From contig NZ_JACIGJ010000002.1 in NCBI RefSeq assembly GCF_014197855.1, positions 1 to 64,000 on the forward strand: DNA of 64,000 nt, read 5' to 3'. Origin of the DNA: Roseospira marina. Lineage in GTDB: Bacteria; Pseudomonadota; Alphaproteobacteria; Rhodospirillales; Rhodospirillaceae. Both the position numbers and the translations under genes were made by a program. Below, piece by piece: positions 1 through 64,000 of this stretch (position 1 is the first letter of the stretch; each line of letters begins with the position of its first letter). Under the pieces are notes generated by a model. It saw only the letters and a list, made by a program, of their open reading frames with translations, was not told where the DNA came from and did no database searches.

Positions 1-3000
1 ATGAACTCACCGGCGCTCAGGTGCGCCGCGATGGCATCGTCCGTCGGGCCTCCGGGACCATTCACCCACCCGCCGCCGGCAAAGTACCGGCCCTCGGTCT
101 GCCCATGGGCCGCGAAGTGCCGCAACGCGGCTTCGGCCGCCGACAGGCCCGCGCCCCAGGTGCCGGCGGACCACGCGTCGGCGACATCGCTGTACCGATC
201 CATGTAATCGAGCGCGCGCTGGTGCAGATCGGCGCCGGACACCGCCGCCATCAGGGTGGCGTGGTCGTAGTACCGCTGGCCGGCGCCCGTTGGCGTGCCG
301 CCGCTCTCGCCCGCCGCACCGCCCGTCGTGCCGGCGGCCTGGGCCTCGGTGGCCGCCGCGATCCGCGCCAGCAAGGCGGTTTCCTCGGCGTCGGCGGCCA
401 CGGTGTGCGCGTCGAGCGCCGCCACCGCCGCCGTGCGCTCCTCCTCGGCGCGGACGAGTTGCGCCAGATAGCTGCCCTGAGCGGACAAGGCTCCCGTCAG
501 CCCGGCGCCCAGGTCCGCCAGCGCCGCCGCCTGCCCCTCGACCGTATCCGGATGGCCGAGGGCGTCGGCCACCGGCTCCAGGAGGGCGCGGATCTCGTCC
601 TCGACCCCGTAATACGCGGCGTCGGTCTGGTGGTAGTCGCGGGCCGCTTCGCGATACGCCTCCGCGTAGTCCGTCAGGCTTTCGAGGGCGGCGCGGGCGA
701 CGTCGGCGTCGTCGGACCCGGCCAGCGTGACCTGCCGCGCCAGATGGGCGCGGGCCGACTCCATCCGCTCCCGCTGGCCGAGGGTGCTGTTTGACCCGCC
801 GGTCAGATCGTCCAGATACCGCCGCACATCCGAACCGACCGACTCGGCCACGCCGGACAGCGTGTCCCAATAGTCCACCGCGGCTGATAGGGCATCGCGT
901 TGCGCGGTCTCGACCTCCCGCCACGCGGCAAGAGCGTCCTCGGCGGCGGCGGCAGCTTCCATGTCGGCCAGAGCGCCCGCCAGCCCGGTGACGGCCACAT
1001 TGGCGTTATCGACACCCGCCGACCACGTCGCGATCTCGTCCACCAGGGCGCGCAGGGTGTCCAGATCCAGGCCGGCGCCCAGCGCGCGCATCTGGGCGAC
1101 CAGCGTCTGCGTCACCAGGGACGTGTCGCCGCCCACAGCCTGCATATCGGCCAGGGCCTGCTGGTACGCGGCCACGCTGTCGCGGATGGTGTTGACGTGG
1201 TCGCGGCCGCGTGCGGTTTCCAGCGCGCGGACCCATTGATCGTTCAGGTCCGCCGCCGCTTGCGCCAGCAGCTCGTCGCGCAACCCCGCGACCTGAGCGG
1301 CGGCGTCCTCGGCGGCGGTGCCGGTGTCGGTCAGGATGGTTTGAAGGCCGTTTAACTGGCGGTCCATCAGCGCGACAGACGCCTGCACGTCGGACAGCGG
1401 CGCCGCCACATCGCCCAGACCGACCATGGCCCGCACCAGGGTGTTCATATCGGCGGACGCCTGTCCGGCGTCCAGTTCCCCGGCGGCCGTCAGGATGTCG
1501 GCGACCTCGCGCGCCGGCGCGATCATGGCCCGGGCCTGATCCGTCCAGGCGGCGGCCTGTTCGTCCAGGGCGGCAATCTGTGCGGCGGCGCCGGACTGCA
1601 TCGATGTCACGGCGGCGTCGATCGCGCCCGACCAATCGGCGGCGATCGCGATCTGTCCGGCCAGCTCCGCCGCCGTGGCGGCGCTGCTGTCGCGCACCAC
1701 CGCCAGAGCCCCGGCCAGGCTGTCGTCGCCCTGAGCGAGGTCTTCGATAATAGTGCGGATGGCGACCAGACCTGCCTCGCCGAGGTCGGCCACCTCGATC
1801 AGGCGGCCAGACTGATCGCCCAGCGTGCCGCCGTGGACCTCGACGCGTTGCGCGCCGTCCTTCCAACTCGTCGCGACGGCGTAGTTGGACAGGTCGAAGG
1901 TGTCCGCCAGGGTCTGGAGCGGTCCGACCAGCGCCGCACGGCTGGCCTCGCCCCAGGCGGCGATGTCCTCGTCGGACAGCAACCGCCCTTCCGGCGCCTT
2001 GGCCAGGACCTGGCCGTCCTGGATGTCGATGGATTGCGACGCATTGGGCAGCGGCTTGCCGAACAGGCCGCCGATCAAATCCCCGCCCATCATCGCCAGG
2101 AACGCCCCGGCCGCCGCCCCGATCGGACCGCCGGCGGCGCCACCGATCAGGGAGGCGCCAAGTGCCCCGCCGCCGACGCTGCCCAGGGTGGACAGCCCCA
2201 TATCGGCCCACTGGTTGCCGGAACTGAACCCGAATGCGCTGGCGGCCAAGCTCCCGGCCAGACCCCACGGTGCCGCATCGATGCCGGCGGCGAGGGCCCC
2301 CCCGAAGCCGGTCATGCCCCCCGCCGCGCCGCCGACCACGCCGGCGTTCGGGCCGACGAGCATGACCGGGGACCCAGGCCCCGCCGCCCCGTACAGAGTC
2401 GTCGGAGAGTACAGCCCCAACGCCCGACCAACGCTGCCCGTCACCAGAGCGTTGCCGATCGACTGCCCGCCCGTCAGCGAAGGCAACAGGGTACCGAGCC
2501 CCAACACGTCCCCGGTATCCACGCCGCTGGCGGAGGCCTGGCCCCCGGCGGCCGCCGCCGGACCCACGCCGAGGGCCGACCATAGCGAGGTGGCCAGACC
2601 GGCCGTCACCTGCTGGGCGGCGATCTGGGCGACCTGATCCAGCACCGCGTCACCCAGCGCCGACAGCAGGTCCTCGACGTCCGCGATGCCCCGGCTGAAA
2701 TCGCGGAAAAACTCGGTGAAGGCGTCGTCCCACCGATCAAAGACCGACGAAAAGGCGTCCTGGGCAATGGCCGCGTTATCTTTCGCCGCCACCGCCACGT
2801 CATGGACGGCGGCCACGGCGCCGTCGCGCCAACTCGTCGACGCCGCCCGCGCCAGTTCGGTCGCGCGCGCCTGATCGCCGATGGCCTTTGCGAGCCGCAA
2901 CTCTTCCCGCGCCTGATCGGACGTCAGGTCAATTTGGCGATCCGTCAAAGAGGCGATAACGGCAAGCTGATCGGCGGTCAAAGACCGCTCGGCGCCGATC

Positions 3001-5612
3001 GCCCGCAGATAGTCGGCCTCGGTCTGCAGACCATCCAGCCGGTCGCGTGCCTCGCCCTCCGGCGCGGCCTTCTCGCGGGCCTCGGCTTCGGCATACAGGG
3101 CCGCGACCCGCTCCGTGATCTGTGCGGCCTCTTCCGTGCCCTGTTCGATGCCATGCTGGCGCAGGGCCTCGGCGATCGCGATCTGGCGCGAGACCTCCGC
3201 CACGGCGGCCGCACCCTGGCCGTGCGCGACGGTCAGGGCACGTTGGGCCGCGATCTGTCGATCGAGGTCCGCGACGGCGCGGGCGATGTCCAGGCGCTGG
3301 CGGGCCTCGGCCTCGGCGGTCACAAGGGCGATGATCTCGGCTCGGCGCCGCGCCCCATATTGGAGCACCACCCCCTCGGCTGTGGCCGCGATCTCCGCCT
3401 CGCGTGTCGCGGCGGTGCCCTGGCCGACGGCGATGGCCATCGCCTCATGCGCGGCCGTCGCGGCCCGTGTCTGGGCAACCCACGCCGCGTATCCGTCATC
3501 CGATCCTAATCCACCCGGCGGCTCGTTCGGCGGGGGCGGGTTATCGTTGCCCGCACCCGGGCCGCCCCCACCGCTCGTGTCAGGGCCGGTGCCGGGGCCT
3601 GTCCCGGCGAGGATCTCCCGCAGCCTGTCTTGGGCCTGGGCATTGGTGACCAGCGCGTCGGTGTACAGATCGACCTGGTCGCGCGCCTCGCGCCATGCGT
3701 CATAAGTCTCGCCGGTAATGGGGGTCTGAATGCCGCGCGGACCGCGCACCCATCCGCGTTCCATGTCCTCGAATGTGAGGCCGCTGGCCCGCATCAGGGT
3801 CTGGGCCTGGGCCGCCGCCGCAATCCGCGCGTCCTCCAGGCGCGCGGCGATCACCTCGCGGATGGCCTCCGCCTCCGCCAGTTTAGCGGCGGCCTGGTCC
3901 CGGGTCAGGGCCTCGTCGGTCCGCGCGACCTGTTCGTTGTCACGCAACACCTGCCAATAGGCGACGGCGGCTTCGCGCGCCTCGTTCTGCGCATTCCGCG
4001 CGGCGATGGCGGCTGTGACCAGTCCGGCCACGGCAGCGGCGGCCACGATGTACGGGTTGGCGAGCATTGCCGCCGTCAGCGCCTGGACGGCGCCGGCGGC
4101 GGCGGTGGCCCACTGAACCAACTTGACGGTCACCAGCGCGGCGGCGGCACCGGCCAGAACCTCCCAGTGATCGGCGGCCCAGGCCGCCGCCTCAGCCGCC
4201 GCCCGCACCCCGTCGGCGGCGGCAGCGGCCCACTCGGCGATCTGCCCCGTGTCACGAGCGGCGAGGACCAGATCCGCCACGTCGCGGGCGGCCGCCAACA
4301 GCGCCGGCGACAGCTCGGCGCCGATGATGGTGGACGCCGCCGTCCAGACATTGCCGATCACCCGCCACTGTGCTTCGGCGGTCGTGGCGGCGCGGGCGGC
4401 TTCCTCCAACAGGGCGATGTTGTCGATCCACGCTTGGTCCGACTGATCCACTGCCTGCGTGACCGTATCGACCGTCTTCGCCAGCGCGCCCAGGGTGCTG
4501 GCGTCGTCGCCGGCAGTCAGGCCCAGGGCGCGCAGGGTAGTGCCGACATCGCCCCCCGCCTCGCGCAGGTGCCGGAGGGCCGCGAGCACATCGGTGAACA
4601 CCGACACGGCGTCCTCGGCGAACGCCTGCCGCAGGACATCGGCCGACTGCCCGGTCAGCGCCACCAGGGCCTCCAGTTCCGTGCCGCCCTGACGCACCGC
4701 GTCGTTAATGGCCTGCAACGCTCGCTGCGTCACACCGCGCGACAGTTCGGCCTGGATGCCGATGGACGCGAACGCCGCCGCGAGACCGGCCGCCTGCGCC
4801 GCCGTCACGTCGAACGAGGCGCCGCCCTTCGCAATCTCCAACGCGGTCCTGACGATCTCGCTTTCGGTGGCCGCGTAGGCATTGCCAAGGGCCACGACCG
4901 CCGAGCCCATGCGGTCGATCGCGTCGGTGCCCTCGCCGGTGACCTCCAGCAGGCGGACGAGTTGCATCGCCCCTTCGGCACCGACCACGTCGGTCGCACC
5001 CTGAAGCATGGCGACCGTGGACGTGAACTTCAGCAGGCTCTCGCTGCCCCTCACTCCCAACTGCCCGGCGGCCTGGGTGATGGACAGCAGCTCTTGCGTG
5101 GTGGCACCCATCTCCGGGCGCAGGGCCAGGGCGCCGATCTGTTCGCCGAGGGCGGCGAGTTCCTGGCCGGCCAGATCCGTGACCTTGCCGACCCCCACCA
5201 ACGCGGCCTCGTAGGCATGCCACGAGGACACCGCACTTTCCCCGATTTCCAGGGCCGTCCACCCGCCGATGGCGGCGTACAGCGCCCAGATCAGCGCGGT
5301 CGTGTGGTCGGCGGCGCCACCCAGGTCGTCGAGGTCCTCCCCCGCGTCTCCGGCGGCGTCGGCCAGGGACTCCATCTCGTCGGCCGCGTTGCTGGCGGCC
5401 TCGCCGGTGACGCTGACGTGGCGCGCCGTGCTGTCGGCGTGCGAGCCCGCCTCGTCCAGGCTGTCGGCGGTGTCGGCGGCAGCATCTCCGGCCGCTTCAG
5501 CTGCCTCGCGCCACGTCTCCAGGCTCTCGCGGGAGACCCGGAACCGGGCCTGGAAATCCCCGGTCTCGGCCGTGAGGGTGACGGAGACGGTCTGGTGCGC
5601 ATCACCGGCCAT
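1..5612 (-). CDS. Phage tail tape measure protein (C-terminal end outside window)
   Basis: An open frame of 1870 codons begins at the ATG at 5612 and continues past base 1 without a stop. It overlaps the end of the tail chaperone frame by 11 bases, the usual position for a tape measure gene. Tape measure proteins set tail length and occupy the tail lumen. The protein is rich in Ala, Asp and Glu with long helical stretches. It has a short hydrophobic segment near residues 514-536 (NPYIVAAAAVAGLV), an FFRDFSRGI-type motif near residue 1000, and a Gly/Ala-rich hydrophobic segment near 1130-1190. The last visible residues include GGPTDDAIAAHLSAGEF, a motif typical of the C-terminal part of tape measure proteins (GPG...LSPGEFV), so only a small part is probably missing. 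Identification rests on size, composition, this motif and gene order. Confidence 0.85.
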   Translation of the reverse strand, partial: MAGDAHQTVSVTLTAETGDFQARFRVSRESLETWREAAEAAGDAAADTADSLDEAGSHADSTARHVSVTGEAASNAADEMESLADAAGDAGEDLDDLGGAADHTTALIWALYAAIGGWTALEIGESAVSSWHAYEAALVGVGKVTDLAGQELAALGEQIGALALRPEMGATTQELLSITQAAGQLGVRGSESLLKFTSTVAMLQGATDVVGAEGAMQLVRLLEVTGEGTDAIDRMGSAVVALGNAYAATESEIVRTALEIAKGGASFDVTAAQAAGLAAAFASIGIQAELSRGVTQRALQAINDAVRQGGTELEALVALTGQSADVLRQAFAEDAVSVFTDVLAALRHLREAGGDVGTTLRALGLTAGDDASTLGALAKTVDTVTQAVDQSDQAWIDNIALLEEAARAATTAEAQWRVIGNVWTAASTIIGAELSPALLAAARDVADLVLAARDTGQIAEWAAAAADGVRAAAEAAAWAADHWEVLAGAAAALVTVKLVQWATAAAGAVQALTAAMLANPYIVAAAAVAGLVTAAIAARNAQNEAREAAVAYWQVLRDNEQVARTDEALTRDQAAAKLAEAEAIREVIAARLEDARIAAAAQAQTLMRASGLTFEDMERGWVRGPRGIQTPITGETYDAWREARDQVDLYTDALVTNAQAQDRLREILAGTGPGTGPDTSGGGGPGAGNDNPPPPNEPPGGLGSDDGYAAWVAQTRAATAAHEAMAIAVGQGTAATREAEIAATAEGVVLQYGARRRAEIIALVTAEAEARQRLDIARAVADLDRQIAAQRALTVAHGQGAAAVAEVSRQIAIAEALRQHGIEQGTEEAAQITERVAALYAEAEAREKAAPEGEARDRLDGLQTEADYLRAIGAERSLTADQLAVIASLTDRQIDLTSDQAREELRLAKAIGDQARATELARAASTSWRDGAVAAVHDVAVAAKDNAAIAQDAFSSVFDRWDDAFTEFFRDFSRGIADVEDLLSALGDAVLDQVAQIAAQQVTAGLATSLWSALGVGPAAAAGGQASASGVDTGDVLGLGTLLPSLTGGQSIGNALVTGSVGRALGLYSPTTLYGAAGPGSPVMLVGPNAGVVGGAAGGMTGFGGALAAGIDAAPWGLAGSLAASAFGFSSGNQWADMGLSTLGSVGGGALGASLIGGAAGGPIGAAAGAFLAMMGGDLIGGLFGKPLPNASQSIDIQDGQVLAKAPEGRLLSDEDIAAWGEASRAALVGPLQTLADTFDLSNYAVATSWKDGAQRVEVHGGTLGDQSGRLIEVADLGEAGLVAIRTIIEDLAQGDDSLAGALAVVRDSSAATAAELAGQIAIAADWSGAIDAAVTSMQSGAAAQIAALDEQAAAWTDQARAMIAPAREVADILTAAGELDAGQASADMNTLVRAMVGLGDVAAPLSDVQASVALMDRQLNGLQTILTDTGTAAEDAAAQVAGLRDELLAQAAADLNDQWVRALETARGRDHVNTIRDSVAAYQQALADMQAVGGDTSLVTQTLVAQMRALGAGLDLDTLRALVDEIATWSAGVDNANVAVTGLAGALADMEAAAAAEDALAAWREVETAQRDALSAAVDYWDTLSGVAESVGSDVRRYLDDLTGGSNSTLGQRERMESARAHLARQVTLAGSDDADVARAALESLTDYAEAYREAARDYHQTDAAYYGVEDEIRALLEPVADALGHPDTVEGQAAALADLGAGLTGALSAQGSYLAQLVRAEEERTAAVAALDAHTVAADAEETALLARIAAATEAQAAGTTGGAAGESGGTPTGAGQRYYDHATLMAAVSGADLHQRALDYMDRYSDVADAWSAGTWGAGLSAAEAALRHFAAHGQTEGRYFAGGGWVNGPGGPTDDAIAAHLSAGEF

Positions 5613-5984
5613 GGCCGCGCCCCCGCGCCGTGGACCGCAAGACCGGCGGATCGCGCCGGCGGTCCCTGTCGCGCTCCTGACGCTGTCGGGTCAGGCGGTT
5701 GGCCTCGGCGATGTAGGCGTCGGCAATGGCGCGGGCGCCGGCGACATGCCGCGCCAGCCGGCCGTTGCCGACCGGATACCCCGCCATGCGCCACACGCTT
5801 TCCGCCGCCACCATGTCCCACCTCATCAGCATGCCCGTCATGGGGCTGACGTCCCATTCGCGCTGGGCCAGCAGCCAGAGCCGGACGGCCTCTTCATTCT
5901 CGGGATGCACCAGGATGTCCGGATCGGGCCGTACCGCGCGCGGCGCGGGGGCCGGCAGGGTCGCCCGCCCACCGGACAGGACCG
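5602..5984 (-). CDS. Tail assembly chaperone, downstream (T) part, probably made by frameshift from the gene before it
   Basis: This open stretch lies in the -1 frame relative to the upstream chaperone gene (5985-6410) and stops at 5602, inside the start of the tape measure gene. It has no convincing start codon or Shine-Dalgarno of its own near its beginning. In long-tailed phages the gene before the tape measure is usually a G/GT pair in which a fraction of ribosomes shift to -1, giving a C-terminal extension that binds the tape measure protein. The frames join at the AAG AAG ACC TGA end of the upstream gene. The readable segment carries REWDVSPMTGMLMRWDMVAA and a helical, Arg-rich end. No classical X-XXY-YYZ heptamer is evident at the junction, so the exact shift site is uncertain. 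The start given marks the junction and is not an initiation codon. Confidence 0.55.
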
Positions 5985-6410
5985 TCAGGTCTTCTTGGAG
6001 GCCTTCGCCCGCCGCTCCGCCCGATTGGGGGCGGGGACCGTAGTGGGCGCGGGCGACGGCACGCCCGATGTCAGTGCGTTTTTTGCCGCCTGCCCCCCGG
6101 CGCTGGCCATGTACGCCTTCAGGATCGGCTGGGCGATCCAAGGCTGTTGCAGCAGCGGCACGGCCTCGTCGCTGTCCAGCGGGATCGGCGCGCCGTCCTC
6201 GTAGGCCGCGTCCCAATCCGTGGCGAGGGCGCGCACCACCTCGGCATTGGACAAGGCGCCAGAGACGTTGCGGTTCAGCAGGTCCGGCAGGTCCTCGACG
6301 GTGCGGAAGGTCAGGGTCAGGCTCTGCGGCTCAGACGTTCCGGGCGGGATGACGTCCACACTTTCGGACCACGTCCACACGCCGTTCGCGGGCACTTTGA
6401 ACTGGCTCAT
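5985..6410 (-). CDS. Tail assembly chaperone, upstream (G) part
   Basis: This 141-residue protein begins MSQFKVPANGVWTW. It lies between the tail tube gene and the tape measure gene, the invariant place for the G-type chaperone that keeps the tape measure protein soluble during tail assembly. The N-terminal half looks globular and the C-terminal 30 residues are Pro/Ala rich and then basic (NRAERRAKASKKT). The gene ends at TGA 5985-5987. The overlapping -1 frame stays open to the start of the tape measure gene, which suggests a frameshifted longer form. The protein itself has no motif I can name, so the assignment comes from position, size and the overlapping frame. Confidence 0.65.
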   Translation of the reverse strand: MSQFKVPANGVWTWSESVDVIPPGTSEPQSLTLTFRTVEDLPDLLNRNVSGALSNAEVVRALATDWDAAYEDGAPIPLDSDEAVPLLQQPWIAQPILKAYMASAGGQAAKNALTSGVPSPAPTTVPAPNRAERRAKASKKT

Positions 6411-6443
6411 AACGGCCTCTTAAGCTGTCGTTGAAGGGGTGTT

Positions 6444-6461
6444 CCGGCGCGACGGCGCCGG
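6444..6461 (-). terminator. GC-rich hairpin after the tail tube gene
   Basis: A perfect 7-bp stem CCGGCGC/GCGCCGG with a 4-base loop sits between the tail tube stop and the chaperone start. There is no U-run, so it may be a partial terminator or an mRNA-stabilising hairpin lowering expression of the genes after the abundant tube protein. Confidence 0.35.
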
Positions 6462-6470
6462 GCGGCTCAC

Positions 6471-7745
6471 TCAGAAGAACCGGATGCAGACCTCATCGTC
6501 GCCACCGCCGCTCACGGGCAGCGAACTCGTGCGCAGGGTGGTCATGACGTCTTCGCCGTCCTCACGCGTGGTCACGCCGAGGATCTGCGCGTTGCGCTCG
6601 ACCACCTCGCAGCGTTCGCCCAGGCGGGTGCCCGTCACCGATCGGATGCGCCGGCGGACGCCGGGCCAGACCCACACGTTCACGTCGTCGATGGCCGGGC
6701 AGTCGAACCGCACCTCGCCGGTCAGGGCGTGGTTGCTGATCTCCACAGTGTCGAGATTGGTGCGGCTCTTGGACCGCACGTCGGCGCCGCCGCTCAGGGT
6801 CCGGCTCTGGCCGGACGGTTCCCACTCGGCGTCCGAAAGGTCCGCCGGGCCGATGAACAGATCGAAGGCGGCGTAATCCAGCACCTCCGGTTCGCGGATT
6901 GTCGAATAGTCCGGAGTGCCGATGGGCGCGGCCGCCGGCGGCTTCCACAGACCCATGCCGCGCAGGTTCACCAGGGGCCACTGGCCGACGGTGGCGTCAT
7001 AGTTGAGCTGCCAGCGCGCACCCGGGATCGTGAACAGCGTGCCGTCCATGTTGTACTGGACGATGGCACTGGGCTGTACGCGGTCGCTGGACGGCCAGTA
7101 TTCGATGCCCGGCGGCACCAGTTCGACCACCCACTGGTCCCCGATGTCCCAGTCGGCGCCGATCGTCGGCGTGATCTCGGCCCCGCCGGGCAAGGTGATC
7201 GCCGTGGCGTCGGTGATCGCCACGCCGGTCACCTCGTAGGCCGCCTCGGCCGTCTCCCCCAGCCCGACGGCGGGCGCGGCGATGGTCGCGACGGCCGTGC
7301 CGGACCCGCCGGCCGTGGTGCAACTGATCGTCACGCGTCGTCGGTTGAGGCCGGTAAAGCCCGTCTCCACCGTGTACGTCCACGACCCGGTCGGCGCGCC
7401 GACAGCCACGGGCGCGGCGGCCACCGTAGCGGTGCCGGTCAATTGGACGCGAGACCAGCCGGCGGCGCGCAGCAGCACGTCGAACACCGGCGGCACGGCC
7501 ACGTCGCCCGAGCCCACGGTTTCCACGCCCCAGTTCAGGGGGGCGCGTTCCTGCCACAACTGGCCGGGACGGGATCCCATGTGCGGTTCCACCGTCTGCC
7601 GCTCGGCCGTCTGCCCCTGAATGGACGGCAGATCGGCGGACACGGCCAGGATCGCGACGTAGTCGGCCGGATCGGCGACACCCTGGGCATAGCCAAGATC
7701 CTCCAACGCGGCCTGAATGACGCGGTTGCGTGCGCGAAGCCCCAT
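6471..7745 (-). CDS. Phage major tail tube protein
   Basis: This 424-residue structural protein has an N-terminal MGLRARNRVIQAALEDLGYA, a long Gly/Thr/Val-rich beta-sheet middle part, and aromatic-rich beta segments (YNMDGTLFTIPGARW, WKPPAAAPIGTPDY). Such composition and position, between the tail terminator and the chaperone/tape measure genes, fit the tail tube protein that polymerises into the hollow tail. At 424 residues it is longer than the 200-250 residues of lambda gpV. The middle segment (about residues 100-180, with GTATVAAAPVAVGAPTGSW) could be an inserted Ig-like or other surface domain. The start is supported by GGAGG seven bases upstream, and the preceding small gene ends only three bases before the ATG. 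The assignment is by context and composition. Confidence 0.7.
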   Translation of the reverse strand: MGLRARNRVIQAALEDLGYAQGVADPADYVAILAVSADLPSIQGQTAERQTVEPHMGSRPGQLWQERAPLNWGVETVGSGDVAVPPVFDVLLRAAGWSRVQLTGTATVAAAPVAVGAPTGSWTYTVETGFTGLNRRRVTISCTTAGGSGTAVATIAAPAVGLGETAEAAYEVTGVAITDATAITLPGGAEITPTIGADWDIGDQWVVELVPPGIEYWPSSDRVQPSAIVQYNMDGTLFTIPGARWQLNYDATVGQWPLVNLRGMGLWKPPAAAPIGTPDYSTIREPEVLDYAAFDLFIGPADLSDAEWEPSGQSRTLSGGADVRSKSRTNLDTVEISNHALTGEVRFDCPAIDDVNVWVWPGVRRRIRSVTGTRLGERCEVVERNAQILGVTTREDGEDVMTTLRTSSLPVSGGGDDEVCIRFF

Positions 7746-7748
7746 GGA

Positions 7749-7922
7749 TCAGGCCTCCTTCTTCTTGGTCGGGCGCTTGGCGCCGGCGTCCTCGGGCGGA
7801 GCGGCCGGAGTGGCCGGCGCCGGAAGGCGCGCCGGACGCGGCGCGGGGGTGGCCCCCTTGGGGGCGATCGGTCGCGGGGCTTCGCCCGCGCGGTCATGGA
7901 TGAACACACCGGCCTTGCGCAT
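7749..7922 (-). CDS. Small phage protein of unknown function (DUF2635-like position)
   Basis: This 57-residue protein begins MRKAGVFIHDRAGEAPRPIA, continues with a Pro/Ala-rich linker and ends in a basic KRPTKKKEA tail. The start is well supported: AAAGGAG lies directly upstream and overlaps the stop of the preceding terminator gene. The stop lies three bases before the tail tube start, so the three genes look translationally coupled. In Mu, the short gp38 (DUF2635) sits just after gp37 in the same place, but sequence similarity is too weak to claim membership. The Pro-rich, basic nature suggests a disordered accessory or decoration role. Function unknown. Confidence 0.6.
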   Translation of the reverse strand: MRKAGVFIHDRAGEAPRPIAPKGATPAPRPARLPAPATPAAPPEDAGAKRPTKKKEA

Positions 7923-7926
7923 GGGC

Positions 7927-8370
7927 TCAGCTCCTTTGGCGCTGTGTGGTGGTCTCGAAATGCAGGGTGAGGAACACGCCGCCGTCGCGGTCGCTGCTGG
8001 CGGCGCGAACCTGCTGGTCGCCGCCGCGATACCCAAGCACCCGCCAGTCCGGCGCCGGCAGGACGCCGTCCAGGGCGGCGATGACGGCCGCGCCCAGCGT
8101 GTCGAGGGGGCGATCATCAGGCCCGCGCCGGCTTTCGGACGCTACCAGCACCACGGTCATGATGGTCGTAACGAGGGTGCGGTGAACGGTGCGCTGGGCT
8201 TGTTCGGCGGCCTCGGCGGTGGGCAGCACGTAGGCCGCTGGCACCCGTTCGGGCAGGCGACGTGCAGCGATCAGGGCGGCCAGGTCGTTGGCCGGGCCGA
8301 CGTACCGCAGATCCGGCGCGGCGTCCCGCACCAGGGCGATGATGGGGTCGACGAGAGCGGCGCCGATCAT
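7927..8370 (-). CDS. Phage tail terminator / completion protein (Mu Gp37-like)
   Basis: This 147-residue protein begins MIGAALVDPIIALVRDAAPD and ends VFLTLHFETTTQRQRS. It shows the layout of Mu Gp37-like tail terminators: an N-terminal helix, a central segment that usually carries APAAYVLP-type wording (here RVPAAYVLPTAEAAE), a variable strand segment (VVLVAS) and a C-terminal LGYRGG/ LTLHFE strand pair. Proteins of this kind cap the finished tail and join it to the head. It overlaps the upstream gpG fragment by one base and is followed at once by a small gene using a Shine-Dalgarno inside its own stop region. Family assignment is by pattern and context. Confidence 0.7.
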   Translation of the reverse strand: MIGAALVDPIIALVRDAAPDLRYVGPANDLAALIAARRLPERVPAAYVLPTAEAAEQAQRTVHRTLVTTIMTVVLVASESRRGPDDRPLDTLGAAVIAALDGVLPAPDWRVLGYRGGDQQVRAASSDRDGGVFLTLHFETTTQRQRS

Positions 8371-8666
8371 CAGAGCGCCCCCGTGATCCAGTCGGCGATG
8401 ATCTCGCCCGCCTCGGTGCGGTCCTCCGCCGACAGTCCCAGGTACGGGCGCGCGGGGATGGTCACCTGTTGGACCAGCCGGATCCCGTCGCCGACCGGAA
8501 CGGCCAGCGCCTTGGCCGTTTTCGGCCGAATGGTGCCCCCGAGTTGGTGGATCCGCGCGTACACCAGATTGGTGCCCTGCCGCACAGTCCCTGGCATTTC
8601 AGGGAGCCCCGCCAATTCAGCGGCGGCGTACCAACGATCCGGGGCTGGCAAAGAGAGGGAGGCCAT
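8370..8666 (-). CDS. Truncated Mu gpG-like virion morphogenesis protein (C-terminal half only)
   Basis: This 98-residue protein carries the recognisable C-terminal half of Mu gpG/P2 gpS-type tail completion proteins: GTNLVYARIHQLGGTIRP, then IPARPYLGLSAED and a C-terminal helix. Full family members are about 150 residues or more, with an N-terminal half that includes the LRDTGRL-type segment just before the GTNLVYA strand. Here the frame starts only about 30 residues before that strand, at an ATG overlapping the stop of an early-region gene (ATGA). The N-terminal half is missing. I infer a deletion joining an early gene to the middle of gpG, so the protein is probably non-functional although the reading frame is intact. 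Confidence 0.7.
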   Translation of the reverse strand: MASLSLPAPDRWYAAAELAGLPEMPGTVRQGTNLVYARIHQLGGTIRPKTAKALAVPVGDGIRLVQQVTIPARPYLGLSAEDRTEAGEIIADWITGAL

Positions 8667-9145
8667 CAGCGTCCTCCCCCGCGACGGCGGCGGCGGCGCG
8701 TCTCGATCTGTTGGTTCAACTGCCCCAGGTACGCCTCGACCTCGTCGCGGCGATCCAGATCAATGATTTCCTCGATCGCCTCGCGATGTTTAGCGTCCAC
8801 CACCATGCAGCCGAACGGCTCGGCCAGAAGCTGAAGAAGGCGGGTATCCCCGGTCGCATGAACCAGCGCCATCAAGCGTACGACGCTGATGGTGTGATCC
8901 TCGCGGGCCTCGGAGGCATAGCTATCCAGCGCGGTCTTCGGCACCGCCTCACCGAGGTACTCCGCCATTGAGGCTGCGATGTCCTCGCGCGGCTGTTCGC
9001 AGTCCCGCAGGGCCGCCGCGACCGCCTTGCTGATTTGTGCGCGCAGACTGGCCGCGCGCACATGCTCGGCCGGGAACGCGCGCACCACTTCGGGCGGTTC
9101 CCAGTCCAGCAGATCCAGCGTGCGGCGGTCGGCGCGGTCCCTCAT
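8666..9145 (-). CDS. Mu-like phage early-region protein of unknown function
   Basis: This 159-residue protein begins MRDRADRRTLDLLDWEPPEV. Its middle resembles a cryptic DNA-binding fold: AAALRDCEQPREDIAASMAEYL, then KTALDSYASEAREDHTISVVRLMALVHATGD split over two helices. It ends with a charged helix and an Arg/Gly tail (RRRRRRGGGR). I recognise this RTLDLLDWEPP and YASEAREDHTIS pattern as one found in the early regions of Mu-like prophages of proteobacteria, where it is annotated only as a regulatory or transposition-associated protein. The start is preceded by a purine-rich GGAAGGGG. Its stop overlaps the start of the truncated gpG gene. That neighbour is abnormal, since many early and head genes should lie between them. 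Confidence 0.6.
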   Translation of the reverse strand: MRDRADRRTLDLLDWEPPEVVRAFPAEHVRAASLRAQISKAVAAALRDCEQPREDIAASMAEYLGEAVPKTALDSYASEAREDHTISVVRLMALVHATGDTRLLQLLAEPFGCMVVDAKHREAIEEIIDLDRRDEVEAYLGQLNQQIETRRRRRRGGGR

Positions 9146-9191
9146 CTCCGGCCCCTTCCATGTCGCGGTGTGCGGCGGACATGATCCATGC

Positions 9192-9545
9192 TCATGCCGC
9201 TTCTCCGTTTTGGCGCTGACCGACCGGGCCCGCCTGTGTAGTCTGAGAGGGTGAGCGCATCCGGTGCCTCGCTGGCGACCGCACCTGTGTCAGGCGGCGG
9301 CCCGTCTCGGGGCACCAGCGTTCGGGAAACAGGTCCTGGGCCGTCATGCCGATCGCCTCGGCGATGACCGGTTCCAGGTGAATGTTGGGCATGTCACAGG
9401 CGGCACTCATCGCCCGGCCAGAGACACCCGTTTGCCTTGCGAGTTGACGAAAGCTCAGCCCGCATAACCGCAACTTATAGAGGATCCATGCCCGCCGCGC
9501 GGCGGGCTCTTTTGGGACCTCTTTGCTTCCATGGTGCGTGCTCAT
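9192..9545 (-). CDS. Ner-like winged-helix/HTH phage regulator
   Basis: This 117-residue protein, starting MSTHHGSKEVPKEP, has the Ner/Nlp HTH layout: AWILYKLRLCGLSFRQLARQ, TGVSGRAMSAACDMP, then an IAEAIGMTAQDLFPERW ending (family pattern IA..LG..P..IWPeRy). In Mu, Ner binds between the divergent early and repressor promoters and turns down both. I chose the ATG at 9545. A further upstream start at 9581 would place the first codons across a perfect palindrome at 9558-9575 and adds residues not seen in the family. The C-terminal 45 residues after the HTH are Arg/Ser/Gln rich and look unstructured. Divergent from the repressor gene, with shared operators between. Confidence 0.8.
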   Translation of the reverse strand: MSTHHGSKEVPKEPAARRAWILYKLRLCGLSFRQLARQTGVSGRAMSAACDMPNIHLEPVIAEAIGMTAQDLFPERWCPETGRRLTQVRSPARHRMRSPSQTTQAGPVGQRQNGEAA

Positions 9546-9557
9546 GGGAACGAACAT

Positions 9558-9730
9558 ATTGCCGTTTTCGGCAATGCGCAAGCATCGAGTGCCATTTCGG
9601 AGTTACGATTTTGCCAGTCCGGAACACATACGGCGCAAGGCGTTGACAAAAAACAGTATTTTCGAACTCCGAAATGGAGTTATGGGCGTGGCAGAGATTT
9701 CGGAGTTTGGTTCGTGAACTCCGAAACGGA
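9558..9730. promoter_or_regulatory. Repressor/Ner operator region with four copies of an ATTTCGGAGTT element
   Basis: The divergent control region holds ATTTCGGAGTT at 9594-9604 and 9698-9708 and its complement AACTCCGAAA at 9665-9674 and 9717-9726. Neighbouring copies therefore face each other as inverted pairs. A separate perfect palindrome ATTGCCGTTTTCGGCAAT lies at 9558-9575, and a TTGACA hexamer at 9643-9648. This is what a phage genetic switch looks like: repeated operators for the CI-like repressor and possibly a site for the Ner-like protein. Which protein binds which element is inference. Confidence 0.6.
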
Positions 9731-10505
9731 AACGGACGCCGGGTTTCGGCAACGCCTCGGCCAACTCGTCGGCGATGCGGCGCCATTTCAATGGGCGAAA
9801 GCCGCCGGAGTTCCAACCAGCACGTGGAACCGAGCATGGAATGAAGGCGCGGTGCCGAAGGCGCCCCACCTAGTTCGGATCGCTCTCAAAGCTGATGTAA
9901 CGCTTGATTGGCTTCTCACCGGCGAAGGGCCGATGCGTCGCACCCAGGTGCAAACCCAGGCCCCAGCCCCGAACGGCGCGGAAGACCATGATCCTGACAC
10001 CATCGCCGACCGCGTTCGGTTCTTGCGCGCGACCGATCCACAGGACCGGTTTGCCCGCACTGTCGGCTTGTCTCTCAAAGACTTACAGGCCCTGGAGGCC
10101 GGCACCAGCACGGATCGGAAGGCCCTGGAGACCATCGCGAATGGCCTCGGGTTCCGCCTGGATTGGCTCCTGAAGGGTGAAGGACCGCCGCACATCCGCG
10201 ACCCCCGCCCGACCGCTGTGCCGGACCCGGCGCCGCAGCCCGCCCCGACAGCGGGACAACCCCTCGACGGGCGGCTTTTAGGTCTGTGTTTTGAAGGAAT
10301 TAAGCGCGTTTATAGGGACGCTAACGCCCGGATTGATGACCGCTCAGCGGGCGAGATGGCCGGACACCTGTACGCCGAGGTCCAGGAGGCCAGCGCGGGC
10401 GAAACCGATCCCCGCCGTGCCGCCTTGCGCATGGCCCTGCGCCAACTCCGCCGCGACGTATTGGCGGTGCCTTCCGCCTCCGAGCATGGTAAACACTCGG
10501 CTTAA
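9714..10505 (+). CDS. CI-like phage repressor with two HTH domains
   Basis: This 263-residue protein has two repressor-type HTH domains in tandem. Domain 1 spans about residues 8-73 (FRQRLGQLVG ... VTLDWLLTGEGP). Domain 2 spans about 96-160 (TIADRVRFLR ... FRLDWLLKGEGPPH). The LDWLLxGEGP ending is the hallmark of CI-type repressors in proteobacterial phages. A Pro/Ala linker (about 160-185) follows, then a helical C-terminal part (GLCFEGIKRVYRDANARIDD) of unknown role. There is no LexA/S24 peptidase, so induction would not be by RecA cleavage. I chose GTG 9714 because GGAG lies eight bases upstream and the protein then begins at the first domain. The open frame extends upstream but would run over the operators. 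Confidence 0.75.
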   Translation: MNSETETDAGFRQRLGQLVGDAAPFQWAKAAGVPTSTWNRAWNEGAVPKAPHLVRIALKADVTLDWLLTGEGPMRRTQVQTQAPAPNGAEDHDPDTIADRVRFLRATDPQDRFARTVGLSLKDLQALEAGTSTDRKALETIANGLGFRLDWLLKGEGPPHIRDPRPTAVPDPAPQPAPTAGQPLDGRLLGLCFEGIKRVYRDANARIDDRSAGEMAGHLYAEVQEASAGETDPRRAALRMALRQLRRDVLAVPSASEHGKHSA

Positions 10506-10591
10506 GGTTGGTTCTTCTCTGGCCGTACCTTATCTGGTGTCCGGTTGCCCGCATAAGTCAATAGACCACAAACAAACACGGGATACCCGCC

Positions 10592-10897
10592 ATGCTCCGC
10601 CGCATCGTAGCCACAACCACTTTGGTATCCGCTCTCGCAGTTCCCGCCGCAAATCAGTCCCACGCCCAGGATATCCCGTATGTCACCGGAGCCTGGACCA
10701 AGGAAATCGGTAATGTCCAAGCTGTTGTGAATGAGGGCGCCGCGCTAATTCAGCGTTATGGTTGGAAGTGCGACAGTGTGGACAGCGTACGGCGCATGCT
10801 TTTCAAAACGGGCTTTGTGTATTACTGCAACGGCTTTCGGTATAGTTACGACGTTTGGGATCGCGGCGGCCGGTGGGTCGTTAAAATCAACGACTGA
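10592..10897 (+). CDS. Small secreted protein, function unknown (possible prophage cargo)
   Basis: This 101-residue protein has a clear Sec signal peptide: basic MLRRIVATTT, hydrophobic LVSALAVPA, and a probable cleavage after SHA before QDIPYVTG. The mature part is about 75 residues, with two Cys (GWKCDSV and FVYYCNGF) that could form a disulfide, and is rich in aromatic residues (YYCNGFRYSYDVWD, RWVVKIND). It lies just downstream of the repressor, in the place where prophages often carry lysogenic-conversion genes expressed from the repressor transcript. The surrounding DNA is lower in GC than the rest of the window. I do not recognise a family. Homology search of the mature part would decide whether it is phage cargo or host. 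Confidence 0.6.
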   Translation: MLRRIVATTTLVSALAVPAANQSHAQDIPYVTGAWTKEIGNVQAVVNEGAALIQRYGWKCDSVDSVRRMLFKTGFVYYCNGFRYSYDVWDRGGRWVVKIND

Positions 10898-10924
10898 CGG
10901 AAACGCGCGGATCGGCGCCGACTT

Positions 10925-11057
10925 TGTGCCAAATCCCTGCCGATCCGCGATCATTCCCAATCAGTGTGTGCCAAATCGCATTTCGGCCGTCGGCCCAAAT
11001 TTTCTTTGTATCCCAATATATTCCGGTTTTCCCGCCAGATCCCGCCTGTGCCATACC
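10925..11057. repeat. Spaced direct repeats TGTGCCAAATC, candidate prophage end array
   Basis: TGTGCCAAATC occurs exactly at 10925-10935 and 10967-10977. Degenerate copies follow at 11007 (TGTATCCCAATA) and 11047 (TGTGCCATACC). The start-to-start spacing is 42, 40 and 40 bases, about four helical turns each. The array sits where a Mu-like left end with its transposase-binding sites is expected from the gene order. Lower GC than flanking DNA. The function is inferred. Confidence 0.45.
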
Positions 11058-11533
11058 GATCACCCCCTCACACTGTAAACGGCGTGCTGGGTCTCTCCCC
11101 CGGTCCGCCCGATACACGGGCACACCCAGGGGCAAATGGAACACATATCCACACTGGCCCATCATTCCGCATCGGTGAGCCTGGGACGTCGGAACGCTCG
11201 ATCCCGTCGCCTCCGCGACTGGATGCGATTTGCTCCCTTGGGGTCCCGTGACGCCTTCGGTACACTTGGGAGACCGCGATAGAGCATCTATCGCGGCGGG
11301 TCGCACGGGGGGCTCCGCGACCGGGTCGTCCGTTTTATCCGGCGGAGGAGAGCGATCGTGATCCTTGGCGGTAGCCCCGTCTCCCTTCGGCGGCCACAAC
11401 GCGCGCGTCGACAGGACGGTCGTGGACGACACTCTCCCGAGACCACGGCGCGACATCCTTCGCCATACGGGCCCACCTGCCCGGAACACGCCAGCGTCAG
11501 CCTCGTCACCGTGCGGGAGGGCTGAGGGCCGTC
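11058..11533. other. Gene-free stretch between the prophage and the hybrid kinase gene
   Basis: I see no supportable gene here. It should contain the prophage/host junction and the promoter of the hybrid kinase operon. A purine-rich GAGGG a few bases before 11,534 serves as the ribosome-binding site. An antisense open frame across 10,887-11,489 has no protein-like features. Confidence 0.5.
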
Positions 11534-14500
11534 ATGGTGTGCCAAGATCATCCCGACGAGCACGATACCATCGGCGGGATATCGATCCGGCCCATTGTTG
11601 TGTTGTTCGTCGTTTACGCCGTCGGCATTCTCATACTGGCTGGGGTCGAAGTGGGATTTAACGCCCTCATCGACGCGTTGGAGCGGAACTCTCAAAACGA
11701 GAGCAATCGTGTCCTGATCGGCGAAGGGATCATTAACGATCTGGTTCGCGTCGAAGCCCTGACCTACCGCATGGCAGCGGCGCCCCGGAACGATGGAAGT
11801 CGCCAGTGGGTCCATGACGCCATACAGCACAATGTCGAACACGTTCGAAGCGCCCTCGATGTCTTGCGCAATGGGGGCACACTCCATCGCGAGGTTCACC
11901 TGCATGGCGAAGACAAAAGTAGTGCCTTCAATCAAGAGGTGGCGTACACACCGCAGTCCAAGGACTTCCCATATGTTCTTGAAGTGTTGGAGATTGCACC
12001 GAAGCTGAAGGATATCGAGCGACTGGCCGACGAGTTGGCTGGCCTCATGGACCGGCATGACCGCACGGAAGACCTCCCCTCGCCCGAGGCTTATCTTGAG
12101 GCGGAGAAGGATATCGAAACGGTCATGACGCAGTTGCCCGCGCTGTTCACCGCAGTGCAGGAGAACGCTAACCGCCTGTTCTTCCGCAGCCAGGAAAACT
12201 TACAGACGCTCACACAGAATATCGAACAGCGGACAGCCCTCTACCACTATGCCCGCATTGGCCTGTCCTCGACCGTGATCCTTTTCGTCGTCGCCACAGG
12301 CGTATGGATGCTCCGCTCCGCCCGCGCGTCGAACCAGCATCTCGCCGCGGTCCAGCGCGACCTAACATTCCAGAAATTCGCGCTCGACCAACACGCCATT
12401 GTGACCAGTACCGACCATCTCGGAACCATTACCTACGCGAACACAAAATTCTGCGCGATTAGTGGCTACAGTCTCGACGAGATCCTTGGGCAGAACCACC
12501 GCTTGGTGCGCTCCGACGAGCACGATGACGCGTTCTTTGCCCATCTGTGGGCCACCATCTCGCATGGCGAGGTCTGGCACGGCGAAATCCGGAATCGCAG
12601 CAAGGCAGGGGGCAGCTACTGGGTCGCCGCGACCATAGTGCCCTTTCTCGACAGGCACGGCAGACCGTTCAAGTACATCGCGATCCGGACCGATATCACG
12701 GAACGAAAGCGGATCGAGGAGCAGTTCCGTCTGCGGAATCGCTTCTTGCGCAGCCTGACCGACGCCATGGGGGAAGGCGTCTACGCGCTAGACGCCGATG
12801 GCCGCTGCACCTTCATAAACCCGGAAGGCGAGCGTCTGCTGGGCCGATCTCCCGGCCAGATCATGGGCGCGGATATTCATGCCCTGGTCCATCAGGAAGG
12901 CGCCGGGGACGCCCCTGTGGCATCCGCGCACTGCCGCATTCTTCAGGCGATCGGACGCGGCGAGCCGTACCGATCGGAGACAGAACAGTTCAGCCGCGCC
13001 GACGGCACGCTGTTTCCGGCGGCAGTGACATCGGTCCCGATTGTGGAAGGCAGCCGGATCGCCGGTTCCGTGACGCTGTTTCAGGACATCACGGACCGTA
13101 AGGCGGCCGAGGACGCCATGGAGCGGGCCCGGGAGGAAGCCGAGCACTCCAACCGGCTGAAAAGCGGCTTCCTGGCCAACATGAGCCACGAAATCCGCAC
13201 CCCCATGAACGCCGTGATCGGCTTGAGCCATCTGGCTTTGCAAACCGAACTGTCCCCGCGTCAGAAGGACTACCTGGAAAACATCAGCACCGCATCCCAG
13301 AACCTTCTGGCCATCATCAACGACATCCTGGACTTTTCGAAGATCGAAGCCGGGAAGATGACGCTGGACGCCGTGCCGTACCGGCTCGCCGAGGTTTTGG
13401 ACAATATCGTAAACGTCGTCCGGCCCCGCTTGCTCGACAAGGGCCTGGCATTCACCCTCCAAGTGACCCGAGCGGTGCCGGATGTCTTGCTCGGCGATCC
13501 GGTGCGCCTGGGGCAGGTGCTCATCAATCTGGTGGGCAACGCCGTAAAGTTCACGGACGCGGGAGGAATCACGGTCGATATCGATGTCGCGGCGGCAACG
13601 GACGAATCGTCGGTGTCACCCGCTCGGCTCGCCGTTACGGTGACCGATACCGGCGTGGGGATGACGGAGTCACAACAATCCCACCTGTTCAAGGCCTTTA
13701 CCCAGGTCGACAATTCAACCACCCGCCGCTTCGGCGGCACCGGCTTGGGTCTGGCGATCTGCCGCGAAATCCTGACGATGATGGGCGGGGATATCACCCT
13801 GGACAGTGCGCCCGGCGAAGGCAGTGCCTTCTGCTTCACCGTTCCCCTGGTCGAACCGCCGCCCGAACAGCGTCAACCGCTTCTGCCCCCGGACCTCCAG
13901 GGAACCCCCGTTCTTTTAGCTTGCGCCCGCGCTGAGGAACGGGCGGCGCTCGCGCTCATGCTGGAACGGCTGGGCATGACCGTGGACCCTGCCGAAACGG
14001 TTGCGGCCATCGAAGCGCGCTTGCGCGGCGAACCGGATCGTCAGGCCCGGCTGATGGTCTTGGACGGCACGATGACCGATACCGCCGGCCGGTATCTCGC
14101 CAGCACCCTGCCGACGCGCCGCGACCGCCCGCCGATGGTGATTGTGGGAGGCCCCAGTGGCAGCCGTGACGCCGTCGACGTCAGTTGGGTCGACCGTCTG
14201 GTGACGGAATGGCGGATGCGGGGTGCTGTGCTGCGCCTATGCGACCGCGCCGCTCACGCGGATCCGGACACGGGGCGAGACACAAACGGCCGTCCCCAAC
14301 GCACCCGGGAGACCCTGGCCGGGGCCCGCGTCCTCCTGGTGGAGGACACCCCGTTGAATCAAAAAGTGGCCGAAGAGATGCTGCGCGGCGCCGGCATCGA
14401 TGTAACCGTCGCGGACAACGGACGCATCGCGCTCGAGCTCCTCGCACGTGAGTCCTTCGATCTTGTGCTGATGGACATCCAGATGCCGGAGCTCGACGGC

Positions 14501-15409
14501 CTGGAGACCACGCGCCGCATCCGCCAACATACGGACTGGACCGATCTGCCCGTGATCGCGATGACGGCCCACGCCATGGATGCCGACCGGGAACGCAGTT
14601 ACCAAAGCGGAATGAACGATCATATCGCGAAACCGATCCATCCACCAGAACTGTTTTCGACCATCGCGCGTTGGCTCAACCGAGACATGGCGGCGGCGCC
14701 GGTGTCCGCGCCCGAAGATCCGGAGGAGGAAACCGCCGTCCTGCAATCGCTCAGCAAGGCCATTCTGGACGTCCTGGATGTACGTGTCGCCTTGCGATCG
14801 GTGTCGGGCAACGTCGCCCTGCTCCGGCGCCTGTTGGTCGACTTCGGGACGAACCAGGGCTTGCAGACCTTCGTTCTCCATCAAGCCATCAAGGAACAGC
14901 GGCTGGATGAGGCGCGCCAGATCGCCCATTCGCTCAAGGGCACGGCGGCCACCATCGGCGCCACGGAAGTGTCGCGCTCGGCGGCCGCCCTGGAACGCGT
15001 TCTCGCCCGGAACGAAGTCCCCGCGCAGGCGATGGTGGAACGGCTGAGTATCGTTCTGTCCCCCTTGTTGCGCGCCATCGTGGATCTCAACGATCAACCG
15101 GCCGACGCTGCCCAGGACGCCGAGTCCGAATCCGGGAACCGCACTGAGAGAGCCGGCACCGACATGACTCGCCTGCGCGACACCGTCGGGCGCTTGCGGG
15201 CGGCCCTGACGGCGGCGGAACCCGACGCCGAACACTATGCCCGGGATCTCGTCAAGCGCGTACCGGGTCCCCAGAAACCAAAGGCCCGCAGTATTCTTGC
15301 GTACGCTGAGGGTTTCGACTTTGATGATGCCTTGAACGACCTAATCGCACTAGAAATCGATCTTGAGTTGTCATTGGCTACTTCCGTGCCTGGAGATGCC
15401 GTATCATGA
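11534..15409 (+). CDS. Membrane hybrid sensor histidine kinase (PAS-PAS-HK-REC-REC-HPt)
   Basis: This 1291-residue phosphorelay kinase has, in order: a TM helix (about 20-40), a helical periplasmic sensor (45-240), TM2 (244-260), PAS 1 (275-392), PAS 2 (400-522), and a dimerisation/phosphoacceptor domain with SHEIRTPMNAVIG (His552). The ATPase domain has an N box near 667-673, DTGVGM 705-710 and GGTGLGL 734-740. A degenerate first receiver (about 790-900) has LDGTMTD in place of a normal Asp loop. The second receiver is complete (VLLVEDTPLNQK, phosphoacceptor Asp981 in LMDIQMPELDG), and the HPt domain carries AHSLKGTAATIG (His1132). His-Asp-His relay chemistry is therefore complete and the output should pass to a separate receiver. 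The next gene, an HD-GYP response regulator overlapping by four bases, is the obvious target. The periplasmic part has no motif that names its ligand. Confidence 0.93.
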   Translation: MVCQDHPDEHDTIGGISIRPIVVLFVVYAVGILILAGVEVGFNALIDALERNSQNESNRVLIGEGIINDLVRVEALTYRMAAAPRNDGSRQWVHDAIQHNVEHVRSALDVLRNGGTLHREVHLHGEDKSSAFNQEVAYTPQSKDFPYVLEVLEIAPKLKDIERLADELAGLMDRHDRTEDLPSPEAYLEAEKDIETVMTQLPALFTAVQENANRLFFRSQENLQTLTQNIEQRTALYHYARIGLSSTVILFVVATGVWMLRSARASNQHLAAVQRDLTFQKFALDQHAIVTSTDHLGTITYANTKFCAISGYSLDEILGQNHRLVRSDEHDDAFFAHLWATISHGEVWHGEIRNRSKAGGSYWVAATIVPFLDRHGRPFKYIAIRTDITERKRIEEQFRLRNRFLRSLTDAMGEGVYALDADGRCTFINPEGERLLGRSPGQIMGADIHALVHQEGAGDAPVASAHCRILQAIGRGEPYRSETEQFSRADGTLFPAAVTSVPIVEGSRIAGSVTLFQDITDRKAAEDAMERAREEAEHSNRLKSGFLANMSHEIRTPMNAVIGLSHLALQTELSPRQKDYLENISTASQNLLAIINDILDFSKIEAGKMTLDAVPYRLAEVLDNIVNVVRPRLLDKGLAFTLQVTRAVPDVLLGDPVRLGQVLINLVGNAVKFTDAGGITVDIDVAAATDESSVSPARLAVTVTDTGVGMTESQQSHLFKAFTQVDNSTTRRFGGTGLGLAICREILTMMGGDITLDSAPGEGSAFCFTVPLVEPPPEQRQPLLPPDLQGTPVLLACARAEERAALALMLERLGMTVDPAETVAAIEARLRGEPDRQARLMVLDGTMTDTAGRYLASTLPTRRDRPPMVIVGGPSGSRDAVDVSWVDRLVTEWRMRGAVLRLCDRAAHADPDTGRDTNGRPQRTRETLAGARVLLVEDTPLNQKVAEEMLRGAGIDVTVADNGRIALELLARESFDLVLMDIQMPELDGLETTRRIRQHTDWTDLPVIAMTAHAMDADRERSYQSGMNDHIAKPIHPPELFSTIARWLNRDMAAAPVSAPEDPEEETAVLQSLSKAILDVLDVRVALRSVSGNVALLRRLLVDFGTNQGLQTFVLHQAIKEQRLDEARQIAHSLKGTAATIGATEVSRSAAALERVLARNEVPAQAMVERLSIVLSPLLRAIVDLNDQPADAAQDAESESGNRTERAGTDMTRLRDTVGRLRAALTAAEPDAEHYARDLVKRVPGPQKPKARSILAYAEGFDFDDALNDLIALEIDLELSLATSVPGDAVS

Positions 15410-16557
15410 CGCCCTCGCCCCCGTCTCCCGAGGCGCCCGCCCGAATTCTGATCGTCGACGACGAGCCACTGAATATCAAAGTCCTCGTCGACCTGCTCGG
15501 TGGCACCTACCGCCTGACTGTCGCCAAAAGCGGCAATCAGGCGTTGCAGCGCCTTCAGAGCGGACCGACCCCCGATCTGATCCTGCTCGATGTCATGATG
15601 CCCGGCATTGACGGGCTGGAGCTGTGCCGCATTCTTAAGGAAACGCCGGCGTACGCAGATATTCCAGTCATTTTCGTCACCGCTCTCGGGGATGTGGACG
15701 ACGAAATGCGGGGGTTTGAACTGGGAGCCGTGGACTACCTGACCAAACCGATCTCTCCAGCCGTGGCCCAGGCTCGCGTGCGGACGCATCTTCAGCTACG
15801 GGCGGCGAAACGCGTGCTGGAAGACTACAGCCGCGCGCTGGAAGATGAGGTCCGCCAGCGTACGGACGAGCTGATGGCGCGCAGCCGGCAATTGGGAGAG
15901 GCTCAGGACGTCACTATCCGCGCCCTCGCCTCGCTGGCGGAAACCCGCGACAACGAAACCGGCAACCACATCCGCCGCACGCAGCATTATGTCCGCCTCC
16001 TGGCCGAGGGTCTCTCGAATCACCCCAGGTTCAAACAGCACCTGGACGCCGATACCGTCGAATTGCTGTTCAAATCGGCCCCCTTGCACGACGTCGGCAA
16101 GGTTGGCATTCCGGACGCCATCCTTCTCAAACCCGGACGCCTGACTGACACCGAAATGGAGGTCATGAAGACCCACGCCGCGTTGGGCCGCGACGCCCTG
16201 ATGGCGGCGGCAGAGGGCGCCGACCCGGATGGCATAGGGTTCCTCCGGCTGGCGTGCGATATCGCTGGCGGGCATCACGAAAAATGGGACGGCACCGGAT
16301 ACCCGCATGGTCTAGCGGGGAACGACATCCCGTTCGCGGCCCGCCTGATGGCGGTTGCCGACGTTTACGATGCCCTGATTTCCCGCCGCGTCTACAAGGC
16401 TCCCTTCTCTCACGAGCAGGCTATGACCGTCATCCGGGAGGGCCGGGGCCGGCATTTCGACCCCGCCATCGTCGATGTCATGGTCGAGCGGGAGACCGAG
16501 GTGCGCGCCATCGCCCTCCGGTTTGCTGATCCCGAAAGCGACGTGACGGCCACCTGA
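15406..16557 (+). CDS. Response regulator with HD-GYP cyclic-di-GMP phosphodiesterase domain (RpfG type)
   Basis: This 383-residue protein has an N-terminal receiver (residues 12-125, ILIVDDEPLN, phosphoacceptor Asp62 in LLDVMMPGIDG, Lys in TKPIS), a helical linker (130-170), and an HD-GYP domain (170-370). The catalytic signatures are intact: ETGNHIRRT, HDVGKVGIP (His228/Asp229) and GHHEKWDGTGYPHGL, including the GYP loop. Such proteins hydrolyse c-di-GMP to pGpG or GMP, and phosphorylation of the receiver usually controls activity. The start codon overlaps the stop of the hybrid kinase (ATGA), so the two are made together and most likely form one phosphorelay that lowers c-di-GMP. It converges on the kaiBC-associated kinase gene 31 bases away. 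Confidence 0.93.
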   Translation: MTPSPPSPEAPARILIVDDEPLNIKVLVDLLGGTYRLTVAKSGNQALQRLQSGPTPDLILLDVMMPGIDGLELCRILKETPAYADIPVIFVTALGDVDDEMRGFELGAVDYLTKPISPAVAQARVRTHLQLRAAKRVLEDYSRALEDEVRQRTDELMARSRQLGEAQDVTIRALASLAETRDNETGNHIRRTQHYVRLLAEGLSNHPRFKQHLDADTVELLFKSAPLHDVGKVGIPDAILLKPGRLTDTEMEVMKTHAALGRDALMAAAEGADPDGIGFLRLACDIAGGHHEKWDGTGYPHGLAGNDIPFAARLMAVADVYDALISRRVYKAPFSHEQAMTVIREGRGRHFDPAIVDVMVERETEVRAIALRFADPESDVTAT

Positions 16558-16588
16558 GGACCATAGAACGGGTCGCACATTCCCGCAG

Positions 16589-18028
16589 TCACGGAAGCCC
16601 GGTCACAACGCGGTTCGCGGGCAGCCAAAGTGTCACCGTTGTTCCGAGAGACGGCGTGCTGTGGAGGGTCAATTCGCCCCCCAAGAGTTGCATCACCTGG
16701 GTGCTGAGATAGACTCCGAGCCCGGACCCCTTGCGCCGTCGCGGGTGCAGACTGTCAATCATCTCAAAGGGCTCCAGGACCTGTCGGGCGGTCTCCTCGT
16801 CCATCCCGATGCCCTCATCGATGACGAGGATATCGAGCCCTTCCCCGGCGTCGTTCGGATTGCGCAGGGCCGCCACGAAACGGATCGGACGATGGTCGCG
16901 ATTGAACTTCAGCGCGTTCGACAGAATGTTGTTGAAGACCTGCCCCAACGCCCGATCGTCGCCCAGAATGCGCAGGTTATTCGGACACTCGACCGCGACG
17001 ATCTCCGCGCCGTGCCCGTTGCCGAGGACGGCGGTTTGTGTCACGGCACGGCGCATCAGGGGCTCAAGCGCCAGACTCTGACTCAAAATCTCGTATTGGC
17101 CGGACTCGATCGTCGACAGGTCCAGAACGTCGTTGACCAGCGACACCAGCAGCGAACCGCTGTCCTCGATCCCCTGAACATACTCTCGGTAGTGATCCGA
17201 ACCCAGCGGCCCATCGACCTCCGTCCGCATCAACTCGGCGAACCCGATAATGGCGTTCAGGGGCGTGCGCAGGTCGTGGCTCATGTTCGACAGGAACTCG
17301 GACTTAGCCCGGTTGGCCTGCTCCGCCAGCGCCTTCGCGGCCAACGTATCGGCCTCCGCCTGCTTGCGCGGCGTAATGTCCCGCAGGAAGACGAACAACC
17401 GCCCGCCGGCCACGGGCGAGTAGCTGATTCCCACCTCGACATGGATGATGCGGCCGTCGCGGGCACGGTGGCGGGTCTCGAACAGAGTGCTGCCCTTGAC
17501 CCTCAAGGTTGCGATGCGGTCCGCCACCATACGGGCGCTGGCGCCGATCTCGACATCCTGCATATGAAGGCCGATCACCTCCTCACGGCGGTAACCCGTC
17601 ATGCACAGATAGGCGTCGTTGACCTCCGCTATACAGGCCGTCAGGTCGGTGATCCAGAAGCCGTCGTGCGCCCGTTCGATCACGGAGCGGTACAGCTCCT
17701 CCCGCTCCAGCAGCCGAGCCGCAGCCTGATGGCGCTCCGTGACGTCCCGCAGCGAGATCAGGGACAGGGTGGCCCGGCCTGTTTGCAAGGGGACCACCTG
17801 CATCTCGACGACGCGGTCGGCGTCCTCGGCCCGGGGGACTAGGATCTCGACGGGCTGATCCGTCTGAATGGGCGCCGAGAACGGATACCCGGTCGATGCA
17901 AGATCGGTGGGCGCGAACAGCGCCTTGGCCTGAAGATTCGCGTAGACGACCTGACCCTCGGAGTCCACCAGCAGCACGGCCTCCGCCAAGTGCTCAAGGG
18001 CCAGAGTCGTGAGCGCGAACTCATCCAT
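16589..18028 (-). CDS. Soluble PAS-PAS histidine kinase of the kaiBC operon
   Basis: This 479-residue protein begins MDEFALTTLALEHLAEA. PAS 1 spans about 5-98 and is compact. PAS 2 spans about 110-222 and contains the FWITDLTACIAEVNDAYLCM-type fold. The phosphoacceptor segment is NMSHDLRTPLNAIIGF (His251). The ATPase domain has GQVFNNILSNALKF, DEGIGMDEETA and GSGLGVYLSTQVM. No TM helix and no receiver are present, so it is a cytosolic kinase that needs a partner regulator. It is the third gene of kaiC-kaiB-kinase, and its start lies inside the kaiB coding end (ATG 18,028, with GGGGG six bases upstream; 18,034 is an alternative). In proteobacterial KaiBC operons such a kinase is thought to take the output role of SasA, but it lacks the KaiB-like domain of SasA. 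Coupling is inferred from the operon. Confidence 0.9.
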   Translation of the reverse strand: MDEFALTTLALEHLAEAVLLVDSEGQVVYANLQAKALFAPTDLASTGYPFSAPIQTDQPVEILVPRAEDADRVVEMQVVPLQTGRATLSLISLRDVTERHQAAARLLEREELYRSVIERAHDGFWITDLTACIAEVNDAYLCMTGYRREEVIGLHMQDVEIGASARMVADRIATLRVKGSTLFETRHRARDGRIIHVEVGISYSPVAGGRLFVFLRDITPRKQAEADTLAAKALAEQANRAKSEFLSNMSHDLRTPLNAIIGFAELMRTEVDGPLGSDHYREYVQGIEDSGSLLVSLVNDVLDLSTIESGQYEILSQSLALEPLMRRAVTQTAVLGNGHGAEIVAVECPNNLRILGDDRALGQVFNNILSNALKFNRDHRPIRFVAALRNPNDAGEGLDILVIDEGIGMDEETARQVLEPFEMIDSLHPRRRKGSGLGVYLSTQVMQLLGGELTLHSTPSLGTTVTLWLPANRVVTGLP

Positions 18029-18344
18029 CGCCATCCCCCGCAGGCGCCTCCGGGTCCCCCTCATAGGGCGGCCCCAGGTGCGCCCGCACTGCCGCCAGGT
18101 TCCGCAAATCCCCAACGATTCGGATCCGCGCATCGTCCGTGCGGACCAACGTCGGCGTTGCCAGGACATGCGCTTGCTCGGCCGCCTGCGGATTCTCCCG
18201 GACGTCGATGATCTCCACCGCCCCTAACTGCCGGGCATTGGCGATGGCCCGACGGACCGTCTCCGTCTGGCCAAGAATGAACAAGCGGAGGCCGGGCCGC
18301 GATGCAGCCGAATCGACCCCGGCAGATGGCAGCGACTCGGTCAT
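18021..18344 (-). CDS. kaiB: Circadian clock protein KaiB homologue
   Basis: This 107-residue thioredoxin-like fold protein has LRLFILGQTETVRRAIANAR (residues 19-38), VEIIDVRENPQAAEQAHVLA (43-62) and TPTLVR then IRIVGDL (63-80). These are the strand and loop signatures of KaiB, including the ATPTL turn with cis-Pro. Compared with cyanobacterial KaiB, about eight residues are missing between helix 1 and strand 2. That is the fold-switching part, so its ability to change fold may differ. The acidic C-terminal tail (EGDPEAPAGDGDG) resembles that of KaiB. KaiB binds the CI ring of KaiC. The start overlaps the kaiC stop (ATGA) and the end overlaps the kinase start, giving strict operon coupling. 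There is no kaiA in the window, as expected outside cyanobacteria. Confidence 0.88.
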   Translation of the reverse strand: MTESLPSAGVDSAASRPGLRLFILGQTETVRRAIANARQLGAVEIIDVRENPQAAEQAHVLATPTLVRTDDARIRIVGDLRNLAAVRAHLGPPYEGDPEAPAGDGDG

Positions 18345-20005
18345 GGCTGGCCCCTGGCCTCACGGACCGCCTCCTCGCTGCTTTTAGAGGCGGCGAGGCG
18401 AGTCCGTAGGGTCTCGATCTCCTCCCGCAGGCTTTCAATCGCCTTGTCCCGTTCCAGGACGGTTTGATCCACGCGGGCGTCGTAGGCCTGTGGCAAGACC
18501 TCCAACTCACGCCTCAACTGCTCGAGGCGACGTTCCAGAGCGATCCGTTCCCGATGGTCTTCACGCTCGCGGATCAGCTTTTCGGTCCCGAACACAAAGG
18601 CGCCACCCCCGAGATAGGGATCATCGATCGCGATCCCAGCACTCGTGATCTGGAATTCCTTGATCTGCTGCGAGGTGCGCACGCCACGCCCCTTCAGCAC
18701 CCGGATCAGGCGCACGTATTCGCTAGTCTGGCGGTGTAACTCCAAACGGATCCAGGCATCGAGCATGGACGACAAGCCGAGCGAGCTCGCCATCCCCGCC
18801 GCATCCGCGAGGAGTTCCGTCAGGACGACCATCACGCCCCGGCTCTTGCAGGCGTCGATCAGCCTCAGGACCATACTTTTGACGGCCGCCACCGAGTCGA
18901 GGTCCGCGAACGAGGTCACCGCGTCCACAAAAATGGCATCGGGCGCCTCGGCCTCGGCAAGCCGCACGATCCGGATCAGATGCTCTTCCAGGCTGCAATC
19001 GACCGAACGGGCGCGGTGGAACCGCAAGCGGCCCGTCGCCCTATGCGGCTCTACATCAATCCCGACCCCTTTGAAGTCATGGATCAATTCGGACTGATCC
19101 TGCTCCAAGGTCACATAGATGACCCGCCGTCCGTCCGTGCACAGGCCCTGCGCGATCTGACCGAGAAGGGTCGTTTTTCCGGTTCCGGACGTTCCGGATA
19201 CCATCACCGACCCACCTCGATAGAGGCCGCCGCCCAATAGGGTATCGAGGCGTTCGTGTCCCGTGCTGACCAAGCCCTCGCGCGACCGGTGTCCGCCCAT
19301 GCCTCGGGCGGGCGGCAGCAGGCTTGGGCCATGCGAATCGATCATGAAGGGGTATTCGTTTGTGCCGTGAGGCACGCCCCGCATCTTCAGCACCCGAAGC
19401 GTGCGGGTCATCAACCGGGCCGCCACGGTCTGGCGAAGACCGATCACCGCGTCGACGGCGTAGTCGATCAAGGCCGCCCGCGTCGCGGCATCGTCGGCCG
19501 CGGACATGATGGTGGTGATCCCGGATTCACGCAGCAGGCGAAGCAGCGCCAGCGTCTGTACTCGCGCCACCCCATCCGGATTGAAGGCATATGCCAAGCG
19601 GTTCAGGTCGTCGATCCCGAGACGGGCCTCCGGCGCGATGACGCCACCCTCCGCTAGCGCGGCGTCCAGACGGATCTTGACGACCTCCTGGTCGAGGGCG
19701 CCAAGCACGACCTCACCGGGCTCCGGCCGCAGGTCCACCATGACAAGGCGCCCGTCGCGGACCCAGGCCTCAGCCGGATGCCCCAGGGCGACCATATAGG
19801 CCAGCATGCGCTCCGGCGCTTCGGAACACGTCGCGCAGACGGCGCGATGGCCCTGCTTGGCCCCGTCGGCCAGGAACTGGAGCAACAACAAGGTTTTGCC
19901 GCACCCGGGCTGCCCCATAACAAGCGTCGGACACCCGGGCAGGTACCCGCCCGACAGGACATCGTCGAGCCCCGGAACCCCCGTGCTGACCTGTTCTGTT
20001 GCCAT
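18341..20005 (-). CDS. kaiC: Circadian clock ATPase/kinase KaiC homologue with C-terminal coiled coil
   Basis: This 554-residue double RecA-fold ATPase has a CI domain (about 8-235) with Walker A GQPGCGKT (31-38) and a CII domain (245-475) with GTSGTGKT (271-278). The segment GLSSMLDAWIRL places Ser412-Ser413 at the sites of the Ser431/Thr432 autophosphorylation pair of cyanobacterial KaiC. The catalytic Glu pairs are altered: CI has Ser61-Glu62 (CSEAP against FEETP) and CII has Glu301-Gln302. Residues after about 475 are a charged coiled coil of about 75 residues, not the KaiA-binding A-loop tail. Rhodobacter sphaeroides KaiC has the same kind of extension and uses it to pair hexamers. ATG 20,005 is preceded by GGAGGA at a good distance; a TTG directly before it is less likely. 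Confidence 0.92.
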   Translation of the reverse strand: MATEQVSTGVPGLDDVLSGGYLPGCPTLVMGQPGCGKTLLLLQFLADGAKQGHRAVCATCSEAPERMLAYMVALGHPAEAWVRDGRLVMVDLRPEPGEVVLGALDQEVVKIRLDAALAEGGVIAPEARLGIDDLNRLAYAFNPDGVARVQTLALLRLLRESGITTIMSAADDAATRAALIDYAVDAVIGLRQTVAARLMTRTLRVLKMRGVPHGTNEYPFMIDSHGPSLLPPARGMGGHRSREGLVSTGHERLDTLLGGGLYRGGSVMVSGTSGTGKTTLLGQIAQGLCTDGRRVIYVTLEQDQSELIHDFKGVGIDVEPHRATGRLRFHRARSVDCSLEEHLIRIVRLAEAEAPDAIFVDAVTSFADLDSVAAVKSMVLRLIDACKSRGVMVVLTELLADAAGMASSLGLSSMLDAWIRLELHRQTSEYVRLIRVLKGRGVRTSQQIKEFQITSAGIAIDDPYLGGGAFVFGTEKLIREREDHRERIALERRLEQLRRELEVLPQAYDARVDQTVLERDKAIESLREEIETLRTRLAASKSSEEAVREARGQP

Positions 20006-20357
20006 CAAAACCTGTCCTCCAGCGCCCTCTTACTTTTATGAAGTCGCGCAGCACGCGCGGCATTACCCTGTGTCCAGCCGGGATATCGGTTGATGCGACA
20101 GCGGCGCCCCACCCTCCTCCGCCTTATAGTATCATACGCATCAAAAACACCACTCCAGGCTCCAGGACACCGGATTGTCGGCGTACAGCGTGGGCCAATC
20201 GGTCCCATTCGGCGCCCAGGTCATCCACCCTGCCCTGACGCCGACGGACCGGCAAGCGCGTTCCATCCACGCGAAAAACCTTGACGCTGCGGGCCGTTCT
20301 GGATAGACACCTGCCTTCCGAAGTCACCCAATATGAAGAACACGAGAGGACAAAGCC
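20006..20357. other. Divergent control region between kaiC and rpmB
   Basis: About 350 bases contain the leftward promoter of kaiC-kaiB-kinase and the rightward promoter of rpmB. I see no confident hexamer pair. A GAGAGGA element shortly before 20,358 is the rpmB ribosome-binding site. A short AT-rich patch (around 20,125-20,150) breaks the GC-rich background. A 67-codon minus-strand frame lies here but has no recognisable family. Confidence 0.4.
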
Positions 20358-20648
20358 ATGGCCCGACGTTGCGCCGTGACGGGCAAGGGCGTGCAGACTG
20401 GCAACAACGTCAGCCACTCCAACATCAAGTCGAAGCGCCGTTTCCTCCCCAACCTTCAGGTCACCTCGCTGATGAGCGAGTCCCTGAATCGGACGGTGCG
20501 GGTCCGTGTCTCCACGCATGGCCTGCGGACGATCGAGCACATGGGCGGGATCGATGCCTTTCTGACCAAGACCGCCAACGCAGACCTGACACCGGATCTG
20601 CGGCGGATCAAGAAGTTGGTGGTGGCCAAGGCGTCGGCGGCGGCCTGA
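20358..20648 (+). CDS. rpmB: 50S ribosomal protein L28
   Basis: This 96-residue protein has the alphaproteobacterial L28 sequence: [20 protein letters not shown] at the start, [13 protein letters not shown], then [14 protein letters not shown] and a C-terminal [11 protein letters not shown]. It belongs to the large ribosomal subunit near the peptidyl exit region. It is the longer form of the family typical of alphaproteobacteria. It is transcribed alone, with its own Shine-Dalgarno (GAGAGGA) and a good hairpin terminator 48 bases after the stop. Confidence 0.97.
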
Positions 20649-20695
20649 CCCTGCGACACGGGTCAACGCGGCACGATGCCACTGGAGCCCGAGCG

Positions 20696-20729
20696 CGGCG
20701 GGAAGTCGATACCGATCTTCCCGCCGTTT
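20696..20729 (+). terminator. Rho-independent terminator after rpmB
   Basis: A perfect 10-bp stem CGGCGGGAAG/CTTCCCGCCG (20,696-20,705 with 20,717-20,726) has an 11-base loop and is followed by TTT. Position directly after rpmB supports it. Confidence 0.65.
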
Positions 20730-20754
20730 GCTGTGCCGGACCGACTCCGATGCG

Positions 20755-21204
20755 TTACGCGCAGAAACCGGGCTGCTTGCGCACCCCTTGAAGGGTTGTG
20801 GCCGCGTGTCCAAGGCGGTCCACGACCGCACGGCGATGCCACCCCAGAACGACTCCGGAGGCCCAGGCCAGATCCGGTATCGGCGTGATGTCCCTCTCAT
20901 TTGCCACGGTGCCCACCGTCTCCGCCAGAACATGCTCGGCCACGGTCACATCCGTGAGCGCGCCAAGGTCGTGCTGCGCCCCCACCAGACAACGCCGGCA
21001 GCGGGCCACCGCCTTTGAGCGCTACAATGGTTCGAATAATTCCACGGCATAGCGCAGGGTCTTGATGTCGATGCGGAGGCGGTGACGCTCCGCCTCCGAC
21101 AGGCGATCGAACCGGCGAATGCCCTTGGCCACCGGCCGCCAGTGACGCCGCAGCCGCTGGCACGCGAAGTCTCCCACGCCTCCCCCGGCTCGAACCGGGA
21201 CCAA
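20755..21204 (-). pseudogene. CHAD-domain protein gene, N-terminally truncated and interrupted by an in-frame stop
   Basis: Two pieces of one CHAD domain lie in the same frame. The first reads LRRHWRPVAKGIRRFDRL, then HRLRIDIKTLRYAVELFEPL, the conserved His/Lys/Arg helix of the family, and stops at TAG 21,022-21,024. The second continues directly with CLVGAQHDLGALTDVTVAEH and a LAWASGVVLGWHRRAV helix, the normal C-terminal half of a CHAD domain. A Tyr or Trp is usual where the stop lies, so a single base change explains it. An in-frame TGA at 21,214 cuts off everything N-terminal, and the first half of the domain is absent. CHAD proteins bind polyphosphate. This copy cannot make an intact domain. 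Confidence 0.7.
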
Positions 21205-21469
21205 CCGGTCCTTTCAACGGATCCAGGTGACGCAGGTCCGCATCAGTCTGTGGCGGTTCCGTTGCAACGAGCGACATTTTTTCGAATCAACGAATTTGTG
21301 CAGACCGCGGCCGTTGAACCGCTTACAATTTTGTTCGGCTTTGATGCATCTGAGCCGCCGTGCGGGAGCCGGGGTCGACATCACTCCCGCCGGAATGTTT
21401 GGGTCGGCGACACCCCGGTGGGCACGGGTCCGTTGTTCTCCCTGGGTCGCCCGTGCGTTGAGGACCACC

Positions 21470-22834
21470 ATGCCGGCCTCCGAACCTTCCCGGGACCCGA
21501 GGCGGATTCTCGTCGTCGAGGAGACCCCCTTTTTTCTCAACGTGACGCACCGACGGCTGGAGACGCAGTTGAACGTCACCGTCCTGGATGCGGGAACCCT
21601 GGCCGAAGCCCGCGCCGTCATTGAGCGTGAAGGGCCCAGCCTGTTCCTGTGCGTCGTCGATCTCGTGCTGCCCGACGCCGACAGCGGTGACATCGTGGAT
21701 CTCGCCATCGAGAACGGCCTGCCGTGCATCGTGTTCACGAGCATGTTCAGTGACGAGGTGCGCGAGGAAGTCCTGTCCAAGAAGGTCATCGACTACGTCA
21801 CCAAGGACAGCCCCGCCAGTCTCGACTATATGACGCACCTGATCACCCGGCTGGTCGGCAATGCCGAAACCAAGGTGCTGGTCGTCGATGATTCCCGGTC
21901 GGCGCGCAGCTATGTGTGCGACCTGCTGCATTTGTACCGGTTTCAGGTGCTGGAAGCGGCCGACGGCGTGCAGGCTCTGTCGATCCTGCGCGAAACGCCC
22001 GACATCCGCTTGATTGTGACCGACTACTTCATGCCCCGCATGGACGGGTTTGAACTCGTCAAGCAGGTGAGAAACATCTTTGCGCCCACCGATGTCGCGA
22101 TCATTGGCTTGTCCAGCGCCGGAAGCGGCCTCTTATCCGCGCGGTTCATCAAGTACGGCGCCAACGACGTCCTCAATAAGCCATTCCTGCGCGAAGAGTT
22201 TTTCTGCCGCATCTCCCAGAATATGGATAACCTGGATTACATCCGGGACCTGGAGCATGCGGCGCAATTCGATCCTCTGACCGATCTGTACAATCGTCGT
22301 TTTTTGTTCGAGGCAGCCGAACCGTTTCTTTCCCAGGCCCGCCGCGAGGGCTCGAACCCCGTCGTTGCGATGATGGACATCGATCACTTCAAGTCGGTGA
22401 ACGACACCTTTGGCCACGACGCGGGGGACGCGATCCTCGTTGGGATTGCGGAGACACTGCGGAGGCTGCTGCGCCGCCGGTCGGATATCCTGGCGCGCGT
22501 CGGGGGTGAGGAGTTCTGTCTGTTCGCGCCCGAACTCGCGCCGGAGGCGGTGGAAGGTTTTTTCGAAAAGCTGCGGAACGCCGTGGCCGACATGCCCATC
22601 GCCCTTGCCGACAATGACTCGCGCAAAAGCATCAAGATCACTATGAGCATCGGCGTGTGCGACCGACCGATGGCGTCGTTTAACGAAATGCTGCGTCGCG
22701 CCGACCGGTGCCTGTACGCCGCGAAGGCGGCCGGTCGAAACTGTGTGCGCATCGAGTCCCGGAACCCGCACCCCGCCAGCATCCCCTTGTCGGGCGCCCG
22801 TCTCCACCCGCCTGTGACACAAAAATGCGATTGA
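21470..22834 (+). CDS. Double-receiver diguanylate cyclase (REC-REC-GGEEF, PleD-like)
   Basis: This 454-residue protein begins MPASEPSRDPRRILVVEET. Receiver 1 spans 12-125, with acidic pocket Glu17-Glu18 where Asp-Asp is usual and possible phosphoacceptor Asp64 in VVDLVLPDAD. Receiver 2 spans 134-250 and is canonical (VLVVDDSRSAR, Asp185 in VTDYFMPRMDG, Lys in NKPF). The GGDEF domain spans 265-435, with DPLTDLYNRRFL, DIDHFKSVNDTFGHDAGD and an active-site GGEEF at 345-349. An allosteric RxxD site (Arg336-Asp339) stands five residues before it. It should make c-di-GMP from GTP on phosphorylation, with product feedback inhibition. ATG 21,470 is preceded by GAGG at six bases. The open frame extends upstream but shows no protein-like sequence. 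It opposes the HD-GYP phosphodiesterase encoded 5 kb upstream. Confidence 0.92.
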   Translation: MPASEPSRDPRRILVVEETPFFLNVTHRRLETQLNVTVLDAGTLAEARAVIEREGPSLFLCVVDLVLPDADSGDIVDLAIENGLPCIVFTSMFSDEVREEVLSKKVIDYVTKDSPASLDYMTHLITRLVGNAETKVLVVDDSRSARSYVCDLLHLYRFQVLEAADGVQALSILRETPDIRLIVTDYFMPRMDGFELVKQVRNIFAPTDVAIIGLSSAGSGLLSARFIKYGANDVLNKPFLREEFFCRISQNMDNLDYIRDLEHAAQFDPLTDLYNRRFLFEAAEPFLSQARREGSNPVVAMMDIDHFKSVNDTFGHDAGDAILVGIAETLRRLLRRRSDILARVGGEEFCLFAPELAPEAVEGFFEKLRNAVADMPIALADNDSRKSIKITMSIGVCDRPMASFNEMLRRADRCLYAAKAAGRNCVRIESRNPHPASIPLSGARLHPPVTQKCD

Positions 22835-22965
22835 GACCGGTATCTTGCGTGAATACATTAATGTCGGGTACACCTGGGGTCGGGAAACCTGCGGCGCGAA
22901 GGATTCGTTCGGGCGGTGGGGCGGTGGGGGCGCGCACAGAAAGCTCAGGAAGAGGCTCCGTACCC

Positions 22966-24540
22966 ATGTCCACGTTGACGACGCTTGACCGGATCGCGCC
23001 ACGCGCGTGCCGGTCTCGCTTGGCTGTGATCGCCTTGAGTGCCATTCTTGCTGGCTGCGCCGTCGGCGAGGGCGGCATGCTAGAAGTGGCGAACCCGCCT
23101 GCGCCGGCCGCTGATTCTGCCCTGGCCGCCCTGTCGCGGGGCGACCTGGAGCAGGCCGAGGCCTGGGCCGCCCGGGCGCTGCGGGAAAACCCACGCGACC
23201 CCTACGCCTTGCTTATTTGGGGCATGCTATCGGAGCGCGCCGGCCAACCCGCCGTCGCGCGCGAGGCGTACGACACGATTGTGCGCCTCGACCCGTCGGT
23301 GACGATCGACCTGACTCCGATGGACATCGACACGGCCCCGCGCCCCATCGTTGATATCGCGGAGGAACGGCGGGACCGGTTGCCGCCCACCCCGGTCGGC
23401 CCCGGCCTGGCCCGGGTCCCCGGCGTGACCGGACCGTCCGCCCTTGCGACACCGGACTCCACCGCTCCGGCGCGCAGCGACGAGGCGTGGTCCAACATGG
23501 CCCAGCGCTTTGAGACCATGGAGCGGCTGTATGACGAGGGCCTGATTACCAACACCGAGTATGCCGAACGGCGGGCGCAGAACCTTGGGGCCCTGCTGCC
23601 CCTGACGCAGGCTCCGCCGGCCGCCGGCCTGAACCGGGCCGCGCCCCGCCCCACGGCCGTGGTCGGGCGTTTGCAGGACCTTGCCGAAACCCTCGAAACC
23701 GGCGCCATCTCGCCCCGCCAGCACGCCGAAGAGCGTGAGGCGATCCTGGACGCGCTTCTGCCGGCCGAGCCGCAACTGCGTGCGGATGCCACGGCGCAGC
23801 CGTCAAGCACCGGGGAAGCCGCCCGCATGGGGCGTCGCCTGGAAACGGCGTTGCGGCATGGTCTGGTCACGGGCGAGGAGTACGACGCGGAACGGGCCGC
23901 CCTGCGGGACCTTGCCGCGCCCATGGCCGGCGGCGATACGGCCGCCCTCCGCCGGATTGTACCGGCCGCGCGTCCAGAGCCCCCGACCGCCCCCGCACCA
24001 ACCGGCACCGCGTCACAGCCTGCGGACGGCGCCGAAGCCGGCATGACGGGATCGGCTCCGCCGGCCTCCGGAGACGCGCCAGGCGCATCGCGCAGCCCCG
24101 GCCCGTCTTCGGACGCACCCCGCCCCCTGCTTCCGGTGGAACCCAGGGTCGGACCGTTCGAGCCCGGCGCCACCGCCGGCCCGCCGACCGCCAACCGCGA
24201 GGATCCGGCAACGCAACGCTTCTCCGGCGTCACCGGGTCCGCAACGGGGTCAGACGCGGCGGCAGCCGCAACGCGCCCTGTGGCGCCCGGCGACTATGTC
24301 CATCTGGCATCGTATCGTGACATGGAGTCGGCGCGAGCGGGTTGGACCGCCCTGAGCCGGCGCTACGCCGGCCTCATGCGGGACATGTCCCCGCATTTCG
24401 AATCCATCACGTTGCCCGGCAAGGGCACCTTCATCCGCCTCAAGGCGGGACCGGTCGCCATCCCGGGGGGGCCGGTGCGGCTCTGCGATCAGTTGCAGGC
24501 CACCGGACAGTTCTGCGAACCCACGCCGTTGGAGCCGTAA
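22966..24540 (+). CDS. Outer-membrane-type lipoprotein with TPR, three SHOCT-like repeats and SPOR domain
   Basis: This 524-residue protein has a signal peptide with lipobox LAGC (Cys31), so it should be lipid-anchored in the periplasm. Residues 50-112 form a TPR-like pair (LAALSRGDLEQAEAWAARAL, YALLIWGMLSERAG). Three internal repeats follow at about 181-212, 235-266 and 290-318. Each has the form of a SHOCT motif: L..L...G.It..Ey...R...L..L (MERLYDEGLITNTEYAERR, LAETLETGAISPRQHAEER, LETALRHGLVTGEEYDAER). A long Pro/Ala/Gly-rich linker (320-435) leads to a C-terminal SPOR domain (about 444-520, GDYVHLASYRDMESARAGW), which in other proteins binds denuded peptidoglycan at the septum. I chose ATG 22,966, with AGGAAGAGG about ten bases upstream. 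Exact function unknown. Confidence 0.8.
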   Translation: MSTLTTLDRIAPRACRSRLAVIALSAILAGCAVGEGGMLEVANPPAPAADSALAALSRGDLEQAEAWAARALRENPRDPYALLIWGMLSERAGQPAVAREAYDTIVRLDPSVTIDLTPMDIDTAPRPIVDIAEERRDRLPPTPVGPGLARVPGVTGPSALATPDSTAPARSDEAWSNMAQRFETMERLYDEGLITNTEYAERRAQNLGALLPLTQAPPAAGLNRAAPRPTAVVGRLQDLAETLETGAISPRQHAEEREAILDALLPAEPQLRADATAQPSSTGEAARMGRRLETALRHGLVTGEEYDAERAALRDLAAPMAGGDTAALRRIVPAARPEPPTAPAPTGTASQPADGAEAGMTGSAPPASGDAPGASRSPGPSSDAPRPLLPVEPRVGPFEPGATAGPPTANREDPATQRFSGVTGSATGSDAAAAATRPVAPGDYVHLASYRDMESARAGWTALSRRYAGLMRDMSPHFESITLPGKGTFIRLKAGPVAIPGGPVRLCDQLQATGQFCEPTPLEP

Positions 24541-24547
24541 GGAAGAG

Positions 24548-24588
24548 TGCGCCGAAGCGGAAACGCCGTCGGCTCCCGTTTCGGCGCA
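24548..24588. terminator. Hairpin after the SPOR lipoprotein gene
   Basis: TGCGCCGAA (24,548-24,556) pairs perfectly with TTCGGCGCA (24,580-24,588), and an inner GAAACG/CGTTTC pairing competes with it. There is no clear T-run, so termination strength is uncertain. Confidence 0.4.
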
Positions 24589-25319
24589 TGAATCAGCTCA
24601 GAAGCACCCTGCGGCGCCGATTTTGAATGATCGGCTTTTTGAACTGAACGACGCCCCCTTGGCTCCGTCATCGAACACCGCCCGGAGGCGACGCGCGGCC
24701 AGTGCGGTCCCTCCGGTTCGGCGCGCGGGCGCGTCTGCTGGGCTCGCGTTAGGCGGCGTTACGCCCACCCAGGCCAGGAACGGCCACGGATCGCCCGCGC
24801 ACAGCCCGATGCGGAATGGTCGCAGGTGCGCTCATTGCGCCGGTCATCAGCATCAGGTCGGGACGGCCCCGAAACCCAACGTCCGGACGACGCCGCCAGG
24901 ACCGGCTGCTGCGCCGACCACCAACATTGGGCGTCTTGAGGCTTGCCACGGTGACCGGACGTCCGAGGGACAGAAGCCCTTCCACCAAAAGACGAATTAT
25001 CATGGTTCTCACAATCCAAGAAGAATAGCAGTGCAGGCTTAGACGCCGAGCGCCGGGCCATCCCAGACCAAAGGACCCGGAACTACGCAACGGCCCGCGG
25101 CTAGATGCGACCAAAGGGTCGAGCTTCGGGGCACCGACCTCTTCCCGGTTCAACAGTGCGATGGACAGCACGGCCCCTCTTCGAACCCGTGCCTCACACA
25201 CTATAGTGCGGCGAAAGTGCACCACAAAAGCTTTTTTTTGACCATTGTGTTGCTACAACGTCACGTTATAAAAGCGATGCATATTCTTGATTTTGCTTAT
25301 GAATCCGTCATACCTGCGA
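24589..25319. other. Gene-poor stretch with an AT-rich end
   Basis: About 730 bases lie between two convergent genes. Only short frames without recognisable features are present. The last 120 bases (about 25,200-25,315) are strikingly AT-rich for this genome, with an 8-T run (around 25,232) and TTATAAAAGCGATGCATATT-like wording. It could be decayed DNA or the remains of a mobile element. Confidence 0.4.
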
Positions 25320-26348
25320 TCACGCCAGAGCGGGGACTCCGGTGGTCGTCGAATGCTCAAAGTGCAGGGCCTGCCCCGGATGAACGACCGCATAAGCCGC
25401 ATGTGCCGCCATCGATGCTTCCGCGAACCCGGTCAGAATCAGCTTCAACTTGCCCGGGTAACTGGCCACGTCGCCCACAGCGAACACTCCAGGCAGCGTG
25501 GTCTGGCAGGTCGCCGGATCGACGACGATGCGCTGATGGTCCAAGGTCAGGTTCCACTCGGCCAGTGGCCCCAAATTCGTGGCAAGTCCGAAGAACGGCA
25601 ACAGGCGATCGGCCTCCAACCGGCGCGTGGCGCCGTCCAGATCGGCAACGATGACCGCTGAGAGCTCGCCCCCCTCGCCCTCCAGCCCATGGAGCTGATA
25701 GGGCACCACCAATTCGATCCGCCCGGAGTCGGCCATGGCGTGAAGTTGGGCCACGCTGTCCGGCGCGGCTCGGAACTTGGCGCGGCGGTGCACCACCTTG
25801 ACGTCGGCCGCCACCTCCGCCAGCGAGATTGCCCAGTCTACCGCCGAATCCCCGCCGCCGGCGATGACCACCCGGCGGTCACGAAAGGCCGCCCGCTTGG
25901 CGACCATGTAGAACACACTGGACCCCTCGTAGGCCTCGATCCCCGGCAGCGGCGGTCGGTTCGGTCCGAAGGCCCCGCCCCCCGCCGCGATGATCACGGC
26001 CGGAGCCTCCAGCACGACGCCGGCGCTGGTGGTCAGGCGCCAGGCGGTATCATCGGCCGTGCGTTCCAGACCCTCGACCCGCTGGCCCAAGTGAAACGTC
26101 GGATCGAACGGCGCCGCCTGGGTCATCAGATGATCCACCAGATCGCCGGCCAGCACTTTCGGGTAGGCCGGGATATCGTAGATGGGCTTTTCCGGATACA
26201 GCGCCGTCAACTGACCGCCGGGGGCGTCCAGCACGTCCACAACATGGCTTCGGATTCGCGACATGCCGAGTTGAAAGACGGTGAACAACCCGACCGGACC
26301 GGCGCCGATGATAACGGCATCCGTGCGGTGGACGGCGGACTCGGGCAT
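25320..26348 (-). CDS. Ferredoxin/flavodoxin-NADP+ reductase, thioredoxin-reductase-like type
   Basis: This 342-residue flavoprotein begins MPESAVHRTDAVIIGAGPVG. It has an FAD-binding GAGPVG (15-20), a GGQLTALYPEKPIYDIPAYP segment diagnostic of TrxR-like FNRs, an NADPH-binding IAGGGDSAVDWA near 163-174, a VHRRAKFRA specificity loop and the C-terminal FAD motif GVFAVGDVASYPGKLKLI. The CxxC redox pair of thioredoxin reductase is absent, which fits the YumC/R. palustris-type FNR (EC 1.18.1.2) that moves electrons between NADPH and ferredoxin. It supplies or drains reduced ferredoxin, for example for nitrogenase or other low-potential enzymes. Monocistronic, divergent from tsaE. Confidence 0.88.
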   Translation of the reverse strand: MPESAVHRTDAVIIGAGPVGLFTVFQLGMSRIRSHVVDVLDAPGGQLTALYPEKPIYDIPAYPKVLAGDLVDHLMTQAAPFDPTFHLGQRVEGLERTADDTAWRLTTSAGVVLEAPAVIIAAGGGAFGPNRPPLPGIEAYEGSSVFYMVAKRAAFRDRRVVIAGGGDSAVDWAISLAEVAADVKVVHRRAKFRAAPDSVAQLHAMADSGRIELVVPYQLHGLEGEGGELSAVIVADLDGATRRLEADRLLPFFGLATNLGPLAEWNLTLDHQRIVVDPATCQTTLPGVFAVGDVASYPGKLKLILTGFAEASMAAHAAYAVVHPGQALHFEHSTTTGVPALA

Positions 26349-26476
26349 GACGATTCCCTTCCGAAGGCGATCTTTTCAGGTGGCAGCCTGACATACCGGG
26401 CCGTCCCCATCGGTGCAAGCCCACGGAGGAACGGGTGCGCGTTGCGGGCGGACCGACGGACCGCTAAAACCGGGGC

Positions 26477-26971
26477 ATGATGAACACCCCAACCCAGACC
26501 GTGACTGTCCAGCTGCCCGACGAAGCCGCGACACGTCGCCTTGGCGCGGCATTGGCCGGTGCCTTGGGGCCGGGCGATGTCGTGGTTTTGCGGGGGGACC
26601 TGGGCGCGGGCAAGACCGCGCTGGCGCGTGCCACCGTCCGGGCGCTGACGGGCGATCCGGATGAGGAGGTGCCGAGCCCCACCTTCACGCTGGTGCAGGT
26701 GTACGAGGGCGCGGCCGGTCCGCTCGTGTATCACTACGATCTCTATCGGTTGGAGCACCCCGACGACGTGCTGGAACTGGATCTCGACGACGCCCTGGCT
26801 GGTGGCATCGCCTTAATTGAGTGGCCCGATAGGATGGCCGGGTGGCTGCCGCGCGACCGCCTCGACATTACGCTGTCCCACACCGGTGCGACGGCGCGAC
26901 GCGCGGACCTGACGGGCCAAGGCGCGTGGCGGGGCCGCATGGACAGTCTAGCCCGCCGGGTGACGTCATGA
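26477..26971 (+). CDS. tsaE: tRNA threonylcarbamoyladenosine biosynthesis ATPase TsaE
   Basis: This 164-residue P-loop protein has Walker A GDLGAGKTALAR (about 41-52), the family SPTFTLVQVYEG strand, YHYDLYRLEHPDDVLELDLD and IALIEWPDRMAGWLP. These are the full signature set of TsaE, which with TsaB and TsaD makes the t6A37 modification of ANN-decoding tRNAs. The size is normal for the family (about 150-165). The first two codons are both ATG, so the start may be 26,477 or 26,480. It heads the tsaE-amgK-murU-addB-addA run and overlaps the next gene by four bases (ATGA). The alphaproteobacterial order is conserved and gives extra support. Confidence 0.95.
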   Translation: MMNTPTQTVTVQLPDEAATRRLGAALAGALGPGDVVVLRGDLGAGKTALARATVRALTGDPDEEVPSPTFTLVQVYEGAAGPLVYHYDLYRLEHPDDVLELDLDDALAGGIALIEWPDRMAGWLPRDRLDITLSHTGATARRADLTGQGAWRGRMDSLARRVTS

Positions 26972-27969
26972 GCGAGCGGGATGATGCGCGCACGGCGTTT
27001 CTGGGCCGGGCCGGCTGGGGCGACGCCCAGCGCGGCCGACTGGCCGGCGATGCCTCGTTCCGCTCCTATGACCGTATCGCGCGGTCGGATGACACAGCCG
27101 TGCTGATGGACGCCCCCCCGCCTCAGGAGGACGTGCGCCCCTTCACGCGCGTGGCGCGCCATCTGAGGGACCTAGGCTACTCCGCGCCGGAGATCCTGGC
27201 CGAGGATACCGAGCACGGCTTCCTGCTGCTGGAGGATCTGGGCGACGCCACGTTCACGTACTGCCTCGCGGCGGGAGCCGACGAAGCGGAGTTGTACGCA
27301 CTGGCCGTCGACCTGCTGGCCGATCTGCACCGCCGGCCGGTCGCGGCGACGGTGCCAGAGGGCCTCGTGCCGCCCTACGACGATCGCCGTCTGCTGGACG
27401 AGGCCGGCTTGTTGCCGGACTGGTACATGGCGGCGGTGCTGGAGACGCCCCTCTCGGCGGAGGCTCGCGCTGAGTATGACGCCGTGTGGCGCGCGGTGTT
27501 CCCGCTGGCCCGTGCCGTCCCGAACACGCTGGTGCTGCGCGACTTCCATGTCGACAACCTGTTGGTTCTGGAGGACCGGCCCGCGCCCCGGCGCTGCGGC
27601 CTGCTCGACTTCCAGGATGCCGTCGCCGGACCGCTGACCTATGATCTGGTCTCGCTGCTGGAAGACGCCCGCCGCGACCTTGCCCCGGGGCTGGTCGCCG
27701 CGATGCGAACCCGCTACCACGCCGCGCGCCCCGGCCTCGACCGGACCGCCTTCGACGCAAGCTGGGCCGTCCTCGCCGCCCAGCGCCACGCCAAGGTGAT
27801 CGGTATATTCACCCGGTTGGCGCGCCGCGACGGCAAACCGCTGTACCTGACCCACATCGCCCGGGTCTGGCGCCTTCTTGATGCCGCCCTGGGCCATCCG
27901 GCGCTCGCCGATGTGCGCGCCTGGATCGACCGCCACATCCCGCCGGAGCGGAGACTCATCCCGTCATGA
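26968..27969 (+). CDS. amgK: N-acetylmuramate / N-acetylglucosamine kinase AmgK
   Basis: This 333-residue aminoglycoside-phosphotransferase-fold kinase begins MSERDDARTAFLGRAGW. Kinase marks are LAGDASFRSYDRI (glycine-rich entry), TAVLMDAPPPQEDVRPF, GFLLLEDLGD, the catalytic loop VLRDFHVDNLL and the metal loop LLDFQDAVAGPLTYDLVSLL. AmgK phosphorylates MurNAc and GlcNAc at the anomeric carbon in the cell-wall recycling route that bypasses de novo UDP-MurNAc synthesis and confers fosfomycin tolerance. The next gene, overlapping by four bases, is MurU, which acts on its product. The pair is diagnostic of this route. Start at ATG 26,968 overlaps the tsaE stop. Confidence 0.92.
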   Translation: MSERDDARTAFLGRAGWGDAQRGRLAGDASFRSYDRIARSDDTAVLMDAPPPQEDVRPFTRVARHLRDLGYSAPEILAEDTEHGFLLLEDLGDATFTYCLAAGADEAELYALAVDLLADLHRRPVAATVPEGLVPPYDDRRLLDEAGLLPDWYMAAVLETPLSAEARAEYDAVWRAVFPLARAVPNTLVLRDFHVDNLLVLEDRPAPRRCGLLDFQDAVAGPLTYDLVSLLEDARRDLAPGLVAAMRTRYHAARPGLDRTAFDASWAVLAAQRHAKVIGIFTRLARRDGKPLYLTHIARVWRLLDAALGHPALADVRAWIDRHIPPERRLIPS

Positions 27970-28748
27970 CCCCGACGCGCCTGCCGCATTCCATCCCGAT
28001 CCCTCCTATCGGTGACGTCACGATTCCCCGCTGCGGGATGGTGCTGGCCGCCGGCAAAGGCTCGCGGATGCGGCCCATCACCAAACGAACCCCGAAACCC
28101 CTGATCAAAGTCCGAGGGGTGCCGGTCATCGACTGGACCCTGGATCGCATGGCGACGGTCGGAGTCGAGACCTGCGTGGTGAACGTGCACCACCTCGCGG
28201 ACGACGTCCGCGCCCATCTCGCCCACCGCAAGACACCCACCATCGTCTTCTCGGACGAGACCGATCAACTCATGGACACCGGTGGCGGCGTGAAAAGGGC
28301 GCTGCCCCTGCTGGGACCGGACCCGTTCCTGGTCGCGAACGGGGATATCCTGTGGCTCGACGGCATCCGGCCGGCCCTGACGCGGCTGGCAGAAGCCTGG
28401 GACCCGGCGCGCATGGACATGCTGCTGCTTGTGGTGCCGCTGGCCAGCGCCAACGGCTACGAGGGGCGCGGCGACTTCTGCCTGGACGGTTGGGGTCGGC
28501 CCCGACGCCGCAAGTCGCACGAGATCGCCCCCTTCGTGCACGGGGGCGTTCTCATCACCACGCCAACCCTGTTCGAGGACACGCCGGACGAGCCGTTCTC
28601 GCTCAACCGCCTATTCAACCGCGCCATGGACGAGGAACGCCTTTACGCCACCGTCCATGACGGCGAGTGGTATCATGTGGGCACACCGGCCGCGCTCGCT
28701 CTCGCGGAAGCGAAACTGGGCGAGCCGAACTTGTGCAGCGACCAGTAG
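27966..28748 (+). CDS. murU: N-acetylmuramate-1-phosphate uridylyltransferase MurU
   Basis: This 260-residue nucleotidyltransferase has MVLAAGKGSRMRPITKRTPK (the GxGxRMxP nucleotide loop and KPL Lys), PVIDWTLDRM, a VVNVHHLADDVRAHL strand-helix, DTGGGVKRALPLLG, and FLVANGDILW carrying the metal-binding Asp. It converts MurNAc-1-phosphate and UTP to UDP-MurNAc, completing the AmgK route to peptidoglycan precursors. The N-terminus has about 22 extra residues (MTPTRLPHSIPIPPIGDVTI) before the first strand. A start at MVLAAG would be nearer the family norm, but the ATGA overlap with amgK favours the longer form. Confidence 0.92.
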   Translation: MTPTRLPHSIPIPPIGDVTIPRCGMVLAAGKGSRMRPITKRTPKPLIKVRGVPVIDWTLDRMATVGVETCVVNVHHLADDVRAHLAHRKTPTIVFSDETDQLMDTGGGVKRALPLLGPDPFLVANGDILWLDGIRPALTRLAEAWDPARMDMLLLVVPLASANGYEGRGDFCLDGWGRPRRRKSHEIAPFVHGGVLITTPTLFEDTPDEPFSLNRLFNRAMDEERLYATVHDGEWYHVGTPAALALAEAKLGEPNLCSDQ

Positions 28749-28751
28749 GGC

Positions 28752-31751
28752 ATGCCGCGCCGCCCATCCCTCTACACCATCGCCCCGACCCGGCCGTTCG
28801 TCGATGTGCTGGCGGCGGGCCTGTTGGCGGCCTACGGCACCGATCCGCTCCGGCTTGCCGATGTGACCGTTCTGCTGCCCACGCGGCGGGCCGGCCGCCT
28901 GCTGCGGGAGGCGTTTTTGCGCCAGGGCGGCGGCCGTGCGCTCCTGTTGCCGCGCATGATGCCCCTTGGTGACGTCGACGAGGATGATCTGTCCCTGAGT
29001 GACGGGGCCGCCCCAGGCGAGGGGGTAGAAGACCTTCCCCCGGCCATTCCCGGCCTGCGCCGCCAGCTTCTGCTCGCCCAGTTGATCCAGGCGCGGCCGT
29101 TGCGACCGGATGGCACCCGCCCAACCCCGGAAATCGCGGCCCGGCTGGCGCGCGACCTCGCCGGATTGATGGACCGGGTGCAGACCGAACGCCTGTCCTT
29201 CGACCGCCTGACCGAGCTGGTGCCGGACCGCTACGCCGAGCACTGGCGCACCACGGTCGAATTCCTAAGCATCGTGACGGACGTCTGGCCCAGCCTGCTG
29301 GAGGCCGAGGGCATGATGGATCCCGCCGACCGCCGCGACCGGCTGATGACCGCGCAGGCGGAGGCGTGGCGTCACAGTCCCCCCGACAGCCCCGTGATCG
29401 CGGCCGGGTCCACCGGCTCCATCCCCGCGACGGCCGACCTGATGGCCGTGGTCGCCGGTCTTCCGCAGGGGGCCGTGGTGCTGCCCGGCCTCGACCGGAC
29501 CATGGACGCGGACAGTTGGGCGGCGCTGGACTGGACCCACCCGCAATTTGGCCTGCGTCGCCTTCTGGAGCGCCTGGGCGTGGAGCGGGAGGCGGTCGCC
29601 GACTGGCCGGACGCCATCCCGGCGACCGACACCGCGACCGCACCGGCGGACCGTGCCCGCCTGCTGACGGAGGCCATGCGGCCGGCCCCCACGGCCCACG
29701 CGTGGCACGGCGCCCCCGCCCTGCCCGCCGCCACGCTGGACGGCGTCACCCGCATCACCTGCCCGGGACCGCGCGAGGAAGCCGAGACGATCGCCCTGAT
29801 GATGCGCGAGACCCTGGAGACCCCGGGACGCACGGCCGCCCTAGTGACCTTCGACCGCACGCTGGCGCGGCGGGTCGCCGCCGCCCTGGGCCGCTGGGGC
29901 CTGACCGTGGACGATTCGGCGGGCCAGCCGCTCGCCCTGACGCCCCCCGGAACGGTCCTGCGCCTGCTGGCCGCCGCAGCCGCCAGCGATCTGGCCCCCG
30001 GTCCGTTGCTTGACCTGCTGCGCCATCCGCTGGTCACCGCCGGGCGGGACGCCGGGCTATTCCGCCGTCAGGTCCGGCGGTTCGAATGCGCGGTGCTGCG
30101 CGGCCCCCGGCATGCGGGCGGCTTCGAGGGGCTGCGCCGCGCGGCGTTCAAGGCGGAGTTCGCGGAGGACTCCGGCCCCCTGCGCCTGATCGCCCGCCTT
30201 GAGGGCTGCATGGGCGCGTTCTTGGCCGGCATGCAGGGGCCAGAGGTGCCGCTGACCGCGCTGGTCAAGGCGCATATGGAGGCCGCAGAGGCCCTGGCCG
30301 AAACCGACACTGAGCCGGGTCCTCTGCGCCTGTGGGCCGGCCCGGCGGGCGAGGCGGCGGCCACCTTCGCCGCCGAACTGGCGGACGCCGCCGACGGCCT
30401 CCCCCCTATGGCGCCCCGGCATTATCCGGGCGTGCTCGACGCGCTCCTTGCGGGGCATGTGGTCCGCACCCCCCCCGGCATGGGTCACCCACGGCTGGCG
30501 ATCCTGGGACCGCTGGAGGCCCGCGTGTGGCACGCCGACCGGATGATCCTGGGTGGCCTCAACGAAGGCTCCTGGCCGCCGGCCGTGGAGGCGGACCCCT
30601 GGATGAGCCGCCCCATGCAGGCCGCCTTTGGTCTGCCGCCGCCGGAGCAGCGCATCGGCCTGTCAGCGCACGATTTCACGCAGGCGCTGGGCGCGCCGGA
30701 GGTCGCCTTGACCCGAGCGGCGCGGGTCGAGGGCACGCCGACCGTACCCTCCCGCTGGCTGCTGCGGCTGGATGCCGTGACGGCGGCGACCGGACTGGGG
30801 GACGCGTGGGCGGCGGCGGCGCACGGCCCCTGGCTTGCCTGGACCGGGCACCTGCGCGCGGTCACACCGACCGAACCCGTACCGCCCCCGGCGCCGACCC
30901 CGCCGGTGGAGGCGCGTCCGACGCGCCTGTCGGTCACGCGGATCGAGACCTGGCGCCGCGACCCCTACGGCATCTATGCGCGCTACGTCCTTGGCCTGGA
31001 AAAGCTGGCGGATCTGGATCAGCCCCTCGACATGCGGGACTTCGGCATGCTGGTGCATGCCGCCCTGGAAGGGTTTCGCGTCCGCTGGCCGGGACCCCTG
31101 CCCCCCGATCCGGAGCGGGAGCTTCTGGCGATTGGGGAAGAGGAGTTCGGCGAAACCCTCGCGGACGCTCATGCCGCCGCGTTCTGGTGGCCGCGCTTCG
31201 AGCGCACGGCCGCCTGGATCGTGGCGCAGGAACAGCGCCGCGCCGACACCTTGGACCGCGTGTCCGTGGAGTGCTCCGGCCGCATGACCCTGAGCGGCAC
31301 GGACCGGCCCTTCACCCTGACCGGCACCGCCGACCGCATCGAACGCCGAACGGACGGCACGCTGGTCCTGGTGGACCACAAGACCGGCATCCCGCCCAGC
31401 AAGACGGAGGTCTCGGCCGGTTATGCCCCGCAGCTTCCGTTGGAGGCCGCCATGGTCGCGGCCGGCGCCTTTGCCGACCTGCCGGCCGCCCCGGTGTCCG
31501 GCCTGGAATACTGGCGCCTGAAGGGCAACCGGGACGCCCCGGGCGAAATCCGGTCCGTCGCGGACGACCCCACCACCCTTGCCGCCGAGGCGCTGGCCGG
31601 CCTGACCGCGCTGGTGAACCTCTACGCCCGGCCGGAGACGCCCTACCCCGCCCGCCCAGTCCCCGACAAGGCGCCGCGCTATTCCGACTACGAGCATCTC
31701 GCCCGGGTCGCGGAATGGGCCACGGCCGTGGATGAGGAGGGCGGCGGATGA
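28752..31751 (+). CDS. addB: Double-strand break repair protein AddB (alphaproteobacterial type)
   Basis: This 999-residue partner of AddA begins MPRRPSLYTIAPTRPFVDVL. It contains an N-terminal degenerate helicase-like part (VTVLLPTRRAGRLLREAFL), CPGPREEAETIALMMRET, the MILGGLNEGSWPPAVEADPW motif, MSRPMQAAFGLPPPEQRIGL, and a C-terminal RecB-family nuclease with LSVTRIETWRRDPYGIYARY and VLVDHKTGIP (catalytic Asp-x-Lys). With AddA it forms the helicase-nuclease that processes DNA ends to 3' tails for RecA. It begins three bases after murU and overlaps addA by four bases. The alphaproteobacterial form is shorter than Bacillus AddB, and no iron-sulfur Cys cluster is evident. Confidence 0.95.
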   Translation: MPRRPSLYTIAPTRPFVDVLAAGLLAAYGTDPLRLADVTVLLPTRRAGRLLREAFLRQGGGRALLLPRMMPLGDVDEDDLSLSDGAAPGEGVEDLPPAIPGLRRQLLLAQLIQARPLRPDGTRPTPEIAARLARDLAGLMDRVQTERLSFDRLTELVPDRYAEHWRTTVEFLSIVTDVWPSLLEAEGMMDPADRRDRLMTAQAEAWRHSPPDSPVIAAGSTGSIPATADLMAVVAGLPQGAVVLPGLDRTMDADSWAALDWTHPQFGLRRLLERLGVEREAVADWPDAIPATDTATAPADRARLLTEAMRPAPTAHAWHGAPALPAATLDGVTRITCPGPREEAETIALMMRETLETPGRTAALVTFDRTLARRVAAALGRWGLTVDDSAGQPLALTPPGTVLRLLAAAAASDLAPGPLLDLLRHPLVTAGRDAGLFRRQVRRFECAVLRGPRHAGGFEGLRRAAFKAEFAEDSGPLRLIARLEGCMGAFLAGMQGPEVPLTALVKAHMEAAEALAETDTEPGPLRLWAGPAGEAAATFAAELADAADGLPPMAPRHYPGVLDALLAGHVVRTPPGMGHPRLAILGPLEARVWHADRMILGGLNEGSWPPAVEADPWMSRPMQAAFGLPPPEQRIGLSAHDFTQALGAPEVALTRAARVEGTPTVPSRWLLRLDAVTAATGLGDAWAAAAHGPWLAWTGHLRAVTPTEPVPPPAPTPPVEARPTRLSVTRIETWRRDPYGIYARYVLGLEKLADLDQPLDMRDFGMLVHAALEGFRVRWPGPLPPDPERELLAIGEEEFGETLADAHAAAFWWPRFERTAAWIVAQEQRRADTLDRVSVECSGRMTLSGTDRPFTLTGTADRIERRTDGTLVLVDHKTGIPPSKTEVSAGYAPQLPLEAAMVAAGAFADLPAAPVSGLEYWRLKGNRDAPGEIRSVADDPTTLAAEALAGLTALVNLYARPETPYPARPVPDKAPRYSDYEHLARVAEWATAVDEEGGG

Positions 31752-34700
31752 CGCCATCCCCGCACGACCCAAACCCCGCTCCGACCGATCCGGTCGCCCT
31801 GGCCGCGCGCGACCAGCGCCGCGCCGCCGATCCGACCGTGTCGGCCTGGGTCGCGGCCAGCGCCGGCTCCGGCAAGACCAAGGTGCTGACCGACCGCGTG
31901 CTGAACCTGCTGCTGGCGGGGGCGGCGCCCGAGCGGATCCTGTGCCTGACCTTCACCAAGGCGGCGGCGGCGGAGATGGCGAACCGCATGGCCGCGCGCC
32001 TCGCCACATGGTCCGTCACGGACGACGCCTCCCTGGCCCGCGCGCTGGAGGATCTGTCCGGGGAGCGACCGGACCCCGACCGCATGGCCCTGGCCCGGCG
32101 CCTGTTCGCACGCGTGCTGGACACCCCCGGCGGCATGCGGATCCAGACCATCCATGCCTTCTGCCAGTCGGTCTTGCGCCGGTTTCCGCTCGAGGCGGGC
32201 CTGTCGCCCAGTTTTCAGGTCATGGACGACGCCACCGCCCGCGACGCGGCCGAGACCGCCCTGGGCACCGTGCTGAACAAGGCCGGCGGGGCTGATCCGA
32301 TGACGGACCCGCTCACGGCGGCGCTGGCGACCGTGACCAGCCGGGTGTCGGAGGACCGCTTCCCCAAGCTGATGGCGGCGATGAAAAACCAGGCGCCGCG
32401 CCTGCGCCGGCTGTTCGCGGCCCGAGGCGGGCTGGCGGCCGTGCGGACGGCCACCTACGACCGGCTCGGCGTCGCCGAGGGGGCCACGCCGGAGACCCTG
32501 GACCGGGCCGCCTGCGCCGAGGAGGCATTTGATGGCCCCGGCCTGCGGGCCGCCGCCGCGATCCTCGCCCAAGGCACCAAGACCGACCAGGGCAAGGGGG
32601 ACGCGCTCGCGGCCTTTCTGGCAGCGGACCCAGATGACCGGCTGGAGTTGTTGCCGGCACACGAGAAAACGTTCTTCGACAGCAAGGGCCAGCCACGCGA
32701 CACCGAGAAGATGACCACGAAGGGTCTTCACACCAAGAACCCCGAGGTTCTCGATATCCTGGCCCAGGAGCGGGACCGCCTGATCCGCCTGCGGGCGGCT
32801 CGGCAGGCCGCGTCCGTGGCCGAGGCGACGGGGGCGCTGCTGACGGTCGCGGATGCCTACCTGCGCGTTCTGGCGGCGTACAAGGACGCCCGCGCGCTGC
32901 TGGACTTCGATGACCTCGTGCAGCACACCCGCACCCTGCTGGAGCGCGCGGACGGCGCCGCCTGGGTGCTCTACAAGCTCGACGGCGGCATCGACCACTT
33001 GCTGATCGACGAAGCCCAGGACACCAGCCCGGACCAGTGGGCGGTCGCGCGCACCCTGACCGAGGAGTTCCACGCCGGTCTCGGCCGCGAGGGGCCCCAC
33101 GGCGACGGCCTGCCGCCCACCCGCACCGTGTTCGCCGTCGGCGACCGCAAGCAGTCGATCTACAGCTTTCAGGGCGCCGACCCAGCCGGGTTCGAGGCCA
33201 TGCGCACGCGCGTCGGGGAGCGGGTGCGCGTCACCGGCCAGCGGTTCGAGGACGTGGGTCTGCACGTCTCCTTCCGCTCCACCCCGGCGGTGCTGGAGGC
33301 CGTGAACCGGGTGTTCGCCCAGCCGGACGCCCGCGACGGCGTCGCCCTGGGGGACGAGGACATCACCCACACGCCCGCCCGGGTGGGACAAGCGGGCATG
33401 GTCGAGGTGTGGCCGCCCGTCGATCCTCCCGAGCTGCCGGACCCCGAGCCCTGGAAGCCGCCGGTGGAGCGCCTGCGGGTGGAAAGCGCCCCGAGCCGGC
33501 TGGCTCGCGTGCTGGCGGCCCGCATTCACCGCATGATCACGGCGGGGGAGCGACTGGAGGCACGGGACCGCCCGATCCGGGCCGGCGACATTCTCGTGCT
33601 GGTGCGGCGGCGCACCGGCTTCGTCACCGACCTGACGCGCGCCCTGAAGACGCTGGGCGTCGCGGTGGCCGGCGCCGACCGCATGGTGCTGACCGACCAG
33701 ATCGCCGTCATGGACCTGATCGCGCTCGGCAACGCCCTGCTGCTGCCGGAGGACGACCTCACCCTGGCGACGGTCCTGAAGGGGCCGCTGATCGGCCTGA
33801 CGGAGGAGGAGCTGTTCACCCTCGCCCATGGCCGGGCGTCGGGCGAACGGCTTTGGCACCGGCTGGAGGCCCGAGCCGGCGCCGACGACGCCTTTGGCGC
33901 CGCCTGGGCGACGCTGGCGGACCTGATGGCCCGCGTGGACCGGCTGCCGCCGCACGAACTGTACGCCCGGATCCTCGATCACCAGGGAGGACGGCGCGGC
34001 CTGCTGGCCCGGCTCGGCCCCGAGGCGGACGACCCGATCGACGAGTTCATGGCGCTCGCCCTGGCCCACGACCGCAACCAGCCACCCTCGCTGGGCGCCT
34101 TCCTGCGGTCCCTCGCCGTCGCCGACACCGAGATCAAGCGCGACCTGGAGCACGGCGGCGCGGCGGTGCGTGTGATGACCGTGCATGGCTCCAAAGGCCT
34201 CCAGGCGCCGGTGGTGATTCTACCGGATACGCTGTCGCTGCCGCACCGGGGCGACACCCACGTCTATTTCGACGGCCCGGCCGAGGACGACGCGGCCCTG
34301 CTGCTGTGGCCCCCGCGCGCCGCCGACCGCGACCCGGTCACCCAGGCGTTGGAGGACGCCCGCGTGGCGGCGGAAGAGCGGGAGTACCGCCGCCTTCTCT
34401 ACGTCGCCCTGACGCGGGCCGAGGATCGGTTGATCCTGTGCGGCTGGAACACGCGCAAGGCCGCGCCGGACGCGGCGTGGCACCCGGTTGTGACGCGGGC
34501 GCTCACCGGCTTTGCGACCAAGGCGGCCGACCCCGCGCTTCTCGCCTGCGGCCTGGACGAAGACGGCGCAACCATCCTACGCCATCGCTCCGCCCAGACC
34601 CGGCCGCCGCGGGGGGACGCCCCGGACGTCTCCGACGCCGCGCCCGACACGACGGAGCCGCCATGGCTCCATACCGCCCCGGCGCCCGATCCGCGCCCAT

Positions 34701-35287
34701 CGCGCCCGCTGGCGCCGTCGGAGGCACCGGCCGATCCGCCGCCCGTCTCGCCCCTGGAGGCGGGCGCCGGCCCCGGGCGCTTCCGGCGCGGCCTGCTGGT
34801 GCACCGGCTGTTGCAGCACCTGCCCGGTGTTCCTCCGGCAGACCGAGCGGACGCGGCGTGGGCGTGGCTGTCGCGGCCGGCCCATGGCCTGGACGCGGAG
34901 ACCGCCGAGGCGCTGGCCGGCGAGGTCCTGGCGGTCCTGGACCACCCCGAGCTGGCCGCCGTGTTCGGCCCCGGGTCGCGCGCCGAGGTGCCGATCGTCG
35001 GCGTGGTGGACACCGCCGTGGTCTCCGGTCAGGTGGACCGCCTGCATGTCACGCCGGAGCGAGTGACGGTAGTCGATTTCAAGACCAGCCGCCCGGCCCC
35101 CACGGATCCGGACCTTGTCCCCTCCGCCTACCTGCGCCAGATGGCGCTGTACCGCGCCGTGCTGACCCAGGTGTACCCGGACCGTCCCATCGTCTGCGCC
35201 CTGGTGTGGACCGCTGGCCCCGGTGTCATGGTGCTGGATCCGGCCCGGCTGGACGCGACGATTGCCCCGGCCGGATGTGCGTCCTAG
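31748..35287 (+). CDS. addA: Double-strand break repair helicase/nuclease AddA
   Basis: This 1179-residue UvrD-type helicase with a nuclease tail has Walker A ASAGSGKTKVLTDRVL (residues 36-50), LCLTFTKAAAAEMANRM, IQTIHAFCQSVLRRFPLEAG, LLIDEAQDTSPDQW (motif II), VGDRKQSIYSFQGADP, VMTVHGSKGLQAPVVILPD (motif V) and YVALTRAEDRL (motif VI). The C-terminal nuclease domain has FRRGLLVHRLLQ and TVVDFKTSRPAP (catalytic Asp-x-Lys) with YLRQMALYRAVL. Complete helicase and nuclease motifs indicate function. In many alphaproteobacteria trxA follows directly; here a DegP-type protease follows instead, 34 bases on. Confidence 0.96.
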   Translation: MTPSPHDPNPAPTDPVALAARDQRRAADPTVSAWVAASAGSGKTKVLTDRVLNLLLAGAAPERILCLTFTKAAAAEMANRMAARLATWSVTDDASLARALEDLSGERPDPDRMALARRLFARVLDTPGGMRIQTIHAFCQSVLRRFPLEAGLSPSFQVMDDATARDAAETALGTVLNKAGGADPMTDPLTAALATVTSRVSEDRFPKLMAAMKNQAPRLRRLFAARGGLAAVRTATYDRLGVAEGATPETLDRAACAEEAFDGPGLRAAAAILAQGTKTDQGKGDALAAFLAADPDDRLELLPAHEKTFFDSKGQPRDTEKMTTKGLHTKNPEVLDILAQERDRLIRLRAARQAASVAEATGALLTVADAYLRVLAAYKDARALLDFDDLVQHTRTLLERADGAAWVLYKLDGGIDHLLIDEAQDTSPDQWAVARTLTEEFHAGLGREGPHGDGLPPTRTVFAVGDRKQSIYSFQGADPAGFEAMRTRVGERVRVTGQRFEDVGLHVSFRSTPAVLEAVNRVFAQPDARDGVALGDEDITHTPARVGQAGMVEVWPPVDPPELPDPEPWKPPVERLRVESAPSRLARVLAARIHRMITAGERLEARDRPIRAGDILVLVRRRTGFVTDLTRALKTLGVAVAGADRMVLTDQIAVMDLIALGNALLLPEDDLTLATVLKGPLIGLTEEELFTLAHGRASGERLWHRLEARAGADDAFGAAWATLADLMARVDRLPPHELYARILDHQGGRRGLLARLGPEADDPIDEFMALALAHDRNQPPSLGAFLRSLAVADTEIKRDLEHGGAAVRVMTVHGSKGLQAPVVILPDTLSLPHRGDTHVYFDGPAEDDAALLLWPPRAADRDPVTQALEDARVAAEEREYRRLLYVALTRAEDRLILCGWNTRKAAPDAAWHPVVTRALTGFATKAADPALLACGLDEDGATILRHRSAQTRPPRGDAPDVSDAAPDTTEPPWLHTAPAPDPRPSRPLAPSEAPADPPPVSPLEAGAGPGRFRRGLLVHRLLQHLPGVPPADRADAAWAWLSRPAHGLDAETAEALAGEVLAVLDHPELAAVFGPGSRAEVPIVGVVDTAVVSGQVDRLHVTPERVTVVDFKTSRPAPTDPDLVPSAYLRQMALYRAVLTQVYPDRPIVCALVWTAGPGVMVLDPARLDATIAPAGCAS

Positions 35288-35321
35288 ATCTGCCGGGACG
35301 TTTCCGAACAGGTGCTTTCCT

Positions 35322-36767
35322 ATGCCTCGCCGATCTCCACTCGTCTTCCGTTTGCGTTATCTCCGCCCGCTGGCCGCCCTGTGTGTCGGCCTTGTCCTGC
35401 TGAGCGCCGCACCGCCCCCCCTTGCCGCGCAGGAGGTCCCGTCGTCCCGGGCCGAGATCGCCCTGTCATTCGCGCCGGTGGTCCAAAGCGCCACACCGGC
35501 GGTCGTGAACATCTACAGCCGCCGTGTCGTGCACGAGCGCACCATGCCGCGCCTGTTCGACGATCCGGTGTTCCGCCACTTTTTCGGCGGGCCGCTGGCC
35601 CCGTCGCGCCCGCGCGAGCGGGTGGAGAACGCGCTGGGCTCCGGCGTGATCGTGCGGCCCAACGGCATCATCCTGACCAACAACCACGTCATTGAGGGCG
35701 CGGACGAGATCACGGTGGTCCTGCACGACCGGCGTGAATACGATGCCACACTGCTGGGCACCGACGAGCGCACCGATCTGGCCGTGCTGTCCATTGACGT
35801 CGGTGACGAGGCCCTGCCCGCCCTGACGCTGGGCGATTCCGACTCCCTGGCGGTCGGTGACCTGGTGCTCGCCATCGGCAACCCGTTCGGTGTGGGGCAG
35901 ACGGTGACCATGGGCATTGTCTCCGCGCTGGCGCGCAGCACGGGCGGCCTGAGCGACTATCAGTCCTTCATCCAGACCGACGCCGCCATCAACCCCGGAA
36001 ACTCGGGCGGTGCGCTGGTGGACATGAGCGGCCGGTTGGTCGGCATCAACACCGCGATCTACAGCAAGGACGGCGGCAACGTCGGCATCGGTTTCGCCAT
36101 TCCCTCCGCCATGGCGCGCGTCGTCGTCGACAGTCTGATCGCCGGCAAGCGGGTCACACGGCCGTGGCTCGGCATCGACGGCCAATCCGTCACCAGCGAT
36201 ATCGCCCGGTCCCTGGGCCTGCCGCGTCCGAACGGGGTGCTGCTGTCCGACGTGCTGCCGGATGGCCCCGGTCAGAAAGCCGGCCTGAAACGGGGCGACC
36301 TCGTGCTCACATACGACGGCCACCCGGTGGACGACGAGGAGGCCCTGCGCTACCGCGTCGGCGCCAGCGCCGTCGGCGGGACGGTGACGCTGCATGTCCT
36401 GCGCGATGGCCGAGAGCTCGATGTCGCTGTGCCCCTGCTGGCGCCACCGGAGACCCCGCCGCGCGACACCACCCAGCTTCGCGGACGCCATCCGTTCAAC
36501 GGCGTCACGGTCGCCAACCTGAACCCGGCGCTGGCCGAGGAACTGGGTTTGCCGCACGGGCTGGGAACCGTGGTGGTCATGGGCATCGCTCAGGGCAGCC
36601 CGGCGCTGCGCATCGGCCTCCGCCCTGGCGACATCGTCGCGGAGGTCAATGGCCAGCCCCCCGATACGGTCCAGGACCTGGACCGCCTGATGCAACGCAC
36701 CGGCCCGCCCTGGCGCCTCGAACTGGTGCGCGACGGACGCCGGCTACGGGTGGCGGTGGGCGGATGA
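35322..36767 (+). CDS. Periplasmic serine endoprotease of the DegP/DegQ (HtrA) family
   Basis: This 481-residue protein has a signal peptide (residues 1-36, ending PPPLAA before QEVPSS), a trypsin-like protease domain with NNHVIEG (His122), TDLAVL (Asp152) and NPGNSGGAL (Ser228), and two PDZ domains (about 270-360 and 390-478). The catalytic triad is complete. It should degrade or refold damaged periplasmic and envelope proteins. I chose ATG 35,322 because the protein then starts with the signal peptide; the open frame runs back into addA. The end overlaps the start of rarA (ATGA), so the pair is coupled. DegP and DegQ cannot be told apart with certainty here, so no gene symbol is given. Confidence 0.93.
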   Translation: MPRRSPLVFRLRYLRPLAALCVGLVLLSAAPPPLAAQEVPSSRAEIALSFAPVVQSATPAVVNIYSRRVVHERTMPRLFDDPVFRHFFGGPLAPSRPRERVENALGSGVIVRPNGIILTNNHVIEGADEITVVLHDRREYDATLLGTDERTDLAVLSIDVGDEALPALTLGDSDSLAVGDLVLAIGNPFGVGQTVTMGIVSALARSTGGLSDYQSFIQTDAAINPGNSGGALVDMSGRLVGINTAIYSKDGGNVGIGFAIPSAMARVVVDSLIAGKRVTRPWLGIDGQSVTSDIARSLGLPRPNGVLLSDVLPDGPGQKAGLKRGDLVLTYDGHPVDDEEALRYRVGASAVGGTVTLHVLRDGRELDVAVPLLAPPETPPRDTTQLRGRHPFNGVTVANLNPALAEELGLPHGLGTVVVMGIAQGSPALRIGLRPGDIVAEVNGQPPDTVQDLDRLMQRTGPPWRLELVRDGRRLRVAVGG

Positions 36768-38140
36768 GCGATCTGTTCGGCGACAGCACGCGGAGTGGAT
36801 CCGGGGGCGGTCCCAGCCTCGCGACGGCGCGGATGGAGCCCGATCCGAACGATCCGTCGCGCCCGCTCGCCGACCGCTTGCGCCCCCGCACGCTGGAGGA
36901 AGTGGTCGGGCAGGATCACCTGCTCGGGTCGGGGGGGCCCCTGCGCAAGATGCTGGAGGCCGGGCGCCTCGCCTCCATCGTGTTCTGGGGGCCGCCCGGC
37001 TGCGGCAAGACCACCATCGCCCGCCTTCTGGCCCGGCATGTGGACCTGCATTTCGAGCCCTTGTCCGCCGTCTTTTCGGGCGTCGCCGATCTGCGCAAGG
37101 TGTTCCAGGCGGCGCGCGAACGCCGCCGGCACGAGGGCCGGGGCACCCTTTTGTTCGTGGACGAGATCCACCGCTTCAACCGCGCCCAGCAGGATGGATT
37201 CCTGCCGTATGTCGAGGACGGCACGGTGGTGCTGGTCGGTGCCACCACCGAAAATCCCAGCTTCGAGCTGAACGCCGCCCTGCTGTCGCGGATGCGGGTG
37301 TTCGTGCTGAACCGTCTGGACGATGGCGGCCTCGAGACGATGCTGGCCCGGGCGGAGAGCGCAGCCGCGCTGCCCCTACCCGTTACCGACGAGGCCCGGG
37401 CGGCCCTGCGCGGCATGGCGGACGGAGACGGCCGTTATCTGCTGACCCTGGTGGAGGCGCTGTTCGCCATCCAGGCGGCCGAGGGCGCGGACATGGCGCC
37501 GCTGGATCCGGATGGGCTGGCCCAGGTCGCCCAACGGCGCGCTCCCGTGTACGACAAGGACCGAGAGGAGCACTACAACCTCATCTCCGCCCTGCACAAA
37601 TCCCTGCGCGGCTCCGACGCCGACGCCGCGCTGTACTGGCTGGCCCGCATGCTGGGGGGCGGCGAGGATCCGGCCTACATCCTGCGCCGGCTGACGCGGT
37701 TTGCGGTCGAGGATATCGGGCTCGCCGATCCCGGTGCCCTCGAACAGTCCATCGCCGCGTGGGACACGTACGACCGCCTCGGCAGCCCGGAGGGCGACCT
37801 CGCCATCGCGCATCTGGTGCTCTATCTGGGGACCGCGCCCAAGAGCAACGCGGGCTATGCCGCCTATGGCGCCGCCCGGCGCGCAGCGCGCAAGACCGGC
37901 AGCCTGATGCCGCCCAAGCACATCCTCAACGCCCCCACCAAGATGATGAAGGAGCTGGGGTACAGCGACGGCTACCAGTACGACCACGACGCCGAGGACG
38001 GGTTCTCCGGTCAGAACTATTTCCCGGAGGGCATGGCGCGCGAGCGGTTCTATGCGCCGCCGGATCGTGGGTTCGAGCGCGAAATCCGCAAGCGGCTGGC
38101 CTATTGGGACAAGCTGCGCGCCAAGAGGGGCGAGGGTTAG
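36764..38140 (+). CDS. rarA: Replication-associated recombination protein RarA (MgsA) AAA+ ATPase
   Basis: This 458-residue AAA+ protein of the clamp-loader family begins MSDLFGDSTRSG. It has LADRLRPRTLEEVVGQDHLL, Walker A FWGPPGCGKTTIARLLA, Walker B TLLFVDEIHRFNRAQQDGFL, sensor 1 LVGATTENPSFELNAALLSR, and the family-specific C-terminal part (KDREEHYNLISALHKSLRGS, DPAYILRRLTRFAVEDIG, NAPTKMMKELGY, FSGQNYFPEGM). RarA binds at ends of double-stranded DNA and acts at stalled replication forks. It overlaps the protease gene upstream by four bases, and a good bidirectional hairpin follows. Confidence 0.96.
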   Translation: MSDLFGDSTRSGSGGGPSLATARMEPDPNDPSRPLADRLRPRTLEEVVGQDHLLGSGGPLRKMLEAGRLASIVFWGPPGCGKTTIARLLARHVDLHFEPLSAVFSGVADLRKVFQAARERRRHEGRGTLLFVDEIHRFNRAQQDGFLPYVEDGTVVLVGATTENPSFELNAALLSRMRVFVLNRLDDGGLETMLARAESAAALPLPVTDEARAALRGMADGDGRYLLTLVEALFAIQAAEGADMAPLDPDGLAQVAQRRAPVYDKDREEHYNLISALHKSLRGSDADAALYWLARMLGGGEDPAYILRRLTRFAVEDIGLADPGALEQSIAAWDTYDRLGSPEGDLAIAHLVLYLGTAPKSNAGYAAYGAARRAARKTGSLMPPKHILNAPTKMMKELGYSDGYQYDHDAEDGFSGQNYFPEGMARERFYAPPDRGFEREIRKRLAYWDKLRAKRGEG

Positions 38141-38170
38141 GTCCGGCCGACGAAACGATCGGCTCGTTCA

Positions 38171-38212
38171 TCGACCGACCGGCATCGACCGACCGGCATC
38201 GACCGACCGGCG
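38171..38212. repeat. Three tandem copies of TCGACCGACCGGCA
   Basis: A 14-base unit TCGACCGACCGGCA is repeated three times (38,171-38,184, 38,185-38,198 and 38,199-38,212, the last with one change). It sits between the rarA stop and the hairpin at 38,236. The unit has no spacers, so it is a simple tandem repeat and not a CRISPR. Confidence 0.85.
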
Positions 38213-38235
38213 CGACCGTGCCCCGAAGAGGCGGA

Positions 38236-38267
38236 GGCCCTGAGACAGACGCGTCCGTCTCAGGGCC
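38236..38267. terminator. Bidirectional hairpin between rarA and the phosphodiesterase gene
   Basis: GGCCCTGAGACAGACG pairs with CGTCCGTCTCAGGGCC with one mismatch, essentially without a loop beyond the turn. It lies between the ends of two convergent genes, so it can terminate both. No strong T-run is present on either strand. Confidence 0.6.
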
Positions 38268-38277
38268 GGTCCTCCAA

Positions 38278-39105
38278 TCAAATAAGACTCGGCGCGGTCA
38301 TGCTGGGCGCCGGGTCGAGCCCCATCAGGCGCAAAACGGTCGGCGCGACGGCGCGCTGGTCGGCGGGCGGTGTGTCGTCGGACCAGTCCACGCCCTCGGG
38401 CGGGTCGATCAGATAGAACGGTACCTCGCGCACCGCTGGCTCGGTGCCACCGTGGAAGCCATCGGCGCACATGCCATGGTCGGCGGTGACGATGACGCGA
38501 TAGCCAGCTTCCCGCCAGCCCGGCACCCGCTGCGCCAACAGATCATCCGACAGCGCCGCCGCGCGGCGATAGGGCACGGACTCGCCGCCCGACTCATGGC
38601 CGACGTAATCACAGGCCATCGGATGCACGAGCAGCAGGTCGGGCGCGCACCGCCGCACCATCCGTTCCGCCATCCAGTACACCTCCGGATCCGGAAACGG
38701 CGTCATCAGGTAGAAGCGGCCATGCTGAATCGGACCGGGGCCATCGTCCAGTTCCCGGTCGTCCACAGGATCGAACGGCAGGCCGTTGGCCAGTTCCGCA
38801 AACCAGGAGAAGGCCACAGCCGCCGTCACGCGCCCGGCCGCGCGGGCCTCGGTGAAGATGGATCGGAATTCCGAGCGGCGGATCACATAGTTCGATGTGA
38901 TGCCGTGATCGGCGGGCGCCAAGCCGGTCATGATCGACTCATAGGCCGGCCGTGAGAGGCTGGGCAGCACGGAGGTGACGGTGCGCCGACGCGCCGCGCC
39001 GGCCGCCACCAACCCCTCCAGAAAGCCCATCTCGCGGACCGCCGTGGTGAGCCCCAGGCCGTCGATCACGACCAGAATGACCTTACCGGCTTCGTGAGAC
39101 GTCAT
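38278..39105 (-). CDS. Alkaline-phosphatase-superfamily phosphodiesterase / nucleotide pyrophosphatase-like protein
   Basis: This 275-residue protein begins MTSHEAGKVILVVIDGLGLT. Superfamily metal sites are visible: VVIDGLG (first Asp), PSLSRPAYESIMTGLAPADH (Ser or Thr nucleophile region with the GLAPADHGI motif), HPMACDYVGHESGG (Asp and His), VIVTADHGMCADGFHGG (Asp-His pair and last His) and VPFYLI. The family includes type I phosphodiesterases and nucleotide pyrophosphatases that use two zinc ions. No signal peptide or membrane helix is visible, so it is cytosolic. I chose ATG 39,105, preceded by GGAGGGG; the open frame extends 48 codons upstream through G-rich DNA without protein character. 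Substrate not determinable from sequence. Confidence 0.8.
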   Translation of the reverse strand: MTSHEAGKVILVVIDGLGLTTAVREMGFLEGLVAAGAARRRTVTSVLPSLSRPAYESIMTGLAPADHGITSNYVIRRSEFRSIFTEARAAGRVTAAVAFSWFAELANGLPFDPVDDRELDDGPGPIQHGRFYLMTPFPDPEVYWMAERMVRRCAPDLLLVHPMACDYVGHESGGESVPYRRAAALSDDLLAQRVPGWREAGYRVIVTADHGMCADGFHGGTEPAVREVPFYLIDPPEGVDWSDDTPPADQRAVAPTVLRLMGLDPAPSMTAPSLI

Positions 39106-39262
39106 GGAATCCCCTCCGCAGCCCGTGGTCAAAAAAACGCAGGCGGAAGATCGCCTCCCCCGCCCGGCTTGCGATGACGTTATCCCAACGGCATCTGAAG
39201 ATGGCCGTTGGAGTTCGTCGCCAGCCCGTCCCCTCACCCGGCCACCCAACGCCCGTATCCTA

Positions 39263-39289
39263 GGGGTGGCGGGGTGGGGGGGGCGCGGG
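39263..39289 (+). other. G-rich tract with G-quadruplex potential
   Basis: GGGG at 39,263-39,266, GGGG at 39,271-39,274, eight Gs at 39,276-39,283 and GGG at 39,287-39,289 lie between aconitase and the phosphodiesterase gene. It meets the usual four-run pattern for a quadruplex. It lies upstream of the phosphodiesterase start and after the end of acnA. Confidence 0.5.
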
Positions 39290-39303
39290 CTGGTACCGAA
39301 TCA

Positions 39304-39328
39304 GGCGGGTGAGCTGAGCTCACCCGCC
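39304..39328 (-). terminator. Hairpin after acnA
   Basis: GGCGGGTGAG and CTCACCCGCC form a perfect 10-bp stem around a CTGAG loop, eight bases past the acnA stop. No U-run follows on the minus strand, so it may work with Rho or protect the 3' end. Confidence 0.55.
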
Positions 39329-39335
39329 GTTTGCG

Positions 39336-42011
<2,676 letters not shown>

Positions 42012-42416
42012 GGGCGTCCTCCATATCTGAATGCGATGGGTCGTGGCACGCTTGCGGGTATACGATGGATACCCGACACGGCAGCGGGTTTTTGGTCGCT
42101 TAACCCATTCCCCGCGCGGTGTCCAGATTTGGGCCGGTTTCCGACCCGCCGCGTCGGTCGGATAAACGGGCGCGCCAACCCGTAAGTTCCTTCTTTACGC
42201 ATACGAGCCGGAAATTCCGTAACGGGCTCAAGGCCCTTCCCCGTTCCCGCTGCACCGCACACAGACGTAGCAATTTCAAAGATTTGTGACGCTTGACCCC
42301 AAGCGCGGAACCAGGGTACCAACAGATGACGCGGAGTACAGAATGGTCGTATAAGGCCGGCGCTGCGTAACAAAATGAAAGCCCCACAAGAGGGCGCCAG
42401 GGAGGAAGGGAGCGGC
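42012..42416. other. Divergent control region between acnA and the liv operon
   Basis: About 400 bases contain both promoters. TTGACC at 42,293-42,298 is a possible -35 for the liv operon, but no good -10 stands at the right distance. GGAGGAAGGGAG before 42,417 is a strong ribosome-binding site. No gene seen. Confidence 0.4.
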
Positions 42417-43208
42417 ATGTCCGAAGAGACGGCCATCCTCGACGTGCGGGCGGTGTCCCTGCAATTCGGGGGCGTGCGAGCCCTATCCGGCGTGACCTTT
42501 TCGGTCGCGAAGGGTGAACTGTTCGCCATCATCGGCCCGAACGGGGCCGGCAAGACCTCGATGATGAATTGTATTTCCGGGCGGTACACACCGACGGACG
42601 GTCGGGTCGTGTTCAAGGGACGCGACGTCACCGACCTGAAGCCAAACCAGCGCGCCGACCTTGGAATCGGCCGGACATTCCAGAATCTGGCCCTGTTCGG
42701 CCATATGAGTGTGCTCGACAATATCATGGTCGGCCGCCACCATTTGTTGAAGAACGGGTTTCTGTCCGGCGCACTGTACTGGGGACTTGCCCAGCGGGAA
42801 GAGTTGTCCCACCGCCGCGCCGTCGAGGACATCATCGACTTCCTCGAAATTACCCACATCCGCAAGGCGATGGCCGGCACGCTGTCGTACGGCCTGCGCA
42901 AGCGCGTCGAACTGGCGCGCGCCATCGCGCTGAAGCCGGACCTGATCCTCCTGGACGAGCCGATGGCCGGCATGAACTTGGAGGAAAAGGAGGACATGGC
43001 CCGCTTCATCATCGACCTCAACGAGGAGTGGGGCATATCGGTCATCATGATCGAGCACGACATGGGCGTGGTCATGGACATTTCCCACCGTGTCGCCGTG
43101 CTGGACTTCGGCCAGAAGATCGCGGAGGGCCTGCCCGACGAGATCATGAGCAACCCGCGCGTCAAGACCGCCTACCTCGGCGAGGACGACGCGGAGGAGG
43201 TCGCCTGA
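42417..43208 (+). CDS. livG: Liv-type ABC importer ATPase, LivG-like
   Basis: This 263-residue ABC ATPase begins MSEETAILDVRAVSLQFGGV. It has Walker A GPNGAGKTSMMNC, the LivG-type Q-loop region GRTFQNLALFGHMSVLDNIM, a signature LSYGLRKRVELARA in place of strict LSGGQ, Walker B LILLDEPMAGMN and a switch His in MIEHDMGVV. It powers import through LivH/LivM. The signature LSYGLRK is seen in LivG proteins of aromatic-acid-associated clusters, a point in favour of a non-amino-acid substrate, but this is inference. Its stop overlaps the start of the acyl-CoA synthetase gene (TGATG), which is unusual for amino acid importers. Confidence 0.9.
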   Translation: MSEETAILDVRAVSLQFGGVRALSGVTFSVAKGELFAIIGPNGAGKTSMMNCISGRYTPTDGRVVFKGRDVTDLKPNQRADLGIGRTFQNLALFGHMSVLDNIMVGRHHLLKNGFLSGALYWGLAQREELSHRRAVEDIIDFLEITHIRKAMAGTLSYGLRKRVELARAIALKPDLILLDEPMAGMNLEEKEDMARFIIDLNEEWGISVIMIEHDMGVVMDISHRVAVLDFGQKIAEGLPDEIMSNPRVKTAYLGEDDAEEVA

Positions 43209-45172
43209 TGGCCCGCAAGCGGAACCAGAAGACGACGCCCGAGTTCGGCGATGTGCGCCGGTTCGATACCTTCCCGAAGCTGCTGGCCTACAACGCCCGC
43301 GCCTACGGCCACGAGGTCGTCATGCGGGAGAAGGAATTCGGCATCTGGAACGCATTCACCTTCACCGACTATGAGCGCAAGGTCCGCCAGTACGCGCTGG
43401 GTCTGCGCTCGCTCGGCATCGAGCGCGGCGACTGTGTCGGTCTGCTGGGGGCCAACCGACCGGAATGGGTCTGGGGCGAGGTCGCGGCCCATGCCATCGG
43501 GGCGACATCGCTGGGCATCTACCGCGACGCCCTGGGTGAGGAGGTCGCCTATCTGATCCAGGCCGCCCAGATCAAGGCCGTGATCTGCGAAGACGAGGAG
43601 CAGGTCGACAAGCTGATCGAGTTGGGCGATCAGATCCCGTCGGTGACGGTCATCGTCTACTGCGACCCGCGCGGCATGCGAAAGTACACCGATGCGCGCC
43701 TGATCGCGGAGACGGAGCTGTGTTCCCGCGGCGACTTGCTGAACCGTGCCCGGCCCACGCTCTATGACGATGAAGTGGAAAAGGGCTCCGGCGAGGACGT
43801 GTCGATCCTGTGCACGACCTCCGGCACGACCAGCAAGCCGAAGCTGGCCATGCTGCAATCGGGCCATTTCCTGCGCCATTGCCTCGATTACCTGACCGCC
43901 GATCCGAAGTGCCCGGGCGACGACTACGTCTCCGTCCTGCCGCTGCCCTGGATCATGGAGCAGGTCTACGTCGTCGGGCAGCAGTTGATTGCCCGGAACA
44001 TCATCAACTTCGTCGAGGACGAGGAAACCACGATGGCCGATCTGCGCGAGATCGGCCCGACCTTCGTCCTGCTGGCGCCGCGGGTTTGGGAAAGCATCGC
44101 CGCCGAGGTGCGCGCGCGCATGATGGACAGCACGCCCTTCAAGCGCTTCATGTTCGCGTGGGGCATGAAGATCGGCAAGAAAGCCGCGGCGGAAAAACGG
44201 CAATCCTGGTTCGCAGACTTGATCCTGTTCCGGGCGCTGCGGGACCGCTATGGGTTCTCGTTCCTGACCTCGGCCGCCACCGGCGGCGCCGCCATGGGGC
44301 CGGAGACGTTCACGTTCTTCCACGCCATGGGCGTGCCGCTGAAGCAGCTTTACGGCCAGACGGAACTGGCCGGCGCCTACACCATCCATCGCGGCGACGA
44401 CATCGACCCCGAGACCGTCGGCCTGCCCTTCGACGAGTCCGCCGTGCGCATCAACGACCCGGACGACGAAGGCGTCGGCGAGATCGTCGGGCGCAGCCAG
44501 GGCATGTTCCTGGGGTACTACAAGAACGAGGCCGCCACGAACGCCGACCTGCGGGACGGTTGGCTGTACACCGGCGACGCCGGCTACATGGACACCCGCA
44601 GCGGCCATCTGGTGGTCATCGACCGGGTCAAGGACCTCGCCAACACGGCGACGGGGGTCCGCTTCTCGCCGCAGTACATCGAGAACAAGCTGAAGTTCTC
44701 CGCCTTCGTCGCGGAGGCCGTCATTCTGGGCCGCGACCTGCCCTATCTGGCCGCCATGATCTGCATCCGCTGGTCCATCGTGTCCAAATGGGCGGAGCAG
44801 AAGGGCATCAGTTTCACCAACTACACCAACCTGTCGGCCCAGCCGGAGGTCTACGCCCTGCTGCGCGAGGAGGTGGAGCGCGTCAACGATACCCTGCCCG
44901 AGGCCCAGCGCATCCGAAAATTCCTGTTGCTGTACAAGGAGTTGGACCCGGACGACGGCGAACTGACCCGGACCCGCAAAGTCCGCCGAGGCGTCATCGC
45001 CGAGAAATACGCTCAGGAGATCGAGGCGATCTACGCCGGGCGCGACGCCATCGACGTGGACACGACCATCACGTTCCAGGACGGCAGCACCGCGCGCATC
45101 CAGACCACCTTGCGGGTGGAGACCCTGCTGCCGCCGGACAACGGCTCCCCAGCCCGGCAGGCGGCGGAGTAA
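43208..45172 (+). CDS. AMP-forming acyl-CoA synthetase (long-chain type) embedded in the liv operon
   Basis: This 654-residue adenylate-forming enzyme has the P-loop CTTSGTTSKPKLAML, LPLPWIMEQVYVVGQQL, the A5 motif QLYGQTELAGAYTIH, the A7 GWLYTGDAGYMD, VIDRVKDLANTATG and the A10-type Lys in LTRTRKVRRGVIAEKYAQEI. It makes acyl-AMP and then acyl-CoA. Length and sequence are of the FadD15/long-chain group, whose members in such operons often act on aromatic or medium-chain acids. It starts at ATG 43,208, overlapping the livG stop. Gene position between livG and livH ties activation to uptake: the imported acid is trapped as its CoA ester. Substrate unknown. Confidence 0.88.
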   Translation: MARKRNQKTTPEFGDVRRFDTFPKLLAYNARAYGHEVVMREKEFGIWNAFTFTDYERKVRQYALGLRSLGIERGDCVGLLGANRPEWVWGEVAAHAIGATSLGIYRDALGEEVAYLIQAAQIKAVICEDEEQVDKLIELGDQIPSVTVIVYCDPRGMRKYTDARLIAETELCSRGDLLNRARPTLYDDEVEKGSGEDVSILCTTSGTTSKPKLAMLQSGHFLRHCLDYLTADPKCPGDDYVSVLPLPWIMEQVYVVGQQLIARNIINFVEDEETTMADLREIGPTFVLLAPRVWESIAAEVRARMMDSTPFKRFMFAWGMKIGKKAAAEKRQSWFADLILFRALRDRYGFSFLTSAATGGAAMGPETFTFFHAMGVPLKQLYGQTELAGAYTIHRGDDIDPETVGLPFDESAVRINDPDDEGVGEIVGRSQGMFLGYYKNEAATNADLRDGWLYTGDAGYMDTRSGHLVVIDRVKDLANTATGVRFSPQYIENKLKFSAFVAEAVILGRDLPYLAAMICIRWSIVSKWAEQKGISFTNYTNLSAQPEVYALLREEVERVNDTLPEAQRIRKFLLLYKELDPDDGELTRTRKVRRGVIAEKYAQEIEAIYAGRDAIDVDTTITFQDGSTARIQTTLRVETLLPPDNGSPARQAAE

Positions 45173-45247
45173 CGGCGGCGCGCGACCACACAAGAGACGC
45201 ACCGGCCCCACAACCGCAATAACGCCGGCGCGAGGGGGAGGATCCGA

Positions 45248-46135
45248 ATGGACCTGTTCTTTCAGCTCCTGATCAACGGCATCATCGTCGGCACCCTGTA
45301 CGGGGTCGTCGCGATGTGTTTCGTGCTGATCTACAAGTCAACGCAAGTGGTGAACTTCGCCCAGGGCGAATTCCTTCTAATCGGAGCCTGGATCTGCTGG
45401 ACCATTCTTGTGCAGTTTGAAGTTCCGTTCGTGTTCGGCTTCCTCATCACACTGGCGTTCATGGCCGCGCTCGGCATCTTCATTCAGATGGTGGTGCTGC
45501 GGCCGATGATCGGCGAGCCGATCATTTCGGTCATCATGGTGACCATCGGCCTGTCGATCTTCATGCGGGCCTTTTCGAACTGGATGTTCGGCCAGTCCGC
45601 CGTGGGCTTTCCGGATGTCTTCGGCATGAACGCGGTGAATATCGGCGGGCTTCGGGTCGAACCGGCCTACCTGATGAGCTTCGTCGTGTCGCTGTTCATA
45701 ATGGGCGGCTTCTTCTACTTCTTTAAATACAGCCGCTATGGCCTTGCCATGCGCGCGACCGCCTTCAACCAGCAGGTCGCCCAGTCGCTGGGCATTTCGG
45801 TCAAGCAGGTTTTCGCCATGGCCTGGGCCATCTCCGCGATGGTCTCCGCCCTGGCCGGCGTGGTCGTCGGCATGGTCAACGGGGTGTCCTCCGCGCTGTC
45901 GTTCATCGGCATCAAGGTCTTTCCGGCCGTCATCCTGGGCGGGCTGGACTCCATCATCGGCGCCGTCGTGGGCGGGCTGATCGTCGGTGTCCTGGAGAAC
46001 ATGGCCGAGTACGTCGACGGCCAGTTCCTGTACTGGGGCAACATGCTGACGATCGCGCCGTTCTGGGTGCTCATCATCATCCTGGTGGTCAAGCCGTACG
46101 GCCTGTTCGGCACCAAGGACATCGAGCGGGTCTAG
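45248..46135 (+). CDS. livH: Liv-type ABC importer permease, LivH-like
   Basis: This 295-residue membrane protein with about eight helices begins MDLFFQLLINGIIVGTLYGV. LivH family marks are VVNFAQGEFLLIGAW, VLRPMIGEPIISVIMVTIGL, RYGLAMRATAFNQQVAQSLG (the EAA-like coupling loop) and FPAVILGGLDSIIGAVVGGL. Forms the channel with LivM. It has a 75-base gap from the acyl-CoA synthetase and 30 bases to livM. Hydrophobic throughout, no signal peptide needed. Confidence 0.93.
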   Translation: MDLFFQLLINGIIVGTLYGVVAMCFVLIYKSTQVVNFAQGEFLLIGAWICWTILVQFEVPFVFGFLITLAFMAALGIFIQMVVLRPMIGEPIISVIMVTIGLSIFMRAFSNWMFGQSAVGFPDVFGMNAVNIGGLRVEPAYLMSFVVSLFIMGGFFYFFKYSRYGLAMRATAFNQQVAQSLGISVKQVFAMAWAISAMVSALAGVVVGMVNGVSSALSFIGIKVFPAVILGGLDSIIGAVVGGLIVGVLENMAEYVDGQFLYWGNMLTIAPFWVLIIILVVKPYGLFGTKDIERV

Positions 46136-46165
46136 CACCGCAGGCCGCAGCAAGGAGACCCCCGA

Positions 46166-47299
46166 ATGGCCACCACGAGCCTGCGCCCCTGCGGCGACTT
46201 CCGCACCACCTACCAGCAGGACACCGTCATCTTCGACACCCGGAACAGCCGGCGGGCGATGATCCTGTTCCTGGTGGTCCTGTATGCCATGGTGCTGATC
46301 CCGATCCTGTCGCCGGGCGTGGAGGACGCCCCGGTGCTGGGCGCCCTGTTCGCGCCCTTCACGAACGCGCAGTACCTCAGCCTCGCCATCCAGGCGTGCT
46401 ACTGGGGCATTGCGGCGCTCGGCCTGAACATCCTGGTCGGCTTCACCGGACAGATATCGCTGGGGCACGCGGCGTTCTTCGGCATCGGGGCGTTCGGATC
46501 GGCCTATCTGAACAATACGTACGGCATTCCGGTCGTCCTCTCGATCCCGCTGGCCGGCGTGCTGGCCGCCGTCGTCGGCCTGCTGTTCGGCAGCCCAGCG
46601 GCGCGCATCAAGGGCCTCTATCTGGCCATTGCAACCCTAGCCGCGCAGTTCATCATCGAGGACCTGTTCATCCGCCTGGACTGGTTCACCGGCGGCTCTT
46701 ACGGCTCGCTCGCGAATTCGATCGAGCTGTTCGGGATCACCTTCGACACCGACCCGAAGTTCTTCCTGTTCGCCCTGACCATCACCATCGTGCTGTTCGT
46801 CGCGGCCGCCAACCTGATGCGCACCCGCGACGGCCGCGCCTTCGTCGCCGTGCGCGACCATTACCTGTCGGCCGAGGTCATGGGCATCAACCTGACCAAG
46901 TACCGCGTGCTGTCGTTCGGCATCTCGTCGTTCTACGCCGGCATCGGCGGCGCGTTGTACGGGCACTACCTCGGCTTCGTCTCGGCCGAGGGCTTCACCA
47001 TTCTGCTGTCGATCCAGTTCCTGGGGATCATCATCATCGGCGGCCTGGGCTCTGTCATGGGCGCCATGCTGGGCACCATCTTCATGGTGCTGCTGCCTGA
47101 GGTCATGGCGGGCGGCGTCGACATCATCGCGTCCACCGAATGGGGCAACACCCCGATGATCACGAACGGCCTAGCCTTCTTCAAGGAGATGGCCATCGGC
47201 GCGGCGATCATCCTGTTCCTGATCTTCGAGCCGGACGGCCTGGCCCATCGGTGGCGACTCATCAAGGCGTACTGGAAGCTGTACCCATTCTCTTACTAG
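46166..47299 (+). CDS. livM: Liv-type ABC importer permease, LivM-like
   Basis: This 377-residue inner-membrane protein has a hydrophilic N-terminal stretch (CGDFRTTYQQDTVIF) before the first helix at about 30-50. Family marks are LGLNILVGFTGQISLGHAAF, GAFGSAYLNNTYGIP, RIKGLYLAIATLAAQFI, FVAVRDHYLSAEVMGINLTK (coupling loop), SFYAGIGGALYGHYLGFVS and GGLGSVMGAMLGTIF. Partner of LivH. AGGAG before the ATG is a good ribosome-binding site. Confidence 0.93.
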   Translation: MATTSLRPCGDFRTTYQQDTVIFDTRNSRRAMILFLVVLYAMVLIPILSPGVEDAPVLGALFAPFTNAQYLSLAIQACYWGIAALGLNILVGFTGQISLGHAAFFGIGAFGSAYLNNTYGIPVVLSIPLAGVLAAVVGLLFGSPAARIKGLYLAIATLAAQFIIEDLFIRLDWFTGGSYGSLANSIELFGITFDTDPKFFLFALTITIVLFVAAANLMRTRDGRAFVAVRDHYLSAEVMGINLTKYRVLSFGISSFYAGIGGALYGHYLGFVSAEGFTILLSIQFLGIIIIGGLGSVMGAMLGTIFMVLLPEVMAGGVDIIASTEWGNTPMITNGLAFFKEMAIGAAIILFLIFEPDGLAHRWRLIKAYWKLYPFSY

Positions 47300-47367
47300 A
47301 CCGGCGCGAGACCGGTCGCGAACCAACCGGAAACACTGCGTTTTTCGGAACACGGAGGACACGTTTC

Positions 47368-48612
47368 ATGCGCAAGACATTGACCCGGACCTGCGTCGCC
47401 AGCCTGGGCGTCCTGGCCGCCGCCGGCACCGCCGCGCAGGCGCAGGAGTCCGTCTTCGTCGGCCATCTGATGGACATCACCGGAGCCACCGGCTTTGTCG
47501 GCAAGGAATACGGCCCCGCGATCCGCGACGCCGTCGCCTACATCAACGAGCAGGGCGGCATCGACGGCACCATGATCGAGATGGACAGCGTCGACTACGC
47601 CTACGAGGTCCCGCGCGCGATTTCGTTCTACAAGAAGTGGACCCAGCAGGACATGGTCGCCCTTCAAGGCTGGGGCACGGGCGACACCGAGGCGCTGATC
47701 AGCTTCGTCGCCAAGGATGAGATTCCCGTCTGGTCGGCCTCCTACTCGGGCCACTTGACCGATCCGACCGGCAAGAACCCGAGCACCCAGAAACCCGCGC
47801 CCTACAACTTCTTCTACGGTCCGTCCTACTCCGACGGCTGCCGCGCCCTGGTCCAGTGGGCGATGGAGGACTGGACGGAAAAGGGCGGCGAGGGCACGCC
47901 CAAGTTCGTCCACACCGGCGACAACCACCCCTACCCCAACGCCCCCAAAGAGGCCTGCGCCGCCTATGCCAAGGAACTTGGGTTCGAGGTGCTGAACCCC
48001 GTCGTGGTGTCGCTGAAGCCGGGCGACTTCAAGGCACAATGTTTGACCATCCAGGAGAACGGCGCCAATTACGCCTACATCGGCAACCTCGGTCCGTCCG
48101 TGGTGTCGCTGTTCAAGTCCTGCGACACCGTCGGCACCGATGTGCAGTTCATGTCCAACATCTGGGGCGGCGACCAGAAAACCATGGAGGCGATCGGCCC
48201 CACGAAACGCAGCCTGATCTTCGTCGCCGCCAACGCCTTCTGGGGCTCGGACGCGCCGGGTATGGAAACGGTGCGGGCCATCTCCGCCAAGGCCGATCCG
48301 AGCGTGGAGTTCCGCACCCATCACTACATCCGGGGCATCTGCACCGCCTACTACATGAAGGAAGCCATGGCGTGGGCCAAGGCCAACGGCGGCATCACCG
48401 GTCCGAACATCAAAGAGGGCATGTACGCCAAGCAGGATTGGGTGCCCGAAGGACTGGAGGGTGTGTGCATCCCCTCCACCTGGACCGCGGAAGACCACCG
48501 CGGGACCATGACGGTCAACATCTATCGGGGTACCAACGACGAGGGTGACGTTCACATCGAGCGCGTGACCCAGACGACCCTGCCCCGCCGCGACGACTGG
48601 CTGGGCTGGTAG
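47368..48612 (+). CDS. livK: Liv-type ABC importer periplasmic substrate-binding protein
   Basis: This 414-residue exported protein has a signal peptide cleaved after AAGTAAQA. The mature protein has the type I periplasmic-binding fold of the Leu/Ile/Val family (Peripla_BP_6). Visible segments are VGHLMDITGATGFVGKEYGP, AYINEQGGIDG, the WGTGDTEALISFVAKDEIPV turn, YNFFYGPSYSDGCRALVQWA, PYPNAPKEACAAYAKELGFE and FVAANAFWGSDAPGME. At about 390 mature residues it is longer than amino acid binders (about 345). Members of this longer group bind aromatic or other carboxylic acids, so the substrate may not be an amino acid. I chose ATG 47,368, where GGAGGAC stands upstream and the signal peptide begins. 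Confidence 0.88.
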   Translation: MRKTLTRTCVASLGVLAAAGTAAQAQESVFVGHLMDITGATGFVGKEYGPAIRDAVAYINEQGGIDGTMIEMDSVDYAYEVPRAISFYKKWTQQDMVALQGWGTGDTEALISFVAKDEIPVWSASYSGHLTDPTGKNPSTQKPAPYNFFYGPSYSDGCRALVQWAMEDWTEKGGEGTPKFVHTGDNHPYPNAPKEACAAYAKELGFEVLNPVVVSLKPGDFKAQCLTIQENGANYAYIGNLGPSVVSLFKSCDTVGTDVQFMSNIWGGDQKTMEAIGPTKRSLIFVAANAFWGSDAPGMETVRAISAKADPSVEFRTHHYIRGICTAYYMKEAMAWAKANGGITGPNIKEGMYAKQDWVPEGLEGVCIPSTWTAEDHRGTMTVNIYRGTNDEGDVHIERVTQTTLPRRDDWLGW

Positions 48613-48622
48613 TCATCGCATC

Positions 48623-48652
48623 CCGCCGCGCGCGATCCGGTGCGCGCGGCGG
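48623..48652 (+). terminator. Strong GC hairpin between the binding protein and ATPase genes
   Basis: CCGCCGCGCGC (48,623-48,633) pairs perfectly with GCGCGCGGCGG (48,642-48,652) around an 8-base loop. There is no U-run. Such hairpins after binding-protein genes commonly stabilise the upstream message and reduce downstream expression. Confidence 0.6.
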
Positions 48653-48690
48653 CAACCCTGGCTCCAACCCTTGCACGGAAGGACTGACGC

Positions 48691-49542
48691 ATGGCCCCCG
48701 CCGCCCCCAGCACCGTCTCGTCCCCTACGCCCCGGTCAGCGACGGCCGAGCCGATCCTGTCGGTCAACAACATCGAGGTGGTGTACGACGACGTCATCCT
48801 GGTGCTGCGCGGCGTCAGCCTCGACGTGCCGGAGGGTGAGGTGGTCACCCTGCTGGGACCCAACGGCGCCGGAAAGACCACCACGCTCAAGGCCATCTCC
48901 GGGCTGCTCCGCACCGAGAACGGCGCGGTCACCCGGGGCGAGATCCGGTTCATGGGCGAGAACATCGCGAACATGAGCCCGGAGCAGATCGTGCGCAAAG
49001 GCATCTTCCAGGTCATGGAGGGCCGCCGCATCGTCGAGGACATGACGGTGGTCGAGAACCTCCGCCTCGGCGCCTTTACCCGCCGCGACGGGGGCAGCGC
49101 CATCAAGCGCGACCTGGAGATGGTGCTGGACTACTTCCCGCGCCTGCGGGAGCGCACCGGCTTGGCCGGGTATCTGTCGGGCGGGGAACAGCAGATGCTC
49201 GCCATCGGCCGCGCCATGATGGCCCGCCCCAAGCTGATCCTTCTGGACGAGCCGTCGATGGGCCTCGCCCCCCTACTGGTCAAGGAGGTCTTCACCATCA
49301 TCCGGACCCTGAACCGGGAGCTTGGCATGACGACGCTTCTGGTCGAGCAGAACGCCAAGATGGCACTGGGGGCCGCCTCCTACGGCTACATCATGGAATC
49401 CGGCAAGGTGGTCATGGATGGCACCCAGAGCGACCTTCTGGGCAACGAGGACGTCAAGGAGTTCTACCTCGGCGGTGGTGGGGAGCACCGCAAGTCCTTC
49501 AAGAACCTGAAGTCCTACAAGCGGCGCAAGCGCTGGCTTTGA
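48691..49542 (+). CDS. livF: Liv-type ABC importer ATPase, LivF-like
   Basis: This 283-residue ABC ATPase has Walker A GPNGAGKTTTLKAISGLL, the Q-loop region GIFQVMEGRRIVEDMTVVEN (LivF-type VMEGR), signature YLSGGEQQMLAIGRAMMARP, Walker B LILLDEPSMGLAPLLVKEVF and a switch position LLVEQNAKMAL with Gln where His is common, a normal feature of LivF. The N-terminus carries about 20 Ala/Pro/Ser-rich extra residues and the C-terminus a basic tail (SFKNLKSYKRRKRWL) beyond the usual length. Last transport gene of the operon; a PaaK-like gene follows 92 bases on. Confidence 0.92.
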   Translation: MAPAAPSTVSSPTPRSATAEPILSVNNIEVVYDDVILVLRGVSLDVPEGEVVTLLGPNGAGKTTTLKAISGLLRTENGAVTRGEIRFMGENIANMSPEQIVRKGIFQVMEGRRIVEDMTVVENLRLGAFTRRDGGSAIKRDLEMVLDYFPRLRERTGLAGYLSGGEQQMLAIGRAMMARPKLILLDEPSMGLAPLLVKEVFTIIRTLNRELGMTTLLVEQNAKMALGAASYGYIMESGKVVMDGTQSDLLGNEDVKEFYLGGGGEHRKSFKNLKSYKRRKRWL

Positions 49543-49634
49543 AGCCCCACATTCCGTAGGCTGGAGACACGCGACGCGGGCCGTTGCGCCCAACCGACCA
49601 GACATCGCACGTCCGGACACGGGGACCCCGCCTC

Positions 49635-50882
49635 ATGGACTATTTCGACGACCTGGAAACGCGCCCCGAGACCCAGCGCCTGGAGGAGCAGTTCGCGGCC
49701 CTGCCCGGTTTGATCGCCCTGGCCAAGAGCGATACGGGCCACTTCGGCGGCCTGCTGGCGGACGTGGATCCGGACAGCATCACCGATCCGGCCGCGCTGG
49801 CCCGCCTGCCTGTGACCCGCAAGAGCGACCTGATCGCACTGCAGAAAGCGCACCCACCCCTGGGCGGCCTCGTCTCCGACTGGGGCGGGATCGGCCGCAT
49901 CCTGCAATCACCCGGGCCAATCAACGACCCGGAGGGCGCGCGCACCGGCTACTGGCGCCTGGGGCGTGCGCTGTTCGCCGCCGGGTTCCGGCGCGGGGAC
50001 ATGGTGCAGAACTGCTTTTCGTACCACTTCACCCCCGGCGGCTGGATCTTCGACGACGCCTGCCGGTCGCTCGGCTGCCCGGTGTTCCCGGCCGGCGTCG
50101 GCAACACGGAACAACAGGTCCAGGCGATGGCCGGGCTCGGCGTGGCGGGCTATGTCGGCACCCCGTCGTTCCTGCGCATCATCCTGGAAAAGGCCAACGC
50201 GATGGGGGTTCCCCTGCCCGGCCTGACCAAGGGACTGGTTTCCGGCGAGGCCTACCTACCCCCGCAGCGCGCGGCCTTCCACGAGGCCGGCCTACACGTC
50301 CACCAGTGCTATGCGACCGCCGATCTGGGCCTTATCGCCTACGAAAGCCCGGCCGCCGACGGTACCGTCGAGGGCATGGTGGTCGACGAGGGCGTGATCG
50401 TCGAGATCGTCCGCCCCGGGACGGGCGACCCGGTACCGGTGGGCGAGGTCGGCGAGGTGGTGGTGACGTCCTTCACGCCGGAGTACCCGCTGATCCGCTT
50501 CGCCACCGGCGACATGTCGGCGGTGTTGCCGGGCGAAAGCCCGTGCGGCCGCACCAACATGCGCATCAAGGGCTGGATGGGCCGGGCGGACCAGACCACC
50601 AAGGTCAAGGGGATGTTCGTGCACCCGGAGCAGGTCGCCGATGTCCTGAAGCGCTTCCCTGTCCTCGGTCGCGGCCGGCTCGTCGTCAGCCACGATGGGC
50701 ATGCCAACGACGTCATGACCCTGCGGTGCGAGTGCGCCGAGGATGCGGACGACGTCCTGGTCGCCCGCGTCGGCGAGGCTGTGCAGGCGGTCACGAAGCT
50801 GAAGGGCGTGGTCGAGATCGTCGGGCCGGAGACCCTGCCGAACGATGGCAAGGTCATCGAGGACGCCCGGTCGTATGAGTGA
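49635..50882 (+). CDS. Phenylacetate-CoA ligase-like protein at the end of the liv operon
   Basis: This 415-residue protein of the PaaK superfamily begins MDYFDDLETRPETQRLEEQF. Recognisable parts are LARLPVTRKSDLIALQ, NCFSYHFTPGGWIFDDACRS, FPAGVGNTEQQVQAMAGLGV, GYVGTPSFLRIILEKAN, PLIRFATGDMSAVLPGESPC and GWMGRADQTTKVKGMFVHPE. The position of the PaaK P-loop (SSGTTGKPT) is taken by LQSPGPINDPEGA, so the ATP-binding motif is altered. YATADLG replaces the YGLSE-type motif. It may use a modified adenylation or thioester reaction, or have another function. Start ATG 49,635. The terminator at 50,912-50,947 follows. Confidence 0.8.
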   Translation: MDYFDDLETRPETQRLEEQFAALPGLIALAKSDTGHFGGLLADVDPDSITDPAALARLPVTRKSDLIALQKAHPPLGGLVSDWGGIGRILQSPGPINDPEGARTGYWRLGRALFAAGFRRGDMVQNCFSYHFTPGGWIFDDACRSLGCPVFPAGVGNTEQQVQAMAGLGVAGYVGTPSFLRIILEKANAMGVPLPGLTKGLVSGEAYLPPQRAAFHEAGLHVHQCYATADLGLIAYESPAADGTVEGMVVDEGVIVEIVRPGTGDPVPVGEVGEVVVTSFTPEYPLIRFATGDMSAVLPGESPCGRTNMRIKGWMGRADQTTKVKGMFVHPEQVADVLKRFPVLGRGRLVVSHDGHANDVMTLRCECAEDADDVLVARVGEAVQAVTKLKGVVEIVGPETLPNDGKVIEDARSYE

Positions 50883-50911
50883 GCGTCGACCGTCGCATCT
50901 GTGACACGCAA

Positions 50912-50947
50912 AGGGCCGGCGGATGCGCTCCGCCGGCCCTGTTTTTT
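50912..50947 (+). terminator. Rho-independent terminator of the liv operon
   Basis: AGGGCCGGCGGA (50,912-50,923) pairs perfectly with TCCGCCGGCCCT (50,929-50,940) around a 5-base loop and is followed by GTTTTTT (T-run 50,942-50,947). A textbook terminator, about 30 bases after the PaaK-like gene. Confidence 0.9.
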
Positions 50948-51015
50948 GCGCCACCCCGATCCCAAACGGGACTCCGCGGCGACCAGCCCTCAAGAGGCGC
51001 CTCAGGACGCCGCCC

Positions 51016-51597
51016 TCAGGAGGCCGTAGTCTTCTTGGCCGGAGCCGGCTTCTTGTCGTCCGCCGCGCCAAGCTCGGATGCGCCGCTTCCGCTCGCGCCT
51101 CCGGTGCTGGCCAGCCGCGGCGGGTCGTTCGGTTCCGCAGCCGCACCCTTGGTGGGCAGGTTCAGGTCCGGCATCTCCGTCATACGCCGACAGTGGCCTT
51201 CCATGAAGGCGCCGGGCTCGATGGCGAGGCTTTCGTGGGTCACGTCACCGACCATGCGGGCCGTGCTGGCCAGGAAGACGGACTTGGCGATCACCTGCCC
51301 GCTGACCGTGCCGTGCATCCGCACCGTCTGGGCACTGACCTCCCCGGTCACCGCCCCGGCGATGCCGATGATGAGGGAGGCGCACTTGATGTCGCCCTCG
51401 ACCCGTCCATCAATCTGGATTTCCCCCGCGCTGACCAGATCGCCCGTCACCGTGAGATCCGCGCTGACAATGGAGGGCACAGCCCGCTCCGGGCTCATCT
51501 CCGCGCCGGACCGACGCTCCGGCTTGCGGTCCGGAACACTGGGGGCAGGTGCTACCGCCGACGACGGCGCGGATTTCGGGTTAGCCCTTGAAAACAT
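51016..51597 (-). CDS. Bactofilin-family cytoskeletal protein
   Basis: This 193-residue protein has disordered Pro/Ser/Ala-rich ends and a central bactofilin core at about residues 40-135: SIVSADLTVTGDLVSAGEIQ, IDGRVEGDIKCASLIIG, AVTGEVSAQTVRMHGTVSGQ and MVGDVTHESLAIEPGAFMEG. The core is a right-handed beta-helix that polymerises without nucleotide. In this clade bactofilins position cell-wall enzymes and influence cell shape and stalk or division sites. It overlaps the M23 peptidase gene by 17 bases, and the pair (peptidase then bactofilin) is widespread and usually acts together. Its Lys/Ala-rich C-terminal tail (DDKKPAPAKKTTAS) may bind a partner. Confidence 0.93.
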   Translation of the reverse strand: MFSRANPKSAPSSAVAPAPSVPDRKPERRSGAEMSPERAVPSIVSADLTVTGDLVSAGEIQIDGRVEGDIKCASLIIGIAGAVTGEVSAQTVRMHGTVSGQVIAKSVFLASTARMVGDVTHESLAIEPGAFMEGHCRRMTEMPDLNLPTKGAAAEPNDPPRLASTGGASGSGASELGAADDKKPAPAKKTTAS

Positions 51598-52912
51598 GCT
51601 GGCCGGCCTTCATGAACTTGGCGGGATTGCGAGGCACCCCGTTGACGCGGATTTCGTAGTGCAGGTGGGAGCCCGTACTGCGCCCGGAGTTGCCCACCGT
51701 CGCGATCACATCGCCACGCTTGACACTATCCCCAACCTTCAAGGCGATGCTCGACAGATGCCCGTAGCGGGTGAGCAGGCCCATTCCATGGCTGATCTCA
51801 AGCGTTCGACCATACCCGCCGCGCCGGCCAGCGTAAACCACCTTTCCGGCCGCAGGCGCCACGATGGGCGTGCCGGCCCCAGCGGCAAAATCCAGACCCT
51901 CGTGCCGTGACAGCCGGCCGTTGATCGGATCCCGACGCACGCCGAAAGGGCTGCTGAGCCGGTAGCCGGACAGAATCGGCCGCGTCAGTGGCAGATGGTC
52001 AGTCAGGTCCCGCAGGGCGCCGAGCCGGTCCACATGGGTATTCAGGGTAGCCACCGAGGCCTTGAGCACCGGCTTGTCGAGGAGCGGCATGTCGACGGGG
52101 ATGAACGGACCGCCTTGCCCATCGCCATCGACCGGACGGGCGTTCAGCAGGCTGTCCACGTCCAGACCGACCTCGGACAGGCTGTCCTCAATGTCCGAAA
52201 TCCGGGTCTGTGCGATGGTGCCGAAGTGGTCGAGCAAGGCCGCCTGAGACGCCTCCATCTCAACCACCAGATCCTCCAGCGACCCCACGCGGTTGGTCAG
52301 GGCCTTGTTCTCCTCCAGCGCCAGATCGCGCTGGAGCACCATCTTGCGCATCTCCAGTTCGAAGTCATCGAAGCGGGTCAGAAGCTGGTGGGCCTCGGAC
52401 AGCTCCGCCATGCCCTGTTCCATCTCGGACAACTGGGCCAGCAGGGCATCGCGGGCGCGGCCGGCTTCGATCTCCCAGGTTTCCGGGGTCGAACCCTGCG
52501 CGGTGTCCTCGGTCGCGGGGGTTTCCTGCGTCGCGATCGAGGAGTCGCTGTCGACGTAGCGCGAAATGACCGCGTGATTGTTTTCCAAGCTCCGGGTGAC
52601 TTCTGCCACCTGATCCCTGTACAGCGCCACCTCCGCCAAGAGCTGCTTGTAGCTGTCCCGAGCCTCGTTGACCTCGGCGGTCTTGGCGTCGATCACCGCA
52701 TCGACCCAGATCACCATCGCGAGACTATAGGTGACGATGCCGAGCAGGACCACGCCCCCCGCCGCCGCAAACGCCTGTGTTAGGCTGCCCAGTGTCCAGG
52801 CGTGGTAGCCGCCGTTATCGGCCCGTATCATGAGGTAGCGTTCAGGGAAGGCCCGGCGCAAAGCGCGTTTCCAGGGGGGAAGGCTGAGCTGTTGGGGGTC
52901 GTACTCCGACAT
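51581..52912 (-). CDS. Membrane-anchored M23/LytM peptidoglycan peptidase (bactofilin partner)
   Basis: This 443-residue protein has a cytosolic start (MSEYDPQQLSLPPWKRALRR), one TM helix at about 45-70 (AFAAAGGVVLLGIVTYSLAM), a long periplasmic coiled coil (75-250) and a C-terminal LytM domain (310-435). Zinc ligands are visible: RHEGLDFAAGAGTPIVAPA (His and Asp) and GSHLHYEIRVNG (His of HxH). GVRRDPINGRLSR is the usual approach loop. It should cut peptide cross-links of peptidoglycan. The single TM and coiled coil match DipM/LmdC-type enzymes recruited by bactofilin in alphaproteobacteria. It is the first gene of the pair and is transcribed leftwards. Confidence 0.93.
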   Translation of the reverse strand: MSEYDPQQLSLPPWKRALRRAFPERYLMIRADNGGYHAWTLGSLTQAFAAAGGVVLLGIVTYSLAMVIWVDAVIDAKTAEVNEARDSYKQLLAEVALYRDQVAEVTRSLENNHAVISRYVDSDSSIATQETPATEDTAQGSTPETWEIEAGRARDALLAQLSEMEQGMAELSEAHQLLTRFDDFELEMRKMVLQRDLALEENKALTNRVGSLEDLVVEMEASQAALLDHFGTIAQTRISDIEDSLSEVGLDVDSLLNARPVDGDGQGGPFIPVDMPLLDKPVLKASVATLNTHVDRLGALRDLTDHLPLTRPILSGYRLSSPFGVRRDPINGRLSRHEGLDFAAGAGTPIVAPAAGKVVYAGRRGGYGRTLEISHGMGLLTRYGHLSSIALKVGDSVKRGDVIATVGNSGRSTGSHLHYEIRVNGVPRNPAKFMKAGQHVFKG

Positions 52913-53326
52913 GTCGCCTCGTCTTCCTTCGAGTGGCTGGCTTTGGGTCCGGGACCGAACCGTCGCCGGTCGCGCCGACTATCACAGGACGGGATCCCTG
53001 GTTCATCCCGTCATCGCGCGCGGCCCGGATGGACGCGCGCGGCGGTCTCTCCCTCCCAGCGGCGCGGGCCACATCTGTCGTCATGGTCGTATGCCGTGCA
53101 GACGTGACGGCGGCCCGGCGATGGCATAGGCCCAAATCGCGACACGTGCAAGGTGGACGGATTTCCGCGCTCGGAGTCAGGGGTTTTGCGTGGTGGAGGG
53201 CCGTTTTGCGGCGCGCCCGTGGCGGCGAAATGGCCCGAATCGGGCGCGACATTTCAATTCTTGTTTGTCAATTCACCTTAGCGCGCACCTTCCGATAGCA
53301 GAGCCCATGCCCGATCCCGCCCCTGA
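52913..53326. other. Gene-free stretch upstream of the M23 peptidase and pgpA relic
   Basis: About 410 bases with the leftward promoter of peptidase-bactofilin and any promoter left for cinA. No recognisable gene. An ATG at 53,307 opens only an unrelated Pro-rich frame. Confidence 0.4.
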
Positions 53327-53521
53327 TACTCCCGTACCCCCGCCCTGCTGGCTGCCGGCGTGGTGGCGGTCTTTGGGGTTGGCGTCTGGGCCAGCGACGT
53401 CTACCGTCGGCGCACCGGCCGCGAGGACCCCGGCGAGGTCGCGATCGACGAGGTCGTGATCGACGAGGCCGCGGGCCAGGGGCTGGTCCTCACCTCCCTC
53501 CTCTGGAGTCTGCTTTCATGA
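53327..53521 (+). pseudogene. pgpA: Relic of pgpA (phosphatidylglycerophosphatase A), middle part only
   Basis: In frame with a stop at 53,519-53,521, this stretch reads PALLAAGVVAVFGVGVWASD, VYRRRTGREDPGEVAIDEVV and IDEAAGQGLVLTSLLWS. The family reads similarly (GVWAS..., xDPGxVVIDEVAGQWLAL), including the DPG and IDE residues near the active site. The first 60 or so residues (with the NxGFGxGxAPKAPGT start) and the last 60-70 residues are absent. An in-frame TGA lies at 53,324-53,326. A 15-base near-duplication (GTCGCGATCGACGAG / GTCGTGATCGACGAG) gives IDEV-VIDEA. The stop overlaps cinA by ATGA, the native pgpA-cinA coupling, so it is decayed in place. Confidence 0.6.
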
Positions 53522-54075
53522 GCGCCCTCGACAAAGACATGGTGGAGCATGCCCGCGCCCTCATCGGGCTCTGCCTGTCCCGCTCCCTGACCCTGACCAC
53601 GGCGGAATCCTGCACCGGCGGGCTGCTCGCGGCCAGCCTGACGGCGGTGCCGGGGTCCAGCGCGGTGTTCGATCGGGGGGTAGTGACCTACTCCAACGAG
53701 GCCAAGATGCAGCTTCTCGGCGTCGAGGCAGAGATGTTGGAAAGCGTCGGCGCGGTCAGCGAGGATGTCGCCGTCGCCATGGCCCTGGGCGCGCTGGCGG
53801 CCGGTGGCGCGGACCTCGGCGTGGCCATCACCGGCATCGCCGGGCCGGACGGCGCGACCGAGGGCAAGCCGGTCGGCCTCGTTCATCTCGCGGCGGCGCG
53901 CATCGACGGCCTGGTGCGGCCGAAGCGTTACGTATTTGCCGGCACGCGCGACGACGTGCGTCTGGCGAGCGTCCACGCCGCCATCGACCTGCTGGAGGAA
54001 CTGATTGTCCTGCGTGAGGACGACGACCCCGACGCGCCCGACACGCCGGACGCCCCGACCCCCGAAAGCCTTTGA
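53518..54075 (+). CDS. pncC: CinA C-terminal-type nicotinamide-nucleotide amidohydrolase
   Basis: This 185-residue protein begins MSALDKDMVEHARALIGLCL. It has the PncC/CinA C-terminal signatures TTAESCTGGLLAASLTAVPG, VVTYSNEAKMQLLGV, AVSEDVAVAMALGALAAGGA, AITGIAGPDGATEGKPVGLV and a C-terminal helix. The enzyme converts nicotinamide mononucleotide to nicotinic acid mononucleotide in NAD recycling. The N-terminal ADP-ribose pyrophosphatase domain of full CinA is absent, as is usual in this class. The acidic tail (DDDPDAPDTPDAP) is extra. It starts at ATG 53,518, overlapping the pgpA relic, and is followed by a strong terminator. Confidence 0.92.
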   Translation: MSALDKDMVEHARALIGLCLSRSLTLTTAESCTGGLLAASLTAVPGSSAVFDRGVVTYSNEAKMQLLGVEAEMLESVGAVSEDVAVAMALGALAAGGADLGVAITGIAGPDGATEGKPVGLVHLAAARIDGLVRPKRYVFAGTRDDVRLASVHAAIDLLEELIVLREDDDPDAPDTPDAPTPESL

Positions 54076-54114
54076 TTGGTCCTGTGAGATCCGGCTGCTA
54101 CGGATCCACAAAAA

Positions 54115-54153
54115 AACGGCCCCGCTCTCGTCTGAAAGCGGGGCCGTTGTTTT
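54115..54153. terminator. Bidirectional Rho-independent terminator
   Basis: AACGGCCCCGCT (54,115-54,126) pairs perfectly with AGCGGGGCCGTT (54,137-54,148). An A-run precedes the stem and GTTTT follows it. It serves pncC on the plus strand and the GTPase gene on the minus strand, whose stop lies at 54,163. Confidence 0.92.
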
Positions 54154-54162
54154 GGAGCGCCG

Positions 54163-55926
54163 TTACGAGGTCCGGGACGTCTCAGCCGGAACCGCCAGCG
54201 GATCCGGCGGTGGCGGCGCGAAGGCCGACCGGCCGGACGGCGCCCCGACCGGCGCGGCGTCCGGGGCCGAGACCTCCATGGCGGTGGCCGCCGCCTGCCG
54301 CTTGCGGCCCGACGGATCGGTGTACTGGTCGTTCAGGCGCTGTACCTCGGCCATGGCCGTCTCGCGGATCGCCTGAAGGCGACGCTTGGCCCGGGAGGTC
54401 CAGCCCACCGGATGGGTGCGGAACACACCCACACCAAATCCGGTATTGCGGCGGAAGGCGTCCTGAACCCGCAGGTTCGCGCTGCCCATAATCTCCGGCA
54501 GTTCGGGCGCCAACCTCTTCGCGAACACCGAACGGGCGGTCTGATGCCCAATCTGGAACACCGCCCAGACAGCGAGCACCACGGCCACCACGCGGACGGC
54601 CACCGCCGCGGCGCCCTGCCCCAGGCCGCTCAGAACATCGCCGAGCCAAGTGACCGCGACCTGCGACCAGGCCAGCGCCGTGTCCAGAATCTGAGTCGCT
54701 GTCTCGGTCGTGGCCTCCGGCACCGCTGGCGCCAGAGCGCCACCGGCCGGAGGAGCCTCCGGTGCCACCGTCGCGGCCGTTCCAGCAGCCTCCGTCACCG
54801 CTGGCGCCGTTCCCACGATCCAGGCCCACAGGGAATCGAACACGCCGGTCCCGGCCAGTCCGACGACCGCGCCGACACCACCGAGCATCAGCGCGCCCCA
54901 GACGACGTCCGCGATCAGCACCCGCCGGCGCCACCGCGCGAGCTGGCGGCTGAGCGCGGGCATCAGCTCGGTTTCCAGCTCGTTGATGACCGTCTCCAGC
55001 ATTGCCACAACCCGGTAGGAACGCCCCACACCGATCTCCGCAATGCGGCCCAGGATTTCTCGCAGGTCGTGATCACGCTTGGCCTCGTAGCGCTCGCGGA
55101 GATCCGCGCTCGCGATCTCGACAGCGGCGCCCTTGTTGTAGATGGCGTAGAAGCGTCCGCTCACCAGACCGGCCTGCGCGATGGCGCGCTGCCACGCGCC
55201 GACCACCTCGGTCGCGTTGTCCTCCTTGGCCGTCGTGTCGATCTGATTGAGAACATAGAGGAACTTGGTCGGATCGGCGCGCCGCACCGTCTTCGACACC
55301 AGATGCTGGAGCGTGTCCTGCATCGCGCCCGGTTCCGGATGGCGGGCGTCGAAAAAGATCAGCACCAGATCGGACAGATCGATGATGTGGTCCGTGATGC
55401 GCAGTGTGGACCGGCGCTGATCGTCGGAATCGAACCCCGGGCTGTCGATGACGATCACGCCTTTGGCCTGGGCGCTGCCGACCGTCTTCAGTTGTAGATA
55501 GGCATCGATGCGCTTGCCCTCGCCGGGGGCGACCTTCTCGATCTCATCGCTGATGCGGAAGAACGGAAAGCGCGGATCGGCGTTCAACGCCGTGCCCGGC
55601 AGCACCCGATAGTCCGCCGAGTCGCCGTAGCAAATGACGGTGAACTTGTCGTCCACGGCCTGATTGCCGGTCGACTGGATGTTGGCGCCCAGGTGCGAAT
55701 TGATGAAGGTGGACTTGCCGGCCGAGAACGTGCCCAGCACGCTGATCATGGGCCACCAGGGAATCCGGGCGGCCAGGGACTCGGACCGATCAAGCAGGCC
55801 CGAGCGATACAGGACCCGGTCCACCCGCCGGAACAGGGGCATCAATTGCACCAGATCCGGATGCTCGGTCTTCAGGTGCGCTTCCAGGGTCCGCAAACGG
55901 TGTCGCAAGGACGTGCGTGTAGTCAT
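54163..55926 (-). CDS. Membrane-associated dynamin-like GTPase, function unknown
   Basis: This 587-residue protein has a full G domain: G1 GTFSAGKS (65-72), a G2-like Thr in DDKFTVICYG, G3 DSPGFDSD (161-168; DxxG) and G4 NQID (227-230; NKxD variant). The large-GTPase layout and the helical part around 290-335 place it in the bacterial dynamin-like/YjdA-type group. Two hydrophobic segments (about 337-362 and 438-460) flank a Pro/Ala/Thr-rich stretch, so it should sit at the inner membrane with both ends in the cytoplasm. A disordered, Pro-rich C-terminus ends the protein. I chose ATG 55,926 because conserved sequence starts near it. It could shape or repair membranes or help envelope division; that is inference. 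Confidence 0.8.
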   Translation of the reverse strand: MTTRTSLRHRLRTLEAHLKTEHPDLVQLMPLFRRVDRVLYRSGLLDRSESLAARIPWWPMISVLGTFSAGKSTFINSHLGANIQSTGNQAVDDKFTVICYGDSADYRVLPGTALNADPRFPFFRISDEIEKVAPGEGKRIDAYLQLKTVGSAQAKGVIVIDSPGFDSDDQRRSTLRITDHIIDLSDLVLIFFDARHPEPGAMQDTLQHLVSKTVRRADPTKFLYVLNQIDTTAKEDNATEVVGAWQRAIAQAGLVSGRFYAIYNKGAAVEIASADLRERYEAKRDHDLREILGRIAEIGVGRSYRVVAMLETVINELETELMPALSRQLARWRRRVLIADVVWGALMLGGVGAVVGLAGTGVFDSLWAWIVGTAPAVTEAAGTAATVAPEAPPAGGALAPAVPEATTETATQILDTALAWSQVAVTWLGDVLSGLGQGAAAVAVRVVAVVLAVWAVFQIGHQTARSVFAKRLAPELPEIMGSANLRVQDAFRRNTGFGVGVFRTHPVGWTSRAKRRLQAIRETAMAEVQRLNDQYTDPSGRKRQAAATAMEVSAPDAAPVGAPSGRSAFAPPPPDPLAVPAETSRTS

Positions 55927-56118
55927 GGGGGATCTCGTCAGTGGCGGGAACCGCGCCGGGCGCGCGGACACGTGTGGCGCGCAGTTTAGGGACGCGGCGC
56001 GAGCCTGTCCAACCCGGAGACCGGTGTTGGTCGATTGCGGCCAACGTTCTGCTTTTTCGGCATTTTATTGCAGAGTTCTCGCGCGTCACGCAACGCAATG
56101 TTGCGCGAGGTCGCGCCC

Positions 56119-57441
56119 CTATCGTGCCATCACCGTGCGCAGATCCTTCACCCGCACCGCCTTGCCCTCTGATCGGGGCACGGTCCCGGGCGGCACGACG
56201 GTCACGCCGCAGGTCACGCCGATGTTGGACTTGATCCGGTGCCGGACCTTGTCGGCCACGGCCGGGTAGGCGTCGACGTCCAGGTCGGGCGCGGCCTCGA
56301 CCTGGACGTCGAGGCGATCCATCACGCCCTCGCGCCGTACCGTCAGCAGGTAATGCGGCGCCGTGCCGGGGAAGCCCAGCATCACGGCCTCGACCTGCGA
56401 CGGATAGACGTTCACGCCGCGCAGGATGATCATGTCGTCGTTCCGCCCGGCCACCCGGAGGATGCGCACGTGCGTGCGGCCGCAGGCACAGGGTTCGTCA
56501 GTCAGGCGGGTAATATCCCGCGTGCGGTAGCGGATCATCGGCAGGGCTTCCTTGGTCAGCGTGGTGATGACCAGTTCGCCCGTCTCGCCCATCGGCAGCG
56601 GCTCCAGCGTGTCGGGGTCGATGACCTCGAACAGGAAGTGATCCTCCCAGCCGTGCAGGCCGCACCGCTCCGGACACTCCATGGCGACCCCTGGCCCCAT
56701 GACCTCCGACAGGCCATAGGAATCGGTCGCGCGGATCCCCAGGCGTTCATCGAGTTCGTGGCGCAGCCCGTCGCTCCACGGCTCCGCGCCGAACAGACCG
56801 ATCCGCAGGGCGGAGGCGCGCAGGTCTATGCCCAGGCGCTCCGCCACCTCGGCGAGGTTCAGCGCATAGGACGGCGTCGCACACAGAACGCTCGCCTCCA
56901 GGTCCAGCATGGCGTGGATCTGCCGCTCGGTATTGCCACCCGACATCGGTACCACCGTACAGCCAAGGCGCTCCGCGCCGTAATGGAAGCCCATGCCGCC
57001 GGTAAACAGGCCGTAGCCATAGGCGTTGTGCACCACCTCGCCCGGTCGGACCCCGGCCGTGGCCATCGCGCGCGCCATCAGGCCCGCCCACCGGTCGATA
57101 TCGCCGGCCGTGTAGCCGACCACCGTGGGCTTGCCGGTGGTGCCGGAGGACGCATGGATCCGCACCACCTGCTCGCGTGGCACGGCGAACAAGCCATACG
57201 GGTAGTTGTCGCGCAGGTCGGTCTTCACGGTGAAGGGAAAATGGCGCAGGTCCGACAGGTCCCGCAGATCCTCGGGATGGACGCCCTTCGCGTCGAACGC
57301 CCGCCGGACATGCGGCACGTTCTCATAGGCATGGGCCAGGGTGTGACGCAGGCGCTCCCATTGCAGCGTGGCGAGGGCCACGCGATCGAGGCTTTCGACC
57401 GCCGGGTCGAGCATCCACGCCTGGGGCGCCGCGATATCCAT
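56119..57441 (-). CDS. paaK: Phenylacetate-CoA ligase
   Basis: This 440-residue enzyme is a classical PaaK. It has the P-loop HASSGTTGKPTVVGYTAGD, HNAYGYGLFTGGMGFHYGAE, PMSGGNTERQIHAMLDLEAS, LCATPSYALNLAEVAERLGI, DSYGLSEVMGPGVAMECPER, GELVITTLTKEALPMIRYRT and DDMIILRGVNVYPSQVE with a C-terminal Lys in RVKDLRTVMAR context. It converts phenylacetate, CoA and ATP to phenylacetyl-CoA, AMP and PPi, the first step of aerobic and anaerobic phenylacetate degradation. No paa catabolic genes are in the window, so the rest of the pathway must lie elsewhere. Compare the altered paralogue at 49,635. Confidence 0.93.
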   Translation of the reverse strand: MDIAAPQAWMLDPAVESLDRVALATLQWERLRHTLAHAYENVPHVRRAFDAKGVHPEDLRDLSDLRHFPFTVKTDLRDNYPYGLFAVPREQVVRIHASSGTTGKPTVVGYTAGDIDRWAGLMARAMATAGVRPGEVVHNAYGYGLFTGGMGFHYGAERLGCTVVPMSGGNTERQIHAMLDLEASVLCATPSYALNLAEVAERLGIDLRASALRIGLFGAEPWSDGLRHELDERLGIRATDSYGLSEVMGPGVAMECPERCGLHGWEDHFLFEVIDPDTLEPLPMGETGELVITTLTKEALPMIRYRTRDITRLTDEPCACGRTHVRILRVAGRNDDMIILRGVNVYPSQVEAVMLGFPGTAPHYLLTVRREGVMDRLDVQVEAAPDLDVDAYPAVADKVRHRIKSNIGVTCGVTVVPPGTVPRSEGKAVRVKDLRTVMAR

Positions 57442-57579
57442 GAAGGTGTCCTCCGACCGTCTCCGCGCGAACGGTCGTTCTACCCTACTTTTTTTAAGGA
57501 CGATACCAGGGCGACAGCCGGACGCGGCGACGATGGGCGGAACGGCCGGTCGGACGGCAAGTAAGACGCCCCGGGCGCA

Positions 57580-59184
57580 TCACCGCCCCGTGGGACGTCC
57601 GATCCGATGGCCGAACGCCATCATGAGAACCGGGACAAGAGCGGCCAGCGAGACCGCGCCGGTCAGCATGAAGCCGTCGCGGTACCCCAGCATACTGCCC
57701 TGCGCCTGGATGATCCGCCCCAGGAAGTGCAAGGCGGCCGGCTCCTGCACCATGGCCGGCACGCCCCCCTGGTGAAACAGCCGCTCCAACAAAGCCACAC
57801 TTTCGTGCATCGCGGCGTTGCCGGCCACCTGCGTGGCGGTCAGGGCGTCGGTGTGCTGCTGGCTCTGGTGCGTCAGGGCGATGGCCAGCAGGTTGACCCC
57901 CAGCGCCCCACCAAGCTGGCGGACGAAGTTTATGGTGCCGGCGCCCTGCCCCAGGAACCGCAGCGGCAACGCCCGCAGCGCCCCCGCGTTCAGGCTGGGC
58001 AGGATGAAGCCCAGACCGATGCGCCCGAACACGATCCACCCGGCCATCAGCCAGAACGGCGTGTTGGTGTCCGCGTGTCCCATCAGCAGCAGGGACGCGC
58101 CGAACAGGACCAGCCCGAACGCGATCAGCGCGGGCGCAGGCACGCTGTCGCTCAGTCGCCCGGCCAGCGGGAACACCATCGCCAGCACCAATCCGGCCGG
58201 CATCAACAGCAGGCCCGACCGCGTCGGCGTGTAGCCCTGGATGCTCTGTACGAACAGGGGAATCAGATAGGTCGAGCCAAACAGTCCGAACCCGAAGATA
58301 AACGCCACCACGGACGCCCCGGCGAAGGTCGGGCTCGCGAACAGACGCGGGTCGAGCAGCGGATGGGCGGTCCACATCTCCCACGCCACAAATGCCAGAC
58401 CGCTGAGCACGGCGACCGTGAAGGCGATCAGAATGGGATCGGACAGCCAGCCCTCGCGCACCCCGTTGGACAAGGCGCTCAACAGGCTGACCAGAAACGC
58501 CACGATCAGAGCGAAGCCGAGGCCGTCAAAGGGGTGGGCCGGACGTTCGCTGTGCTCCCGGCCCGGCAGGAAGAGCCGCGCCAGCGCCATGGCCATCAAC
58601 GCGAACGGAACCGGAAAGAAGAAGACATAGCGCCAACTGAAGCTGTCCACCATCAGCCCGCCCAGCGTTGGCCCGATGGCCGGCGCAAGCACAACACCGA
58701 CCCCGAAGATCCCCATGGCGGTGCCCCGCCGCTCCGGCGGAAAGACCTGAAAGATCACCTGCATCGCCAGCGGCTGGATGATGCCGGCCGCCGCCCCCTG
58801 AAGCACGCGCGCCAGGATCAGCACCAACTCCCCGGGGGCCAGTCCGCCCAGGATCGAGGCCCCGACGAACACGGCCATGGCCAGCAGGTAGGTGGTCCGG
58901 CGCCCCACCCGCTCCAGCAGGAAGGCGTTGAGTAGCATGGTCCCGGTCATCGCGGCCAGGAACCCGGTGGACAGCAGCTGGGCCTTGTCCTGCCCCATGC
59001 CGAACGTACCCATCACGTCCGGAATGGCGACATTGATGATGGTGGCGGTCAGAACCGTGGCGATAGTGCCGATCATGACCGTGCCGGTCACCAACCAGCG
59101 CCAACCGGGTCCATAGCGGGCGATTAGGCCCTCGGGCGAGTCCGGCGCCGGGACCGCATGGGAGGTCGCGGAGCCGTCAGTCAC
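57580..59184 (-). CDS. emrB: EmrB/QacA-type multidrug efflux transporter (DHA2 family, 14 helices)
   Basis: This 534-residue membrane protein has 14 predicted helices and begins from a GTG at 59,184. MFS marks are VTGTVMIGTIATVLTATIIN, NVAIPDVMGTFGMGQDKAQL, the loop 2-3 motif LLERVGRRTTYLLAMAVFVG, the DHA antiporter motif C in GVVLAPAIGPTLGGLMVDSF, and FLGQGAGTINFVRQLGGALG. It should use the proton gradient to expel drugs through the EmrA adaptor and an outer-membrane channel, which is not encoded here. It is the last gene of marR-emrA-emrB and overlaps emrA by eight bases. Confidence 0.92.
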   Translation of the reverse strand: MTDGSATSHAVPAPDSPEGLIARYGPGWRWLVTGTVMIGTIATVLTATIINVAIPDVMGTFGMGQDKAQLLSTGFLAAMTGTMLLNAFLLERVGRRTTYLLAMAVFVGASILGGLAPGELVLILARVLQGAAAGIIQPLAMQVIFQVFPPERRGTAMGIFGVGVVLAPAIGPTLGGLMVDSFSWRYVFFFPVPFALMAMALARLFLPGREHSERPAHPFDGLGFALIVAFLVSLLSALSNGVREGWLSDPILIAFTVAVLSGLAFVAWEMWTAHPLLDPRLFASPTFAGASVVAFIFGFGLFGSTYLIPLFVQSIQGYTPTRSGLLLMPAGLVLAMVFPLAGRLSDSVPAPALIAFGLVLFGASLLLMGHADTNTPFWLMAGWIVFGRIGLGFILPSLNAGALRALPLRFLGQGAGTINFVRQLGGALGVNLLAIALTHQSQQHTDALTATQVAGNAAMHESVALLERLFHQGGVPAMVQEPAALHFLGRIIQAQGSMLGYRDGFMLTGAVSLAALVPVLMMAFGHRIGRPTGR

Positions 59185-60322
59185 CGGCGCGCGCCTCCAC
59201 CTCGACCATCATGCCGGGTTTCAGGAGGCCGTCGACCTGCGGCAAGGCGATCCGCACCGGCAGACGCTGCGTGATCTTGGTGAAGTTGCCGCTGGGGTTG
59301 GGACTGGGCAGGAGGGCGAACTCGCTCGTCGCCGCGTGCCCCAGGCGATCGACGGTGCCGGTAAAGGTTCGACCGGGCACCGCATCCACGGTGATCTGGA
59401 CCTCGGCGCCGGGCTTGAGGAACCGCAGGCTGGTTTCCTTGACGTTGGCCTCGACCCGCACCGCGTCCGGATCGTGGACCATCAGCAGGCGCTGGCCCGC
59501 GTCCACATACTCCCCGGCATCGACGAAGACGCGGTCCACCACACCATCGAGCGGCATGCGCAGAATCCGGTCCGCTTGATCCAGGGCGAGACGGTCGCGT
59601 TGCGCCTCCAGGGCACGCGCTTCCGGCTCCAGGCCGGCGAGCTGGCTGTTCAGCACCGCCAGAGCGCCCCGTTCGGCGCGGGCTTCCTCAAGATCCGCCT
59701 CGGCGGAGGTCAGACGGGCCTGAGCGGTCCGCACATCCTGGTGCGCGGCCTCCAAATCGGACGTGGTCTGATCGACATGCGCCTTGGTCCCGGCCCCGGT
59801 GGACACCAGGCGGACGGCGCGACTGTTCTCCGCCGTCGCGAGATCGAGCCGGGCCTGGGCGCCAGCCAGGGTCGCGCTTGCGGCGGTCACGGCGGCCTCG
59901 CGCGCGGCGATTCGGCTGTGGGTTTCCTGATCGGTTTGCGTGACCTGCGCCTTGATCTCGGTCCGGTGCGCCTCCACGACCGCCAACCGAGCATCGAGTT
60001 CCTTCAGGCGCAACCGCGTGTCCCGATCATCCACCCGCAGCAGGACGGCGCCCCCGTCCAGGTGGTCGCCTTCGGTCACCGACAGATCGACGATCCATCC
60101 AGGCACCCGACTGCTGACGGTGATCATGTCGGCGGCGATGCGGGCGTCGGTGACGACCACATGGGTCAACTGGTGAAACAACCAGACGCCGCCGACGCCT
60201 AAGCCGGCGGCGACAACAACCACAAGACCGAGAAGGCGCTTGCTGGGTCGCCGAAGGGACGGGCTGGACGTTTTGGATTCGGGGACCGCTTCCGTATCAG
60301 CGGGCGAGGCGTGGTGTGTCAT
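59177..60322 (-). CDS. emrA: EmrA/HlyD-type periplasmic adaptor protein
   Basis: This 381-residue protein has an N-terminal cytosolic tail rich in Ser/Lys, one TM helix at about 29-51 (RLLGLVVVVAAGLGVGGVWL), a lipoyl domain half (VVTDARIAADMITVSSRVPG), a long helical hairpin (about 90-220), a second half (DADGVVDRVFVDAGEYVDAG-type) and a beta-barrel end. It bridges EmrB to the outer-membrane channel. It starts directly after the marR stop with no gap, so the genes are co-transcribed. Its end overlaps emrB by eight bases. Confidence 0.92.
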   Translation of the reverse strand: MTHHASPADTEAVPESKTSSPSLRRPSKRLLGLVVVVAAGLGVGGVWLFHQLTHVVVTDARIAADMITVSSRVPGWIVDLSVTEGDHLDGGAVLLRVDDRDTRLRLKELDARLAVVEAHRTEIKAQVTQTDQETHSRIAAREAAVTAASATLAGAQARLDLATAENSRAVRLVSTGAGTKAHVDQTTSDLEAAHQDVRTAQARLTSAEADLEEARAERGALAVLNSQLAGLEPEARALEAQRDRLALDQADRILRMPLDGVVDRVFVDAGEYVDAGQRLLMVHDPDAVRVEANVKETSLRFLKPGAEVQITVDAVPGRTFTGTVDRLGHAATSEFALLPSPNPSGNFTKITQRLPVRIALPQVDGLLKPGMMVEVEARAGD

Positions 60323-60820
60323 TCAATTCGAGTCCGTGGCCGAGGCCGAAGGCGTGAAAGGGGAGCGATGGGACCGGGCCCGTATCTCCGTCAGGCGGTC
60401 GCCAATCCGATCAAACACACGCTGACAGGCGTCCAGGTCCGCCGGATCAATCCCGTCCAGAATTTCCTCGCGGACTGACGCGCCGACGGCCTGGATGCGA
60501 TCCAGAACCGGATTGGCCTGATCGGTCAGGCGCACGACCTTGGCGCGGCGGTCGCCAGGCAACGGGCACCGGCGGATAAGCCCCTCTTTTTCCAGAGAAT
60601 CCAAGGTCCGCACTAAAGTTGGCCCCTGAATGTTGGCGGCCTCCGCCAGTTCCTTCTGGGTCACATCCTCGGCCAGCCGCCGCAGCGTCAGCAGGAGGTA
60701 CCAGCGCGCCTGCGTCAGCCCCATCGGGGCAAGACGCCGGTCGACCTCGCCCCGCCACAGGCGGGCGATGCGACCGACGGTCATACCGAACTGTTCCCGC
60801 GCGTCGGAGGAAAGCGCCAT
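60323..60820 (-). CDS. MarR-family repressor of the emrAB operon
   Basis: This 165-residue winged-helix protein begins MALSSDAREQFGMTVGRIAR. It has LAPMGLTQARWYLLLTLRRL, the recognition region TQKELAEAANIQGPTLVRTL, the wing LIRRCPLPGDRRAKVVRLTD, and dimerising helices at both ends. It matches MarR/EmrR regulators, which release DNA when they bind drugs. It lies first in the operon with its two efflux genes, and the promoter at 60,854-60,882 carries an inverted repeat, so autorepression is likely. The C-terminal 15 residues (SHRSPFTPSASATDSN) look disordered. Confidence 0.9.
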   Translation of the reverse strand: MALSSDAREQFGMTVGRIARLWRGEVDRRLAPMGLTQARWYLLLTLRRLAEDVTQKELAEAANIQGPTLVRTLDSLEKEGLIRRCPLPGDRRAKVVRLTDQANPVLDRIQAVGASVREEILDGIDPADLDACQRVFDRIGDRLTEIRARSHRSPFTPSASATDSN

Positions 60821-60853
60821 GGGTGTGTGATCCGTTATCGTTAGGCTGGGTAA

Positions 60854-60893
60854 TACATAGCGTGCTAACGACCGTTCTGCAAATTAATAGCAC
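60854..60893 (-). promoter_or_regulatory. Promoter and candidate MarR operator of marR-emrA-emrB
   Basis: On the minus strand TTGCAG (60,882-60,877), a 17-base spacer and TATGTA (60,859-60,854) form a good sigma-70-type promoter about 35 bases upstream of marR. GTGCTA/TAGCAC half-sites (60,862-60,867 and 60,888-60,893) form an inverted repeat with a 20-base spacer that covers the -35 element and spacer. This is a plausible autoregulatory site for the MarR protein. Confidence 0.6.
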
Positions 60894-60970
60894 CCTATCT
60901 AATGGCCTACACGTGGGCACCGGACGGCCCGGGTGCCGCGATGACACGACGCTCGGGCCGTCCGTCGGAC

Positions 60971-61762
60971 CTACAGGCTGTCGACCACGCCGCCGTCGAC
61001 CCGCAGCGCCGCGCCCGTGGTGGCGGATGCCTGGGTCGAACATGCGTAGACGATCATGTTCGCGACCTCCTCGACCGTCGCCGCGCGCTGGATGATCGAC
61101 GAGGGGCGGTGCGCCATGACGAAGCCCGCCGCGACCTCCTCCAGCGACTGGCCGGTCTTGTCGACCTCGGACTTCAGCATGTCGGCCACGCCCTCGGACA
61201 GCGTCGGGCCCGGCAAGACCGAATTGACGGTCACGCCGGTTCCGGCCATCCGCTTGGCCAGCCCGCGCGCCACCGACAACAGCGCCGTCTTGGTGAATCC
61301 GTAGTGGATCATGTCAGCCGGGATGTTGAGCGCCGATTCCGAGGACAGAAACACCACCCGTCCCCAACCGGTCGCTTCCATGCCGGGCAGGTAGGCGCGC
61401 GCCAGCCGGACACCGGACATCACGTTGACCTCGAAAAAGCGGGTCCATTCGTCGTCAGAAATGTCGAAAAAGTCGTGGGGCCCGAAGATGCCCAGGTTGT
61501 TGACCAGGATGTCACAGCGCGGCACGGCCTCGACCAGAGCCGCACAGCCCTTAGCGGTTCCCAGGTCGGCCTCGACCCCGGACACCGAGGCACCGGGAAC
61601 GGCGTCTGTGACGGCCACGACGGCGGCATCCACCGCCGCGCGGGTGCGGCCGTTGACGATCACGGTGGCGCCGGCCTGCGCCAGCCCCTTGGCGCTCGCC
61701 AGACCGATGCCCTTTGTGGAGCCTGTGACGATCGCCGTCTTTCCGGTCAGGTCAATCTGCAT
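60971..61762 (-). CDS. Short-chain dehydrogenase/reductase (SDR) family oxidoreductase
   Basis: This 263-residue classical SDR begins MQIDLTGKTAIVTGSTKGIG. It has the NAD(P)-binding TGSTKGIG, DILVNNLGIFGP (NNxG), the catalytic Ser region VVFLSSESALNIP and YGFTK (Tyr-x-x-x-Lys), then RMAGTGVTVNSVLPGPTLSE. Arg/Gly at the end of strand 2 (NGRTR) suggests NADP preference. It ends with the usual VDGGVVDSL. The substrate cannot be told. ATG 61,762 is preceded by GGGAGA; the open frame continues 41 codons upstream without family sequence. Confidence 0.9.
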   Translation of the reverse strand: MQIDLTGKTAIVTGSTKGIGLASAKGLAQAGATVIVNGRTRAAVDAAVVAVTDAVPGASVSGVEADLGTAKGCAALVEAVPRCDILVNNLGIFGPHDFFDISDDEWTRFFEVNVMSGVRLARAYLPGMEATGWGRVVFLSSESALNIPADMIHYGFTKTALLSVARGLAKRMAGTGVTVNSVLPGPTLSEGVADMLKSEVDKTGQSLEEVAAGFVMAHRPSSIIQRAATVEEVANMIVYACSTQASATTGAALRVDGGVVDSL

Positions 61763-62085
61763 GATGATGGTTCTCCCGTTCTGGCACGGTCGCGCGGACG
61801 GCCGAATACGCCGTCCGACGGCGGACGCCATGCGGTGTGGGGGGATCGACGCGGCCCTTGGCCGCTCTCCGATCCTGCGTGTCATGTAAAATGGGTGCGG
61901 ATGAAACCGGCACCGACCTTAGGAAGCGATGCACCCGATCGCACGGCCCATAGGTTCTGCTCCGCCGCGACCGGCTGTACGCATAAGGGGCCGCTGTGAT
62001 CTTGTCGCCCGCCCCCTGTCCCCTAACATGGGACCGTGGGAGGACCGCGCAAAGGCAATCCGCTCTTATGCGAAAGGACAGGTTC
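61763..62085. other. Divergent control region between the SDR and HD-domain genes
   Basis: About 320 bases. AAAGGA before 62,086 is the HD-gene ribosome-binding site and GGGAGA before 61,762 the SDR one. An alternative HD-gene start is ATG 62,068. No clear hexamers and no gene seen. Confidence 0.4.
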
Positions 62086-62682
62086 ATGCCCTCTGAGACC
62101 GAGGCCTCCGCTCTCCTCACGTTTTTCACGCAGGCCGGCGCCCTGAAAGACACGCTCCGCAGCGCGCGCACCGCCACCGGCCGGGTGGAAAGCGTGGCGG
62201 AGCATTCTTGGCGTCTGGCCGTGATGGCGCTTGTCCTGGCCCCCACCGAGCCCGGCCTGGACCTGACCCGCGTGCTGCAATTGTGCCTGATCCATGACCT
62301 TGGGGAGGCCTTGGGCGGCGACGTACCTGCGCCAGCCCAGACCACCGACCCGGATCGCAAAGCGCGGGAACGCCAGGACGTCCGCTCGGTCGTCGCGGCG
62401 CTGCCGCCGGCCCAGCGCGACGCCCTCATCGCGGCCTACGACGAAGCCGATGCCGGCACGACACCGGAAGCCCGCTTCGTTAAGGCGCTGGACAAGCTGG
62501 AAACCTGCCTCCAGCACGTGGAGGGGGCACAGGTGCCCGACTTCGACTTCGCGTTCAACCTCAGCTACGGGCGTGCGGCCACCGATGCCGTTCCCACCAT
62601 CGCCGCGCTGCGCCGTCCCGTCGACGACCGCACCCGCGCCCGTTCGGCGAGCGCCCGCGCCTCCGAGCCATCGACGGCTTGA
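62086..62682 (+). CDS. HD-domain phosphohydrolase (YfbR-like 5'-deoxynucleotidase type)
   Basis: This 198-residue protein begins MPSETEASALLTFFTQAGAL. Metal residues are visible: ESVAEHSWRLAVMAL (His) and CLIHDLGEALGGDVPAP (HD pair), a later Asp in KALDKLETCLQHVE and NLSYGR. The layout fits the HDc group of YfbR-like 5'-nucleotidases acting on deoxyribonucleoside monophosphates, which are similar in size. The tail (RTRARSASARASEPSTA) is disordered. I chose 62,086 since AAAGGA lies seven bases upstream. Confidence 0.85.
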   Translation: MPSETEASALLTFFTQAGALKDTLRSARTATGRVESVAEHSWRLAVMALVLAPTEPGLDLTRVLQLCLIHDLGEALGGDVPAPAQTTDPDRKARERQDVRSVVAALPPAQRDALIAAYDEADAGTTPEARFVKALDKLETCLQHVEGAQVPDFDFAFNLSYGRAATDAVPTIAALRRPVDDRTRARSASARASEPSTA

Positions 62683-62710
62683 GTCCAGGCGGGGGCCAGG
62701 GGGGGCGACC

Positions 62711-62977
62711 TCAGTCGGCGTCCGACGGCGGCGGACCGTTCTTCCGGCGCCGGGCGGCCATGTTTAGCCCCTCGACAAAAGCGGCGAAGGCCATGCTCGC
62801 ATAAATGTAGCCCTTGGGCACGTGAGTGCCGAACCCGTCGGCGATCAGAACCATGCCGATCACCAGCAGGAACGCCAGCGCCAGCATGACCACGGTGGGG
62901 TTGTGGCCCACGAAGCGCGAGATGGGGCCGGAGGCCAAGTACATCAGGCCCACCGCGACCACCAGCAGGTCAAGCAT
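62711..62977 (-). CDS. C-terminal fragment of a TerC-family membrane protein
   Basis: This 88-residue protein begins MLDLLVVAVGLMYLASGPIS. It carries the end of TerC/YgdQ proteins: SRFVGHNPTVVMLALAFLLV, IGMVLIADGFGTHVPKGYIY and AMAFAAFVEGLN-type helices, ending in basic ARRRKNGPPPSDAD. Full proteins are about 240 residues with seven helices; here only about the last two and a half are present and the N-terminal 150 residues are missing. A proper Shine-Dalgarno (GGGAGGGG) precedes the ATG, so it may still be translated. It is either a decayed gene or a small protein derived from TerC. Neighbour of a Pat-type acetyltransferase gene. Confidence 0.7.
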   Translation of the reverse strand: MLDLLVVAVGLMYLASGPISRFVGHNPTVVMLALAFLLVIGMVLIADGFGTHVPKGYIYASMAFAAFVEGLNMAARRRKNGPPPSDAD

Positions 62978-63023
62978 TCCGTCGTCCCCTCCCGCATGAC
63001 CGGCGCCCGAATCGGGACACCCG

Positions 63024-64000
63024 TCAAACGGGGTCGTGCGCCGACCGCTCCGGCACTTCCTGAAGCTCAAGGACGAGCTCCACGACATCCTCCTCGACCA
63101 TGCCAGCCCGCACGAAACCCAGGTTTTCGCAGAAGTGCAGCATGCGCGTGTTGTCCTTCAACACCTGCCCGATCATCTGCCGCGTGCCACGCCCACGGCA
63201 GTACCGGATCATCTTTTCCAGCAGCGCGACACCAAGGCCCGACCCCTTGAGGTCGGAGCGCACAACGATCGAGAACTCGGTCCGCTCGTTGTCGGCGTCG
63301 GTGACCGTGCGCACCACGCCCAGGGTTTCCTCCTCGCCGTCCTTATCGAGATCCGCGCGGGCGATGAACGCCATCTCGCGCGCGTAGTCGATCTGGGCAA
63401 GGCGCGCCATCTGGTCGTGCGGCAGCTCCTTGACCAGACCGAAGAAGCGGAAGCGGATATCCTCCGGCGTTAGGCGCGACACGAACTCGTAGTGCTTCGG
63501 CTCATCCTCCGGTCGGATCGGGCGCAGCAGCACCCGACCGCCGTTGGTCATGGTGAACCATTCCTCCAGTTCCTTCGGATACGGCCGGATGGCTAGGCGA
63601 TGCGGTCCGCGCTTCTGCTTCGGATCCAGTTTGATGCGCGCATCGACCGCCAGCACGCCCCGGCTGTCGGCGAACAGCGGATTGATATCCAATTCAACGA
63701 TTTCCGGAACGTCGCTGACCAGCTGTGACACCTTGGTCAGCGTCAAGCAGATGGCATCCAGATCCGCTGGCGGCCGGTCGCGATAGCCTTGCAAACGCTT
63801 GTAGATCCGCGTGTCCTCGATCAGGTTGCGCGCCAGGGCCATGTTCAGGGGCGGCAGCGTGACCGCGCGGTCCGCGATCACCTCCACGGCCGTGCCGCCC
63901 TCGCCGAATAGAATGACCAAGCCGAACACCGGATCGGTCGCCACACCGATGATGAGTTCGTGCGCCCCCGGCCGGCGCATCATCTTCTGCACCGTGAAGC
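63024..64000 (-). CDS. Pat-type protein with ADP-forming acyl-CoA synthetase and GNAT acetyltransferase domains (N-terminus outside window)
   Basis: The visible 325 residues are the C-terminal part of a Pat/AcuA-type protein. First comes an ATP-grasp segment with ELIIGVATDPVFGLVILFGE, GGTAVEVIADRAVTLPPLN and EIVELDINPLFADSRGVLAV (D-E-D metal site region). A GNAT domain follows, with RVLLRPIRPEDEPKHYEFVS, RLTPEDIRFRFFGLVKELPH, a coenzyme loop SDLKGSGLGVALLEKMIRYC (R/Q-x-x-G-x-G/A) and NTRMLHFCENLGFVRAG. Such proteins acetylate lysines of acyl-CoA synthetases and other enzymes. It stays open at base 64,000, so a protein of about 900 residues is expected. Confidence 0.9.
   Translation of the reverse strand, partial: FTVQKMMRRPGAHELIIGVATDPVFGLVILFGEGGTAVEVIADRAVTLPPLNMALARNLIEDTRIYKRLQGYRDRPPADLDAICLTLTKVSQLVSDVPEIVELDINPLFADSRGVLAVDARIKLDPKQKRGPHRLAIRPYPKELEEWFTMTNGGRVLLRPIRPEDEPKHYEFVSRLTPEDIRFRFFGLVKELPHDQMARLAQIDYAREMAFIARADLDKDGEEETLGVVRTVTDADNERTEFSIVVRSDLKGSGLGVALLEKMIRYCRGRGTRQMIGQVLKDNTRMLHFCENLGFVRAGMVEEDVVELVLELQEVPERSAHDPV

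Follow-up and report, generated by a model that had tools for sequence, protein, structure and literature searches.

A three-gene operon in Roseospira marina encodes KaiC, KaiB and a PAS histidine kinase. It lies on the minus strand of the 64,000-nucleotide stretch analysed here (the window), and all features below are on that strand. kaiC (18341..20005) encodes 554 aa, with a CI domain at about residues 5–228, CII at about 244–466 and a helical tail at 473–550. kaiB (18021..18344) encodes 107 aa and matches Pfam KaiB. The kinase gene (16589..18034) starts at 18034 or 18028. Gene order, strand and coordinates bore out a preliminary description of the locus, as did the overlapping starts that it claimed: kaiC and kaiB share an ATGA, and both candidate kinase starts fall within kaiB. 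Pfam matches in the operon are KaiC (two stretches), KaiB, PAS, HisKA and HATPase_c; of the two kinase PAS domains, Pfam finds the second, and the first is a PAS-like stretch recognized by a weak match only. The system had also been called KaiA-less, and KaiA gave no match in any of the six genomes of the genus, while a control search recovered S. elongatus KaiA.

KaiC has two PF06745 ATPase domains in tandem, both with the Walker A motif claimed for them. In the CI motif, GQPGCGKT (residues 31–38; 19892..19915), K37 and T38 stand in all ten aligned rows, as does K277 in the CII motif, GTSGTGKT (residues 271–278; 19172..19195). The predicted phosphosite pair, Ser412-Ser413 (18767..18772), aligns with Ser413/Ser414 of Rhodobacter sphaeroides. 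Such a Ser-Ser pair is a reported mark of R. sphaeroides-type, or KaiC2, proteins (PMC10076222). A C-terminal extension of roughly 50 residues is another, and the long tail described earlier is indeed present; in a monomer model it is predicted to form one helix over residues 473–550 (18356..18589). A further mark of the class is a dodecamer joined through a 12-helix coiled coil, and the tail here was modelled as a monomer. Pro505, which is specific to the lineage, might have been expected to interrupt the coil of the tail; we rejected this, as the predicted helix is unbroken. KaiC scores below the NCBIfam equivalog cut-offs, at 406.2 of 408 bits for PRK09302.1 and 176.6 of 546.25 for circ_KaiC.

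Both CI and CII of KaiC2 proteins carry a Glu-Glu catalytic pair, but in this KaiC one Glu of each pair is altered, as the alignment confirmed. The CI pair is Ser61-Glu62 (19820..19825) and the CII pair Glu301-Gln302 (19100..19105), with E301 present in all ten aligned rows; Ser61 aligns with R. sphaeroides Glu62 and Gln302 with Glu303. All eight KaiC genes of one Rhodospirillaceae lineage combine Ser/Thr-Glu in CI with Glu-Gln in CII. Two sister genes (L050 and L051, from genomes G509 and G496, same order) share Ser-Glu in CI and keep Glu-Glu in CII. We checked whether these variations are common to well-studied proteobacterial KaiC proteins, which the preliminary description had named as grounds for dropping its reading. 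They are not: CI is Glu-Glu in all 69 other readable rows, R. sphaeroides included, these rows being chosen by similarity to the window protein and so not a census of KaiC. The 80-row count leaves out duplicates of the same gene, matches from genomes G478, G504 and G513, and five incomplete rows: L020 (CI Glu-Glu), L021 and L063 (no CI there), L047 (no readable pair) and L022. Ser61 and Gln302 are fixed traits of the lineage rather than chance changes, recurring in every one of the eight members read. Searches of open-licence literature listed neither an account of this lineage nor a natural KaiC that lacks the CI Glu.

By sequence, these genes belong to a distinct KaiBC lineage carried by a small set of purple phototrophs within Rhodospirillaceae. 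The eight lineage members and two sisters form a ten-row branch with support of 100/100, and R. sphaeroides KaiC falls in a different branch; long branches and a midpoint root leave the place of the lineage within KaiC unsure. The likeness to the R. sphaeroides hourglass proposed earlier therefore stands in part. Both systems are KaiA-less, order kaiC before kaiB with a PAS kinase, and have a tandem-domain KaiC with a Ser-Ser site and a helical C-terminal tail, and the closest solved structures to KaiC are those of R. sphaeroides (KaiC, 8dba/8fwi; KaiC-KaiB, 8fwj). R. sphaeroides, however, sits in another branch of the tree, and its CI Glu62 and CII Glu303 are replaced by Ser/Thr and Gln in the lineage. 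A kaiC-B-PAS/HK operon is described in both R. sphaeroides and Rhodopseudomonas palustris (PMC4794148); R. palustris thus shares the gene order, but its KaiC, compared by description rather than sequence, is reported to have all four catalytic Glu (PMC4794148).

Activation of the hydrolytic water is the role reported for the residue that CI has lost. In Synechococcus KaiC, E77 is described as deprotonating the CI water and E78 as a Mg ligand, with E318 the CII base and E319 its Mg ligand (PMC2777353). CI hydrolysis in the lineage is therefore expected to be very slow or absent. A competing explanation is that the system is an ordinary hourglass of the R. sphaeroides type, in which Glu62 and its neighbours replace the lost Glu, CI hydrolyses ATP and KaiB switches slowly. 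The shared gene order, double-Ser site, tail and nearest structures all suit it, as does the invariance of E62, D132, K207 and R209 across all ten aligned rows. Given the role described for the missing residue (PMC2777353) and the separate branch in the tree, we consider it on the unlikely side, though a serious contender. The retained Glu62, equivalent to Synechococcus E78, could act as a base in CI.

Engineered KaiC proteins bear on what loss of the CI residue does to KaiB binding. A CI E77Q/E78Q KaiC reportedly keeps autophosphorylation, with no KaiB complex detected in that work (PMC5007536), and R. sphaeroides E62Q/E63Q is reported to abolish CI ATPase and impair KaiB binding (PMC10076222). 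The published knock-outs cited here, as their sources describe them, alter both Glu of the CI pair. KaiC monomers lacking CatE1 reportedly still bind KaiB under ATP-free conditions (PMC3823767), so the CI catalytic residue is unnecessary for the contact itself. In R. sphaeroides, KaiB binding reportedly follows the ATP/ADP ratio and the presence of ADP in CI (PMC10076222).

KaiB is altered as well, in both halves. The shortening by about eight residues noted earlier is real, but it lies outside the fold-switch part, at the end of alpha1 and its link to beta2 in the N-terminal half (junction at residues ~38–43; 18216..18233). Gly25 to Asp47 inclusive spans 23 residues versus 30–32 elsewhere, and the deletion occurs in 7 of 7 lineage members versus 0 of 96 others. 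The N-terminal half reportedly keeps its fold, and it is the C-terminal half that switches (PMC11551320). That switching half is shorter by one residue, with 16 residues from Pro58 to Asp74 versus 17 in 94 of 96 others. Its loop at residues 69–74 (18123..18140) lacks Pro65 (R. sphaeroides numbering) and has Asp71 in that place, a loss that the preliminary description did not mention. KaiBC hourglasses are marked by Pro58, Pro65 and Pro67, all present in 92 of 96 other KaiB proteins; lineage KaiB has Pro58 in 7/7, Pro65 in 0/7 and Pro67 in 4/7 at the counted position (5/7 if an adjacent Pro is allowed). These changes recur in all seven KaiB read and are lineage traits, not chance. Sister KaiB has a normal alpha1 length and all three prolines, so the KaiC and KaiB changes are not strictly coupled.

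The missing proline falls at the reported slow step of KaiB. In R. sphaeroides that step is described as isomerisation of three prolines, Pro65 among them (PMC11551320), and the absence of Pro65 from all seven lineage proteins counts further against an ordinary hourglass. In the same source, P65A in R. sphaeroides KaiB leads to loss of the fold-switched peaks (PMC11551320), the opposite of a fold-switched KaiB. Our predicted KaiB structure has the fold-switched topology (pLDDT 74), and its top PDB matches are fold-switched KaiBs. ColabFold reportedly predicts this state even for the KaiB of T. elongatus, which is stable in its ground state (PMC10808063); the model is therefore weak evidence, and we keep a KaiB fixed in the fold-switched state as a conjecture.

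A Legionella-like role is a doubtful alternative. Here KaiB would be fixed in a thioredoxin-like fold and KaiC would serve as a kinase scaffold, with stress signalling through the PAS kinase and neither timing nor energy sensing. Legionella pneumophila KaiB (4kun), the second-best PDB match of the KaiB model, was reportedly crystallised fold-switched, and its implicated function is in stress, not in circadian timing (PMC10808063). The two appear alike in predicted thioredoxin-like topology, the level at which they were compared; fold likeness is no proof of function, the KaiB model is weak, and the nucleotide-holding residues of the KaiC ring are invariant. The kinase gene fits such a role, lying directly behind kaiB in five of six judgeable genomes (the window, L007, L008, L009 and L010).

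The kinase is co-encoded in the window, as first described, but it is not an obligate output: at L069 it does not lie behind kaiB, and it has no match elsewhere in that genome (G036; E 1e-70). The L070 genome (G033, 88% complete) likewise has no kinase match, and its contig ends too soon to judge the locus. No match to this kinase is among those listed at the sister loci. We examined a c-di-GMP output through the neighbouring hybrid kinase, REC-HD-GYP and REC-GGDEF genes and rejected it. Neither REC-HD-GYP nor REC-GGDEF is among the matches listed beside kaiC in L007, L008, L009/L071, L010 and L069, though in L007 and L010 one flank is short; besides the operon kinase, the listed matches include only one to the hybrid kinase, of 25%, at L069. 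The ORF behind kaiB in the sister genes resembled a class III cyclase by eye; we assign it no function, as the one at L067 had no Pfam match at E 0.001.

Could these genes be relics losing function? Several catalytic and switch positions are gone, one member lacks the kinase, and seven of eight other KaiC2-like Glu-Glu groups show a larger CI-over-CII identity surplus than the lineage (0.036), so CI constraint may be mildly relaxed. Yet kaiC is kept in all six genomes of the genus, none of the eight genes has an in-frame stop, and the same class of substitution runs throughout the lineage. Mean identity within it is 68% for CI and 64% for CII, which argues that CI is still under constraint and led us to reject plain CI decay. 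Decay of the whole module is very improbable.

The reading we prefer, held at a little under an even chance, is a KaiA-less KaiBC module that follows ATP/ADP directly, its slow steps removed: a fast energy-charge switch. The anatomy, conservation and lineage of the module are direct observations; how it works is pieced together as follows. Self-phosphorylation should persist in a CII ring with its kinase base Glu301 and Ser-Ser site. CI would keep ATP binding, arginine/lysine fingers and Glu62 without the water activator, and its ATP hydrolysis would be very slow or absent. By exchange, the nucleotide in CI would then track the cell's ATP/ADP ratio. KaiB without Pro65 would probably be free of an hours-long switch before binding, docking when CI holds ADP and leaving when it holds ATP. 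The co-encoded kinase, where present, would relay the state of KaiC. As a counterpoint, an inactive CI might fail to bind KaiB at all, should binding require hydrolysis there. R. sphaeroides KaiBC is itself reported to respond to ATP/ADP, and its KaiC to autophosphorylate at 6.5 per hour (PMC10076222); because that system is already responsive and fast, the lineage may differ from it only in degree. The suggestion in the preliminary description that the two may differ in rate is well aimed. On the preferred reading, lineage KaiBC would have lost much of its timing.

One lineage thus carries sequence changes in features linked to each of the two published slow steps, CI hydrolysis and KaiB fold switching. 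Kai systems are said to owe their time scale to the slowness of KaiB fold switching and, for the KaiABC oscillator, also to that of ATP hydrolysis by KaiC (PMC11551320). It is possible, though well short of probable, that in this natural KaiBC module evolution removed first CI hydrolysis and then KaiB fold switching, turning an hourglass into a fast ATP/ADP switch, with the CI-only sister as an intermediate. A lineage changed at both slow steps, beside a sister changed at one, offers a test of which step carries time. The same pair could test if hydrolysis in CI is required for KaiB to bind, or just ADP there. Engineered Glu mutants put that question to proteins that have been damaged, whereas here the CI domain has been retained in nature although the residue is gone.

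The kaiC-kaiB-PAS kinase operon of Roseospira marina is a minus-strand unit in a 4.6 Mb genome of 57 contigs, in which the window is C2:1-64000. kaiC starts at an ATG at 20005 and encodes 554 aa; kaiB (107 aa) follows directly, with kaiC stop and kaiB start sharing ATGA, and the third gene, a PAS-PAS histidine kinase, has its start codon within kaiB. Pfam confirmed all three, and their order is that known from R. palustris and R. sphaeroides (kaiC-B-PAS/HK; PMC4794148). The KaiC falls just under the cut-off of NCBIfam PRK09302.1 (406.2 of 408 bits) and far below that of circ_KaiC (176.6 of 546.25). Elsewhere in the genome, four sites also match the KaiC family, each more weakly than the operon gene, and the strongest resembles RadA by eye; KaiB has a single match. 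KaiA matched none of the six genomes of the genus in a search whose control worked. Reaction-centre genes occur in five of the six, including R. marina, so the host is a phototroph. Pfam places hybrid histidine kinase, REC-HD-GYP and REC-REC-GGDEF genes on the operon's flanks (11534-16557 and 21227-22834); none was matched near the relatives' kaiC, except for a weak hybrid-kinase match at locus L069.

This KaiC belongs to a lineage of eight kaiC genes in seven genomes, found among 73 searched genomes of the family. Relatives with 63-73% identity come from Roseospira navarrensis, Rhodospira trueperi, an uncultured Rhodospira and Roseospirillum parvum; more distant members (56-61%) are a second R. 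trueperi copy and genes from two further genomes of the genus. A profile built from ten members and run on 317 genomes of the order gave scores that drop from 845 to 466 bits with nothing between, and outside the seven lineage genomes only G509 and G496 fall above the gap. Among the 76 KaiC rows of a tree, the eight group together in a single branch (support 100/100), the G509 and G496 proteins are sister to them (all ten together 100/100), and R. sphaeroides KaiC sits in a different branch. The lineage's position within KaiC is unsure, because the tree is midpoint-rooted and has long branches, and the tool warned of possible false joins.

Both catalytic glutamate pairs are altered in the lineage. 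We compared 80 KaiC rows: the eight, the two sisters and 70 others chosen by similarity to the R. marina protein, mostly from Pseudomonadota, with no cyanobacterial genomes; one comparison row, 8zn5, is a designed KaiC. The lineage CI pair is Ser-Glu in three and Thr-Glu in five, and its CII pair is Glu-Gln in all eight. Both sisters have Ser-Glu in CI and Glu-Glu in CII. Every other KaiC with a readable CI pair has Glu-Glu there (69/69; one of the 70 is unreadable), and CII departs from Glu-Glu to Glu-Met in 3/70 and to Asp-Glu in 9/70; the CII substitution is less unusual than the CI one. If this tree and its root hold, the CI substitution would have come first, since the sisters carry it alone. 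The Glu-Met proteins form a third group (loci L127, L128, L130). The Asp-Glu proteins form a second branch of nine rows (100/100; L035, L036, L046, L048, L061, L062, L064, L065, L082) with a Ser-Thr phosphosite; E318D in S. elongatus is reported as arrhythmic (PMC2777353).

Residue roles in S. elongatus suggest what was lost. There, E77 is described as activating water and E78 as a Mg ligand in CI, and E318 as the base and E319 as a Mg ligand in CII (PMC2777353). By these roles the lineage has lost the CI base and kept its Mg ligand, and in CII kept the base and lost one Mg ligand. As the alignment reads, the lineage also lacks the equivalent of E183, a third CI glutamate near the phosphate (PMC2777353), an absence to which we give no weight because the Asp-Glu group, which keeps CI Glu-Glu, shares it. 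All ten aligned rows (10/10) retain K37, T38, E62, D132, K207 and R209 in CI, and K277, E301, D361, S412, S413, K438 and R440 in CII. That these are decaying clock genes is very improbable: lineage proteins compared pairwise still average 68% identity in CI (64% in CII), which argues against plain decay. The CI surplus over CII, 0.036, is exceeded in seven of eight KaiC2-like comparison groups with Glu-Glu pairs (values from 0.012 to 0.179), so mild relaxation of CI is possible. Three additional groups show the reverse, with CI below CII: two untailed Glu-Glu groups and one Asp-Glu group.

KaiB has changed as well. In an alignment of 103 rows, which are not fully independent since one gene appears in it as both L083 and L096, the span from Gly25 to Asp47 holds 23 residues in all seven lineage KaiBs versus 30-32 in the 96 others, a shortening in the alpha1/beta2 region. 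In R. sphaeroides KaiB, only the C-terminal half changes fold, the N-terminal half remaining as it is, and the change takes hours owing to cis/trans isomerisation of Pro58, Pro65 and Pro67 (PMC11551320). Counted from Pro58, the lineage has Pro58 in 7/7, Pro65 in 0/7 and Pro67 in 4/7, in a loop shorter by one residue; the Pro67 count depends on where that one-residue gap is placed, because in L007 a proline stands one place earlier. All three prolines occur in 92 of the 96 others. Pro65 and Pro67 are both absent from KaiBs at second-branch loci L046, L065 and L082. Tandem kaiB pairs occur at several other kaiC loci (L012, L033, L034, L045 and others); the lineage shows one.

When KaiB was modelled from 16 sequences, its structural elements came out in the fold-switched order, and the best PDB matches of the model are fold-switched KaiBs. 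At position 68, where Arg is enriched in fold-switched and Leu in ground-state clusters (PMC10808063), the lineage, counted back from Gly73, has Arg in R. marina and L007, Ser in one and Pro in four, with Leu or Ile in 0/7. At 83 and 84, the two remaining positions of the published triple change (PMC10808063), its residues differ from that change. Against a fold-switched reading count the reports that P65A in R. sphaeroides KaiB loses the fold-switched peaks (PMC11551320) and that ColabFold yields this state even for T. elongatus KaiB (PMC10808063).

Published glutamate mutants frame what such a pair may do. In R. sphaeroides, the E62Q/E63Q change eliminates CI ATPase activity and impairs KaiB binding (PMC10076222), and S. 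elongatus E77Q/E78Q is reported to retain phosphorylation with no KaiB complex detected (PMC5007536); both are double mutants, whereas the lineage CI is changed at one glutamate only. Single E77Q is reported in connection with KaiA binding (PMC6549140), and CatE1-minus KaiC monomers bind KaiB without ATP (PMC3823767). R. sphaeroides KaiB binds ADP-state CI, inversely to ATP/ADP and with little weight on phosphorylation state (PMC10076222). The favoured, though tentative, reading is that lineage KaiBC may read out ATP/ADP through KaiB binding: with CI hydrolysis gone and the KaiB switch no longer gated by three prolines, binding would track ATP/ADP at equilibrium. What the sequences show is the anatomy, the conservation and the lineage; all that is said here of rates, binding and output is inference. 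Any acceleration would concern how KaiB binds and leaves rather than the kinase step, because R. sphaeroides KaiC already autophosphorylates at 6.5 per hour in a clock described as ATP/ADP-driven (PMC10076222). That existing speed also counts against the ATP/ADP readout, as does the small CI surplus over CII. An ordinary hourglass, in which a substitute base stands in for the lost CI glutamate, is somewhat unlikely, and a signalling module with no timing role is less likely still.

The kinase is a frequent partner of a kaiC-kaiB core, not a universal one. Its relatives (51-63% identity) stand behind kaiB in L007, L008, L009 and L010. At L069 an opposite-strand ORF follows kaiB instead, and the kinase was unmatched at E 1e-70 in the L069 genome (G036) and in G033, whose L070 contig ends shortly past kaiB. 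The second kaiC of R. trueperi lies shortly behind the first operon (L009 12511-14211, the same as L071 12055-13755), with no adjacent kaiB match; glycerol-kinase-like sequence, by eye, stands behind both. Behind the sister kaiBC pair, an ORF (L050 3554-4213; L067 11446-12699) by eye resembles class III nucleotide cyclases, although the L067 ORF has no Pfam match at E 0.001. In a monomer model of R. marina KaiC the tail forms a single helix (473-550), and the nearest structures are R. sphaeroides KaiC dodecamers. Within an open-licence library, which takes in few subscription journals, we found no earlier description of the lineage.
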